Part shown: piece after piece, positions 1 to 43,950 of the stretch
Position numbering within the stretch: position 1 is the stretch's first letter
Layout: every line of letters begins with the position of its first letter
Assembly (NCBI GenBank): GCA_012517355.1
Contig: JAAYVD010000022.1
Span: 139,011 to 182,960, forward strand
DNA: 43,950 nucleotides
Source: Candidatus Rifleibacteriota bacterium
GTDB lineage: Bacteria; Muiribacteriota; Ozemobacteria; Ozemobacterales; Ozemobacteraceae
Reading direction: 5' to 3'
The notes under the pieces: generated by a model
The model's database searches: none
Told to the model about the DNA's origin: nothing
What the model saw: the letters and a program-made list of their open reading frames with translations, nothing else
Position numbers and translations under genes: made by a program

Positions 1-331
1 CTTCGATCCGGGGGTCCTCGCCCGGACCGAGGGCGGTCAGGTCGGGCTCGACCGCGGCGAAGATGGGGAACTGGATGTGGCGGCCGCCGGCGAAGTCGAT
101 GCTTTCGCGCAGGGCCAGGAACCGGAACCCCCGGGCGGTCACCCGCACCTCCTCGTACAACTCCCGCCGGGCCGCCTGTTCCAGGGGTTCCCCCGGGTCC
201 TGGCCGCCGCCGGGGAGGAGCCAGTAGCGCCGCCCCTCCTTGAGATGGCGGACGAGCACCAAGCGCCCGTCCTCCGCGCGAAGGAGGATGGTGACGCGAA
301 TGCGTACGGAAGGGTCGATCGGCTTGGTCAT
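1..331 (-). CDS. NUDIX hydrolase, C-terminus cut off by window edge
   Basis: About 110 residues are visible from an ATG at 331 running off position 1. The Nudix box is clear: a Gly-Gly-Gln-Asp-Pro-Gly-Glu start, seven residues, then RELYEEV. This gives the GX5EX7REUXEE pattern, with Arg where the box usually has its last Gly. The N-terminus (VRIRVTILLRAEDGRLVLVR) is the usual first strands of the fold. Family members hydrolyse nucleoside diphosphates linked to another group, using a metal held by the REUXEE glutamates; the substrate cannot be told from this fragment. The gene follows the CheR-type gene on the same strand after about 210 bp, so it may be the end of that transcript. The fold assignment is firm, the function open. 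Confidence 0.85.
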   Translation of the reverse strand, partial: MTKPIDPSVRIRVTILLRAEDGRLVLVRHLKEGRRYWLLPGGGQDPGEPLEQAARRELYEEVRVTARGFRFLALRESIDFAGGRHIQFPIFAAVEPDLTALGPGEDPRIE

Positions 332-541
332 GATGCCACCACATCTGTTATCGGCAGAGGTCAGGACAAGGGATAGCCCCAAAGGGTCGGTGGAGGAGGA
401 ATACCTCTCAGGATGCCCGGGACGGGCGAGCAGGAAGGGTGGGTCGGGGGAGGTCGGGAGACCCGGGGGGCGGAATCGGAGGTTTGGCACTGGAGGGCCG
501 GTATCGGATGCCCGTTTACGGATGGCCGCTGGCGGACGGGG

Positions 542-1597
542 TTACTTCAGGATGTCTTCCCGGCGGGCGGTCTTGAGGTTGGCGGCGGCGAACATCTGCT
601 CGACCCGGGCTTCGATGGCCTTCGGGATGAAAATGGCCTTGCGGGGATGGTTGGGGGCTTCCTGGACGATGTTCAGGAGCTGATAATCGAACTGGTGCTT
701 GACCAGCATGTTGAGAGCGCGCAGCAGGTCGGCGGGGGTGTTGAACCGGTACAGGACGAAGGGGCGGCCGGCTCCCGGTTTGCGGTAGATGTACTCGCCG
801 TGGACGAAGATCTTCTCGAAGGCTTTCTCCCCCTGCCAGTGGAGGGTTTCGGTGGCGCTGGTGAAGAAGGTTCCGCCGAGGGCGAGGGCTTTGTAGAACC
901 GTTCGGTGAGGGTGGCCTTGGTCTCCTCGTGGAAGTAGATCATCGTATTGCGGCAGAAGATGACATCGAACACCCGGGGGGGCCAGGGGTCGAGGAGGTT
1001 CATCTGCTCGAAGGTCACCAACGCGGCCAGGTCGGGCTTGACCTGGAAGCCCGCCCCCGCCTGGGGGAGGAAGTATTTGTGCAAGAGGGCCCGGGAGAGC
1101 AGTTTGAGCTCCTTCGCCGAATACAGGCCCTTGTTGGCCCGCTGGATGGCCTCTCCGGAAATGTCGCTGCCGAGGATGCGGACTTCCCAGTCGGAGGGGT
1201 GGGGGAGGACTTCCCGGACGGTGATGGCGATGGAATACGCCTCGGCCCCGATGGAGGAACCGGCCGACCAGATGGCCAGCGTTTTGGACCCGGTCCTGGC
1301 CCGTTGCCGCACCAGTGGCTCGAGGATCTCCTCGCGGAGGATGTCGAAATGCCGCGGGTGGCGGAAGAACCAGGTCTCGTTGGTGGTGAGGGCGTCGAGC
1401 AGTTCCCGGCGCTGGTGGGGGTTTTCCTGGATCTTGGCGATGAACTGGTTCATGTCGAGGCAGTTCATGCGGTCGATGAAGGGCAGGATCCGGTTTTCCA
1501 GGAAGGTCACCTTGGAGGCATCGAAGAACAGGCCGAACTCCCGGGAGAGGAAATCCCGGAGTTGGGCGAAGGAGTTCGGTGAGAGTCGGTTTCCCAT
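542..1597 (-). CDS. CheR-type SAM-dependent protein methyltransferase
   Basis: 351 residues. The CheR layout is recognisable: an N-terminal helical domain (about 1-75), then the SAM-binding domain with NETWFFRHPRHF, the WSAG segment, DIS, NLLDPWPP, FDVIFCRNTMIYF and a TSATETL end. CheR proteins methylate glutamates on chemoreceptors, or act in non-chemotaxis Che-like circuits. The glycine-rich SAM segment reads WSAGSSIGAEAYS, where the family usually has WSAGCSTGEEPYS, so binding may be altered. A C-terminal extension of about 70-80 residues is not typical of enteric CheR. The start at 1597 (MGNRLSPNSF) matches the beginning of the domain; a longer open frame upstream looks non-coding. No cheB or receptor gene is in the window. 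Confidence 0.85.
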   Translation of the reverse strand: MGNRLSPNSFAQLRDFLSREFGLFFDASKVTFLENRILPFIDRMNCLDMNQFIAKIQENPHQRRELLDALTTNETWFFRHPRHFDILREEILEPLVRQRARTGSKTLAIWSAGSSIGAEAYSIAITVREVLPHPSDWEVRILGSDISGEAIQRANKGLYSAKELKLLSRALLHKYFLPQAGAGFQVKPDLAALVTFEQMNLLDPWPPRVFDVIFCRNTMIYFHEETKATLTERFYKALALGGTFFTSATETLHWQGEKAFEKIFVHGEYIYRKPGAGRPFVLYRFNTPADLLRALNMLVKHQFDYQLLNIVQEAPNHPRKAIFIPKAIEARVEQMFAAANLKTARREDILK

Positions 1598-1646
1598 GGC
1601 GGTGCCAGAGAAGATCAGGAGACCGGGCGACAGGAGGGCCTTCCGG

Positions 1647-1838
1647 TCACAAGTTCCTGGTGCTGCGGGGGAAGACGCGCCCGGCAATGATCTGCCAGGT
1701 GGGACGCATCTGGTTCTCGATCTCCTTGAGACAGACCTCGCAGACCAGTCGTTCGGTATTCTGAAAGCGGCAATAGGACTGGTTTTCGAGGTCAAACGTC
1801 CGTATCTGGAGACAGAGCGGACACCGGCCTTCCTGCAT
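1647..1838 (-). CDS. small Cys-rich zinc-binding-like protein
   Basis: 63 residues. The five cysteines sit as C6xxC9, C23 and C33xxC36, a four-Cys zinc ribbon pattern plus one. The ATG at 1838 is chosen because GGAGG lies 7 nt upstream; an ATG further up at 1859 has no such site. The gene lies between the membrane protein gene and the CheR-type gene, all on the minus strand, and is probably co-transcribed with them. No specific family is recognised. A regulatory or assembly role by metal-dependent protein or nucleic acid contact is only a guess. Confidence 0.6.
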   Translation of the reverse strand: MQEGRCPLCLQIRTFDLENQSYCRFQNTERLVCEVCLKEIENQMRPTWQIIAGRVFPRSTRNL

Positions 1839-1907
1839 GCAACAGCCTCCGGGAGCCATTCTAGCATACGTCCAGGCCCCGGACAAGCCGGGGAAAAGGC
1901 CGTTGCT

Positions 1908-3551
1908 TCAGGGCCGCCGTTCGTACCAGACGCCAACCGGACAGGAGGCGGTGACCAGATACGCCGGGGACGAGGCGAACCACCGGTCGAAGGCCGACCG
2001 CGGGAAGGTCAGGGCGCCCGCGAAGGCGTAACGGGCCGTCCAGGAAGCGATGATCCGGGGGTCTTTCTGGGCCTCGACGTATTCCCGAAGACCGGCATCC
2101 TTGGCCAGTTCGCACCGGTCGTCCAGGAAGATCTGGAGATTCGGGGTGAAGAAGGTCAGGTAGCCGCCCGCCCCGAACTCGTTGAACACGGGAGTCTTCG
2201 GCGGGTGCCGGGCGGCAAAGGCCTCCAGGACCGGGCGGATCTCCTCGGGCCAGATTTCGGGATGGGGGGTGGCCCACCCCCTCCCGAAGACGGGCAGCCG
2301 CCACCCCGCTCCCTGGACGGCCAGACCGGCCAGGAGAATGATCCCGGCCAGGCCAAGCAACGGTTTCCAGGGTGAGAACAGGGAACCGGGCTGGGGAGGG
2401 TGAGGGACGAGCCGGGCGGACTGCAGGCCCTTCCCCTCGAGCCAACGCAACACGCGGGAGGAGGGGATCAGGTCGGGGAAGGTCATGGCCGCCGTGATCG
2501 CGAACAGGGGGGCGTGGCGGATCCGGGAGAAGGCCAGGACCATCCAGGCGAAGGGGACGAGCCAGCCCACCCCCAGCCGCTGCCGGTCCGCGGTCAGGAC
2601 GAGGAACACGAAGAACGCCATCAGGGGCAGGACCGCGAAGCCCTGGGGCAGGGCCAACAGGGGCATGTGCTCGATGACCAGCTTTTCCACCAGTGGGGAA
2701 GTCATGATGGTGCCCCAGGTGCGGGGCAGGTCGAGTCCGTACGGGTTGACCAGTGGGGCGAGGAAACAGACCGTGGTGACCAGGCCGAGAGAGATCACCC
2801 CCCGGCGGTCGGTGACCGGGCCGGGGCGGCCCACCAGGAGGAAGAGCACCCAGCCGCCGGCGAACAGTCCGAGGGTCATCAGGCCTCCCAGGACGGCCCC
2901 GTGGGCGTTGGCCCAGACCACGATCAGCGGGGGGAGGGCCCACAGGGCGGCCAGGGGCAGGGTTCCGCCCTCGACGGCGAGCAGCAGGCCGACCAGCAGG
3001 CCCTGGAAGAGCATGCTGACCAGCAGCGGCCGCAGCAGGAAATGGTGGGCGGTGGCGTCGAGGAGCATGCCGACGAGCAGGATGGTCAGGAGGGGATGGA
3101 GCCCCCGTTGGACCAGGCGGCCGCCCAGCCAGGCGAGGAACAGGGAGATGCCGGTGAGGGCGAAGAGCAGTTGGGTGTCAAACCCTCCCCATTTGTACAA
3201 GACAGCCATGACCACCTCGCCGAGCCACTGCTGGGCGATCCAGGGCTGCCCCTCGAACTGGAGGGTGAACCAATCCTGGCGTGGGAGTTCCCCCCGTTCG
3301 AGGATCAGGGTGCCGACCCTCGTGTGGAAATAGGTTCCGGGGTCGTTCAGCAGGCGCTGGTGCCCGCCGACCTGGAGGAAGAGGAACAACCCGAGGAAAA
3401 GGATGGTCGCGAAAAACACCGGTTTCCCGGGGCGGGGGGGCGCGGCCGGACCAGGGGAGCCCGCACCGGAAAGAAAGACGCCGGGGGGAGGAGTCGCGGC
3501 GGGTTCCTCGGGGGGAACCGCCTGATCGGGGGTGAGGGGCGGACTGGTCAA
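1908..3551 (-). CDS. polytopic membrane protein, possibly GT-C-like
   Basis: 547 residues. A Pro/Ala-rich N-terminal tail of about 45 residues is followed by roughly ten hydrophobic helices to about residue 400, then a soluble C-terminal domain ending near DDRCELAKDAGLREYVEAQ. After the first helix comes a loop with DPGTYFHTRVG and DWFTLQFEGQPW, then a QQWLGE motif. This is the large polar first loop seen in many GT-C glycosyltransferase-like membrane proteins, so sugar transfer from a lipid donor is a reasonable but unproven guess. The start is a TTG whose TTGA overlaps the stop of the PilX-like gene, suggesting coupling. A GTG at 3419, just before the first helix, is an alternative. Its place at the end of the pseudopilin run could mean it modifies those proteins. 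Confidence 0.7.
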   Translation of the reverse strand: MTSPPLTPDQAVPPEEPAATPPPGVFLSGAGSPGPAAPPRPGKPVFFATILFLGLFLFLQVGGHQRLLNDPGTYFHTRVGTLILERGELPRQDWFTLQFEGQPWIAQQWLGEVVMAVLYKWGGFDTQLLFALTGISLFLAWLGGRLVQRGLHPLLTILLVGMLLDATAHHFLLRPLLVSMLFQGLLVGLLLAVEGGTLPLAALWALPPLIVVWANAHGAVLGGLMTLGLFAGGWVLFLLVGRPGPVTDRRGVISLGLVTTVCFLAPLVNPYGLDLPRTWGTIMTSPLVEKLVIEHMPLLALPQGFAVLPLMAFFVFLVLTADRQRLGVGWLVPFAWMVLAFSRIRHAPLFAITAAMTFPDLIPSSRVLRWLEGKGLQSARLVPHPPQPGSLFSPWKPLLGLAGIILLAGLAVQGAGWRLPVFGRGWATPHPEIWPEEIRPVLEAFAARHPPKTPVFNEFGAGGYLTFFTPNLQIFLDDRCELAKDAGLREYVEAQKDPRIIASWTARYAFAGALTFPRSAFDRWFASSPAYLVTASCPVGVWYERRP

Positions 3552-5818
3552 AAGGCGGTGAACTCGTCCGGCATGGCGCGCAGGTCCTGCCAGGTCAGCA
3601 GGCGGTAGGTGGCGAAATCGATGCCGGTGTTGCCGGCCCGGGGGAGGGATTCGTCATACAGTTTGCGCCGGGTCGGTTCGCGGTAGGAGTCGCCGGTGAT
3701 GCGGACGGCATCGAACAGGTTGAGGCGGATTTCGGAGCCGTACAGGCGATGGAGCAATTCCCCTTTCTGGGAATGCTCGATGCCTATCCCGGCCGTGACA
3801 CAGGTGTTTTCCGAGCCGATCTCGTCATAGGCCTTGTTGTAGTCAGGGCCGGAGTAGAAGGTGCGGTTGCGCTTGCCGCAGGAGATGAACATGCCGTTGG
3901 TGGTCATCTCCGGGTAGAACAGGAAGTCGTCGTCCTTGTCGGGTTTGAGGTTGGTGATGCTGCCGGCGGTCGTCTGCATCTCGGCCCGCAGGGCTTTCAA
4001 CAGTTTGTAGACGCCGAAGTTGGGATCGAGTTTTTTGGTGTTGTACCGTTCCCGGTATTTCGTCCAGACCTTCTTGCACAATTCCTCGAACTTGGTGTTG
4101 TCGTATTCGGGGTTGTCCTCGTCGAAGGCGTTGGCGAAATCAGTGGCCAGGGAGGTCTGATCGGCGGGTTCGAGGGGGAAATCCGTGAAGTAGGAGGCGA
4201 TGCAGTTGCTGACGCTGGCCGGGGTGGTGGCGTCGATCTGGGCGCCGCCGTTGCCCGACACCTGCAAAACCGACATCTTGGCCGCGGTCGCGTTCTTGAG
4301 TTGGGAGGCGATCTTGTATTTCATGTAGGGGTAGAGTTCGTTTTCGAAGCAGTCGATCGGGCTGCGGTAGTCGAAGACGATCCGGTCGTGGGCGATGATC
4401 GTGGCGGGCTGGTGATGGACGAACTTGGAGGTGTCGGTGTCGTCTTTCAGGAGGGCCTTGGCGGTGTCCTTGTAGTCCTCGTTCTTGCCGGCGTTGTCCT
4501 GGTAGTTCTGGGGGAAGCCGTATCGTTGGGGGTTCTGTCCGCCGCCCCCCGTGGCATTGGGGTCGCCGGCCTGGTTGAAATCCCCGGCCACGAAGATGTC
4601 CTTGCGGCTGACGATCTTCACCTCCTTCTTGGGGTTGCCCTTGATGACCAGGGGACCGTCACTGAAGATCACCCCGTTCGTGGGGACGGTGGCATCCCCG
4701 CCATGGATCTGGTTGCCGAAATCGAGGACCTTCACCTTGCCGGGGGAGGGCCACCCGGCGGTGAGCGGGTAGTCTTCGTTGCAGGCCGAGAGCGGGATAT
4801 ACGTGCCCTGGCTCTGGGCTTCTTTCTTGTAGGCTTCGAATTCGGGAGAGATAGGCGTGAGGCTGACGTGGGCGCTCTTGTCCTTGACCCGGTCCTTGAG
4901 GACGCCGGTCGGGTCGTCGATCTCCGGGGTGGTTTCCAGCAGTTCCTTGGGATACTCGCCGAATTTCTTCCCGTCAGGGGTGGAGTAGGTGCCGTTCAAC
5001 GGGAAGGTCGAGTTCTTCTTCAGGGTGGTGTCGAGGGCGGGCAGGCCAGGCCGGGCGCGGAACTGGGCCTTGATGTCGTTGTAGAGGAAGATGCCCCCGT
5101 CGCCGCAGATGATGCTGTTCATGTCGTACAGTTCCTGGTTGGTGCCGGGGGTGCAGGGGGAATGGGAGGAATTGAGGATGCGGCCGATTTCGATGCCGAG
5201 GTGCCCGTAGAGGTGGCCGGTCGAGAACTTGTTGGCGTTGTTCATGGCGGGGGTGCCGTAGACGAGGGACAGGAAACCGCCGTCGTAGAGGAGGAACTCG
5301 CGGCCGGGGAACCGACGCTGGATGATGGATTTGACGACCCGGATGGTGTCGCCGATCTTCCCCATCGACTCGACCAGGAAGAAGGCCTTGCTCTCGTCGA
5401 TGTTCAGGGTGCGGGGGTCGTCCTGGTATGGGATGGGCCCGAGGCGGACCTTGAACTCCCCGTCGCCCAGCTTGCCGCTGTAGGTGCCCTTGGCGGCGGC
5501 GGTGAGGGAAAACCCGAAATTGGTGTCGTTCTGCAGCGATTTCGAGGTGTCTTCCGGGGTGCTCCAGGTCAGGTTGGCGTTCACCTTGTGGGTTTTGAAG
5601 CGGGAATTGTTGGCCAGTTCGGCGATGGCCATGGAAACTCCGGCTTCGGCGATGGCCAGGGCCTTGAGGTTCCGGCTTTCGGTGATGGTGTTCTGGATGC
5701 GGTAGGAGCTGAACGACCGGACCCCGGCGATGACGATCAGCAGAACGAACCCCATGCCGAGGGCGATGAGGGTGGCGGAGCCATGACGAGGGAACGGGCG
5801 GCGGGGTGACGGGTTCAT
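3548..5818 (-). CDS. very large PilX/GspK-like minor pilin protein
   Basis: 756 residues, far larger than ordinary PilX (about 170-200) or GspK (about 320). The N-terminus has a short basic leader (RRPFPRHGSA), one hydrophobic segment (TLIALGMGFVLLIVIAGV) and the motif LKALAIAEAGVSMAIAEL. That amphipathic extension is typical of PilX-type minor pilins. There is no clear prepilin peptidase site with Glu5. The rest is a long soluble, presumably exported domain. Around residues 380-420 it has a regular hydrophobic pattern (VIFSDGPLVIKGN, KIVSRKDIFVAGDF) like a beta-helix. Five or more cysteines occur in this domain, so disulfides are possible. It overlaps both neighbours by 4 nt, so the three proteins are probably made together. 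A role at the tip of a pilus or type II-like pseudopilus is inferred. Confidence 0.75.
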   Translation of the reverse strand: MNPSPRRPFPRHGSATLIALGMGFVLLIVIAGVRSFSSYRIQNTITESRNLKALAIAEAGVSMAIAELANNSRFKTHKVNANLTWSTPEDTSKSLQNDTNFGFSLTAAAKGTYSGKLGDGEFKVRLGPIPYQDDPRTLNIDESKAFFLVESMGKIGDTIRVVKSIIQRRFPGREFLLYDGGFLSLVYGTPAMNNANKFSTGHLYGHLGIEIGRILNSSHSPCTPGTNQELYDMNSIICGDGGIFLYNDIKAQFRARPGLPALDTTLKKNSTFPLNGTYSTPDGKKFGEYPKELLETTPEIDDPTGVLKDRVKDKSAHVSLTPISPEFEAYKKEAQSQGTYIPLSACNEDYPLTAGWPSPGKVKVLDFGNQIHGGDATVPTNGVIFSDGPLVIKGNPKKEVKIVSRKDIFVAGDFNQAGDPNATGGGGQNPQRYGFPQNYQDNAGKNEDYKDTAKALLKDDTDTSKFVHHQPATIIAHDRIVFDYRSPIDCFENELYPYMKYKIASQLKNATAAKMSVLQVSGNGGAQIDATTPASVSNCIASYFTDFPLEPADQTSLATDFANAFDEDNPEYDNTKFEELCKKVWTKYRERYNTKKLDPNFGVYKLLKALRAEMQTTAGSITNLKPDKDDDFLFYPEMTTNGMFISCGKRNRTFYSGPDYNKAYDEIGSENTCVTAGIGIEHSQKGELLHRLYGSEIRLNLFDAVRITGDSYREPTRRKLYDESLPRAGNTGIDFATYRLLTWQDLRAMPDEFTAF

Positions 5819-6471
5819 TCGGGGTCTCCTCCTCTTTCCTTCACCGAGGTGACGATGTCGACGGTGTATTTCTCGGAGGTCGGAGCGGCTTTGTCCTGGC
5901 GGGTCATGCGCAGGTGCAGGTACAGGTTGCCGGCCCGGGGGGCCTGGGGATTCTTCAACCGGTAGAACACGAGGTGGTCGATGTCGTTCATGACGGGGAA
6001 CTTGGTCTTGTCGGCGGACTGGGCCTGGCGGCGGTCGTTGAAGGGCAGGGCCTCACGGAACAGGACGTAGGGGCCGGTGGCGTTGTCGGGGTCGGCCTTC
6101 CCCAAGGAATAGACGATGCGGAGCTGGGTATAGTTCACCTGATCGGAGGCGAAGGTGCTGGGGTTCTTGGTGAAATCGAACTTCACCTTGGTGAACATCA
6201 GCTGGTTCTTGCCATCGAGGACGTTGAAGGTCCGGGCCTGGGCCTCGTCGTCGAAGGTGGGCGGGAGGTCCTGGTCGACGAAGTTGGCTTCGCGCAGGTC
6301 GTCGGTGATGCGGTTGACCAGGCGGAGGACCTCGTCGTTGATGACCTGGTTGGCCATCACTTCGGAGGCGCCCCGTTGGGTGCTGCGGAAGACCTGGTAC
6401 AAGGCGGTCAGGATGAGGGTGAGGAGGATCACCACCATCATGATCTCGACAATCGTGAACCGGCGTCGCAT
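5815..6471 (-). CDS. prepilin-like protein, GspJ/PilW type
   Basis: 218 residues. The ATG at 6471 has AGGAG 5 nt upstream, so it is preferred to the GTG at 6477. The N-terminus MRRRFTIVEIMMVVILL is a class III-like prepilin leader: basic residues, Phe, Glu at position +5 and a hydrophobic helix to about residue 27. The residue before the cleavage site is Arg, where prepilin peptidases normally need Gly. The rest, with VMANQVINDEVLRLVNRITDDLREA followed by a beta-rich domain, resembles GspJ/PilW minor pilins. It starts 2 nt after the stop of the previous prepilin gene and its stop overlaps the start of the PilX-like gene by 4 nt. It probably takes part in priming a pilus or pseudopilus. Confidence 0.8.
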   Translation of the reverse strand: MRRRFTIVEIMMVVILLTLILTALYQVFRSTQRGASEVMANQVINDEVLRLVNRITDDLREANFVDQDLPPTFDDEAQARTFNVLDGKNQLMFTKVKFDFTKNPSTFASDQVNYTQLRIVYSLGKADPDNATGPYVLFREALPFNDRRQAQSADKTKFPVMNDIDHLVFYRLKNPQAPRAGNLYLHLRMTRQDKAAPTSEKYTVDIVTSVKERGGDPE

Positions 6472-6473
6472 GG

Positions 6474-6998
6474 TCACTCCTGTTTCACCAGGGCGGTCGA
6501 CACGTCGAGGCGGTGCTGCCGCTGATCGCTGCCGGTGTACTCGATGGCGAACTTGATCAGGAGAAGGATCGGGGGATCGCCGGGGGAGATGGTGTTCTTC
6601 ACCGGGTCGATGCGGGCATCCTTGACCTCGTATTTGATGCGGTTGATGGTCCGTTCCTTGAGATCGTGGGTGAGGGCGTATTCGAAGGTGGTCTTCTGGA
6701 TGTCGGGCTTGCCCGCGTACTGGTCGGCCTCGAGGTAGGCAAACTTGTAGTTGCGGGCGGTCTCCAGGAGATTCTGGGCGACGAAGGCCGCCATGGTGTG
6801 GTCGCGGGTGCCGGTCACCGCCTTGGTTTCACTGAGGATGACGTTGAGCGAGGGGATCAGGACCAGGGCGAGGATGATCACGCCGATCATGATCTCGACC
6901 ATGGACATGCCTGCCACGGAGGGCCAATGCCCGCCCTGCGCCACGGATGGCGCGTGGAGGCCGGAGCGGGCGGTGGGCGGCCGCAGGGGGGAAGGCAT
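6474..6998 (-). CDS. prepilin-like protein, GspI/PilV type
   Basis: 174 residues. A leader of about 30 residues ends in AG before MSMVEIMIGVIILALVL, which fits the prepilin peptidase site G|MxxxE. The hydrophobic helix and the downstream MAAFVAQNLLETARN match PilV/GspI minor pilins. GGAG lies 7 nt before the ATG. The gene begins one base after the stop of the NamZ-like gene and is followed at once by the other two pilin-like genes. The long leader is unusual; a shorter start would remove the leader altogether. Together the three genes look like the initiation set of a type IV pilus or type II secretion system. No assembly ATPase, secretin, platform protein or major pilin is in the window. Confidence 0.8.
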   Translation of the reverse strand: MPSPLRPPTARSGLHAPSVAQGGHWPSVAGMSMVEIMIGVIILALVLIPSLNVILSETKAVTGTRDHTMAAFVAQNLLETARNYKFAYLEADQYAGKPDIQKTTFEYALTHDLKERTINRIKYEVKDARIDPVKNTISPGDPPILLLIKFAIEYTGSDQRQHRLDVSTALVKQE

Positions 6999-6999
6999 G

Positions 7000-8241
7000 T
7001 CAGTTCTCCGGGTAGATCAGGTAGGCCTGGCGGCGTTTGCGGAACTCGAGGAGCTTGGGCTGGATCTCGGCTGCGAGCTGGAAGAGGGGTGTTCCCTTCT
7101 GGACCGCCATCCGGACCTGGGGGCCCCCGAGGAGGGTGTCGAGCCCGCCGACGATGGCCGGGTTGGCCAGGGGGATCTTGTCGGGATAGAGGTCCCAGAG
7201 GGTGCGGAGGATGGCGACCCCGGTCAGGAACGGGTCGTAGACGCCGGTGTCGGTGATGACGATCTCGATGCCCGGGGTCTTCTTCTGCTGGTAGAGGCCG
7301 TAGTAGGACTTGACCGCGGTGGGCTGGAACCGGACGCCCGGCAACTTGTGGCGGTCGAGTTTCTGGGCCAGCAGTTCGCCGTCGATCCAGGGGGCGAGCA
7401 CGTAGTGGAAGGGGCGGGTGGTGCCGACCCCGGTGGAGAAGACCCCCATCTCGCCCAGGAACCCGGTCGTGGCGTAGAAGAGCGGGGTTTCGGGTTCAGG
7501 CAGGTGGTCGGAGGGGGGGGCCCAGTAATGGCCGGTCTCGCGGAAGAGCATCCGGCGGGAGTAGCCTTCCATGCCGATGACGGTGAGATTGGCCCCGACC
7601 CCGAACACCTTGTTGAAGAACAGGGCGAGTTCGCCCAGGGTCATGCCGTAGACCAGCGGGATCGGGTAGACCCCGAAGCGGCTGCGGAAATCGACTTCGA
7701 GGACGGGACCGGCCACGATCTCGCCCCCGAGCGGGTTGGGGCGGTCGAGGACGAGGATGGGGCAGCCGGCCTCCCTCGCCAGGTCGAGGAACTGGGCGAG
7801 GAGGGTCACGTAGTTGAAGAAGCGGATGCCGATGTCCTGGACATCGACCACCAGGGCGTCGGCATTGCCCAGGTCGGCTTTGCTGGGCCGCTGGAGCGGG
7901 TCGAGGATCTCGACGACCCGGGCGTTGGTCAGGGCGTCGAGCTTGTGGGTGCCGCCCTCGGCGGGCATGGTTTCCCGGAAATAGGGATCGCCGGTGAAGA
8001 TGACCTTGATGGTGGCCGCCTTGGCCAGCCGGTCGATGGTGTGGCGGAGGTCCTGGTCATGGGAGGTTGGGGCCACCAGGAGGGCGATGTTCTTGCCGCG
8101 CACCATTTCGGGATGTTCGGTGGCCAAAACGTCGATACCGAGGCGGATGCGGGGGGCGGCCCACCCTTCCCGGGCGAGGGACAGCCCCCCCAAGCCCAGG
8201 AGGAAACACAGCATGACGGCCATCTTCCTCATCCCTCTCAT
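7000..8241 (-). CDS. exported DUF1343 (NamZ-like) protein
   Basis: 413 residues with a signal peptide (MAVMLCFLLGLGGLSLA...WAA). The body is DUF1343: LGIDVL near the start, ALVVDVQDIGIRFFNYV, ILVLDRPNPLGG, YGMTLGELALFFN and TVIGMEGYSR, ending in a domain with a YLIYPEN terminus. Characterised members (NamZ) are exo-beta-N-acetylmuramidases that release MurNAc from peptidoglycan fragments. Here the segment that usually reads PEHGxRG after the first strands is VIFTGDPYFRET, so the family's key Glu-His pair appears lost. The start could be 8241, 8232 or 8223; the first is given. It heads the minus-strand run with the prepilin-like genes and may bind or trim cell wall where that structure passes. 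Confidence 0.85.
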   Translation of the reverse strand: MRGMRKMAVMLCFLLGLGGLSLAREGWAAPRIRLGIDVLATEHPEMVRGKNIALLVAPTSHDQDLRHTIDRLAKAATIKVIFTGDPYFRETMPAEGGTHKLDALTNARVVEILDPLQRPSKADLGNADALVVDVQDIGIRFFNYVTLLAQFLDLAREAGCPILVLDRPNPLGGEIVAGPVLEVDFRSRFGVYPIPLVYGMTLGELALFFNKVFGVGANLTVIGMEGYSRRMLFRETGHYWAPPSDHLPEPETPLFYATTGFLGEMGVFSTGVGTTRPFHYVLAPWIDGELLAQKLDRHKLPGVRFQPTAVKSYYGLYQQKKTPGIEIVITDTGVYDPFLTGVAILRTLWDLYPDKIPLANPAIVGGLDTLLGGPQVRMAVQKGTPLFQLAAEIQPKLLEFRKRRQAYLIYPEN

Positions 8242-8272
8242 CTTACCCCAGAAGTCAGGGCGCGGCAACCTG

Positions 8273-8281
8273 TGGTACAAT
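8273..8281 (+). promoter_or_regulatory. extended -10 element before amrB
   Basis: TG at 8273-8274, one base, then TACAAT at 8276-8281. No good -35 is seen 16-18 bp upstream. It would leave a leader of about 180 nt before the amrB start. The opposite strand also reads TATTGT here, so the direction is not certain. Confidence 0.4.
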
Positions 8282-8469
8282 ACCCAGGATCCGCGATGGG
8301 TCGGGGAAAACGAGTCAGCGACAGCCCGACGGGAGGACACGGAGGTCCGTCCCTTCGGGAGGCGCGAGGGGGCGGAAAGGCCTCCCGGGTCACAGGCGAC
8401 TGGCATCATCGCGGAGGCCGGGACAATCAAAGGGGCACTCGGGAAACCAAACCGCACGAGGAGGGGAGC

Positions 8470-9327
8470 ATGATCCGGGAACCGGTGGTCAGTGGTCGTT
8501 TCTATCCTTCGGCGCCGGCCGAACTGCTGGGCCTGCTGGAGGAGTGCGAGCAACACGAGCTCGGGCCGGGGTCGCGGGATCCCGGCACGGCAGGGGTGTT
8601 GCGCGGGTTCATCCAGCCGCACGCGGGCTTCATCTTCAGCGGCCCGGTGGCCAGCTGGGGCATCCGCCGGTTGGCGGCCGAAAAGCCTTTGCCCACGCGG
8701 TTCCTGCTGCTGGGTCCCAAGCATACCCCCTTCGGGGCGAAGGCGGCGGTCAGCAAGGCGGAAGGGTGGCGGACCCCGCTGGGGACGGTTCCGGTGGACG
8801 AAGCCTTGCGGCAGGCGGTGGTCCAGACGGGGGCATTCACCGCCGATGATGCGGCCCACGCCCAGGAGCATTCCCTCGAGGTCCAGCTGCCGTTCCTGCA
8901 GCGGCTTTTCGGCAAGTCGCCGTTCTCCATCCTGCCGATCGCCATCCACTATGCGGGCTTTCCCGAATGTGAAGCCTGGGGGAAGGCTCTGGCTGGCGTT
9001 CTGGCGCAGCCGGCCTTTGCCGACGTGCGGGTGCTGGTCAGTTCCGATTTCTCGCACGAGACCCCGCGCAGCCAGGCCTACCGGCTGGACGGGGAGGCGA
9101 TCTCCCTGATCGAACGGCTCGATGCCGAGGCCTTCCATTCCCTGGTCGTTTCGGAGGACCGCAGCATCTGCGGGGTGATTCCCATCACCGTGGCGATGGT
9201 GGCCCTGGCCCGGCCGGGGATCAAGGTCCGAAAGCTGGCCTACTCGACCTCGATGGACGTCATGCCCCACCCCCGGGGGGTCGGGTATGCCTCGGTGGTC
9301 TTCGAAGAGGTGCCGGCGGGCGCGTGA
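8470..9327 (+). CDS. amrB: AmmeMemoRadiSam system protein B (Memo family)
   Basis: 285 residues, the usual family length. Family features in order: REPVVSGRFYP at the N-terminus, GFIQPHAGFIFSGPVA, FLLLGPKHTPFG, EHSLEVQLPFLQ, ILPIAIHY, LVSSDFSHE and a C-terminal VGYASVVF. The histidines in PHAG, EHS and DFSHE correspond to the metal site of human MEMO1 and its dioxygenase-fold relatives. In bacteria this protein co-occurs with an AMMECR1-domain protein and a radical SAM enzyme, but the chemistry of the system is not established. GAGGGGAG precedes the ATG. The stop overlaps the next gene by 4 nt (GTGA). The matching radical SAM gene lies 22 kb away on the other strand; the AMMECR1 protein is not in the window. 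Confidence 0.92.
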   Translation: MIREPVVSGRFYPSAPAELLGLLEECEQHELGPGSRDPGTAGVLRGFIQPHAGFIFSGPVASWGIRRLAAEKPLPTRFLLLGPKHTPFGAKAAVSKAEGWRTPLGTVPVDEALRQAVVQTGAFTADDAAHAQEHSLEVQLPFLQRLFGKSPFSILPIAIHYAGFPECEAWGKALAGVLAQPAFADVRVLVSSDFSHETPRSQAYRLDGEAISLIERLDAEAFHSLVVSEDRSICGVIPITVAMVALARPGIKVRKLAYSTSMDVMPHPRGVGYASVVFEEVPAGA

Positions 9328-9566
9328 CCCCGATCGATCTGGGATGTCTGCTGGGGACGATGTGGGCCTCGGTGCTGGTGGCCTGGACGCTGGCCGACCG
9401 GTTCGGTGACGAGCCGCATCCGTGGCTGGTGCTGATCCGGGAGATCTACGCCGGGTTCGACTTCACCCTGGTGGGAATGCTGATCGGGGCCACCTGGGCG
9501 TTTGCCGATGGGTTCATCACCGGGTACGTCCTGGGGACGCTCTGGCGTTGGGTGGCGGGGGGGTGA
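9324..9566 (+). CDS. tiny two-helix membrane protein, holin-like family
   Basis: 80 residues from a GTG that overlaps the amrB stop by 4 nt. There are two hydrophobic helices (about 5-22 and 45-75), joined by a short charged loop with DRFGDEPHP. The second half (YAGFDFTLVGMLIGATWAF, then ADGFITGYVLG) resembles small chromosomal proteins often labelled 'bacteriophage holin', which have a similar YxGY...GxLIGxxWAFxDGxxxG pattern. No phage gene is near. Tight coupling with amrB suggests a membrane partner of Memo rather than lysis. The function is unknown. Confidence 0.7.
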   Translation: MTPIDLGCLLGTMWASVLVAWTLADRFGDEPHPWLVLIREIYAGFDFTLVGMLIGATWAFADGFITGYVLGTLWRWVAGG

Positions 9567-9606
9567 GGCGGGGCGGGGGGGGAAAGGCGCTGTCGTGCCG
9601 GTCGGG

Positions 9607-10920
9607 TCAGAAGTCGAAGCTGCCGAACACGCCGAGGCGTCGCTGCCGGTAGTAGTCCTGGATGGTGTCGCCGAATTCGGCGTGCAGGCGGCCGGTCTCG
9701 AAGCGGTATCCGGCATGGAGGCCGAAACCGAACCCGCGTTCGAAGCGGGTGTCGGGGTTGGCCGCGTCGCGGTAGGAATTCGAGATGAAGGAGGTTTCCG
9801 CCCCCCACCACCAGTGGCCGCCGATGCCCCGTTCCCAGGAAAGGGTCACCTGGGCGGCGCGGAAGTCGGTGGGGGCCCAGTAGACGTAGGGGGCGCCGGC
9901 CTTGGTGAACTGCCGCTCGAAGCTGGTGGAGGAGATCTTGGCGTTGACGGAGAGCAGGGGGATGCCCCGCCGCTGCAGGAAGTAGAGGACTTCCGTTTCG
10001 AACCGGCGGCGGGCGTTGCCGTCGCTGATGTCGCCGGCGGTGATCGACTGGATGATGCGGGCCCGCTCGTGCAGGTCCCCGAACAGGACGAGGGTGCCGT
10101 AATCCTCGGCCAGGGCGCGCTTGGCGGAGGTGAGGTTGTCCTTGAAGGCGGTGCGGCCGGTGAGGGCGGCGAGGTGGAGCTGGTCGGTCCCGGTCACGCC
10201 ATGGATGGTGAACGCGCCGATGGTCGACCGGTCGGTGATGGTTTCCGGGGCATAGGTGAGAGCGAGGCGACTGCGGCGGGAGAGGACGTACTCGAAGGTC
10301 GAGGCGAGGACCTTGCTGTTGAGCTTTTCGCCCCCCTCCTGGTACTGCCAGGTTTCGAACCGGTACCGGGCCGACAGTCTGGGGTAGGTAAAGGAGGGGA
10401 AGAAAGCCTCGAGATGTGAGACGACCTCCTGGAAGCCGCGGTTGTCCTCGAAGATGCGCAGGCCCAGTTCCCCAGACGAGGAAAGCCGGTTGCGGACGCG
10501 GTCGACCTCCTTGTGGAGGGCTTCGGACAGGGGGTACAGCTGCGTGAGGCGGTCGAAGATGGCCTTGGTTTTTCCGAACTTCCCCTGGTGGTAATAGACG
10601 AGGGCCAGGCCCTTGTTGGCCAGCATGTTCTCGGGTTGCATCTCCAGGGCCATCTCGTAGAAGCGTTCGGCCTCTTCGAGTTTGCCCTGGGACAGGCGCA
10701 GGTCGCCGAGTTCGATCAGGGCTTCGAGCTTGGTGGGGGCCTGGGTCAGCTTTTCGAGGCTGATGTCCCGTTCGATGGCTTGCAGACGGCGGAGTTCCGT
10801 GCTGAGGCTGTCCCCAACGCTCTCGTCGGGGACGATCAGGTCGAACGGCTGGGCGGCGGCCGGAAGTGAGCCGACCAGGACGATGCCGACCAGGCACAGG
10901 AAGAACCTGAGCCACCTCAT
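9607..10920 (-). CDS. exported TPR protein with C-terminal beta-barrel-like domain
   Basis: 437 residues. Signal peptide at 1-23 (LCLVGIVLVGSLPAAAQ). Residues about 60-135 hold TPR repeats (ALIELGDLRLSQGKLEEAERFYEMAL, then ANKGLALVYYHQGKFGKTKAIF). From about 150 to the end the sequence alternates polar and hydrophobic or aromatic residues in strands and finishes in VFGSFDF. The final Phe and alternating pattern are those of an outer-membrane beta-barrel. A TPR-barrel arrangement recalls cellulose/exopolysaccharide export proteins (BcsC, AlgK/AlgE-like), but no polysaccharide synthase is nearby. AGGAGGG lies just before the ATG. It follows the next minus-strand gene after a clear terminator, so it probably has its own weak promoter or relies on read-through. 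Confidence 0.75.
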   Translation of the reverse strand: MRWLRFFLCLVGIVLVGSLPAAAQPFDLIVPDESVGDSLSTELRRLQAIERDISLEKLTQAPTKLEALIELGDLRLSQGKLEEAERFYEMALEMQPENMLANKGLALVYYHQGKFGKTKAIFDRLTQLYPLSEALHKEVDRVRNRLSSSGELGLRIFEDNRGFQEVVSHLEAFFPSFTYPRLSARYRFETWQYQEGGEKLNSKVLASTFEYVLSRRSRLALTYAPETITDRSTIGAFTIHGVTGTDQLHLAALTGRTAFKDNLTSAKRALAEDYGTLVLFGDLHERARIIQSITAGDISDGNARRRFETEVLYFLQRRGIPLLSVNAKISSTSFERQFTKAGAPYVYWAPTDFRAAQVTLSWERGIGGHWWWGAETSFISNSYRDAANPDTRFERGFGFGLHAGYRFETGRLHAEFGDTIQDYYRQRRLGVFGSFDF

Positions 10921-10968
10921 GCCCTCCTTTATCGGCAGGAGGGGAGGGATTGTGAGGAGGGGAAAAGG

Positions 10969-10996
10969 AAAAACCCCCGGGAGGGATCCCGGGGGT
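10969..10996 (-). terminator. intrinsic terminator of the 336-residue exported protein gene
   Basis: On the minus strand a perfect 10-bp stem (ACCCCCGGGA with TCCCGGGGGT, loop TCCC) is followed directly by a run of T. It lies 20 bp past the stop at 11016. Confidence 0.85.
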
Positions 10997-11015
10997 CAGG
11001 AGAGCGGAAAGGAGC

Positions 11016-12026
11016 TTACTTGCCGCCCTCCATCTTGGGGGCGGGTTCGGCGCCGGGCTGGCCCTGGGGGGCGGCCTTCATGCGTTCCTCGATCTTCTTC
11101 TTCACCTCGTCGAGCTTGGCCTTGGGCACGGAGAGGCTGATCTTGGCGGAGGTGTCGGTGGATTCGATCTTGATCATGTTGAGGATTTCGGCGGCTTCGG
11201 GGGTCTGGCCGGCGATCATCTTGATCATGGCGAGGAAGCCGTTGAGGGAGGTCATGACGCCGTCCATGTTCTTCTTGTCATCGACTTCGCCGTTGAAGCC
11301 GAAGGTGATGTCGTTGTCATAGTTGAAGGAGAGGAAGAAGGCATTGAGGGCGGCGAGGGGGGCGGCCTGGGGGTTTTCCCTGGCCTTGGCCTTGAGGGCC
11401 TCGGGGATCAGGCCGACGCCGTAGAAGCTGGCGTTGGTGTCGACCTTCTTCAGCAGGTTGCCGAAAGCGGCGTTGGCGGCGATGTTCTTGACGGTGCCCT
11501 TCTTGACCCCGACCACGGACTTGAGGGCCTCGTTGCTGCCGACCACACCGGTGTTGCCGTCGAGGAAGAGGGCCATGCCTTCGGCTTCCTTCTTGGCCTT
11601 GATGCAGTCGAAGCCTTCGAACTTGTCGATGTTGACGTCGGCGGCGGCCTTCTCGTCGGCCTTGATGGCGGCGATGATCTTGGCGACGTCGAAGGTGCCG
11701 TTGATCAGGACGCCGGCTTCCGGCTTGCCCAGCTTGGGATCGATCTGGCCGGAGGCGAAGATCATGATCTGCTGGAGATGCTGCAGGGGATTGAGGCCGG
11801 TCTTGGCGACGAACTCATCGTACACTTTCTTCTGTTCGGGGGTCTGCTTGGCCATGCCCTCTTCGACCTGCTTCTTGACGGCGTCGGTCTTCAGGATCTT
11901 CTCGAGGTTGATGGCGAACACGAACGAGGAGGTCTCGGGGACCAGTTGGATGAGATCCGCCGCGAAGGCAGCGAGGTTGGAACCGAGCAACAGAACGATC
12001 GTCAGGGCCAGAATCCGTTTCAACAT
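11016..12026 (-). CDS. exported protein of unknown function, DUF3352-like
   Basis: 336 residues. Signal peptide 1-23 (LALTIVLLLGSNLAAFAAD). The mature part opens with LIQLVPETSSFVFAINLEKIL and repeats that style in two halves (beta strand, helix, FDVAKIIAAIKADEKA; later SFYGVGLIPEALKAKA). This is typical of DUF3352-like periplasmic proteins, where 'lpadT/ssfvfaidl' opens the domain. Very Lys/Ala-rich and compact, with a Pro/Gly-rich tail. It stands alone between a strong promoter (TTGACT-17-CATCAT) and a strong terminator, the layout of an abundant monocistronic product. The function is unknown; cytoplasmic membrane or periplasmic location is inferred. Confidence 0.75.
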   Translation of the reverse strand: MLKRILALTIVLLLGSNLAAFAADLIQLVPETSSFVFAINLEKILKTDAVKKQVEEGMAKQTPEQKKVYDEFVAKTGLNPLQHLQQIMIFASGQIDPKLGKPEAGVLINGTFDVAKIIAAIKADEKAAADVNIDKFEGFDCIKAKKEAEGMALFLDGNTGVVGSNEALKSVVGVKKGTVKNIAANAAFGNLLKKVDTNASFYGVGLIPEALKAKARENPQAAPLAALNAFFLSFNYDNDITFGFNGEVDDKKNMDGVMTSLNGFLAMIKMIAGQTPEAAEILNMIKIESTDTSAKISLSVPKAKLDEVKKKIEERMKAAPQGQPGAEPAPKMEGGK

Positions 12027-12087
12027 GGGTGAGCCAAGCTCCTGTCAATGTGATGTCTGAAGTCTTCCGGCTTCAGCGGTTTGCTGC

Positions 12088-12116
12088 ATGATGGCACCCT
12101 CAAACGGGAAAGTCAA
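12088..12116 (-). promoter_or_regulatory. sigma-70-type promoter for the 336-residue exported protein
   Basis: On the minus strand: -35 TTGACT (12116-12111), 17-bp spacer, -10 CATCAT (12093-12088) preceded by TGC (extended -10). It lies about 60 bp before the ATG at 12026. Confidence 0.65.
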
Positions 12117-12200
12117 GCGAATCGTGGCCGGTGGGGCGGACGGGCGGATTCCTTCTGGGTACGACCGGGTGTACTGAAGGGAGGTATCATCCTCCCGGCC

Positions 12201-12229
12201 TTGAATTCCCGGGTCCCCTATGCTAGGAT
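12201..12229 (+). promoter_or_regulatory. sigma-70-type promoter for the accB-like/accC operon
   Basis: -35 TTGAAT (12201-12206), 17-bp spacer, -10 TAGGAT (12224-12229) preceded by TGC, an extended -10. The predicted start of transcription is about 45 bp before the ATG at 12280. It is divergent from the promoter at 12088-12116. Confidence 0.65.
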
Positions 12230-12279
12230 TCCCGCACCGGGAAAGGCCTTCCCGAAATCCTGCCGAGCGGACGGACCCC

Positions 12280-12723
12280 ATGAAACATGCCGAAGTTCTC
12301 CGACGCCTGTACGAAACCCTGGTGGAAAACGAGTTCCACGAGATCGACGTGCGCTTTCCCGACTTTTCCTGCCGGTTGCTGATCGAGCCCGGATCGGGTG
12401 CGGCCGCGGCGAAGGAGGGGGAACCGGCCGACGGGCCGGAGGACGGGACGACCCCCGACCCGGCTGACCCGGAGGCCGCGGAAGTGGTCCGGATCACCGC
12501 CGAGCGGGTGGGGGTCTTCCGGAGCGGCAAGGAGCAGGTCGTGGTCGGCCAGAAGGTGCCGGCCGGCCGGATCCTGGGGATCATCAAGGGCATCAGCGTC
12601 CAGGACCAGATCGTCACCCCCCGCGAAGGGAAGATCCTGGAAATCGGCATCAGAGAAGGCGAGATCGTCGAGTTCGGCCGGATCCTGTTCACCCTGGGCC
12701 CCGTCGAGCGCGACGGGAAGTAG
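12280..12723 (+). CDS. AccB-like biotinyl-domain protein lacking the biotin lysine
   Basis: 147 residues with full AccB architecture. An N-terminal motif (residues 3-35, AEVLRRLYETLVENEFHEIDVRF) is followed by an Ala/Pro/Asp-rich linker (about 40-68), then a barrel domain (69-141) with VGQKV, GRILGI, a turn, IVTP, GKILEIGIREGEIVEFGRILF. Where biotin carboxyl carrier proteins have EAMKM, this one has KGISV (103-107), so Ser106 replaces the biotinylated lysine. The codons at the site are unambiguous and the frame is intact. In plants, BADC proteins of the same kind bind the acetyl-CoA carboxylase and restrain it; that comparison suggests a regulatory or structural subunit. The gene is directly followed by accC (16 nt). 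It cannot itself carry CO2, so a true carrier must be encoded elsewhere. Confidence 0.9.
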   Translation: MKHAEVLRRLYETLVENEFHEIDVRFPDFSCRLLIEPGSGAAAAKEGEPADGPEDGTTPDPADPEAAEVVRITAERVGVFRSGKEQVVVGQKVPAGRILGIIKGISVQDQIVTPREGKILEIGIREGEIVEFGRILFTLGPVERDGK

Positions 12724-12739
12724 CCGGAGGAGGTACCCC

Positions 12740-14158
12740 GTGTTCAAGAAGATCCTCATCGCCAATCGTGGCGAGATCGCCGTCCGGATCATCCGGACCT
12801 GCCGGCGCCTGGGCGTCGGCACCGTGGCCGTCTTTTCCGAGGCCGACCGTGAAGCCCTCCACGTGCGGATGGCCGACGAGGCCTATTGCATCGGGCCCGC
12901 CCGGGCCGACCTGTCGTATCTGAACATTCCCAACCTGTTGTCGCTGGCCCAGGCCACGAAGTGCGAAGGCATCCATCCGGGGTACGGGTTTCTCTCCGAG
13001 AACCGGAACTTCGCCGAGATCACGGCCAAGTGCGGCTTCGTCTTCATCGGCCCGCCGCCGGCGGCGATCGGCCGCATGGGCCAGAAATCGGTGGCCCGCG
13101 ACCTGATGCAGCGGTCGGGGGTCCCGGTCATGCCCGGCTCGACCGGCAGCCTGGAGGACGTGACGGAGGCCGCCCGGGTCGCCCGCGAGGTGGGATACCC
13201 TGTGCTGGTCAAGGCCTCGGCCGGCGGCGGTGGCAAAGGGATGCGTCTGGTCGAGAACGAGAGCGAGTTCGAATCGATGTTCAACATGGCCCGGGCCGAG
13301 GCCCAGGCGGCCTTCGGCGACGGGCGGGTCTACGTCGAGAAATTCCTGCGGCAGCCGCGGCACATCGAGATCCAGGTGTTCGGGGACCAGCACGGCCAGG
13401 TGATCGCGCTGGGCGAGCGCGAATGCTCCATCCAGCGGCGGCACCAGAAGCTGATCGAGGAAGCCCCTTCCCCGGTCCTGACGCGCGAGCTGCGCCAGCA
13501 GATGATGGAGACCGCGGTGCGCGCGGCCAAGGCCATCGAGTACCGGAATGCCGGGACCATCGAGTTCCTGTTGTCCCAGGAAGGGAAGTTCTATTTCATG
13601 GAGATGAACACCCGGTTGCAGGTCGAGCACCCGGTGACCGAGATGGTCTACGGCTACGACCTGGTCGAGCAGCAACTGCGCATCGCCGCGGGCGAGCCGC
13701 TGTCGATCCGGCAGGAGGACGTGGTGCCTCGCGGATGGTCGATCGAGTGCCGCATCAATGCGGAGGACGTGCAGCACGGGTTCGCTCCCTGCCCCGGCCG
13801 GATCCACGAATACCTGCCGCCGGGCGGGCCCTGGGTCCGGGTCGATTCCGCCGCGTATCCCGGGTATCTGGTCAGCCCGAACTACGATTCGATGGTGGCC
13901 AAGCTGATCGTCTGGGCCCCCGACCGTCTTTCCGCCCTGGACCGGATGGAAGCGGCCCTGCGGGAATACGTCATCCGGGGCATCGCCACGACCATCCCGC
14001 TGCACCGGCTGGTGATGAAGCATCCCGACTTCCGCTCGGGGAACTTCTCCACCGGGTTCGTGCCGCAGCATCTCGACGCCCTGCTCGACGCCCTGCGCCG
14101 GGAACAGCCGGCCGAAGCGGCTCCCGCCGAACCGAAGGCGATGGCGGCCGGGGCCTGA
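12740..14158 (+). CDS. accC: biotin carboxylase subunit of acetyl-CoA carboxylase
   Basis: 472 residues, slightly longer than typical AccC (about 450) because of an Ala/Glu-rich tail. It makes carboxybiotin from bicarbonate, ATP and protein-bound biotin. Motifs are intact: KILIANRGEIAVRIIR at the start, GIHPGYGFLSEN, the ATP-grasp glycine loop KASAGGGGKGM, HIEIQVFGD, ECSIQRRHQKLIEEAPSP and MEMNTRLQVEHPVTEMV. The GTG start at 12740 is preceded by GGAGGAGG. Its neighbour upstream is an AccB-like protein with no biotin site, so the natural substrate carrier is not obvious. It could serve acetyl-CoA carboxylase or another biotin-dependent carboxylase; the sequence alone favours the AccC group. 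Confidence 0.93.
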   Translation: MFKKILIANRGEIAVRIIRTCRRLGVGTVAVFSEADREALHVRMADEAYCIGPARADLSYLNIPNLLSLAQATKCEGIHPGYGFLSENRNFAEITAKCGFVFIGPPPAAIGRMGQKSVARDLMQRSGVPVMPGSTGSLEDVTEAARVAREVGYPVLVKASAGGGGKGMRLVENESEFESMFNMARAEAQAAFGDGRVYVEKFLRQPRHIEIQVFGDQHGQVIALGERECSIQRRHQKLIEEAPSPVLTRELRQQMMETAVRAAKAIEYRNAGTIEFLLSQEGKFYFMEMNTRLQVEHPVTEMVYGYDLVEQQLRIAAGEPLSIRQEDVVPRGWSIECRINAEDVQHGFAPCPGRIHEYLPPGGPWVRVDSAAYPGYLVSPNYDSMVAKLIVWAPDRLSALDRMEAALREYVIRGIATTIPLHRLVMKHPDFRSGNFSTGFVPQHLDALLDALRREQPAEAAPAEPKAMAAGA

Positions 14159-14186
14159 TTCAAAGCGGGAAGGGGGCGGACCGGGC

Positions 14187-15434
14187 ATGAAACGACCATT
14201 CGCGGCCGCCGAGGCCGCCGGAAAGATCCTGTCGGTCGGGGAGCTGACCTCGCACATCAAGACCCTGCTCGAGGATGACGAGGTGCTTTCCGGGGTCTGG
14301 GTGCAGGGCGAGATCTCCAACCTGGTGAAGGCGGCCTCGGGCCATGCCTACTTCACGCTGAAGGACGACAAGGCGGTGGTCAAGGCCGCCCTGTGGGCCG
14401 GGGTGCGGCGCCAGGTCAAGACCGAGTTCAAGAACGGTGACAAGGTGGCGGTCTGCGGCAGCGTGTCGGTCTACGAGCCGCGGGGCGAATACCAGATCAT
14501 CGTGTCCGACCTGCGGCCGGCCGGCATCGGAGCGCTCTACGAGGCGTTCGAGAAGTTGAAGCAGAAACTGGCGGCCGAGGGGCTGTTCGACCCGGCGCGC
14601 AAGCTGCCGTTGCCCTTCCTGCCGCGGGGCGTGGGGATCGTCACCTCCCCGAAGGGGGCGGTGGTGCAGGACATCTTCCGCGTGGTGCGGCGGCGGTTCC
14701 CCAACATGCCGCTCTACCTGGTGCCGGCCAAGGTGCAGGGCGAGGGGGCGGTGTCGGAGGTGGTGGCGGGCATCCGGCTGCTCGATGCCGATCCGCGGGT
14801 CGACGTGATCATCGTGGCGCGGGGCGGCGGCAGCCTGGAGGACCTGTGGACGTTCAACGAGGAAGCGGTCTGCCGGGCCATCGCGGCGGCCGTCAAACCG
14901 GTGGTGTCGGCGGTCGGGCACGAGACCGACACGACGATCGCCGACTTCGTCGCCGACCGGCGGGCGGCCACGCCGTCGGTGGCTGGTGAGCTGGTGGTGC
15001 CGGTCAAGGACGACCTGGTGCGGCGCATCCAGGACCGGACCGGCCGGCTCCACCGGGCGGTGGAGACCGCGCTGGCCTTGGCGCGGCAGCGGTTGCGGAA
15101 GGCCCAGGCCTGCCGGTTCCTGCAGAAGCCGGCGCAGCTGATCGCGGAGCGGCGGCTGAAGGTGCTCAACCTGGCCCGGGACGTGGAGCTGTTGGCGGCC
15201 CGGCGGTTCGAGGCGCGCCGGCACGGGTTCCAGGTGCTGGCGGCCCGGCTGACCGCCCTGAACCCGCGTTCCCTGCTGCGGCGGGGTTTCATCATGGCCA
15301 CCGACGAGTCCGGGGCGGTGGTTTCCTCGGTCCGGGGGTTGCGGGCGGGCCAGCCTCTGCACCTGGCCTTCGCCGACGGCCGGGCCGGGGCCCGCGTGGA
15401 AGAACCCATCGAATGCCAGGAGGAACCGTCATGA
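14187..15434 (+). CDS. xseA: exodeoxyribonuclease VII large subunit
   Basis: 415 residues. Exonuclease VII degrades single-stranded DNA from both ends without needing a metal. The N-terminal OB fold (about 14-110: LSVGELTSHIKTLLEDD, VWVQGEISNLVKAASGHAYFTLKD) is followed by the catalytic domain with GVGIVTSPKGAVVQDI, VDVIIVARGGGSLEDLWTFNEEAVCRAI and VVSAVGHETDTTIADFVADRRAATPS. A helical arm and a C-terminal GFIMATD...G-V segment complete it. The arm is shorter than in E. coli XseA (456 residues). The stop overlaps the xseB start (ATGA), the common arrangement. Confidence 0.95.
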   Translation: MKRPFAAAEAAGKILSVGELTSHIKTLLEDDEVLSGVWVQGEISNLVKAASGHAYFTLKDDKAVVKAALWAGVRRQVKTEFKNGDKVAVCGSVSVYEPRGEYQIIVSDLRPAGIGALYEAFEKLKQKLAAEGLFDPARKLPLPFLPRGVGIVTSPKGAVVQDIFRVVRRRFPNMPLYLVPAKVQGEGAVSEVVAGIRLLDADPRVDVIIVARGGGSLEDLWTFNEEAVCRAIAAAVKPVVSAVGHETDTTIADFVADRRAATPSVAGELVVPVKDDLVRRIQDRTGRLHRAVETALALARQRLRKAQACRFLQKPAQLIAERRLKVLNLARDVELLAARRFEARRHGFQVLAARLTALNPRSLLRRGFIMATDESGAVVSSVRGLRAGQPLHLAFADGRAGARVEEPIECQEEPS

Positions 15435-15724
15435 GTCCGAAATTTTCCGTCCAGGACCTGGAAGCGCTGACCGCCCTGACCGCCGAGCAGATCGGAGGGA
15501 TGGGCTACGAGACCGCCATGGCCCGCCTGGAGCAGGTGGTGGAGGCCCTGGAACAGGAGGGGACTCCGCTGCAGATGGGCCTGAAGCTGTATGAGGTCGG
15601 CAGTGCGCTGAGCAAGCGGTGCGGTGCGGTGCTCGACGCCACCGAGGCGCGGATGGTGCAGATCCGCGGGGATCTCGAAAACCGGAAGGAAGAGCCGTTC
15701 GACCCCGGGAAGGACGGACGTTGA
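15431..15724 (+). CDS. xseB: exodeoxyribonuclease VII small subunit
   Basis: 97 residues. The conserved XseB core is plain: YETAMARLEQVVEALEQEGTPLQMGLKLYEVGSALSKRC, then a helical tail. XseB helices wrap the arms of XseA. The ATG at 15431 overlaps the xseA stop. A short N-terminal addition (LEALTALTAEQIG) and an acidic/Lys C-terminal tail surround the core. The last base of its stop is the first base of the ispA start, so xseA, xseB and ispA are translated as one coupled unit. Confidence 0.92.
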   Translation: MSPKFSVQDLEALTALTAEQIGGMGYETAMARLEQVVEALEQEGTPLQMGLKLYEVGSALSKRCGAVLDATEARMVQIRGDLENRKEEPFDPGKDGR

Positions 15725-16635
15725 TGCCGGCGGCCGGCGAGGGCGTCGCGCCTTTCGCCCGGTTCCTGGAAGAGGGGCGGGCCCGGGTGGATGCCGTCCT
15801 GAGCGCGTGGCTGGCCGATGAGGCGGGCATTCCCGACGACCTGCGGCGGGCCATGACCTACAGCGTGGCGGCCGGCGGGAAGCGGATCCGGCCCCTGCTC
15901 TGCCTGATGGTGGCGGAGGGCCTGGGGGCTTCGGGAGAAGGGTTGCTGCGGGCGGCGGCCGCGTTCGAGCTGCTCCACACCTATTCCCTCATCCACGACG
16001 ATCTTCCCGCCCTCGACGACGACGACCTGCGGCGGGGCAAGCCGACCTGCCACCGGGCGTTTTCCGAGGCGACCGCGATCCTGGCCGGAGATGCGCTGCA
16101 GGCCCTGGCCTTCGACTGGCTGGCCGGCACCGCGGCGCGGGGGTTGCCCGCCGAACGGGTGCTCGAGGCCGTGCGGGTGTTCGCCCGGGCCGTGGGCCCG
16201 GCCGGGATGGTGGGCGGGCAATCCCTGGACATGGCCGGCGAAGGTCGGTCCCTGACCATGGGCGAGCTGCAGGCGATCCATCGCGGCAAGACCGGGGCCC
16301 TGCTGGCGGCGGCGGTCGAGGTGGGGGCGGTCCTGGCCGGCGCGGTGGGGGAGGAGCGGGCGTTGTTGCGGGCCTGGGGTGAGCAGATCGGCCTGTTGTT
16401 CCAGATCGTCGACGACATCCTCGACGTGGTCGGGGACGCCGCGGCCCTGGGCAAAACCCCCGGCAAGGATGTGCGCACCGGGAAGGTGACCTACCCCTCG
16501 CTGGTGGGCCTCGACGAGGCGCGCCGGCTGGCCCGCGCCGTCCACGACGAGGCCCAGGCCCTGGCGGCCCGGTTGCCGCGGCCGGTCCCGCGGCTTGCCG
16601 GGATGACCTCATTCCTGTTGGAGCGCACCTTCTGA
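15724..16635 (+). CDS. ispA: farnesyl/geranylgeranyl diphosphate synthase
   Basis: 303 residues. It joins isopentenyl diphosphate to allylic diphosphates to make C15 or C20 prenyl chains. The first Asp-rich motif is in LIHDDLPALDDDDLRRGKPTCH (about residue 92 on), and the second is QIVDDILDV. GGKRIRP near residue 45, MVGGQSLDM and the HRGKTGALL segment are also present. The two-residue insertion in the first Asp motif (DDLPALDDD) marks the bacterial type II FPP/GGPP synthases. Chain length cannot be fixed by eye. The xseA-xseB-ispA order is widespread; usually dxs follows, but here ispD does. Confidence 0.93.
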   Translation: MPAAGEGVAPFARFLEEGRARVDAVLSAWLADEAGIPDDLRRAMTYSVAAGGKRIRPLLCLMVAEGLGASGEGLLRAAAAFELLHTYSLIHDDLPALDDDDLRRGKPTCHRAFSEATAILAGDALQALAFDWLAGTAARGLPAERVLEAVRVFARAVGPAGMVGGQSLDMAGEGRSLTMGELQAIHRGKTGALLAAAVEVGAVLAGAVGEERALLRAWGEQIGLLFQIVDDILDVVGDAAALGKTPGKDVRTGKVTYPSLVGLDEARRLARAVHDEAQALAARLPRPVPRLAGMTSFLLERTF

Positions 16636-16637
16636 CG

Positions 16638-17357
16638 ATGGCTGAGCCGTCCGGCACCGTTCCCGTTCCCCCACCCGCCCCGGCCGGTCCGCCCGTGACG
16701 GCGTTGATCGTGGCGGGGGGAATGGGCCGGCGCATGAACAGCCCGGTGCCCAAGCAGTTCCTGACGTTGCGGGGAAAGCCCGTGGTGCAGTGGGCTTTGG
16801 AGCGGTTCGCGGGCCTGCCTGCGGTGACCGACCTGGTGCTGGTGCTGCCTGCCGGCTGGCTCGAGGAGGGCCGGGTCCGGCTGGCGGGGTTCGTGCCGGC
16901 CCAGCCGTTCCGCCTGGTGGAAGGAGGCGAGCGGCGGCAGGACTCGGTGGCGGCGGGCCTGGCGGCCATCGGGCACGAGGGCTGGGTGGCGGTGCACGAC
17001 GGGGCGCGCCCGGCGGTTCCCGCGGAGGTGGCGGCGGGGGCGATCGCCGCGGCCCTGCGGCTGGGAAACGCGGTGTGCGCGGTGCCGGCGGCCGACACCC
17101 TGGTCGAGGCCGAGGCCGGGATCGTGCAGGGGGACGTGCCGCGGGACCGGGTGTTCCAGGTGCAGACCCCGCAGGTCTTCCCGGTGGCCCTGTTGCGGCA
17201 GGCGCTCGACGCCGCCCGGCGGGACGGGGTGACGGGGACCGACGACGCGGGGCTGGTGCGGCGGCTGGGGGTTCCCATCCACCTGGTTCCTGGGTCCGTG
17301 CGGAACCTGAAAGTCACCCGGTCCGAGGACCTCGCCACCCTCGACGCCCTCCTCTGA
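16638..17357 (+). CDS. ispD: 2-C-methyl-D-erythritol 4-phosphate cytidylyltransferase
   Basis: 239 residues. It transfers CMP from CTP to MEP, the third MEP-pathway step. The nucleotidyltransferase signature is ALIVAGGMGRRMNSPVPKQFLTLRGKPVV. Further on come VEGGERRQDSVAAGL, VAVHDGARPAVP, VPAADTL, QTPQVFPVALLRQA, GTDDAGLV and NLKVTRSEDLATLDALL at the end. The N-terminal 20 residues (Pro/Val-rich) are an extension before the usual start, so an internal GTG start may be used. It begins 2 nt after the ispA stop and is the last gene before the tandem repeat block at 17362-17640. Confidence 0.94.
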   Translation: MAEPSGTVPVPPPAPAGPPVTALIVAGGMGRRMNSPVPKQFLTLRGKPVVQWALERFAGLPAVTDLVLVLPAGWLEEGRVRLAGFVPAQPFRLVEGGERRQDSVAAGLAAIGHEGWVAVHDGARPAVPAEVAAGAIAAALRLGNAVCAVPAADTLVEAEAGIVQGDVPRDRVFQVQTPQVFPVALLRQALDAARRDGVTGTDDAGLVRRLGVPIHLVPGSVRNLKVTRSEDLATLDALL

Positions 17358-17361
17358 GCCG

Positions 17362-17625
17362 GCTGACACGACGTCGGAAGGGCCCCATTGCCGGCACAGA
17401 TGGCGGCGGAAAGCGTCAGTTTCGCGCATCGCAAAGGGGCCGACCGACCCCAGATCATCGGAAGGGGTTCACGGCCGTGCCGGATGGCGGCGCGAGAAGC
17501 GAGTTTCGCGTCCTCACAGGCTGCCGGCCGCCCACTGGTCGTCGGCAATGGCCCACGGGGGTTCCGGAACGCGGCGCGTGGAAACGGTTTCGCGCCCCTC
17601 CGCGGAGCCCGCCCTGGCCAGCCCG
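17362..17625 (+). repeat. 84-bp degenerate tandem repeat, three units, between ispD and ispE
   Basis: Equivalent points of three units fall at 17400 (atggcggcgg), 17484 (atggcggcgcg) and 17568 (aacgcggcgcg), exactly 84 bp apart. Each carries a GCGGCG...GAAA...GTTTCGCG core. The first unit is preceded by a tgacacgacgtcgg end piece. A single homologous copy lies at 21214-21300. One frame stays open through all three units, but this looks like a by-product of a repeat length divisible by three. It occupies the gap between ispD and ispE together with the promoter at 17635. Confidence 0.75.
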
Positions 17626-17634
17626 GTGGCCGCA

Positions 17635-17664
17635 TTGACTTCCCGGCGATCCGGATGGTACGCT
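17635..17664 (+). promoter_or_regulatory. promoter for ispE-dxr-ispF
   Basis: -35 TTGACT (17635-17640), 18-bp spacer, -10 TACGCT (17659-17664) preceded by TGG (extended -10). It lies about 35 bp before the ispE ATG and restarts transcription after the repeat block. Confidence 0.55.
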
Positions 17665-17699
17665 GGGTTCCCGCCACCCCTGCCCGAGGAGAGGATGCC

Positions 17700-18581
17700 A
17701 TGAAGAAGACCCTGATCGTGCAAGCCCACGCGAAGATCAACGTCGGGCTGTGGGTGAAGGAGCGCCGCCCGGACGGCTACCACGAGATCGCCAGCCTGAT
17801 GCAGTCGATCTCGCTGGCCGACACCATCACCATCCACGAGGTGAAGGAACCGGGGCTCCGCATCGAGTGCAGTCATCCCCTGGTTCCCCTGGGGCCCGAC
17901 AACCTGGTCCACAAGGCCGCGAAGATCGTGCTGGAGCATTTCCGGCTGCCCGCCAACCACCTGTTCCAGATCGGGAAGGCGATTCCGGTGGCCGCCGGCC
18001 TGGCCGGGGGGAGTTCCGATGCCGCCGCTGCCATGCTCGGCCTGGTGCGGATGTACGACCAGCCGATCACCGTTCCCCAACTCATGGACCTGGCCCTGAA
18101 GGTGGGTTCCGACGTCCCATTCGTGCTGCACGGCGGCCTGGCGCTGGCGACCGGGCGGGGCGAGAACCTCGTGTTCCACGATCCGCCGCGGCCTCCTCTG
18201 AGCGTGGTGGTGGCCGTTCCCAAGGGGGTCCAGGTCTCGACGAAGTGGGCCTACGAGAACTACCAACCCGGGCAGAACCCCCGCAAGGAGGAGATGTTCT
18301 CCCAGATCCTGCCGGCGCTCCGGGGGCGGCGACTGGCCGACCTGCGGCAGGTGGTGTTCAACGACCTGGAGTCGGTGACCCTGCACCGGCATCCCGAGGT
18401 GGCGGAGCTGAAGGACCGGCTCGCCTCGACGGGGAGCGGCGTGGTGCTGATGTCGGGTTCGGGCCCGGCGGTGTTCGGCCTGTTCGAGGAGCGGAAGGCC
18501 GCCGCCCTGGCCGCCTCGCATCTCGACCAGACCCGGTTCGACGTCTTTCTCGAGCATACCGTGCGGGCGACGGGGAAGTGA
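17700..18581 (+). CDS. ispE: 4-diphosphocytidyl-2-C-methyl-D-erythritol kinase
   Basis: 293 residues. A GHMP kinase that phosphorylates CDP-ME, the fourth MEP-pathway step. It begins VQAHAKINVGLWVKERRPDGYHEIASLMQSISLAD. The ATP-binding glycine-serine loop is IPVAAGLAGGSSDAAAAM, followed by GSDVPFVLHGGLALATGRGE and GVVLMSGSGPAVFGLFE near the C-terminus. The ATG at 17700 is chosen because the homologous region begins there and GAGGAGAGG lies upstream. The open frame upstream is repeat sequence. Four nt separate it from dxr. Confidence 0.94.
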   Translation: MKKTLIVQAHAKINVGLWVKERRPDGYHEIASLMQSISLADTITIHEVKEPGLRIECSHPLVPLGPDNLVHKAAKIVLEHFRLPANHLFQIGKAIPVAAGLAGGSSDAAAAMLGLVRMYDQPITVPQLMDLALKVGSDVPFVLHGGLALATGRGENLVFHDPPRPPLSVVVAVPKGVQVSTKWAYENYQPGQNPRKEEMFSQILPALRGRRLADLRQVVFNDLESVTLHRHPEVAELKDRLASTGSGVVLMSGSGPAVFGLFEERKAAALAASHLDQTRFDVFLEHTVRATGK

Positions 18582-18585
18582 GCCG

Positions 18586-19794
18586 ATGACCGCCGCCGTC
18601 TCGCGTCGCCTGTCGCTGCTGGGCTCGACCGGGTCGATCGGCCACAGCACCCTGGACGTGGTGCGGGCCCACCCCGACCGCCTGTCGGTGGCCGGGCTGG
18701 CCGCCAACACCAACTGGCGCAAGCTGCTCAGGCAGATCGAGGAGTTCCGGCCGGCCCTCGTCGCCCTGCATTCCGAGGAAGCGGCGGAGCGGCTGCGCGA
18801 GGCGCTGGGGGGACGGCCGGCCCCGGCCGTGCGGTCGGGCATGGCGGGCCTCCTGGAGGTGGCTTCCCTGGGCGAGGCCGACACGCTGGTCTCGGCGATG
18901 GTCGGGGCCATCGGGCTGCAGCCGGTGCTCGAGGCGATCGGGGCGGGGAAGAAGATCTGCCTGGCCAACAAGGAGCCGCTGGTCATCGGCGGCCGGCTGG
19001 TCATGGAGGCGGCGCGCCGGGCGGGGGTTCCGATCATTCCCGTCGATTCCGAGCATTCGGCGATCTTCCAGTGTCTCGGCGAGGACGAGGCGCGGTTCGT
19101 CGAGCGGCTGATCATCACGGCCTCGGGTGGCCCCTTCCGCAACCTCGCGGCCCCGGCGCTGGCCACCGTCTCGCCGGCCGAGGCCCTGCGGCATCCGAAC
19201 TGGCAGATGGGGGGCAAGATCACGATCGACTCGGCCACCCTGATGAACAAGGGGCTCGAGGTCATCGAGGCGCACTGGCTGTTCGGGGTGGACTTCGACC
19301 GGATCCGGGTGGTGGTGCATCCCCAGTCGATCATCCATTCCCTGATCGAATTCCAGGACGGCTCGATCCTGGCCCAGATGGGGTTTCCCGACATGCGCCT
19401 GCCGATCCAGTATGCGCTGAGCCACCCGGAGCGATGGGCGGCGAGCTGTCGCCGCACCGACCTGCTGACGGTCGGGACGCTGACCTTCGAAGCCCCGCGG
19501 CTCGACGATTTCCCCTGCCTGGGCCTGGCCTACGCGGCCGGCCGCCAGGGGGGCAACCAGCCAGGCGTCATGAACGCGGCCAACGAGGTGGCGGTCGAGG
19601 CGTTCCTGGCCGGCCGCCTCGGTTTCACCGGGATCCCACGGGTCATCCAGGCCACCATGGATGCCGTGCCCTTCGTGCCCGAGGTGACGCTGGAAGGGCT
19701 GCTCGCGGCCGACGCCCAGGCCCGTCGCGAGGCGGCCGCGATCATCGCCCGGGGCGACGGGGCGCGGGTGGCACCGGTGGGGGTGGCCCCGTGA
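18586..19794 (+). CDS. dxr: 1-deoxy-D-xylulose 5-phosphate reductoisomerase
   Basis: 402 residues. It converts DXP to MEP with NADPH and a divalent metal; this is the fosmidomycin target. LSLLGSTGSIGHSTLDVV is the NADPH-binding start. KKICLANKEPLVIGG, IPVDSEHSAIFQCL (metal and substrate loop), ITASGGPFRN, HPNWQMGGKITIDSATLMNKGLEVIEAHWLF and VVHPQSIIHSLIEFQDGS are all present and intact. The stop overlaps ispF by 4 nt (GTGA). With ispD, ispE and ispF it supplies the four middle steps of the pathway in one place. Confidence 0.95.
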   Translation: MTAAVSRRLSLLGSTGSIGHSTLDVVRAHPDRLSVAGLAANTNWRKLLRQIEEFRPALVALHSEEAAERLREALGGRPAPAVRSGMAGLLEVASLGEADTLVSAMVGAIGLQPVLEAIGAGKKICLANKEPLVIGGRLVMEAARRAGVPIIPVDSEHSAIFQCLGEDEARFVERLIITASGGPFRNLAAPALATVSPAEALRHPNWQMGGKITIDSATLMNKGLEVIEAHWLFGVDFDRIRVVVHPQSIIHSLIEFQDGSILAQMGFPDMRLPIQYALSHPERWAASCRRTDLLTVGTLTFEAPRLDDFPCLGLAYAAGRQGGNQPGVMNAANEVAVEAFLAGRLGFTGIPRVIQATMDAVPFVPEVTLEGLLAADAQARREAAAIIARGDGARVAPVGVAP

Positions 19795-20276
19795 CCGGGC
19801 TCCGGATCGGTTCGGGGCAGGACATCCACGCCTTCGCGGCCGGCCGCGAGCTGTGGCTGGGCGGGGTCCGGATTCCCCACGAGAAGGGTCTGGCCGGTCA
19901 TTCCGACGCCGATGCCCTGGTGCATGCGGTGATGGACGCGATCCTGGGCGCGCTGGCCCTGGGCGACATCGGCATGCATTTTCCCGACACCGACGCGCGC
20001 TACAAGGGCATCTCCTCGCTGGAATTGCTGGCCCGCGTGCGGCAGTTGATGACGGAAGCGGGCTTCCGGGTGGCGAACCTCGACACCATGATCTGCTGCG
20101 AAACCCCGAAGATCGGGCCCCATCGCGAGGCGATCCGCCGCAGCCTGGCCCAGGCCCTGGGCGTGGGCACCGACGCCGTGTCGGTCAAGGCCGGCACCCG
20201 CGAGAAGTTCGACGCCGTGGGCCGGGGGGAGGCGCTCGAATGCCACGCCGTGGTCCTGCTGGAAAGGGTCCCCTGA
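19791..20276 (+). CDS. ispF: 2-C-methyl-D-erythritol 2,4-cyclodiphosphate synthase
   Basis: 161 residues from a GTG overlapping the dxr stop. It cyclises CDP-ME 2-phosphate and releases CMP. The metal site is GSGQDIHAF (Asp and His) with His in GHSDADALVHAVMDAILGA; then GDIGMHFPDTDARYKG, the hydrophobic trimer segment and the CMP loop KAGTREKFDAVGRGEALECHAVVLL. The Ala-Gly-Thr version of that last loop replaces the Ala-Thr-Thr of E. coli and occurs in many other bacteria, so it is not a defect. A small inverted repeat (AGGGTC/GACCCT, 20265-20280) overlaps the stop and is followed by TTTTT at 20289, a weak candidate terminator. Confidence 0.94.
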   Translation: MTGLRIGSGQDIHAFAAGRELWLGGVRIPHEKGLAGHSDADALVHAVMDAILGALALGDIGMHFPDTDARYKGISSLELLARVRQLMTEAGFRVANLDTMICCETPKIGPHREAIRRSLAQALGVGTDAVSVKAGTREKFDAVGRGEALECHAVVLLERVP

Positions 20277-20330
20277 CCCTCTCCCCGTTTTTGGCGGGCG
20301 GCGGCACCGGCCGAATGAAAGGTCGCTGCG

Positions 20331-20358
20331 GATGAATGCGGATGGACGCGGATGAGGG
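20331..20358 (+). repeat. dispersed 10-bp repeat, copy 1
   Basis: GATGAATGCG, GATGGACGCG, then GATGAGGGTG. The same pattern of 10-bp units ending in GA(T/C)GAGGG occurs at 28858 and 43726, always between genes. The rest of the gap 20277-20572 holds nothing else convincing. Confidence 0.7.
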
Positions 20359-20572
20359 TGTGAAAGGGAGCGGCGAGGATCAGCGGTCATCCATTTCGCG
20401 ACCCTGACAACCCATCCTTCGAGGAGCCCTGGGAGGAGCCCTTGCATTCCTGCCTGGGAATGGGGTACTCTGGGTGGGGAGGGAGCAGGGTCTCCTGGAA
20501 GTGGCCCGAAAGTCCTTTCCCACTCAGAGACGGCAGGGTGATCGGGCCCGTCCGGCACCAGCGGAGGCGACT

Positions 20573-21157
20573 ATGGTCAAGGACAAGGAATTCACCAAGT
20601 GGATCCTGGGCCTGGGGTACCTTCTGTTGGCCATCGTCATCCTGGTCAATTTCATCCGGCAGGGGCCGGAGGTCCGGGGGGCGAATACCGTCAACCTCGT
20701 CCAGGACCGGCCGGCGGAAGCCAACCCCGACCTGGATCAGTTGAGGGCCCAGCTCGAGGCGGAACGGGCCTTGAGCCGCGACCTCCGGAAGATGGTGGAG
20801 GAGTTCCAGCAGGCCTACGGTGTGGCCCCCGGAGCGGCCGCCGGACAAGCGTTCCCCTCCCTTCCCCTGCGTGACTGGAAAACGGCCGTCGCGGAAGGGA
20901 TTCCCGCCATCGCCTCGCACCTTTCCGCCCCCTTCCAGTCGAAGCCGAGCCCGTTCGTCCCCGGACGGAACCCATACCTGTCGTTTCTGCCGGCCAGTTC
21001 CGATCCCGGGCGGGTGGTGGCCATCGGGATGCCCAGCGAGATCATCATCCGGTGCGATCCGCAGATCCCTCTGCTGATGCAGGGAAGCGGCAATCCGGAA
21101 GCCTTGCGCGAAGCGCGCGGGCCCGGTTGGCGGTTGACCCGGTCAGCCGGGTTCTGA
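20573..21157 (+). CDS. single-pass membrane protein with coiled coil, unknown function
   Basis: 194 residues. One membrane helix at about 9-26 (WILGLGYLLLAIVILVNFI) follows a short charged N-terminus, so the rest is probably outside the cytoplasmic membrane. A heptad-rich stretch comes next (about 52-85: LDQLRAQLEAERALSRDLRKMVEEFQQA), then a Pro-rich region. A small hydrophobic segment ends it (VVAIGMPSEIIIRCDPQIPLLM). GGAGG is 6 nt before the ATG. It stands alone between two intergenic repeat copies. No family is recognised; the layout of helix plus coiled coil is that of cell-envelope scaffolds. Confidence 0.65.
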   Translation: MVKDKEFTKWILGLGYLLLAIVILVNFIRQGPEVRGANTVNLVQDRPAEANPDLDQLRAQLEAERALSRDLRKMVEEFQQAYGVAPGAAAGQAFPSLPLRDWKTAVAEGIPAIASHLSAPFQSKPSPFVPGRNPYLSFLPASSDPGRVVAIGMPSEIIIRCDPQIPLLMQGSGNPEALREARGPGWRLTRSAGF

Positions 21158-21213
21158 ACCCCGTCTTCCCTCCCCGGTTTCTTCCGCCGGCCCACGGACC
21201 GGGCGTCGCCCGG

Positions 21214-21300
21214 CCGACACGAGGTCGGAAGTTCCCCCTTGCCGCCAGGGATGGCGGGGCGAAACGCGAATGTCGCGCCTCGCAGGGGGGCCGACCGCTT
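21214..21300 (+). repeat. single copy of the 84-bp-type repeat
   Basis: It starts ccgacacgaggtcggaag and continues through atggcggggcgaaacgcga to ggggccgaccg. It aligns without large gaps to the first unit at 17362. A shorter piece of the same left end is at 31034-31058. It fills most of the gap between two genes. Confidence 0.7.
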
Positions 21301-21386
21301 TCCCTTTCCAACCGCTAAGGCCTGCCCCGGGAAATGTCGATACCTTTCTCGGAAACTACCTTCGCGGTTAAGGAGACCAGAATTCC

Positions 21387-22607
21387 ATGAGGCGAACAAC
21401 TCTCCATCTCTTGATGCTGTTGGCCGTTCTCGCCGTTCCGGCGGGGGCGGAGCCGATCCTGCGGGGTTACCACCTCCCGCAGGTCCCTGACGGGAAGTCC
21501 GTGGTCCCCGTGCCGGCCGACAAGGGCGTGATCCTCGCTCATGTCTTCAACGCCGACCCGCTTCCCCTGGCCAGCGGCAAGTATGAGATCGGGCTGGAAC
21601 TGCGCGGCCCCGGGAAGGCCCGGACCTACGTGGTCAAGCCCCCCCGCACCATCGCCGCGGGGGAACTGCGGACCTTCCGCATGCAGATTCCCCGGACCGA
21701 CCTGGCGAAGAACTCGTCGTTTCGGGTCTTCTCCCGGCAAGGCGGGAAATCGGTGTTCTCGGAGGTCTATGCCCTCGGTGGCAGCCGTTCCGGCCCCGTG
21801 GAGGTCAAGACCCTCTATACGGAGGCGCCGCCCGAAGCCGACACGGTGATTCCGCCGGAAGAGGTTCCGTTTGAAGGGGAAGCCCCCGCTCCGGTCGCGG
21901 TCAAACCTGTTCCCGCCGCCCCCGCCAAGGTCACGACCAGGCCTGTCGCCAAACCTTCCGCCCCGGTCGTGGCAGCCGCCCCCACTGCCCCTGCGACCTC
22001 CGCGAAGCTTCCGGCCCCCGCCGTGGCGAAGCCGGCCACGCCCGCCCCTGTGGCCGCTCCTGCCCCTGTGGCCGCGCCGGAGGCCCCGCGGGCCATCGAT
22101 CCCAAGGAATTCAAGACCCTGCGGACCATCGACGAGGAGCTGGTGATCTACGTGGTCAAGAAGGGTGACACCCTGCGCAACGTCGCCGCCCGGTATTACG
22201 GCGACGGGGCCAAGGAAAAGAAGATCATGGACCTCAATTTCATCGACAATCCGCAGGCCGTGCGGGTCGGCGAGGAAATCATCGTGGACGTGCGGCCGAT
22301 GGGGAAGGGGGGGATCGCGCCGTTGACCCAGGCTGCCCCCGCGGCCCACAAGTCCGTCGCTCAGCAGGCCGTCGCCGCGCCGGCCCCGGCCTCTCCCGTC
22401 GTGGCCCCCGTCGTGGCCTCCGTCGAGGGTGGGACCCAGACCTACGTGGTGCAGACCGGAGACACCCTGGGCAAGCTGGCGAAGCGCTTCTACGGCAAGA
22501 GCCTGAAGGCCTCGCTGATCATGCAGGCCAATCCGGGGCTCAACCCCACGAACCTGAAGGTCGGGACGACGCTCGTGATTCCGTCGGGAAAGGGTGAAGG
22601 TGCGTGA
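21387..22607 (+). CDS. exported protein with two LysM domains
   Basis: 406 residues. Signal peptide 1-22 (TLHLLMLLAVLAVPAGAE). Residues 23-140 form an unassigned beta-rich domain. About 160-235 is an Ala/Pro/Val-rich linker. LysM domains lie at about 251-304 (YVVKKGDTLRNVAARYYGDG) and 351-404 (YVVQTGDTLGKLAKRFYGKS). LysM binds the glycan backbone of peptidoglycan. No catalytic domain is seen, so it probably anchors something to the wall. Its stop overlaps the start of the SNF2 gene by one base, a surprising pairing of an envelope protein with a DNA motor. AAGGAG is about 11 nt before the ATG, a long spacing. Confidence 0.85.
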   Translation: MRRTTLHLLMLLAVLAVPAGAEPILRGYHLPQVPDGKSVVPVPADKGVILAHVFNADPLPLASGKYEIGLELRGPGKARTYVVKPPRTIAAGELRTFRMQIPRTDLAKNSSFRVFSRQGGKSVFSEVYALGGSRSGPVEVKTLYTEAPPEADTVIPPEEVPFEGEAPAPVAVKPVPAAPAKVTTRPVAKPSAPVVAAAPTAPATSAKLPAPAVAKPATPAPVAAPAPVAAPEAPRAIDPKEFKTLRTIDEELVIYVVKKGDTLRNVAARYYGDGAKEKKIMDLNFIDNPQAVRVGEEIIVDVRPMGKGGIAPLTQAAPAAHKSVAQQAVAAPAPASPVVAPVVASVEGGTQTYVVQTGDTLGKLAKRFYGKSLKASLIMQANPGLNPTNLKVGTTLVIPSGKGEGA

Positions 22608-24751
22608 TGCTGATCGATCAGACCACCCGGGAGAGACGTGTGAAATCGCCGTTGATTCAAGTTGCCAGCGTGAGCGAACGAAGCCTGACCTTCCAGGTGA
22701 AGGGCAAGGCCTTCCAGGAGGGCTACCTGTTCCTTTCACCCGACATGCAGGCCCTGTTCCCCTTCAAGGAGGAGCTGAGCTCGGTCACCTTCGTGGATGA
22801 GGACGAGGTGGTCCATTCGGCCATCTTCCACCGGGCCCGCGGCTACATGGTCTGCCTGACCTTCGGGGAGTGGTGGGAACGCCACCAGCTGAAGGAAGGC
22901 GACCTGCTGGGCATCGAGCTGGTCGACCTGGCCAACCGGCAGTACCGGCTGCGGCACCTGAAGCCCGAGGCGGAGCCTGCGAGCGACCCCGACGGGGAGG
23001 TGCGCCTGTCCTTCCGGCCCACCGCCGACTTCCCGCTGACCTACAGCCCGTCGAATCTCGAGGTGCTGCGCAAGCTGATCACGGGGGAATACTCCCCCTT
23101 CGCCGAGACAGGCCTGGTGCTGAAGGGCGAGGAGATGAACACGGCGCCCACCGCCGAGGACGACCTGCTGGCGCTGAAGACCTGCTTCGGGGTCAGCACC
23201 TACGAACACCAGCTGCAGACGGTCCGCACCGTCTTCGACCGGATGAACGGGCGCGCCCTGCTGGCCGACGAGGTCGGTCTGGGCAAGACGATCGAGGCGG
23301 GCCTGGCGCTCAAGGAATACCTGCTGCGGGGCATGGTCAAGCGGGTCCTGATCCTGACCCCCGCCTCGCTGATCACGCAGTGGCAGCAGGAGCTGAAGAC
23401 CAAGTTCGACCTCAACTTCAAGAGTCACCAGGAGATCAACGACTGGGAAGGTTCCGACCTGGTGATCGCCTCGCTCGACACCGCCAAGAGCCAGAAGAAC
23501 CAGAAGGCCGTCCAGAAGATCCCGTATGATCTGCTGATCATCGACGAAGCGCACAAGCTGAAGAACAAGAAGACCCAGAACTGGAAGTTCGTCAACTCGA
23601 TCAAGACCAAGTATCTGCTGATGCTGACCGCCACCCCCATCCAGAACGACCTGATCGAGCTGTTCAACCTGATCTCGATTCTCAAGCCGGGACTGCTGTC
23701 GACGCAGCAGAAGTTCAAGACCGATTTCCTGGCCAACCGCGACAAGCGCATTCCGAAGAACTCGCTCAAGCTGCGGCAGATGCTGTCGGAGATCATGATC
23801 CGGCATCGCCGCTCCGACACGCTGATCAAGTTCCCCCAGCGGTTCGTCCACACGGAATCGATCGCCCTCAACGACGACGAGGCGCGCCTCTACGAGGAAC
23901 TGACCGAGTTCATCCGCCGCCGCTACTTCACCCTGCCGACGCAGAACAACCCGCGGGGCATCAACCGGCTGACCCTGATCCTGTTGCAGAAGCTGATGGG
24001 AAGCTCGACCCAGGCGCTCGAACGCGCCCTGGCCAAGATGATCAACAGCAACTTCTACAAGGACGATTTCGACCACTCGCTGCGCAAACTGCTCGACATG
24101 GCGCGCAACACCAAGCTGTCCCGCAAGGCGGAGGTGATGCTCGAACTGGTGGGGAAGGTCGACTCGAAGGTGATCATCTTCACCCAGTTCCGCGGCACCC
24201 AGGACTTCCTGCACGATCTGCTCAAGAAGCGGGGCTACAGCATCTCGATCTTCAACGGCCAGCTGTCCCAGCAGGAGAAGGACGCCTGCATCGAGAAGTT
24301 CCGCCACGAAAACCAGATCCTGATCTCGACCGAATCGGGCGGTGAAGGGCGCAACCTGCAGTTCTGCAAGGTGCTGATCAACTACGATCTCCCCTGGAAC
24401 CCCATGCGGATCGAGCAGCGCATCGGTCGTATCCACCGCCTGGGCCAGACTGAGGACGTCCACATCATCAACCTGAACGCCAAGGACACCATCGAGTCCT
24501 ACGTTCTCGAACTGCTCGACCGCAAGATCAACCTGTTCCGGCTGATCATCGGCGAACTCGAGATGATCCTGGGGAACCTGCATTCGAAGAAGACCCTGGA
24601 GCAGATCATCATCGACATCGTGACCCTGTCGCCCAACCGCGAGGCCATGAAGCGCAAGTTCCTCAGCCTGGGGAACAAGCTCGAGAAGGCCCTGAAGACG
24701 CACCAGGACATCACCCAGGCCCAGGAGGAGATCTTCCATGACGACGAATAA
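22607..24751 (+). CDS. SNF2-family ATPase (RapA/YqhH-like)
   Basis: 714 residues. The ATG at 22607 has GAAGG 6 nt upstream; a GTG at 22604 is the alternative. The first 130 residues form a separate domain (GYMVCLTFGEWWERHQLKEGDLLGIEL recalls a small beta-barrel DNA-binding fold). The motor follows: YEHQLQTV (Q motif), LLADEVGLGKTIEAGLAL (Walker A), LLIIDEAHKLKN (DEAH), LMLTATPIQND, then VIIFTQFRGTQDFL, ISTESGGEGRNLQFC and QRIGRIHRLGQTEDVHI (motif VI). SNF2 proteins move along double-stranded DNA or remodel protein on it; RapA frees stalled RNA polymerase. No nuclease or methylase domain is present. The 14-nt overlap with the next gene implies a fixed partner. Confidence 0.92.
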   Translation: MLIDQTTRERRVKSPLIQVASVSERSLTFQVKGKAFQEGYLFLSPDMQALFPFKEELSSVTFVDEDEVVHSAIFHRARGYMVCLTFGEWWERHQLKEGDLLGIELVDLANRQYRLRHLKPEAEPASDPDGEVRLSFRPTADFPLTYSPSNLEVLRKLITGEYSPFAETGLVLKGEEMNTAPTAEDDLLALKTCFGVSTYEHQLQTVRTVFDRMNGRALLADEVGLGKTIEAGLALKEYLLRGMVKRVLILTPASLITQWQQELKTKFDLNFKSHQEINDWEGSDLVIASLDTAKSQKNQKAVQKIPYDLLIIDEAHKLKNKKTQNWKFVNSIKTKYLLMLTATPIQNDLIELFNLISILKPGLLSTQQKFKTDFLANRDKRIPKNSLKLRQMLSEIMIRHRRSDTLIKFPQRFVHTESIALNDDEARLYEELTEFIRRRYFTLPTQNNPRGINRLTLILLQKLMGSSTQALERALAKMINSNFYKDDFDHSLRKLLDMARNTKLSRKAEVMLELVGKVDSKVIIFTQFRGTQDFLHDLLKKRGYSISIFNGQLSQQEKDACIEKFRHENQILISTESGGEGRNLQFCKVLINYDLPWNPMRIEQRIGRIHRLGQTEDVHIINLNAKDTIESYVLELLDRKINLFRLIIGELEMILGNLHSKKTLEQIIIDIVTLSPNREAMKRKFLSLGNKLEKALKTHQDITQAQEEIFHDDE

Positions 24752-25709
24752 GATCCAGGAGCTGGTCACCGCCTTCATGACCATGGTGGGCATCCCGACC
24801 ACCCAGAGCGCGGAGGGAATCTGGCACGCCACCATCCCGGAGGCCGAGCGGAGCTTCTTCAACGGCTTCGAGCAGCTCTCGTTCACCTTCGACCGGGAGG
24901 TGGCCGAGAAACATCGCGACCTGGAACTGATCGCGGAAGGGTCCTATCTGCTCAAGCGGATCGTCGAACGGCTGGTGGGCATCCCCAAGGTCAGCCGGTT
25001 GTTCCGCCTGGGCGCGCCCGAGATGCCCCCTATCGGCACGGCGCGCGGGCCGGAACTGCGGTTGCTCACCCCGGGCAAGGTCCACTACCGCCAGCAGGTG
25101 GTGTTCAACTTCAAGGTCAGCTTCACGTCGGAGGACCGGTGCGAGAGACTGTTCTCGGTTCTTGCCGACCCGGCGAAGCATGAAATATACTTGAAGGAGG
25201 GTTTGGGAGACCTGGATCCCACCCAGTTCCGGGAGGACCCCGAACCCGGTGTCCCCATCGACGAATCCGGGGCCGACCTGCTTCGTTTGTATCTGGAGGC
25301 CTGCCGGCAACTGGAGTCGACCATCGCGCCACAGGTCGGGGAGATCCGGGCCCGGAACGCCGGCCGGTTTGACGCCGAGTTTGGCCGGTATCGTGATTTC
25401 CTGGAGGAACAGAAGCGCGAGCTCCTCAAGAAGAAGGAAAATGTCTGTTTCCACCTGTATTTCTTCCAGAAAGAGGAAGAGATCGACCGGATGATCAAGG
25501 ACCTGGAAACGGAGCACACCCGGAAGGTCGAGGAACTCAAGGAAAAGTACCAGCTGAAGGTCGAGGTCGGCCTGATCAACGCCATCGTGCTGTGCATCCC
25601 GACGATCGGGGCGCCGGCCAGCCAGGTCCGCAAGAAGAAACGTGAGGGTCTGGCCCTGCCGGTGGGGTTGATGGGGTCGGGCAAGCAGGAGGTCCGTCCC
25701 GCGGTTTGA
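24738..25709 (+). CDS. partner of the SNF2 ATPase, YqhG-like candidate
   Basis: 323 residues, overlapping the ATPase gene by 14 nt. The N-terminal 100 residues (MTTNKIQELVTAFMTMVGIP...GIWHATIP) resemble the opening of Bacillus YqhG, which sits next to the SNF2 protein YqhH; this comparison is from memory. The middle (about 105-160) is beta/alpha with KVHYRQQVVFNFKVSF. Residues 190-280 form a long charged coiled coil (FLEEQKRELLKKKENV, later IDRMIKDLETEHTRKVEELKEKYQ). The tail is basic (RKKKREG). The gene order suggests a two-protein DNA- or RNA-polymerase-related machine. There is no enzymatic motif. Confidence 0.75.
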   Translation: MTTNKIQELVTAFMTMVGIPTTQSAEGIWHATIPEAERSFFNGFEQLSFTFDREVAEKHRDLELIAEGSYLLKRIVERLVGIPKVSRLFRLGAPEMPPIGTARGPELRLLTPGKVHYRQQVVFNFKVSFTSEDRCERLFSVLADPAKHEIYLKEGLGDLDPTQFREDPEPGVPIDESGADLLRLYLEACRQLESTIAPQVGEIRARNAGRFDAEFGRYRDFLEEQKRELLKKKENVCFHLYFFQKEEEIDRMIKDLETEHTRKVEELKEKYQLKVEVGLINAIVLCIPTIGAPASQVRKKKREGLALPVGLMGSGKQEVRPAV

Positions 25710-25729
25710 CCCGGTAAGGAGGCACACGG

Positions 25730-26032
25730 ATGTTCTTCAAACAGATTCTCGTCCTCTTCGTCATTCTCGGCGTCCTGGGGTTCATCTACGGGGATCGGCT
25801 GTTCATGTTCCAGGCCAACCTGATGATCAGCTGGCAGTATGACTTCCCCGCCTACGAAGCCTACGAGCGCATCGTCCACTACTACCCCAACAGCCCGCAT
25901 CGCCAGGAAGCGCTCAAGATGATGGAGATCCTGGTCAAACGCAACGGCGACCTGCGCCGGTATCTCGACAAGCGCGATTCCGGGCTGAAGAAGTCCGAAA
26001 AGGAACGGGCCAAGCAGATGGAATTCCGGTAA
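25730..26032 (+). CDS. small membrane-anchored TPR-like protein
   Basis: 100 residues. A hydrophobic helix (5-20, ILVLFVILGVLGFIYG) comes first. A short helical pair follows with AYEAYERIVHYYPNSPHRQEALKMMEIL, which is one TPR unit of the tol-pal/BamD style. The tail is basic. GGAGG precedes the ATG. It follows the SNF2 pair by 20 bp and is followed by a terminator-like hairpin, so it is probably the last gene of that transcript. Function unknown. Confidence 0.65.
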   Translation: MFFKQILVLFVILGVLGFIYGDRLFMFQANLMISWQYDFPAYEAYERIVHYYPNSPHRQEALKMMEILVKRNGDLRRYLDKRDSGLKKSEKERAKQMEFR

Positions 26033-26061
26033 TCTTCCCGGCGACCGCACCCGCCCCTGCG

Positions 26062-26085
26062 CCCCTGGCAGGGGATGTCTTTTTT
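26062..26085 (+). terminator. probable intrinsic terminator after the SNF2 operon
   Basis: A CCCCT/AGGGG stem with a GGC loop is followed five bases later by TTTTTT (26080-26085). It lies between the small TPR-like gene and the nitroreductase gene. Confidence 0.5.
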
Positions 26086-26096
26086 CCGAGGAGCCT

Positions 26097-26729
26097 ATGC
26101 CCACCACCAGCACCCCTTTTCCCGCCTTCCGCGACCTGCTCACCTCCCGCCGCAGCGTCCGCCGGTTCCTGCCCAAACCGGTCGACCCCGACCTGATCAC
26201 CAGCGTGATGGAGGCGGTTCGGTTCTCGCCGGCCCCGACCAACCGCCAGTGCTTCCGGTTCATGGCCGCCTCAGACCCCCTGCTGCTGCAGTCGGTCAAG
26301 AACGACGTGATGCGCAAGGTCGAGGGCATCTCCGCCCGGCTCGATGGCGAGGCCGCCGAGACCTTCCGGGAGTATGCCAAGTGGTTCACCTTTTTCGACC
26401 AGGCCCCGCTGGCCATCTTCGGCATCTTCCGCATCTTCGCGAGCCGGCTGCCCAGCGGCTCGAGGAGTGACGCATCGCTGGAAGGCGTGGCCGAGATCCA
26501 GGCCTTCGGCGGGGCGGTGCACGCCCTGATGCTGGGCTTGCACGCGCAGGGGTTGGGCAGTTGCTGGATGAGCGGGCCGCTGGTGGCGGCCACCCAGATC
26601 GAGCACCTGCTCCACATCGACCGCCCCTGGCGGATCGGGGCGGTGATCCCGGTCGGCTGGCCCGACAAGGCCCCAGCCGTGCCCAAGAAGCCGGCTCTGG
26701 AAACCTTCTTTTCCTGGTTCCCCGGCTGA
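26097..26729 (+). CDS. nitroreductase-family flavoprotein
   Basis: 210 residues. FMN-dependent NAD(P)H oxidoreductase fold: FRDLLTSRRSVRRFLPKPVDPDLI (FMN phosphate arginines), FSPAPTNRQCFRFM, then FGGAVHALMLGLHAQGLGSCWMSGPL and IGAVIPVGWPD near the end. Members reduce nitro compounds, quinones or flavins, or dehalogenate; the natural substrate cannot be read from the sequence. A middle insert (FREYAKWFTFFDQAPLAIFG) is aromatic-rich and would cover the active site. GAGGAG lies just before the ATG. It is monocistronic, with a terminator-like hairpin upstream. Confidence 0.88.
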   Translation: MPTTSTPFPAFRDLLTSRRSVRRFLPKPVDPDLITSVMEAVRFSPAPTNRQCFRFMAASDPLLLQSVKNDVMRKVEGISARLDGEAAETFREYAKWFTFFDQAPLAIFGIFRIFASRLPSGSRSDASLEGVAEIQAFGGAVHALMLGLHAQGLGSCWMSGPLVAATQIEHLLHIDRPWRIGAVIPVGWPDKAPAVPKKPALETFFSWFPG

Positions 26730-27013
26730 TCTCCTTTCGCCTCCTGCGGCGAGGCCGGGCCCCGTTCACCGTTCCCCGTTCACCGCTCATCGCCCCGGAG
26801 GGTTCGCCGGGCAGGCACCTGGGCTTCCGCTTCGTGACGCCCTGAAGATGGACGGGGAGGGGGGAGACGTCCCTCGGCGGAGGAAAGTGGCGGGCCGGGT
26901 CGTTTTCCGGTAATCTGGGATGTCTCCTGGGATCCGTTGGCCGCCAATCCGTGTCGATCATCCGTCGGCTGGCGGCCGGGAAAAAGACGGCGGGGGACGA
27001 CCGAGGAGGATGC

Positions 27014-28780
27014 ATGGGACCAGGAACTTCCGGAGGCCGGCAGGCGGGCGGCGTGATTTTCCAGGAGCGGGCGGAGCGGTGGGTTCCGCGGCCCGGGGTG
27101 CTCGTCGTGGTGAAAGGCCGGGTGGCCGGGGGAGCGCCCTTCGAGGGGCACCTGGTCGATCTGTCGCAGAGCGGATGCCAGTTCCTCATTCTGTCGGGCC
27201 AGCTTCATCGCAAGCAGGCGGTCGAGGAAGTGGTGCTGGCGGGCGGGGCGGAAACCCCGGCCCGACCCCTGGGTGGCACGGTCGCCTGGGTCGAAGCCCT
27301 GGGGCCCGGCCGGTTGCTGGTCGGGGCGATCCGGTTCGCCGCGGCGCAACCCGAACTGCTGGCGGGGTTGCGCGACCAGCTCGTGCACCCTTCCTACCGG
27401 CGCGACGGCCTCGACACGCTGCCGGTCGGGTATCAGAACGTCGACTTCGATCTCGACACGCGTTCGCCGCTGGTCGAGTTCTACCGGTGCGACAGCCCCG
27501 ACCTGCTGCAGAAATGCCGGGAGTTCTCCCGGGTGATCGATGTCATGCAGCAGCAGCACCTGTTCCAGGTCCTGTTCCGGACGACCACCACCAGCCGGAT
27601 CGACCGGCGGGTGGTGGTGGCCAACCCCCTCACCCGTCGCGAGCAGGAGATGATCAACTTCGACGGCGGCAGCCCGCTCGGCCTGCACCTGCATCCGCGG
27701 GTGATCGAGCGGGTGCGCGCGGTGCTGGACCAGGCGGGGGCAGGGTCGCCGGTCTGGCCGCAGGGAAGCGGCAGCACCAGCCACCTGCGCGATCTCGAGG
27801 AGATCCTGTGCCGCTTCCACGGGCGCGAGGACGCGATGGTCTTCCCCAGCGGGTATACCGCGTGTCTGGGCGTGATCCGGGGACTGGTGCGGTCGGACGA
27901 CCTGGTGGTGCGGGACAGTTACAGCCTGGCCGCCATCCAGGACGGCTGCCGGGTGGCCGATGCCCGTTCGGCCAGGATCTATCCCCATCTCGACATGGCG
28001 GCGCTGGAGGGCATCCTCCGGGAGGCGGCCAACGACCGGGAGCTGCAGGGCCGGCTGGTGGCCTCGGACGGGGTTTTCCCGCTGACCGGGCGGGTGGCAC
28101 CGCTGGCCGATCTGGTGCGGATCGCCAAGGCCCACGGGGCCAGCCTGCTGGTGGCCGAGGGGGCCGGGGCGGGGGTCCTGGGGCCGACGGGGCGCGGGCT
28201 CGAGGAGCAGTCCGGGCTGCCGGGCGCGGTCGATGTGCTGGTCGGCTCGTTCGGCCAGGCGGCGGGCATGATGGGCGGGTATGTCACCGGTTCCCGGGCG
28301 TTGATCTCCTACCTGCGTTTCTTCGCCAACCCCGGCATCTTCACGACGGCCATGCCGGCCCACGTGTGTGCGGGGGTGACCGAGGCCTACCGCGTGATGA
28401 TGGAGGAGCCCGAGCATCGGGAGCGGCTGTGGAAGAACATCCGGGCGCTGGGGCCGGCCCTGGGGAGCGCCGGGTTCCTGGTTTCCGACCCGACCAGCCC
28501 CTTCCTGACCGTCTTCCTCGGGGCCGACCGGCTGGCGCGGGCGTTCACTGCCGAACTGTTCGCCAGGGGAATCCGGGTCGGGGCGGTCACCTATCCGTCC
28601 GTTCCCGCCGGGGAAGCCTTGCTGCGGTTCTCGGTGTCCGCCAGGCACGTCGCCGAGGATCTCGAGGCGGCGGTGCGGGCGATGACCGAGCTCGGCCGCA
28701 CCTACGGCATTCTGTGCCGGTCGGCCGTGGAAACCCGCGAGATCGGCGAGAGGGCCCAGGTTCCCACACCCCTGACCTGA
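27014..28780 (+). CDS. PilZ domain fused to a PLP-less alpha-oxoamine synthase fold
   Basis: 588 residues. The ATG at 27014 has GAGGAGG 5 nt upstream. Residues about 17-118 are a PilZ domain: R22xxxR26 and D49xSxxG54 are the two c-di-GMP contact motifs, both intact. Residues about 200-570 follow the alpha-oxoamine synthase fold (BioF, KBL, serine palmitoyltransferase): GSGSTSHLRDLEEILCRF, VFPSGYTACLGVI, SDGVFPLTGRVAPLADL and GGYVTGS. The PLP residues are gone. Where the family has the lysine in TFSKxxG it has SFGQAAG (Gln415). DEAH-x-x-G has become AEGAGAG (Ala381, Ala385), and the substrate/PLP His in NHAS has become SLAA. This is therefore probably a c-di-GMP-controlled pseudoenzyme. No adjacent biosynthetic partner. 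Confidence 0.88.
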   Translation: MGPGTSGGRQAGGVIFQERAERWVPRPGVLVVVKGRVAGGAPFEGHLVDLSQSGCQFLILSGQLHRKQAVEEVVLAGGAETPARPLGGTVAWVEALGPGRLLVGAIRFAAAQPELLAGLRDQLVHPSYRRDGLDTLPVGYQNVDFDLDTRSPLVEFYRCDSPDLLQKCREFSRVIDVMQQQHLFQVLFRTTTTSRIDRRVVVANPLTRREQEMINFDGGSPLGLHLHPRVIERVRAVLDQAGAGSPVWPQGSGSTSHLRDLEEILCRFHGREDAMVFPSGYTACLGVIRGLVRSDDLVVRDSYSLAAIQDGCRVADARSARIYPHLDMAALEGILREAANDRELQGRLVASDGVFPLTGRVAPLADLVRIAKAHGASLLVAEGAGAGVLGPTGRGLEEQSGLPGAVDVLVGSFGQAAGMMGGYVTGSRALISYLRFFANPGIFTTAMPAHVCAGVTEAYRVMMEEPEHRERLWKNIRALGPALGSAGFLVSDPTSPFLTVFLGADRLARAFTAELFARGIRVGAVTYPSVPAGEALLRFSVSARHVAEDLEAAVRAMTELGRTYGILCRSAVETREIGERAQVPTPLT

Positions 28781-28857
28781 CCGGACCGGGGGGATTTTCG
28801 GTCTGGTCCTTGGGCAATCCTGACTTTGGGGGGCCGGACGAAAAACGGGTAGCCGCG

Positions 28858-28885
28858 GATGGACGCGGATGGACGCGGACGAGGG
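28858..28885 (+). repeat. dispersed 10-bp repeat, copy 2
   Basis: GATGGACGCG twice, then GACGAGGGCG. The layout is the same as at 20331 and 43726. Confidence 0.7.
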
Positions 28886-29198
28886 CGGGTGGGTCTCAGC
28901 GTGTAGCAGCGTTCATCAGAGGCAGGACCACCTGTTCCGGCTTCCGGGGGGAAGCCGGAGGATGGCCATCCCATGCGAAACTGTGGCTTTCCTCGCCCCG
29001 CCTGGCCCGGCAATCAATGTCGAGTCTGCAGGCAAGTTGAGACGAGGCGGGTTGGCCTGACCGGGCGGACGGGCGCTTTGGGGGGGCTGACCGGGCAGTT
29101 GGTGGACAGCCGGCAGACGGGTGTGGCCGCCGGCGGATCGGTCGGGCCTGGCCGGCCGTGGCCCGGGGCACTTTTGGTGAAACCTTCGGCGCGGGCGG

Positions 29199-29207
29199 TG
29201 GTAATAT
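29199..29207 (+). promoter_or_regulatory. extended -10 element before the LysM-glucosaminidase gene
   Basis: TG at 29199-29200, G, TAATAT at 29202-29207, 37 bp before the ATG. No clear -35. Confidence 0.5.
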
Positions 29208-29243
29208 GGAATACAGTCCATCCAAACTGATCGGAGGCATTGT

Positions 29244-30377
29244 ATGCGTCGGGTCCACCTGCGGAGCCTGGTCCTGATTTCCCTGGCGGTGGGGCTGTGG
29301 TTCCCCCTGGCAGGCCATTCCCAGAACATGGAGGAGATCCTCGGCATCGGTTCCGGGAACACCGCCCAGGGGCCGGTGGTGCGGCAGACGGTCAGCACCT
29401 CCGGCCAGGACACGGGAGACGCCGCGGTCATCCGCGCCGAGATCAACGCGCTGCTCGACGAGATCAACAAGCTGCTCGAGGAGATCGGCAAGGCCCTGAA
29501 GGACACGGCCGGCACCGTCACGGGAAAGGCCAAGGAAGCCGCGGACAAGGCCAAGGACAAGGTCAAAGAGACGGCCGACAAGGTCAAGGACAAGGTCAAG
29601 GAAACCGCCGACAAGGTCAAGGACAAGGTCACCGGCTCCTCCTCGACCACCTACACGGTCCGCCAGGGCGACAGCCTGTGGGCGATCGCCCAGCGGCTCC
29701 TGGGGAACGGCAACCGGTGGCCCGAGATCGTCGAGGCCAACAAGAGCCGGTATCCCTCGCTGGCGAAGAACCCCAACCTGATCTACGCCGGCTGGAAGCT
29801 GACGATTCCCGGAGCCCGCTCCACGACCGGGCCTTCCACCACCACTCCTCCGCCCACCTCCGGGACCACCCCCCCCTCGTCGTCGTCGGGCGAGTCGGCC
29901 GCCCTGAACGCCTGGAAGGGTGGCAAGCTGGCCCCCTCCGAGTTCTGCCGCCTGCTGGGCCCCGTGGCGCGCGAATCGATGAAGGTGACCGGGGTTCCCG
30001 CCTCGGTGACCCTCGCCCAGGCCGCCCTCGAAACCGGGTGGGGCCGGGCGACCATCGGCGACGCCAAGAACCTGTTCGGCATCAAGGGAACCGGTCCGGC
30101 CGGCTCCATCACCGTGAAGACGCAGGAATACATCAACGGCCGGTACGTCACGGTCAACGGCACCTTCCGCAAATACCACACCTGGCGGGAGTCGATCGAC
30201 GACCATGCCCGCCTGCTGACCACGGCCTCGCGCTACCGGAACTGCATGGCGAACAAGAGCAACCCTGACCAGTTCGCCCGCGAGCTGCAGAAGGCCGGCT
30301 ACGCGACCAGCCCGACCTATGCCTCGACCCTGATAAGTATCATGAAACAGTACAACTTGTATCAATATGACAAATGA
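29244..30377 (+). CDS. exported LysM protein with glucosaminidase domain
   Basis: 377 residues. Signal peptide 1-26. Residues about 60-90 are a Leu/Glu-rich helix. About 91-130 is an 11-residue periodic Lys/Ala/Asp/Glu stretch (ADKVKDKVKET repeated) like group 3 LEA or apolipoprotein helices, encoded by a 33-bp direct repeat. LysM lies at 137-188 (YTVRQGDSLWAIAQRLLGNG). A Thr/Pro/Ser linker follows. The C-terminal domain, 229-377, is a FlgJ-type glucosaminidase: TLAQAALETGWG (catalytic Glu), NLFGIKG, YRNC and a YxxTL end. It should cut glycan strands of peptidoglycan. CGGAGG is 7 nt before the ATG. The next gene starts 20 nt later. Confidence 0.9.
   Translation: MRRVHLRSLVLISLAVGLWFPLAGHSQNMEEILGIGSGNTAQGPVVRQTVSTSGQDTGDAAVIRAEINALLDEINKLLEEIGKALKDTAGTVTGKAKEAADKAKDKVKETADKVKDKVKETADKVKDKVTGSSSTTYTVRQGDSLWAIAQRLLGNGNRWPEIVEANKSRYPSLAKNPNLIYAGWKLTIPGARSTTGPSTTTPPPTSGTTPPSSSSGESAALNAWKGGKLAPSEFCRLLGPVARESMKVTGVPASVTLAQAALETGWGRATIGDAKNLFGIKGTGPAGSITVKTQEYINGRYVTVNGTFRKYHTWRESIDDHARLLTTASRYRNCMANKSNPDQFARELQKAGYATSPTYASTLISIMKQYNLYQYDK
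29548..29630 (+). repeat. 33-bp direct repeat inside the LysM-glucosaminidase gene
   Basis: About two and a half copies of gacaaggtcaaggacaaggt, then caaggaaacngcc, encoding ADKVKDKVKET. The units differ at third positions. Confidence 0.8.
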
Positions 30378-30396
30378 GTCATCGAGGAGACCCGTC

Positions 30397-31008
30397 ATGA
30401 AGCGCCTCGTTCTCGCCCTGTTCCTCTGTCTTGCCTCCACCCTCGCCGTGTCGGCCGAGATGCTCGTCCTGGCCAAGGAGATCGGCCCGGTGACCCGGGA
30501 CCTCCAGCAGCTCTGCGAAGTGCGCAAGCTGAAGACGGCGACGGGAGTCTCCCTCGAGGTGCGCGATCCGATGGGCTCCACGGTGTGGAGCCTCGACGAA
30601 CTGGGATTCGAGGACAAGAAATTCCTGGTGGGCGACCGGACCTCGAGCCTGGCCCTGGTTGACATCGACCGGGACGGCTTCCCCGAGATCCTGGCGGCGG
30701 CCGTCATCGGACCCCATTCCAGCGGGCTGTTCGCCTTCCGGTACGATGCCCTGCGCAAGACCTTCGCCCCCGTTCCCTGCCGGTTCCCAAAGGAAAACCT
30801 GGAGCGGGACTGCCTGGTGTCCGATGCCCTGCAGGAAACGGGCGGCGACCTGGTGGTGCGCGAGGACGGGTCGGCCCAGGTGATCGGCCTGATCTTCGAC
30901 GAGAAAGGCCGGGAACCGCCGGCGCCGGGCCTGTGGACCTTCGCCCTGCAGAACGGCGTTTTCGTTCACACCAAGACCGAGAAGCTTCCCCCGCCGCCCC
31001 AGGAGTAG
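30397..31008 (+). CDS. exported protein with an FG-GAP/VCBS-like motif
   Basis: 203 residues. Signal peptide 1-19 (LVLALFLCLASTLAVSA). The middle has ALVDIDRDGFPEILAAAVIG, the calcium-binding DxDxDGxxE loop of FG-GAP/VCBS repeats; only one copy is present, where beta-propellers have several. A Pro-rich tail (KLPPPPQE) ends it. GAGGAGA lies just before the ATG at 30397. It is probably co-transcribed with the glucosaminidase gene. Role unknown; a small surface or periplasmic accessory is possible. Confidence 0.65.
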   Translation: MKRLVLALFLCLASTLAVSAEMLVLAKEIGPVTRDLQQLCEVRKLKTATGVSLEVRDPMGSTVWSLDELGFEDKKFLVGDRTSSLALVDIDRDGFPEILAAAVIGPHSSGLFAFRYDALRKTFAPVPCRFPKENLERDCLVSDALQETGGDLVVREDGSAQVIGLIFDEKGREPPAPGLWTFALQNGVFVHTKTEKLPPPPQE

Positions 31009-31058
31009 GAGCGGTCTCCAGACCGCGACCCGACCGACACGGTGTCGGAAGGCCCCTT
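31009..31058 (+). repeat. pair of short palindromes after the FG-GAP-like gene
   Basis: GCGGTCT-CC-AGACCGC (31011-31026) is followed by CCGACAC-G-GTGTCGG (31034-31048) and ggaaggcccctt. The second palindrome plus its tail matches the left end of the 84-bp-type repeats at 17362 and 21214. Either hairpin could also stop transcription from the left, though there is only AAAAATCTTGTTT beyond. Confidence 0.6.
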
Positions 31059-31079
31059 AAAAATCTTGTTTCTCCCCAT

Positions 31080-31100
31080 GCCCCGGCCTCGCGCCGGGGC
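31080..31100 (-). terminator. candidate hairpin terminator for the radical SAM operon
   Basis: An 8-bp perfect stem (GCCCCGGC with GCCGGGGC, loop of 5) lies about 90 bp past the amrS stop. On the minus strand a T-rich stretch comes only about 15 nt after the stem, so the call is weak. Confidence 0.35.
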
Positions 31101-31190
31101 GTGTGCCGTTCGGGCAACACGCATCGGGGCAGAGGGCCGGCTTTTCCGGACGGGGGGAGGGGAGCACCTGAACGACCGGGGTGATCCAGG

Positions 31191-32390
31191 CTATTCCCAC
31201 ACTCCGGGAATCCTGGTGCCGCAGAAGGCGCAGCAGCCGTCGCGCAGGTTCCTCTCGGTGAGTTGGTATCCGACCCGGCCCACCACCACCTTGTGGCAGG
31301 ATGGGCAGAAGGTGCTTTCTCCCGCGTGGCCGGGGACGTTGCCCAGGTAGACGTAACGGAGCCCGGTGGCCATGGCGAGGTCGCGCAGCCGTTCGAGCGT
31401 CTCGGGCGGGGTCGGGGGCAGGTTGCGCAGCCGGAAGGTCGGGTGGAAGCGCGAGAGGAACAGGCTGATGTCGGGGCCGAGGCGCTCGTGGAGCCAACGG
31501 AACATGGCCAGCATGGTCGGCTCGTCGTCGTTGAGGGTCGGTACCACGAGGGTCACCACGTCGATCAGGACCCTGGTGCGTGCCAGGCCTTCGAGCGTGG
31601 CCAGGACGGGGGCGAGGGTGCCGCCGCAGACGGTGCGGTAGAAACGTTCGGTGAAGCCCTTCAGGTCGACCTTCATGACGTCGAGGACGGTCGCCAGCTG
31701 GGCCAGTGGTTCGGGGTTGATGTAGCCGCAGGAGACGACGACGTTGCCGATCCCGCTGGCCCGGGCCAGGCGGGCGGTGTCGTACATGTACTCGTAGAAG
31801 ATCGTGGGCTCGGTATAGGTGTAGGCGATGGAGCGGCACCCCTCGCGGGCGGCGGCCGCCACGACCTGGTCGGGGGGCAGGTCGTGGGCGTCGAGGGTTT
31901 CGGGGTCGGCCTGCGAGATCTGCCAGTTCTGGCAATACCGGCAGGAGAGCAGGCAGCCGGCGGTGGCGAAGGAGAAGGCGGTCGAGCCGGGCAGGTAGTG
32001 GAAGACGGGCTTCTTCTCGATCGGGTCCACGGCCACCGAGCAGGGGCGTCCGTAGACCAGCGTGGCGAGCCGATTCTCGAGCCCGACGCGGACACGGCAG
32101 TTGCCCCGTTCATACGGTCGCAGGACGCAGAACTTGGGGCAGAGCAGGCACCGGACCTTCCCGCCGCCGGCTTTTTCCCAGAACATCGCCTCCCGGGGGG
32201 TGAAACCCTTCTGTTCGAGGGCGAGCAAACCGCGGCGGCCTTCGGCGGGATCGAACCGGTCGGGGGCGGCGGAGCGGGGTGAGGGCCGGGCGGAGGGGTT
32301 CGGGGAGAGGTCGGGTTCGGCGAGAAGGCCGGCGATGCCGGCCGCGCCGGCGATGGTGCAGAGATCGAGCAGGAACTGGCGTCGGTTCAC
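31191..32390 (-). CDS. amrS: AmmeMemoRadiSam radical SAM enzyme with Tat-like leader
   Basis: 399 residues from a GTG that overlaps the previous stop (GTGA), with GGAGGT upstream. The leader MNRRQFLLDLCTIAGAAGIAGLLA has a twin-arginine-like RRQFL and a hydrophobic stretch. An N-terminal Cys cluster follows (C81xxC84xxxC88, C98). The radical SAM Cys motif is C146xxxC150xxC153 in CLLSCRYCQNW. Other family segments are YTYTEPTIFYEYMYD, VVVSCGYINPEPL and KVDLKGFTERFYR. The C-terminus has two CxxC pairs (CPSC, CAFC), rubredoxin-like. The reaction of this family is unknown. A Tat leader would place an Fe-S radical enzyme outside the cytoplasm, which is unusual. The upstream gene encodes a transmembrane flavin/Fe-S protein that could supply electrons. 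Confidence 0.9.
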   Translation of the reverse strand: MNRRQFLLDLCTIAGAAGIAGLLAEPDLSPNPSARPSPRSAAPDRFDPAEGRRGLLALEQKGFTPREAMFWEKAGGGKVRCLLCPKFCVLRPYERGNCRVRVGLENRLATLVYGRPCSVAVDPIEKKPVFHYLPGSTAFSFATAGCLLSCRYCQNWQISQADPETLDAHDLPPDQVVAAAAREGCRSIAYTYTEPTIFYEYMYDTARLARASGIGNVVVSCGYINPEPLAQLATVLDVMKVDLKGFTERFYRTVCGGTLAPVLATLEGLARTRVLIDVVTLVVPTLNDDEPTMLAMFRWLHERLGPDISLFLSRFHPTFRLRNLPPTPPETLERLRDLAMATGLRYVYLGNVPGHAGESTFCPSCHKVVVGRVGYQLTERNLRDGCCAFCGTRIPGVWE

Positions 32391-33832
32391 GAGGCACCTC
32401 CCGAGGGCGGGGGAACCGGGCGATCGGGAGGGGGGCTGGCGATCGGCGGGAAAGAAGGGGCCGTGGGGTCGTCGGGGAAGGGCGTCGTCGGGGATGGCCG
32501 GGCGACCAGTCCTTTCCCTGCCTCGAGGTCCTCGAACAGGGGATGGAGCGGGCAGAGGCTCCGGCAGTAGAAGCGCGGCAGGAGGAGGGCGCCGGCGGCG
32601 GTGGCCAGGATCAGCAAGGTGGCGGCCGGCCCTCCCCGCCAGAGGAACAGGGTGGCAAAGATCTCGAGCCGCTCGAGGGGAACCGCCCACCCGGCCACGA
32701 GCGCGGCCAGGGCCGCCCAGGCCAACACCCGGCCCAGCGGCCGCGCCCGGCCGGGGTCGGGGGAGGGGTCAGGGGAGGGGTCGGGGGAGGGATCTGGACG
32801 AAGCGGTGGGGGGGCGATGAGCGATCCGGCGCGGGTTCGGAGGAAGGTCAGCAGATCCTGGAGACCGCCCATCGGGCAGAGGAGACGGCAGTAGCCGCGG
32901 GGTGCGGCGAGGGCCAGGAGCGCGGCGAGGGCAAGGAAACCGGTCACCGTCGGGGGTGGGAGGAGGCCGGCCCGTCCCGCCTGGACGAGCACCGGCAGGT
33001 GGCTCAGGGAAAGGAACTGCCGGCTGAGCACGCCGAGCAGGACGAGCATGCCGGTGGCGGTCACCGGCCGCGGGAGGTGCCGGCCGGCCAGCAGGAGAAG
33101 GGCGGCCCCGGCCAGGCACCAGGCCCCCGAGGGAACGGGCCCGGCGGGCCCCGGGTCGCCGGAAACCGGCCCTCCGGTCGCGGCCGGGGAGGGGGCCGGG
33201 GTGCCCGTGGCGGCGCTGGTGGAGGCGGCCGGGGTGCCCGTGGAGGCGCCGGTGGAGGCGCCGGTGGAGGTGCCGGTGGAGGTGCCGGAGGTGGCGGCGA
33301 CGAACCGGAGGGCGGCCCGGATGTCGGCGACCATGGCGCTGACAGTGACGGTGGCGTGGGTGATGCCGTCGAAGTCTTCCCCGGGTTCGAGCCGGTCCGC
33401 CGCGGTCCGGCCCTGGAACTGGCCGAGGAACCAGTCGGCGTCGATCCCCTCGACGAACGTGGGGGTTTCCTGGTGATGCAGGACGCGGACCGTGGTGACC
33501 CGGCCCGGGGCGTCGATGCCCACCAGGAGGTCGATGGGGCCGGCGTAGCCCGGGGTCCGGTCGGGCGCAGCCTCGGTGAAGACGGCGTGCCAGGCGACCG
33601 ATCCGTCGCTGGCCAGGCCGTGGAAGAGGCAGGGGGAGTGGCTGGCGGGGGCCAGGGTCAGGCCGGGGGGCATGGCCAGGCGGGCGATGATCTCCCGGCG
33701 GTCGGCGGCGGGCGGGGCGCCGGCCGGGCCGGGCGCGGGGTTGCCGATCGGGGGAGCGTGCCAGAGGACCAGGATGGCGGCGGCCAGCAGGACCGCGGTC
33801 ACCATGGCGCGGAGCCGATCGCCGGTGGTCAT
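32387..33832 (-). CDS. NosR/RnfG-like FMN-binding, 4Fe-4S membrane protein
   Basis: 481 residues; ATG at 33832 with GGGAGG 7 nt upstream. A membrane helix (12-25) leads to an FMN-binding domain (about 45-178) with ITHATVTVSAMV at 157-168. This is the place where RnfG/NqrC/NosR have the (S/T)GAT flavinylation motif; here Gly is His. A Ser/Thr/Gly/Ala linker of short repeats (182-215) follows. Then come about six helices with two CxxxCP motifs (C315/C319 in YCRLLCP and C423/C427 in YCRSLCP), as in NosR and NapH, and a PDPSPDPS loop between. Such proteins move electrons across the membrane. Its coupling to amrS suggests it reduces that enzyme. Confidence 0.85.
   Translation of the reverse strand: MTTGDRLRAMVTAVLLAAAILVLWHAPPIGNPAPGPAGAPPAADRREIIARLAMPPGLTLAPASHSPCLFHGLASDGSVAWHAVFTEAAPDRTPGYAGPIDLLVGIDAPGRVTTVRVLHHQETPTFVEGIDADWFLGQFQGRTAADRLEPGEDFDGITHATVTVSAMVADIRAALRFVAATSGTSTGTSTGASTGASTGTPAASTSAATGTPAPSPAATGGPVSGDPGPAGPVPSGAWCLAGAALLLLAGRHLPRPVTATGMLVLLGVLSRQFLSLSHLPVLVQAGRAGLLPPPTVTGFLALAALLALAAPRGYCRLLCPMGGLQDLLTFLRTRAGSLIAPPPLRPDPSPDPSPDPSPDPGRARPLGRVLAWAALAALVAGWAVPLERLEIFATLFLWRGGPAATLLILATAAGALLLPRFYCRSLCPLHPLFEDLEAGKGLVARPSPTTPFPDDPTAPSFPPIASPPPDRPVPPPSGGAS
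33241..33290 (-). repeat. 12-bp tandem repeat encoding the Ser/Thr/Gly/Ala linker
   Basis: Four units of tggaggYgccgg at 33241-33288. They code for Thr-Gly-(Thr/Ala)-Ser steps in the linker of the FMN/Fe-S protein. A second 12-bp run at about 32757-32794 codes for the Pro-Asp-Pro-Ser loop. Both keep the frame, and copy number may vary between strains. Confidence 0.7.
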
Positions 33833-33869
33833 CGCGCTTCCTCCCAGGGGCGTGCCGGAGCTTTCCCCC

Positions 33870-33898
33870 ACTGTAGCGCACCCCGGCCGACAATTCAA
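33870..33898 (-). promoter_or_regulatory. promoter of the FMN/Fe-S protein-amrS operon
   Basis: On the minus strand: TTGAAT (33898-33893), 17-bp spacer, TACAGT (33875-33870), about 38 bp before the ATG at 33832. Confidence 0.6.
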
Positions 33899-33943
33899 AT
33901 CCACGACGGGAGCATCAACGCTGCGGCGAACGGCCGGTTGGTG

Positions 33944-33949
33944 TATACT
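33944..33949 (+). promoter_or_regulatory. -10-like TATACT before the TPR gene
   Basis: TATACT is preceded by GTG, with no good -35, 61 bp before the ATG at 34010. It is divergent from the promoter at 33870-33898. Confidence 0.4.
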
Positions 33950-34009
33950 GAGGCCCGCCGTCCGGGTCTGCCGGTTGTCGGGGACGGGGTGACGGCGGAA
34001 GGAGCGTGG

Positions 34010-34909
34010 ATGGAGCGGCATGCTACCTGGCCGGTTGCCCGGATCGTGGTCTGGGTGGTCGTGCTCGGACTGGTCTTGCTGGGGACGGCCGGCCAGGGCG
34101 GTGACCCCCGGTCGCCGGGAGGCGCCGTCTCCGGTCGTCCGGCGGATTCCGCCGGGGATTCCGGGGCTGACGCCACCCTTCCGGCCGGTTCCGGGGCCAC
34201 GGGGGAAGCGGCCCTGACCGGGATCCCCGCCGCCGACCCGGTTGGATCCAGAACCCCGCCGCTCCTTTCTCACCTCGACCAGGAAAGGTTGTGCGGGGAG
34301 TTGTTGGCGAGCCTTCCCGTTCCCCTCGGTCCTCAGGACATGACCGCCCTGGAGGAGCGCTACCTGCGGGTCCTGCGGGACTGCCCGGCAGCCTCCCGGG
34401 CTCCCGAGGCGGCTTTCCGGCTGGCCAGCCTGTATTTCGAAAACTCCGAACCCCCCCGCGTGGAGCCTTGCCTGCAGGCCCTCAAGCTGCTCGAGGACCG
34501 GTATCCCACCTCGGCGTTCGCCCGCCGGGCGGTTCCGCGGTTGCTGCAACTGGCTCAGCAGGCGGAGGATTGGCCGTTCCTGGCCGATTACCTGGACCGC
34601 CTCGTCCATCGGGAGGACTGCCTCCAGGCCGACCGGATCTCCTACATGGTCCATCTGGCGGAGGTGCTCGAACGTCTGGGGAGGCCTGACGAGGGCCGCC
34701 CCTGGCTGGAACGGGTGATGCGGGAGGCGGCGGGGACGCCGATGGCCGACCTGGCGCGGACCATTCTCGAGCAAGAGGCGGCGGGTCTGCCGCCGGATGG
34801 GGGGGAAGACTCTTTGGCGTCTCCCGCCGAGCCTCTTCCGGCCTCGGGTGCCGACCCCGTTTCCGGTCTGTCCGGCGCCCCGGCTTCCGCTTCCCCTCTC
34901 GCCCCCTGA
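34010..34909 (+). CDS. membrane-anchored TPR-like protein
   Basis: 299 residues. Hydrophobic helix 9-26 (ARIVVWVVVLGLVLLGTAG), either an anchor or an uncleaved signal. An Ala/Gly/Ser/Pro-rich stretch runs to about 80. Helical repeats of tol-pal/BamD type follow (about 105-245: LEERYLRVLRDCPAASRAPEAAFRLASLYFE, ALKLLEDRYPTSAFARRAVPRLLQLA, LAEVLERLGRPDEGRPWLERVM). A low-complexity tail ends it. GGAAGGAG precedes the ATG. No catalytic motif; a protein-binding role in the envelope is likely. It is followed after 79 bp by the HEAT-repeat gene, which has its own promoter. Confidence 0.75.
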   Translation: MERHATWPVARIVVWVVVLGLVLLGTAGQGGDPRSPGGAVSGRPADSAGDSGADATLPAGSGATGEAALTGIPAADPVGSRTPPLLSHLDQERLCGELLASLPVPLGPQDMTALEERYLRVLRDCPAASRAPEAAFRLASLYFENSEPPRVEPCLQALKLLEDRYPTSAFARRAVPRLLQLAQQAEDWPFLADYLDRLVHREDCLQADRISYMVHLAEVLERLGRPDEGRPWLERVMREAAGTPMADLARTILEQEAAGLPPDGGEDSLASPAEPLPASGADPVSGLSGAPASASPLAP

Positions 34910-34948
34910 CGGCGAAGAGGGCGGCGGCGGGGCACCGGCGGCCCCGTA

Positions 34949-34957
34949 TGGTATAAT
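34949..34957 (+). promoter_or_regulatory. extended -10 TGGTATAAT before the HEAT-repeat gene
   Basis: A perfect TATAAT (34952-34957) with TG one base upstream, 31 bp before the ATG at 34989. No -35 is recognisable. Confidence 0.65.
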
Positions 34958-34988
34958 CGGCCCGCGAGAGGGGGGTGGAACCAGACCC

Positions 34989-37175
34989 ATGCAAGAGAGC
35001 CTTTCCCGGATCTTCCAGACCATGCTTGGGCTGCTCGAGGGGCCCGACTACGAGTTGCGGCGCCGCAGCCTCATGGCGCTCAGCCGCCTGCGGGGCGACA
35101 TGGCGGCCGACATCATCTTCGAACGGTACCGCAGCGACAACCTGGAAGACTACCTGGTCCTGGCCGTCTCCCGCATGGATCCCAGGAAGTCGACCCCCAT
35201 CCTCATCGCCGCCCTGAGCGACATGCACCTCGAAGCGCGCCTGACCGCGGCCGAAGCGCTGGTCAAGCAGCGCTCGGAGGAGTCGGTCGCCGCCCTGCTG
35301 GCCACCGTCGAGGCCTATCTCAAGCAAGACCCCGGCGGGAGGAAGGAGAACCTGGTCTCCGAGGAGGCTCTGCAGGGTATCGCCCGGGCCCTCGGCGAGA
35401 TCGCCACCCCGATGTGCCTGGGCCTGCTGCGGAAACTGATCCTGCAGGAGAAGAACGAGCGGGTGCGGGCCACGGTGGTCGGCGTGCTCGGGCAGCACAT
35501 CAACGATTCCATGGTTCCCATGTTCCAGGGGTTGCTCAAGGACGCCGACCCGCGGGTCCGGTCGAACGCCATCGAATCGCTGGCCAACCTGCAGAAACCC
35601 ACGATCATCGGCCTTCTGCAGCCCTACCTGTTCGACCCCCATCCGCGGGTGAAGGCCAACGCGGCCAAGGCCATCTGGAAGTTCGGGGATTTCGACGTTT
35701 CCGCGACCCTGAAGGAGATGCTGACCGGAGCCGACAAGAAGCTGCGGGTTTCGGGCATCTACGCCGTGGGCGAGATCAGGCTCGAAGCCTTTCAGAAGAC
35801 GATCCTGGGGTTCCTGGCCGATCCCGATCCCGATGTGCGGCGGAACTGCGTGGTGGCCCTGCGGAAGTTCCAGCAGAAGCAGGGGGCGTCAGCCCTTGCC
35901 CCGTTGTTGGCCGATCCCGTGCCTGAGGTGCGGCAGCAGGTCGCCATCAGCCTGGGGGAGGTTCTTCAGGAGGAGGCGGTTCCCATCCTGCTGAAGCGGC
36001 TTGGCGTGGAACCGGCGGCCAACATCCGCAGCCATCTGGCCTCGATCATCGGGAAGTTTGGCAAGCCCGAGCACTTCGCCTCGTTGCTTCCCCTCCTGCA
36101 GGATGACGATGAGCGGGTGGTCGGCAACGTCATCGAGGCCCTGCAGAAAATGAAACCGAAGGAGCCGCACGCCGCGGCGGTGGCCTCCTTGCGCCGGTTC
36201 CTCGATTCGTCGAACAACCGGATCCGGGCCAACTCGATCCGGTTCCTCTGGGAATGGGGGTTCACCGACGTGCTCGACGCCCTGCATGGGTTGATCGCCT
36301 CGGGCAACCCGGAAAAGGTGACCAGCGGGCTGTTCTGCCTGGGCGAGGTCTTTTCCTCCGTATCCCACCAAGGCGGGAACCTGCTGCAAACCTTCGATTC
36401 GATCATGAAATCGGCCGTCGAGGCCAAACGTCGCCAGTTCGCGGACAAGGGCGGCGGCATCGGCGACGCCAAGGTGCGTGCCCTCTGGGAGAAAACCCAG
36501 GAGGCCCTGAAGGCCAACCGGTTGCCGGAGGCCCGCCAAGGACTGGAGGCGATCCTGCAGGCGGCCCCGCGGTTGCATCCCGCGCTGGTGGCGTTGGGGG
36601 AACTCACGTTCCGGGAGGGGGCGCTCGCCGAGGCTGAGGTCCTGTTCCAGCGGGCCCTGGCGGTCAGTCCCAACATCCTGAAGGCGCACTATTCGCTGGG
36701 ACAGATCTACCACCGGCAGCGGAACTGGGCCAGGGCCATCCATGCTTTGCAGATGACCATCCGGCTCTATCCCAAGCTCCCGCAGGCCTACCTGATCCTG
36801 GCCGATTCGCTCGAGGCCGAGAATCGCTGGAAGGAGGCCGCCGAGACCCTGAAACGGCTGGCCGCGCTCGTGCCCAAGAATCCGCAGGTGATGCAGCGGC
36901 AGGCCCGGGCCACCTTCCTGTCCGGCGCCGTTGGCGAGGCCATCCCGTTGGCGCGCGCGGCGGCGGCGGTCGGGCAGATCGATGCCTTCACGACGCTGAT
37001 CCTGGGGGTGGGGGAGTATTTCGGCGGGCATCCCGAGAAGGCCTTGGCCACCATCCTGGCGGTGATGGGCGTCCTGACCGAAAAGCCCGACCCCCGCGCC
37101 CTGGCCGACGCCAACCGCCTGATCAAGGTCTTCCAGGGGCTCCTCGCCCGCAAGGAACCGTCGGTCCCCCGGTGA
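34989..37175 (+). CDS. large HEAT-repeat protein with C-terminal TPRs
   Basis: 728 residues, no signal peptide, so cytoplasmic. From about 10 to 480 there are HEAT/PBS-lyase-like repeats of about 31-37 residues (LLKDADPRVRSNAIESLANLQ, FDPHPRVKANAAKAIWKFGD, LADPDPDVRRNCVVALRKF, LADPVPEVRQQVAISLGEV). From about 500 to 700 are TPR units (ALKANRLPEARQGLEAIL, LTFREGALAEAEVLFQRALAVSPNILKAHYSLGQIY, LYPKLPQAYLILADSLEAENRWKEAAETL). It is a pure scaffold without an enzymatic motif. Similar proteins occur in signalling, motility and pilus contexts, but nothing here fixes the partner. The start fits where the repeat begins and the promoter lies just upstream. Confidence 0.85.
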   Translation: MQESLSRIFQTMLGLLEGPDYELRRRSLMALSRLRGDMAADIIFERYRSDNLEDYLVLAVSRMDPRKSTPILIAALSDMHLEARLTAAEALVKQRSEESVAALLATVEAYLKQDPGGRKENLVSEEALQGIARALGEIATPMCLGLLRKLILQEKNERVRATVVGVLGQHINDSMVPMFQGLLKDADPRVRSNAIESLANLQKPTIIGLLQPYLFDPHPRVKANAAKAIWKFGDFDVSATLKEMLTGADKKLRVSGIYAVGEIRLEAFQKTILGFLADPDPDVRRNCVVALRKFQQKQGASALAPLLADPVPEVRQQVAISLGEVLQEEAVPILLKRLGVEPAANIRSHLASIIGKFGKPEHFASLLPLLQDDDERVVGNVIEALQKMKPKEPHAAAVASLRRFLDSSNNRIRANSIRFLWEWGFTDVLDALHGLIASGNPEKVTSGLFCLGEVFSSVSHQGGNLLQTFDSIMKSAVEAKRRQFADKGGGIGDAKVRALWEKTQEALKANRLPEARQGLEAILQAAPRLHPALVALGELTFREGALAEAEVLFQRALAVSPNILKAHYSLGQIYHRQRNWARAIHALQMTIRLYPKLPQAYLILADSLEAENRWKEAAETLKRLAALVPKNPQVMQRQARATFLSGAVGEAIPLARAAAAVGQIDAFTTLILGVGEYFGGHPEKALATILAVMGVLTEKPDPRALADANRLIKVFQGLLARKEPSVPR

Positions 37176-37504
37176 GCCCCGCCGGGTTTCCTGCCTCCGG
37201 TGGCGGAGAGGGGTGCTGACAAGCCCCGCAGGCCAGAAGGTCGGCCAGGGCCGGAAGCGGAGGGGGGGGCAGAACCCGGCGAGCCGCCAGGCTCAGGCCC
37301 TGTTGCCGAACGGGTTCAGCGCCAGGATCCCGCCAGGGCGCGCGGCCGGTGCCGGCTCCTGCGGGCACAGGTAGGGCTTTGAGAGGACAGCCCCGAGAGG
37401 GGAAAGCAGGGTCCGCGCCGGGGTTTGAGATTGGCCCCGGGCTGTGCTATGTTGCCACCATCGCCGCCCGGACTCGAGGGCGGCCCATCGATGAGGGGGC
37501 CCCG
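37176..37504 (+). other. 329-bp intergenic region, no gene found
   Basis: GC-rich, with several short inverted repeats. A stretch at 37225-37265 faintly recalls the SRP RNA tip but lacks the invariant bases. The only supported element is the promoter at 37425-37453. Confidence 0.5.
37425..37453 (+). promoter_or_regulatory. promoter of the FGE-like gene
   Basis: -35 TTGAGA (37425-37430), 17-bp spacer, -10 TATGTT (37448-37453) preceded by TGC. About 45 bp to the transcript's ATG at 37505. Confidence 0.6.
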
Positions 37505-38749
37505 ATGACCCGGACATGCTGCCTGCTTCTGATCCTTGCCTGCTGGATGGGCGTGGTGCCCGCCTGGGCGCTGAAGGAATGTCCCGCCTGCAAGAAGACC
37601 TTCGACGATGGGGTGAACTTCTGTCCCTTCGACGGCAAGACGCTCCAGGCGGCCTCCGAGACCACCCACGGCCTGGTCGAGATCCTGGTGTCGCCGGCCG
37701 AGGCCACCGTGGCGATCGACGGGCTGCCGCGCGGCAAGGGGCCCCGCCTGCAGCTCGACCTGCCGGCCGGGGAACACCGACTGGAAGCCTCGTCCGGCGG
37801 GTTCTTCCCGTTCCGCCTCAGTTTCTCGGTGGTCCAGGGGCAACCGCTCAAACTGAGCGTCGAGCTGACCCCCCAGGCGGCGGTGCCGGCGGCGGAGGCC
37901 GCCAGCCAGGCCCCGGCCCCCGCGGCCGAAGAGGCTCTGGCCGAGAGGCTCGACAAAGCCATGGCCGAGGTGAAGCCGGGAACCTACCTCCTGGGCAGCG
38001 AGCGCGGCAACCACGACGAGCGGCCCCTGCGCAAGGTGAAGACCCCTGGTTTCTGGATCGACATCCACGAGGTGACCTGTGCCCAGTATCAGCGGTTCCT
38101 CGACGATATCCGCAAGGTGGGGCACGCGCACTGCCACCCCGCGGAACCCCCCAACAAGGACCACACGCCTTTCCACACCTATTCGTGGGCCCTGCGCTTC
38201 AGCTGGCTGGGCGGCCGGCCCCCTGCCAAGATGGAGGACTGCCCCGTCGTCCTGGTCGACTGGTTCGATGCCTATGCGTATGCGGCCTGGGCGGGCAAAC
38301 GCCTGCCGACCGAGGACGAATGGGAGATGGCCGCGGGCGGCGGCGGCGGGCTCGACTACCCCTGGGGCAACAACTTCTCGGCCGAACTGTGCAACGTCGG
38401 CGACTACCCCGTGCGGGTCGGCGCCTACCCCGGAGGGGCCTCGCATTGGGGCGTCCTCGACATGGCCGGCAACGTGGCCGAATGGACGTCCACCGCCTAC
38501 GAGGCCGATGCCCGCGACGGCAAGCCCTTCAAGGGCCGCTACGGCCAGCCCATCATCCGTGGCGGGTCCTGGGACGACGAGTCGAAGGGCTGCCGCATCA
38601 GCGCCCGCGACGTCCATCGCTCCCCCTACTATCGCAGCACCACGGTCGGTTTCCGGTGCGTGTCCGACACCGCGCCCGTCCTGACCGGGAACACGCCGGC
38701 CGTCCTGCCCACCCCCCAGCCGTCCAGCGCTCCCGCCAAGGCTCCGTGA
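37505..38749 (+). CDS. exported zinc-ribbon, PEGA and FGE-sulfatase-like protein
   Basis: 414 residues. Signal peptide 1-22. A four-Cys ribbon at about 24-44 (CPACKKTFDDGVNFCPFDG lacks only a second Cys pair). PEGA domain at about 58-120 (EILVSPAEATVAIDGLPRG). Linker. Formylglycine-generating-enzyme (SUMF1) fold at about 155-392: EVTCAQYQRFLDD, PVVLVDWFDAYAYAAWAGKRLPTEDEWEMAAG, GVLDMAGNVAEWTS, IIRGGSWDDESKGCRISAR and GFRCV. Active FGEs have two cysteines five residues apart in the GGSW...C segment. Here the first is Asp and only the second Cys remains, so sulfatase activation is unlikely and a binding role is likelier. The stop overlaps the nfo start (GTGA). Confidence 0.85.
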   Translation: MTRTCCLLLILACWMGVVPAWALKECPACKKTFDDGVNFCPFDGKTLQAASETTHGLVEILVSPAEATVAIDGLPRGKGPRLQLDLPAGEHRLEASSGGFFPFRLSFSVVQGQPLKLSVELTPQAAVPAAEAASQAPAPAAEEALAERLDKAMAEVKPGTYLLGSERGNHDERPLRKVKTPGFWIDIHEVTCAQYQRFLDDIRKVGHAHCHPAEPPNKDHTPFHTYSWALRFSWLGGRPPAKMEDCPVVLVDWFDAYAYAAWAGKRLPTEDEWEMAAGGGGGLDYPWGNNFSAELCNVGDYPVRVGAYPGGASHWGVLDMAGNVAEWTSTAYEADARDGKPFKGRYGQPIIRGGSWDDESKGCRISARDVHRSPYYRSTTVGFRCVSDTAPVLTGNTPAVLPTPQPSSAPAKAP

Positions 38750-40053
38750 GGGAAGGGGATCCGCCGCGCGTGGCCGGTCGGCCGGCCAGAGCGGCATCCA
38801 AGCCTGCCCTCCCCGGCGCGTCCCGACCTGCCGCCAAACCCGCGTCCCGACCCGCCGCTAAACCGGTGGCCAAGCCCGCCGCCAAGCTTGCGTCCCGACC
38901 TGCCGCCAAACCGGTGGCCAAGCCCGCCGCCATACCGGCTGCCGGCCGGTCGTCCCCGCAAGCCTCTGGAGAGGGGGCTGCCGGCGCCTGCCCCGGCACC
39001 TCCGGCCAGGCCCGCCCCATCGCCAGTCCCTGTCGCGGGAACCGGGGATCCGGCCAGGATATGTCGGGCCAGCCTCGGCTCGCGAGTTCGCCCAGGTCCG
39101 TCGGCCAATCCCCCCCGCGGTCCGGCGGCGTCCCCTCTCCCGGGCGGCCCGGTGGCTGCTCACGACGGGCGGTCGACTGGCCAAACGACCTGCGGGTCGG
39201 GTTCCACCTGTCGATCGCCGATGGGCCGGTCGAACTGTTCCGGCGGTTTTCCGAGCGCGGATGTTCGGCCCTGCAGTTGTTTTTGGGCAGCCCGCGCACC
39301 TGGGAGGCCCCGGCGTGGCGGCCGGAGCGGCTGACCGCCTTCCGCGAGGAGCGGTGCCGGCACGGGTCGCCCCCCGTCGTCGCCCATACCCGCTATCTGC
39401 TGAACCTGGCTTCGGCGACCGACCTGGTGCGCACCCGCTCGATCGCCACCCTGCGTCTCGAATACCAGGCTGCCGCGCAGGTCGGGGCCGACTTCCTGGT
39501 GCTGCACATGGGCAGCCACGCCGATCACGATCACGGGCTCGAACAAATGGTGAGCGGGTTGCGGGAATCCCTCGAAGGCGTGGCCGGGCCACATCCCCTG
39601 CTGCTGCTGGAGAACACGGCAGGGGAAGCCAACGACCTGGGCGCCTGCCCCGCCGACATCGCCGCGGTCCGCCACGCCCTGCCCTTCCCGACCGGCGTCT
39701 GTTGGGACACCTGCCACGCCTTCGCCGCCGGGTTCGATCTTGCCTCCTCCGAGGGCCGTGACCGCCTGATCGGTGAGCTGGCCCGCGCCTTCGGGGCCGC
39801 CGGCGTGGCCGTCGTGCATCTCAACGATTCGCTCTTCCCGTGCGGGTCGCATCGCGACCGGCACGCCCACCTCGATGGGGGCCACATGGGCGCGGCGAAC
39901 CTCGCCGCCTTCCTCCTGTCACCGCTCCTGCGCGGCGTCCCGGTCATCCTGGAGACGCCGCAGGCGGGAGCGGACGACCCGGCCGACGACCGGGCCAACC
40001 TCTCCCGCCTGCGCCGCGCCTTCGCGCGGTGGGGCCGGAAACCTGGCCGCTAG
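38746..40053 (+). CDS. nfo: endonuclease IV with a KPAA-rich N-terminal extension
   Basis: 435 residues if the GTG at 38746 (overlapping the previous stop) is used; a GTG at 38770 and an ATG at 39061 are in-frame alternatives. The AP endonuclease domain (about 148-435) is complete: GFHLSIADG, ALQLFLGSPRTWEAP, HTRYLLNLAS, LVLHMGSHADHDHG, LLLENTAGEANDLG, GVCWDTCHAFAAGFD, HLNDSLFPCGSHRDRHAHLDGG and VILETPQ. It cuts DNA 5' of abasic sites using three zinc ions. The first 100 residues hold a 16-residue Ala/Ser/Arg/Pro/Lys repeat, like histone H1 or AlgP tails, which may bind DNA. The stop overlaps the converging ackA stop by 4 nt. Confidence 0.88.
   Translation: MREGDPPRVAGRPARAASKPALPGASRPAAKPASRPAAKPVAKPAAKLASRPAAKPVAKPAAIPAAGRSSPQASGEGAAGACPGTSGQARPIASPCRGNRGSGQDMSGQPRLASSPRSVGQSPPRSGGVPSPGRPGGCSRRAVDWPNDLRVGFHLSIADGPVELFRRFSERGCSALQLFLGSPRTWEAPAWRPERLTAFREERCRHGSPPVVAHTRYLLNLASATDLVRTRSIATLRLEYQAAAQVGADFLVLHMGSHADHDHGLEQMVSGLRESLEGVAGPHPLLLLENTAGEANDLGACPADIAAVRHALPFPTGVCWDTCHAFAAGFDLASSEGRDRLIGELARAFGAAGVAVVHLNDSLFPCGSHRDRHAHLDGGHMGAANLAAFLLSPLLRGVPVILETPQAGADDPADDRANLSRLRRAFARWGRKPGR
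38842..38937 (+). repeat. 48-bp tandem repeat in the nfo N-terminal extension
   Basis: Two nearly identical units, 38842-38889 and 38890-38937, with a half unit before them. Each encodes ASRPAAKPVAKPAAKL (the second ends I instead of KL). The frame is kept. Confidence 0.8.
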
Positions 40054-41282
40054 ACCTTTCCCTTCCCCTTGCCGGTCTTGCTGCCTACGATCTCCATCGT
40101 GTCCTGGGCGATGACCAGTTCCTCGTTGGTGGGAACGACCAGGGTGCGCACGCGCGCGTTGGGGGTCGAGATGTCGCCCTCGGCGCCGCGCCAGGTCACC
40201 TCGTTCTTCTGCAGGTCGATCTCGATGCCCAGAAACTCCATGTCCTTGCAGACGATGCCGCGCACGATGGGGCTGTTCTCGCCGACGCCCGCGGTGAAGA
40301 CCAGGGCGTCGCAGCCGTTCAGGGTGGCGATGTAGGCGCCGATGTACTTGCGGATGCGGTAGGCGTAGACCTCGAGGGCGAGGTTGGCGCGCTCGCTGCG
40401 CTTGGGCCAGCCCTCTTCGAGGTCGCGCAGGTCGTTCGACTCCTGGCTGATGCCCAGCACGCCGCTGTGCTTGTTCAGCAGGTTGTCGACCTCCTGGACG
40501 CTCAGTTCGTATTTCTTCATGAGGTACAGGGAGATCGCGGGGTCGATGTCGCCGCAGCGGGTGCCCATCACGAGGCCTTCCAGCGGGGTGTGGCCCATCG
40601 AGGTGTCGACCGACACGCCCTGGTCGATGGCGGCGATCGAGCAGCCGTTGCCCAGGTGCACGGTGATGATCTTCATCTTCTCGTAGGGCTTCTTCAGCAG
40701 TTCGGCGGCCCGGCGAGAGACGAACCGGTGGCTGGTGCCGTGGAACCCGTAGCGTCGGATGCCGTCCTTCTCGTAGAAGCGGTAGGGCAGGCCATACAGG
40801 AAGGCTTTGGGCTTCATGGTCTGGTGGAAGGCCGTGTCGAACACGCCCACCTGCCTGACCTTGGGCATGATCTCGGTGACCGCCTCCACGCCCTTCAGGT
40901 TGGGCGGGTTGTGCAGCGGGGCGAACACGATGCAGTCGCGGATCGCCCGCAGCACGTTTTCGTCGATCAGCACGCTGGCGGCGAACTTCTCGCCGCCGTG
41001 GACGATGCGGTGACCCACCGCATCGATCTGATCGAGGCTCTTGAGCACGCCGGTCTTCTCGCCGGTCAGCAGGTCGAGAATCTTCTTGATGCCGTCCTTG
41101 TGGTCGAGGATCTCGGTCTGGATGACCGTCTTGTCGCTCTGGCCGGCCTTCTTGTGGTCGATCTTCGAGCCGGACATCCCGACCCGGTGGACGAGGCCCT
41201 TGGCCAGCACGCTCTGGTCGCGCATGTCGAAGAGCTGGTACTTGATGGAGGAAGAACCGCAGTTGAGAACCAGGATGTTCAT
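40050..41282 (-). CDS. ackA: acetate kinase
   Basis: 410 residues. It interconverts acetyl phosphate and acetate, making ATP in fermentation. Motifs: VLNCGSSSIKYQLFDM, HRIVHGGEKF, PLHNPPNLKGV, FDTAFHQTM, YRFYEKDGIRRYGFHGTSHRFVS, HLGNGCSIAAI, MGHTPLEGLVMGTRCGDIDP and FTAGVGENS. A Lys/Gly-rich tail (KTGKGKGKV) follows the normal end. GGAGG is 6 nt before the ATG. It follows hbd by 10 nt and must be co-transcribed with it. No phosphotransacetylase gene is here. Butyrate kinase is unlikely, because the acetate kinase motifs fit throughout. Confidence 0.95.
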   Translation of the reverse strand: MNILVLNCGSSSIKYQLFDMRDQSVLAKGLVHRVGMSGSKIDHKKAGQSDKTVIQTEILDHKDGIKKILDLLTGEKTGVLKSLDQIDAVGHRIVHGGEKFAASVLIDENVLRAIRDCIVFAPLHNPPNLKGVEAVTEIMPKVRQVGVFDTAFHQTMKPKAFLYGLPYRFYEKDGIRRYGFHGTSHRFVSRRAAELLKKPYEKMKIITVHLGNGCSIAAIDQGVSVDTSMGHTPLEGLVMGTRCGDIDPAISLYLMKKYELSVQEVDNLLNKHSGVLGISQESNDLRDLEEGWPKRSERANLALEVYAYRIRKYIGAYIATLNGCDALVFTAGVGENSPIVRGIVCKDMEFLGIEIDLQKNEVTWRGAEGDISTPNARVRTLVVPTNEELVIAQDTMEIVGSKTGKGKGKV

Positions 41283-41292
41283 GGCCGCCTCC

Positions 41293-42213
41293 TTACGCGG
41301 AAAAACCGCTGGTGGTCAGATCGGTGGGCTGCAGGCCCGAGCCTTCGGTCTTCAGGCCGTCGGGGCCGTAGCGGTAGAACCCGCGGCCCGATTTGAGGCC
41401 CTTCCAGCCGGCCCGGACCATCTTGCGCAGGAGCCGGGCGGGGCGGAACGCCAGGTCGCCGGTTTCCCGAAGGAGGTTCTCCATCCACAGCAGCAGGGTC
41501 TCCAGGCCGATGCGGTCGGCCAGGGCCAGGGGGCCGCTGTTGAGGCCGAACCCCAGCTTCATCGCCTGGTCGATGTCGTCGCAGGAGGCCAGGCCTTCCT
41601 CGAGCACCTTCACGGCCTGGTTGATCATCGGGACCACCACCCGGGTGGTGATGAAGCCAGGGGTCTCGAACACCGTGATCGGGGTCTTCTCGAGGGAGCG
41701 GGCGAACCAGCGGGCTGCCTCGAAGGCCGCCTTGCCGGTCAACGGGTTCCAGCCGATCTCGACCATCGGCACCTTGCGGGCCGGGTTGAGGAAGTGCATG
41801 CCGATCACCCGCCCGGGGTGCTTCATCCCGTAGGACAGATCGCTGGCGGCGATGGTGGCGCTGTCGGAAAGGAAAACGGTCTCGGGGGGGCAGATGCCTT
41901 CCAGGCGGGCCAACAGGGCTTTCTTCGCCCCCAGGTTCTCGTGGATGGTCTCGATGACCAGGCCCACCTTGGCGGCGTCCTCGACGCGCGTCGAGGTGGT
42001 GATGCGGCTGGCGATGGCCTTCTTCTCGCTCTCGGTCAAGCCCCACCGGGCGATCTCGGCGTCCATCGCCAGGTTGATCTTCTGCAGGCCCTCTTTCAGG
42101 TGCTCTTCGGTCTCGTCGATCAGCAGGACCTCGAACCCTGCGCTGGCGACGGCCTGGGCCAGACCCTGGCCCATCACGCCGGCCCCGAAAATGGCGACCT
42201 TCTTGATGTTCAT
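41293..42213 (-). CDS. hbd: 3-hydroxyacyl-CoA (3-hydroxybutyryl-CoA) dehydrogenase
   Basis: 306 residues. NAD-binding start KKVAIFGAGVMGQGLAQAVASAGFEVLLID. VIETIHENLGAKKALLARLE, SDSATIAASDL and GMHFLNPARKVPMVEI (catalytic His in HFLNP) follow. FITTRVVVPMINQAVKVLEEGLAS and GFGLNSGPLALADRIGLETLL form the C-terminal domain. It oxidises or reduces the 3-hydroxy group of acyl-CoA; in fermenters it serves butyryl-CoA formation, otherwise fatty acid or poly-hydroxybutyrate metabolism. The family usually has STSS where this reads SDSATIAA. The ATG at 42213 has GGGAG 7 nt upstream. The promoter is at 42279-42307. Paired with ackA it suggests fermentation from acyl-CoA. Confidence 0.92.
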   Translation of the reverse strand: MNIKKVAIFGAGVMGQGLAQAVASAGFEVLLIDETEEHLKEGLQKINLAMDAEIARWGLTESEKKAIASRITTSTRVEDAAKVGLVIETIHENLGAKKALLARLEGICPPETVFLSDSATIAASDLSYGMKHPGRVIGMHFLNPARKVPMVEIGWNPLTGKAAFEAARWFARSLEKTPITVFETPGFITTRVVVPMINQAVKVLEEGLASCDDIDQAMKLGFGLNSGPLALADRIGLETLLLWMENLLRETGDLAFRPARLLRKMVRAGWKGLKSGRGFYRYGPDGLKTEGSGLQPTDLTTSGFSA

Positions 42214-42278
42214 CTGCAATCTCCCTGCCTGCTGGCTTGTATCTGCGGGATACCGGAAACCCGTATGGATAAAGGGGC

Positions 42279-42307
42279 AAGATACCAGTGCGGGGGCCGC
42301 CTGTCAA
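42279..42307 (-). promoter_or_regulatory. promoter of hbd-ackA
   Basis: On the minus strand: a perfect TTGACA (42307-42302), 17-bp spacer, TATCTT (42284-42279) preceded by TGG. It is the best promoter in the window, about 65 bp before the hbd ATG. Confidence 0.8.
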
Positions 42308-42497
42308 GGATTCCCGGTCGTTCTGGCCACACCCACTTGGCGATCCGGTGCGGAATTCATGGGCAAAGGTGGCGAGCGGTCTCGACGGCATCGGCGAACC
42401 GGGCGACAGGACCTCGGATATCCGCTTGGGAAGCACGGCGAGAAGGGTTGTGGTGGCGTGGAACGACCCGGGCGGTCGGTCGGAACCCGCCCCGACA

Positions 42498-42526
42498 TTG
42501 ACATCCTGGCCCGACCCGGCTAGGGT
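42498..42526 (+). promoter_or_regulatory. promoter of the 289-residue exported protein gene
   Basis: TTGACA (42498-42503), 17-bp spacer, TAGGGT (42521-42526), about 30 bp before the ATG at 42558. It is divergent from the hbd-ackA promoter; the 190 bp between them hold no gene. Confidence 0.55.
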
Positions 42527-42557
42527 GGGGCCAATCAACCGGTGGAGGTGGTCGGTC

Positions 42558-43427
42558 ATGGCGGCCTGTGGGCGTGGGAAAGGGATGGACAGCGTGGCGT
42601 TCGGCCTGGTCATGGGCCTCGTGGTGATGCTGGCGGCCGGAGCCGTCTGTCCAGGCCAGGAGGGACAACCGGCTTCCGCCGCCGATCTCTGGACAAGGGC
42701 CCGCGCCCTCCTGGACGGAACCCTGGGTGCCATCACCCCGGAGGCGCAGGGGGTGTTCCTCCGCTTCGAGGTCCTGGTGGGGGATGCCTCCCTGGGCAGC
42801 GGCACCGTCGCCTTCCGCCGCCAGGGCCTGTCGTGGCTCGATCTGACGGCCCGCAGCGGGTTCTGCCGGTTCCTGCACGCCGCCACCGGCAGCGCCTGCC
42901 TCCTGCAGACCACGGCCGGTCGCACCGCCTTCACCTCGGAAGCCGGCGGCAGCGTCCCCTTCCCGATCCTGCGCATCGACCCCGACCCCGATCGGGGATT
43001 CCAGTTGAACCTGGCAATGAACATGAGCATCCAGTCAGCCACACATCCCATGGACCTGGATGTGGCGTCCGGAGCGCCCGCCTACCTCCTGGGCCGGATC
43101 CAGGCCAAATTCCCCGTGCTGCGGGAAGAAGGGGGCCAGTTGGTCTTTCGCGGCGAGGCCACGCCCGCCACCGCCACACCCGACCTGGTCATCGAGCCGG
43201 CGGCCTCGGGCGTGCGCCTGGTCGAAGCCCGGTTCCCCTACGAGGCCGGCCGCGACGTGCGGTTGCGCCTGCAGGACTTCACGGTGAACGGGGAAGTGCC
43301 CGCCCCGCCGGAGGGCTGGATGCCGCCCATCGACCCGGCAACCGCCCACGGGTCGGCCGTGACCGGCCTGCCAGCCTTCATCCAGGGGTTCTACGCCCTG
43401 CTTCGGGAGCTGATCCCCGCCTCCTGA
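42558..43427 (+). CDS. exported protein of unknown function
   Basis: 289 residues. Signal peptide at about 1-33 (SVAFGLVMGLVVMLAAGAVCPGQ). A Cys in AVCPGQ does not give a clean lipobox. The mature part is beta-rich (GVFLRFEVLVGDASLGSGTVAFRRQGLSWLDLTA; DLVIEPAASGVRLVEARFPYEAGRDVRLRLQDFTVNG), resembling LolA/LolB-like or outer-membrane lipid-carrier folds only in general style. A short hydrophobic helix ends it (PAFIQGFYALLRELI). GGAGG is just upstream of the ATG. No family is recognised. Confidence 0.7.
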   Translation: MAACGRGKGMDSVAFGLVMGLVVMLAAGAVCPGQEGQPASAADLWTRARALLDGTLGAITPEAQGVFLRFEVLVGDASLGSGTVAFRRQGLSWLDLTARSGFCRFLHAATGSACLLQTTAGRTAFTSEAGGSVPFPILRIDPDPDRGFQLNLAMNMSIQSATHPMDLDVASGAPAYLLGRIQAKFPVLREEGGQLVFRGEATPATATPDLVIEPAASGVRLVEARFPYEAGRDVRLRLQDFTVNGEVPAPPEGWMPPIDPATAHGSAVTGLPAFIQGFYALLRELIPAS

Positions 43428-43950
43428 CCCTCCTCCCCGCCAGGGTCGGACAGTGGTCTTCGCCGGCACTCCAGCATCTCGACTGACGCATCCGTTCCTC
43501 TTTCTGCATCAACCCATCGATTCGGGCAATGCCGATCGTGCTGGCGACTCCCTTCGTCACTTCCCCCCCGTTCTCCCTTTCCCCTGCCGTCCTCGAGGTT
43601 TCTGGCGAAATGCTGAAGTCTCTCTTCGACCGCCCAAAGACGGGGAATGGGCCGGGCATGGCATGGGGGCCTGGTCCCTTTCGTCCCCTGCGAATGAGGA
43701 CTTGGACGGGAAACGGAACACCGCCGATCAACGCGGATCAACGCGGATCAACGCGGATGAGGGGCGGTCGGAATCGCTGATTTTCCCGGATTCACCTGGC
43801 AAAGCCAGGCTCTTGGCGGGGAGGGGTGGACGGCAGGGCCGACCATCGGAATGGGTTCGAGCCCTTCATCCTTCCGTTGGCCGGCCGTGGGTTTTCTCGA
43901 CCCTGACCGGGCCGGGTCGCCCGTCCGGATGGCCCTCGAAAAGCATCCCC
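43428..43950 (+). other. 523-bp terminal intergenic region with repeats
   Basis: It holds a GACCCT/AGGGTC inverted repeat just past the stop, 10-bp repeat copy 3 (43726-43760) and a CCTGGC-AAA-GCCAGG hairpin (43795-43809). Short open frames on both strands lack ribosome sites and family features. The window ends inside this stretch. Confidence 0.55.
43726..43760 (+). repeat. dispersed 10-bp repeat, copy 3
   Basis: GATCAACGCG three times, then GATGAGGGGC. It is followed by GAATCGCTGATTTTC, a tail seen in loosely similar form (ATCAGCGGTCATCC) after copy 1. Confidence 0.75.

Follow-up and report, generated by a model that had tools for sequence, protein, structure and literature searches.

A single open reading frame in the window, a stretch of 43,950 nucleotides from a Candidatus Rifleibacteriota genome, joins a PilZ domain to an alpha-oxoamine synthase (AOS) domain that has kept the enzyme scaffold and lost the catalytic residues. 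On balance, the product is probably a c-di-GMP-responsive regulatory protein and not an enzyme, with the dead AOS half serving to dimerise or to bind a partner. The fusion gene occupies positions 27014-28780 of the forward strand (588 codons, with zero stops or frameshifts) within a stop-to-stop frame of 26846-28780. Its ATG at 27014 lies just behind a GAGGAGG and lines up with the positions at which the PilZ genes begin in two congeners (G001 and G002). The PilZ domain (residues ~16-125; 27059-27388), delimited by Pfam and by alignment with the congeners, contains R22xxxR26 and D49xSxxG54, and is followed on the same strand by a linker (residues ~126-159; 27389-27490), at which the congeners' PilZ genes stop, and by the putatively inactive AOS domain (residues ~160-569; 27491-28720). 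Outside the fusion, a nitroreductase-family protein (26097-26729) lies upstream and a LysM-glucosaminidase (29244-30377) downstream, both on the forward strand and syntenic in both congeners. A first-pass annotation of this DNA had described a PilZ domain with both ligand motifs and a complete AOS fold in one frame, and the coordinates, the frame, the congener alignment and the Pfam, bioF and PDB matches agree with that description.

The AOS half matched Pfam Aminotran_1_2 (2e-36) and the TIGR00858 bioF model (1e-81, residues 206-557), and its best PDB matches were all AOS enzymes. The best NCBIfam equivalog was also bioF, with 274 bits against a cut-off of 426, and no AOS equivalog cut-off was reached; the live AOS paralogues of the genome likewise score below their NCBIfam equivalog cut-offs. 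AlphaFold returned the AOS fold at high confidence for this half, and Foldseek comparison of the model with AOS structures gave target-normalised TM values mostly of ~0.8-0.86. The half has fold, length, most structural glycines and the C-terminal Arg in common with BioF, KBL and SPT, but it has none of their Lys, Asp, His and His residues. It is 31-36% identical to live enzymes of clades A and B of the family and sits on a very long branch (1.8). The wider tree places it beside clade A, which holds the live paralogue on contig C131 of the same genome, and one outside sequence (support 99/97); in topology tests, neither clade A nor clade B was rejected as its group. The AU test rejected a sister position to either resident paralogue, L002 (p=7.7e-5) or L003 (p=1.7e-5), and with it an origin by recent copying of one of the genome's own live AOS genes; no other gene in the genome is more than 38% identical to the AOS half. 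A separate live AOS clade from one genus of another phylum (L097-L109) is 33-37% identical to the AOS half over the alignment; its members carry Ser or Asn at position 219, where Asn is usual in AOS, and Tyr at 258 in place of the usual His.

Alignment of the AOS half showed that the PLP-site Lys is replaced by Q415, the Asp by A381, and the two His residues by A384 and L305. The further substitutions S307A, S356P, D358T, S414G, N219G and Y221P were also observed, and the SMD motif is lost. Of the residues lost, the His at position 305 and N219 are ones through which AOS enzymes touch substrate or PLP. The complete Lys, Asp, His and His set is retained in all of the 98 distinct homologues examined, and its loss was found only in the fusion protein among the sequences compared. 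The first-pass annotation had read Gln415, Ala381 and Ala/Leu at these positions and had proposed an alignment of PLP sites as a check; with that alignment made, its reading of the residues is upheld, and the losses, together with the AOS-matching model, also support its claim that catalysis was lost and the enzyme fold conserved. By the known mechanism, the AOS half is thus predicted to be incapable of AOS chemistry.

The changes are unevenly distributed. Seventy positions are invariant in 14 live AOS of the family, and 24 of these are changed in the AOS half: 14 of 21 within the active-site motifs vs 10 of 49 elsewhere (Fisher p=3e-4), which leaves 7/21 kept inside the motifs and 39/49 outside. 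The motifs counted as active-site were residues 217-223, 280-281, 305-307, 352-359, 381-384 and 412-415, with borders taken from known AOS motifs and drawn after the alignment was seen. Residues kept include the carboxylate-binding Arg R538, the PLP-pocket Gly-Tyr pair (G280/Y281) and T444, which occupies the position of the trans phosphate-cup Ser/Thr. R538 was equated with Arg390 of SpSPT by aligning the PPATPAGTFLLR motif by eye with YPSVPAGEALLR at 527-538. At 0.92, GC3 in the AOS half matches that of neighbouring genes and of the live paralogue. The clustering of losses in active-site motifs, this GC3 and the absence of any stop or frameshift point to a maintained scaffold and not to ordinary decay, and plain decay is accordingly less likely than loss of chemistry with retention of the scaffold.

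The PilZ half contains R22-W-V-P-R26 (RxxxR) and D49-L-S-Q-S-G54 (D/NxSxxG). It scored 21.9 bits against Pfam PF07238, just below the gathering cut-off of 22.5 (E 0.0028 in the full protein and 2e-4 for the domain alone), and PF07238 was matched by all three PilZ orthologs, with a best E of 2.6e-5. PDB matches of this half were PilZ-type proteins only, at a non-significant E of ~0.9. Residues 1-195 of the AlphaFold model have pLDDT <50, obtained from an input alignment of 12 rows that contained no PilZ relatives; the PilZ half is therefore not reliably modelled, and assignment of its fold rests on sequence. In the stand-alone PilZ proteins of both congeners the second Arg of RxxxR is aligned with Gln. 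These proteins (L031 8842-9258; L032 3686-4054) read RxxxQ followed by Arg, and from this motif c-di-GMP binding there appears doubtful. The PilZ part of the fusion (window 27014-27400) has a dN/dS of 0.39-0.43 relative to the congeners, vs 0.14 between the congeners themselves and 0.11-0.24 for neighbouring genes in the same genome pairs. Its rate on the fusion lineage is thus high and exceeds that of each of the four neighbours measured.

Both congeners carry an intact block consisting of an SNF2 helicase, a 323-aa protein, a 100-aa protein, a nitroreductase, PilZ, LysM-glucosaminidase and an FG-GAP protein. At the syntenic point of this newly observed neighbourhood the PilZ gene is unfused in both: it ends in a Pro-rich tail, stops at ~residue 130 in the alignment with the fusion, and is followed by no AOS. 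Because the congeners have stand-alone PilZ, the fusion is a species-level feature in this sample. For every protein compared, the two congeners group together as sisters, and a gain in the fusion species and a single loss in the congeners are therefore equally parsimonious. PilZ of this type was not found in other genomes of the phylum and is confined to the genus within it. Neither a search of ~480 genomes with the protein sequence nor a scan of genome contigs recovered a full-length ortholog of the fusion; the contig scan and the searches of the phylum and of relatives gave live, unfused AOS only. Orthologs retaining the Lys, which the first-pass annotation had named as evidence against its reading, thus did not appear, the live homologues being unfused and from other lineages. 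The fusion has been seen in one genome only, whose draft assembly comprises 184 contigs and has 1.88% contamination.

That genome contains 22 GGDEF matches, and c-di-GMP is for this reason very likely made in the cell; a PilZ-based c-di-GMP input, as claimed in the first-pass annotation, is accordingly plausible on sequence grounds. Two further PilZ proteins occur in the genome and were rejected as AOS fusions, one being an MCP-PilZ and one a different multidomain protein. Of the PilZ proteins other than the fusion, the one at L091 391-1911 (reverse strand) is 506 aa long, with a long unassigned sequence after the PilZ domain. The genome also carries two live AOS paralogues, on contigs C131 and C143, and both adjoin DAGK/YegS-type lipid kinases. 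On C131 (L033 6305-11617) the live AOS, a ketosynthase, a PKS dehydratase-like domain and an epimerase/reductase form one row; DAGK/YegS lipid kinase, UbiA and MMPL genes are nearby, and the row is likely, from its gene content, to be a sphingoid-like lipid cluster. On C143 (L034 6333-8599) a DAGK-type lipid kinase directly follows the second live AOS, whose congener ortholog (L011) is 86% identical. The fusion gene is unlinked to either paralogue, and no partner gene was found beside it.

The AOS fold normally dimerises. In the regulatory reading that we favour, the PilZ domain would be the c-di-GMP input, as its motifs and the GGDEF proteins of the genome suggest, and the AOS half, with its catalytic centre erased and its scaffold kept, would be a module for dimerisation and partner binding. 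Binding of c-di-GMP to PilZ would change what the dead AOS half binds and so switch another protein, which might be one of the genome's own live AOS, to a different state. Against this stand the single draft genome with no full-length ortholog in the searches made, the PilZ score just below the Pfam cut-off, the RxxxQ of the congeners and the lack of a partner gene next door; the PilZ dN/dS and the AOS branch length would be expected under relaxed constraint no less than under a new role. The fusion is of interest because it shows cleanly, in nature, an AOS that has lost its catalytic set and kept its scaffold, and as a signalling domain joined to an AOS within one genus in which the unfused state survives in congeners.

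Related designs are known. In YcgR, BcsA and Alg44, too, a PilZ barrel bearing RxxxR and DxSxxG is coupled with an output module (PMC12564702), but the output module of the fusion is a putatively dead PLP enzyme. The degenerate GGDEF/EAL effectors PopA, FimX and LapD likewise have an enzyme fold that has lost catalysis and work in c-di-GMP signalling (PMC12564702), a role that is proposed for the fusion; in these effectors the dead enzyme itself binds c-di-GMP, whereas in the fusion PilZ would do so. A literature search of limited breadth found no published PilZ-AOS fusions or AOS pseudoenzymes. The first-pass annotation had treated a lysine-less AOS as unprecedented, and this does not hold: the AOS subunit SPT1/LCB1 of eukaryotic serine palmitoyltransferase has no PLP lysine and no equivalents of His159, His234, Asp231 and Arg390 (PMC6148460), and it acts as the partner of a live subunit, which suggests a heterodimer mechanism for the fusion. 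The AOS half of the fusion shares the AOS fold and the absence of Lys265, Asp231, His159 and His234 equivalents, four of the five SPT1/LCB1 losses; the Arg390 equivalent is kept as R538 in the fusion and lost in SPT1. In contrast to SPT1/LCB1 (SPTLC1), the fusion is bacterial and joined to PilZ, and its AOS half is closer in sequence to bacterial AOS than to LCB1.

A specific form of the favoured reading makes an AOS the partner: the dead half would pair with the live AOS of C131 or C143, in the way that SPT1/LCB1 pairs with SPT2/LCB2, so that c-di-GMP tunes sphingoid-like lipid synthesis. We regard this as possible and hold it tentatively. The shared set of losses (PMC6148460) and the building of AOS active sites at the dimer interface by residues of both subunits (PMC3794620) speak for it, as do the retention of T444, the position beside clade A with the C131 paralogue, and the lipid-kinase, ketosynthase, dehydratase and epimerase-like reductase neighbours, which would fit sphingoid-type lipid synthesis. 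Relatives without the fusion, however, retain the same live AOS genes, which consequently do not need it; moreover, R538 is kept where SPT1 has lost its counterpart, the gene is unlinked to both paralogues, and the clade A grouping is insecure. A fuller proposal is doubtful: in it the fusion would be a bacterial counterpart of LCB1 under c-di-GMP control, forming dimers with a live SPT-like AOS and tying the messenger to the production of sphingoid-type membrane lipids. If the fusion does control a live AOS, c-di-GMP would be linked to sphingoid-like lipid synthesis in an independent bacterial parallel to LCB1.

The very long AOS branch, the raised PilZ dN/dS and the existence of congeners that live without the AOS half would also fit an accidental fusion in which the AOS drifts without a function of its own and only PilZ matters. 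The AOS is nevertheless whole, in frame, of GC3 0.92 and well predicted in fold, and its scaffold is spared relative to its active site, which argues against uniform drift and makes such a passenger unlikely. The first-pass annotation had suggested that the AOS half senses an amino acid or acyl-CoA and modulates PilZ. Retention of R538, G280, Y281 and T444 agrees with a ligand sensor, but loss of the ring-stacking and substrate-contacting His (L305), of N219, Y221 and S307, and of the SMD motif indicates that most of the former ligand pocket has gone, and this role seems quite improbable. An assembly artefact or chimera, which the contig number, the contamination and the uniqueness of the join might suggest, is highly improbable: both flanks match the two congeners in gene order and orientation, the join is in frame, no gene of the genome exceeds 38% identity to the AOS, and codon usage fits the genome.

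Two observations were also made downstream of the fusion gene. The intergenic stretch that follows it is longer than its counterpart in the congeners and contains short tandem GGATGGACGC repeats at window positions 28840-28890. Further along, positions 34797-37172 of the window encode a protein with HEAT-repeat and TPR.
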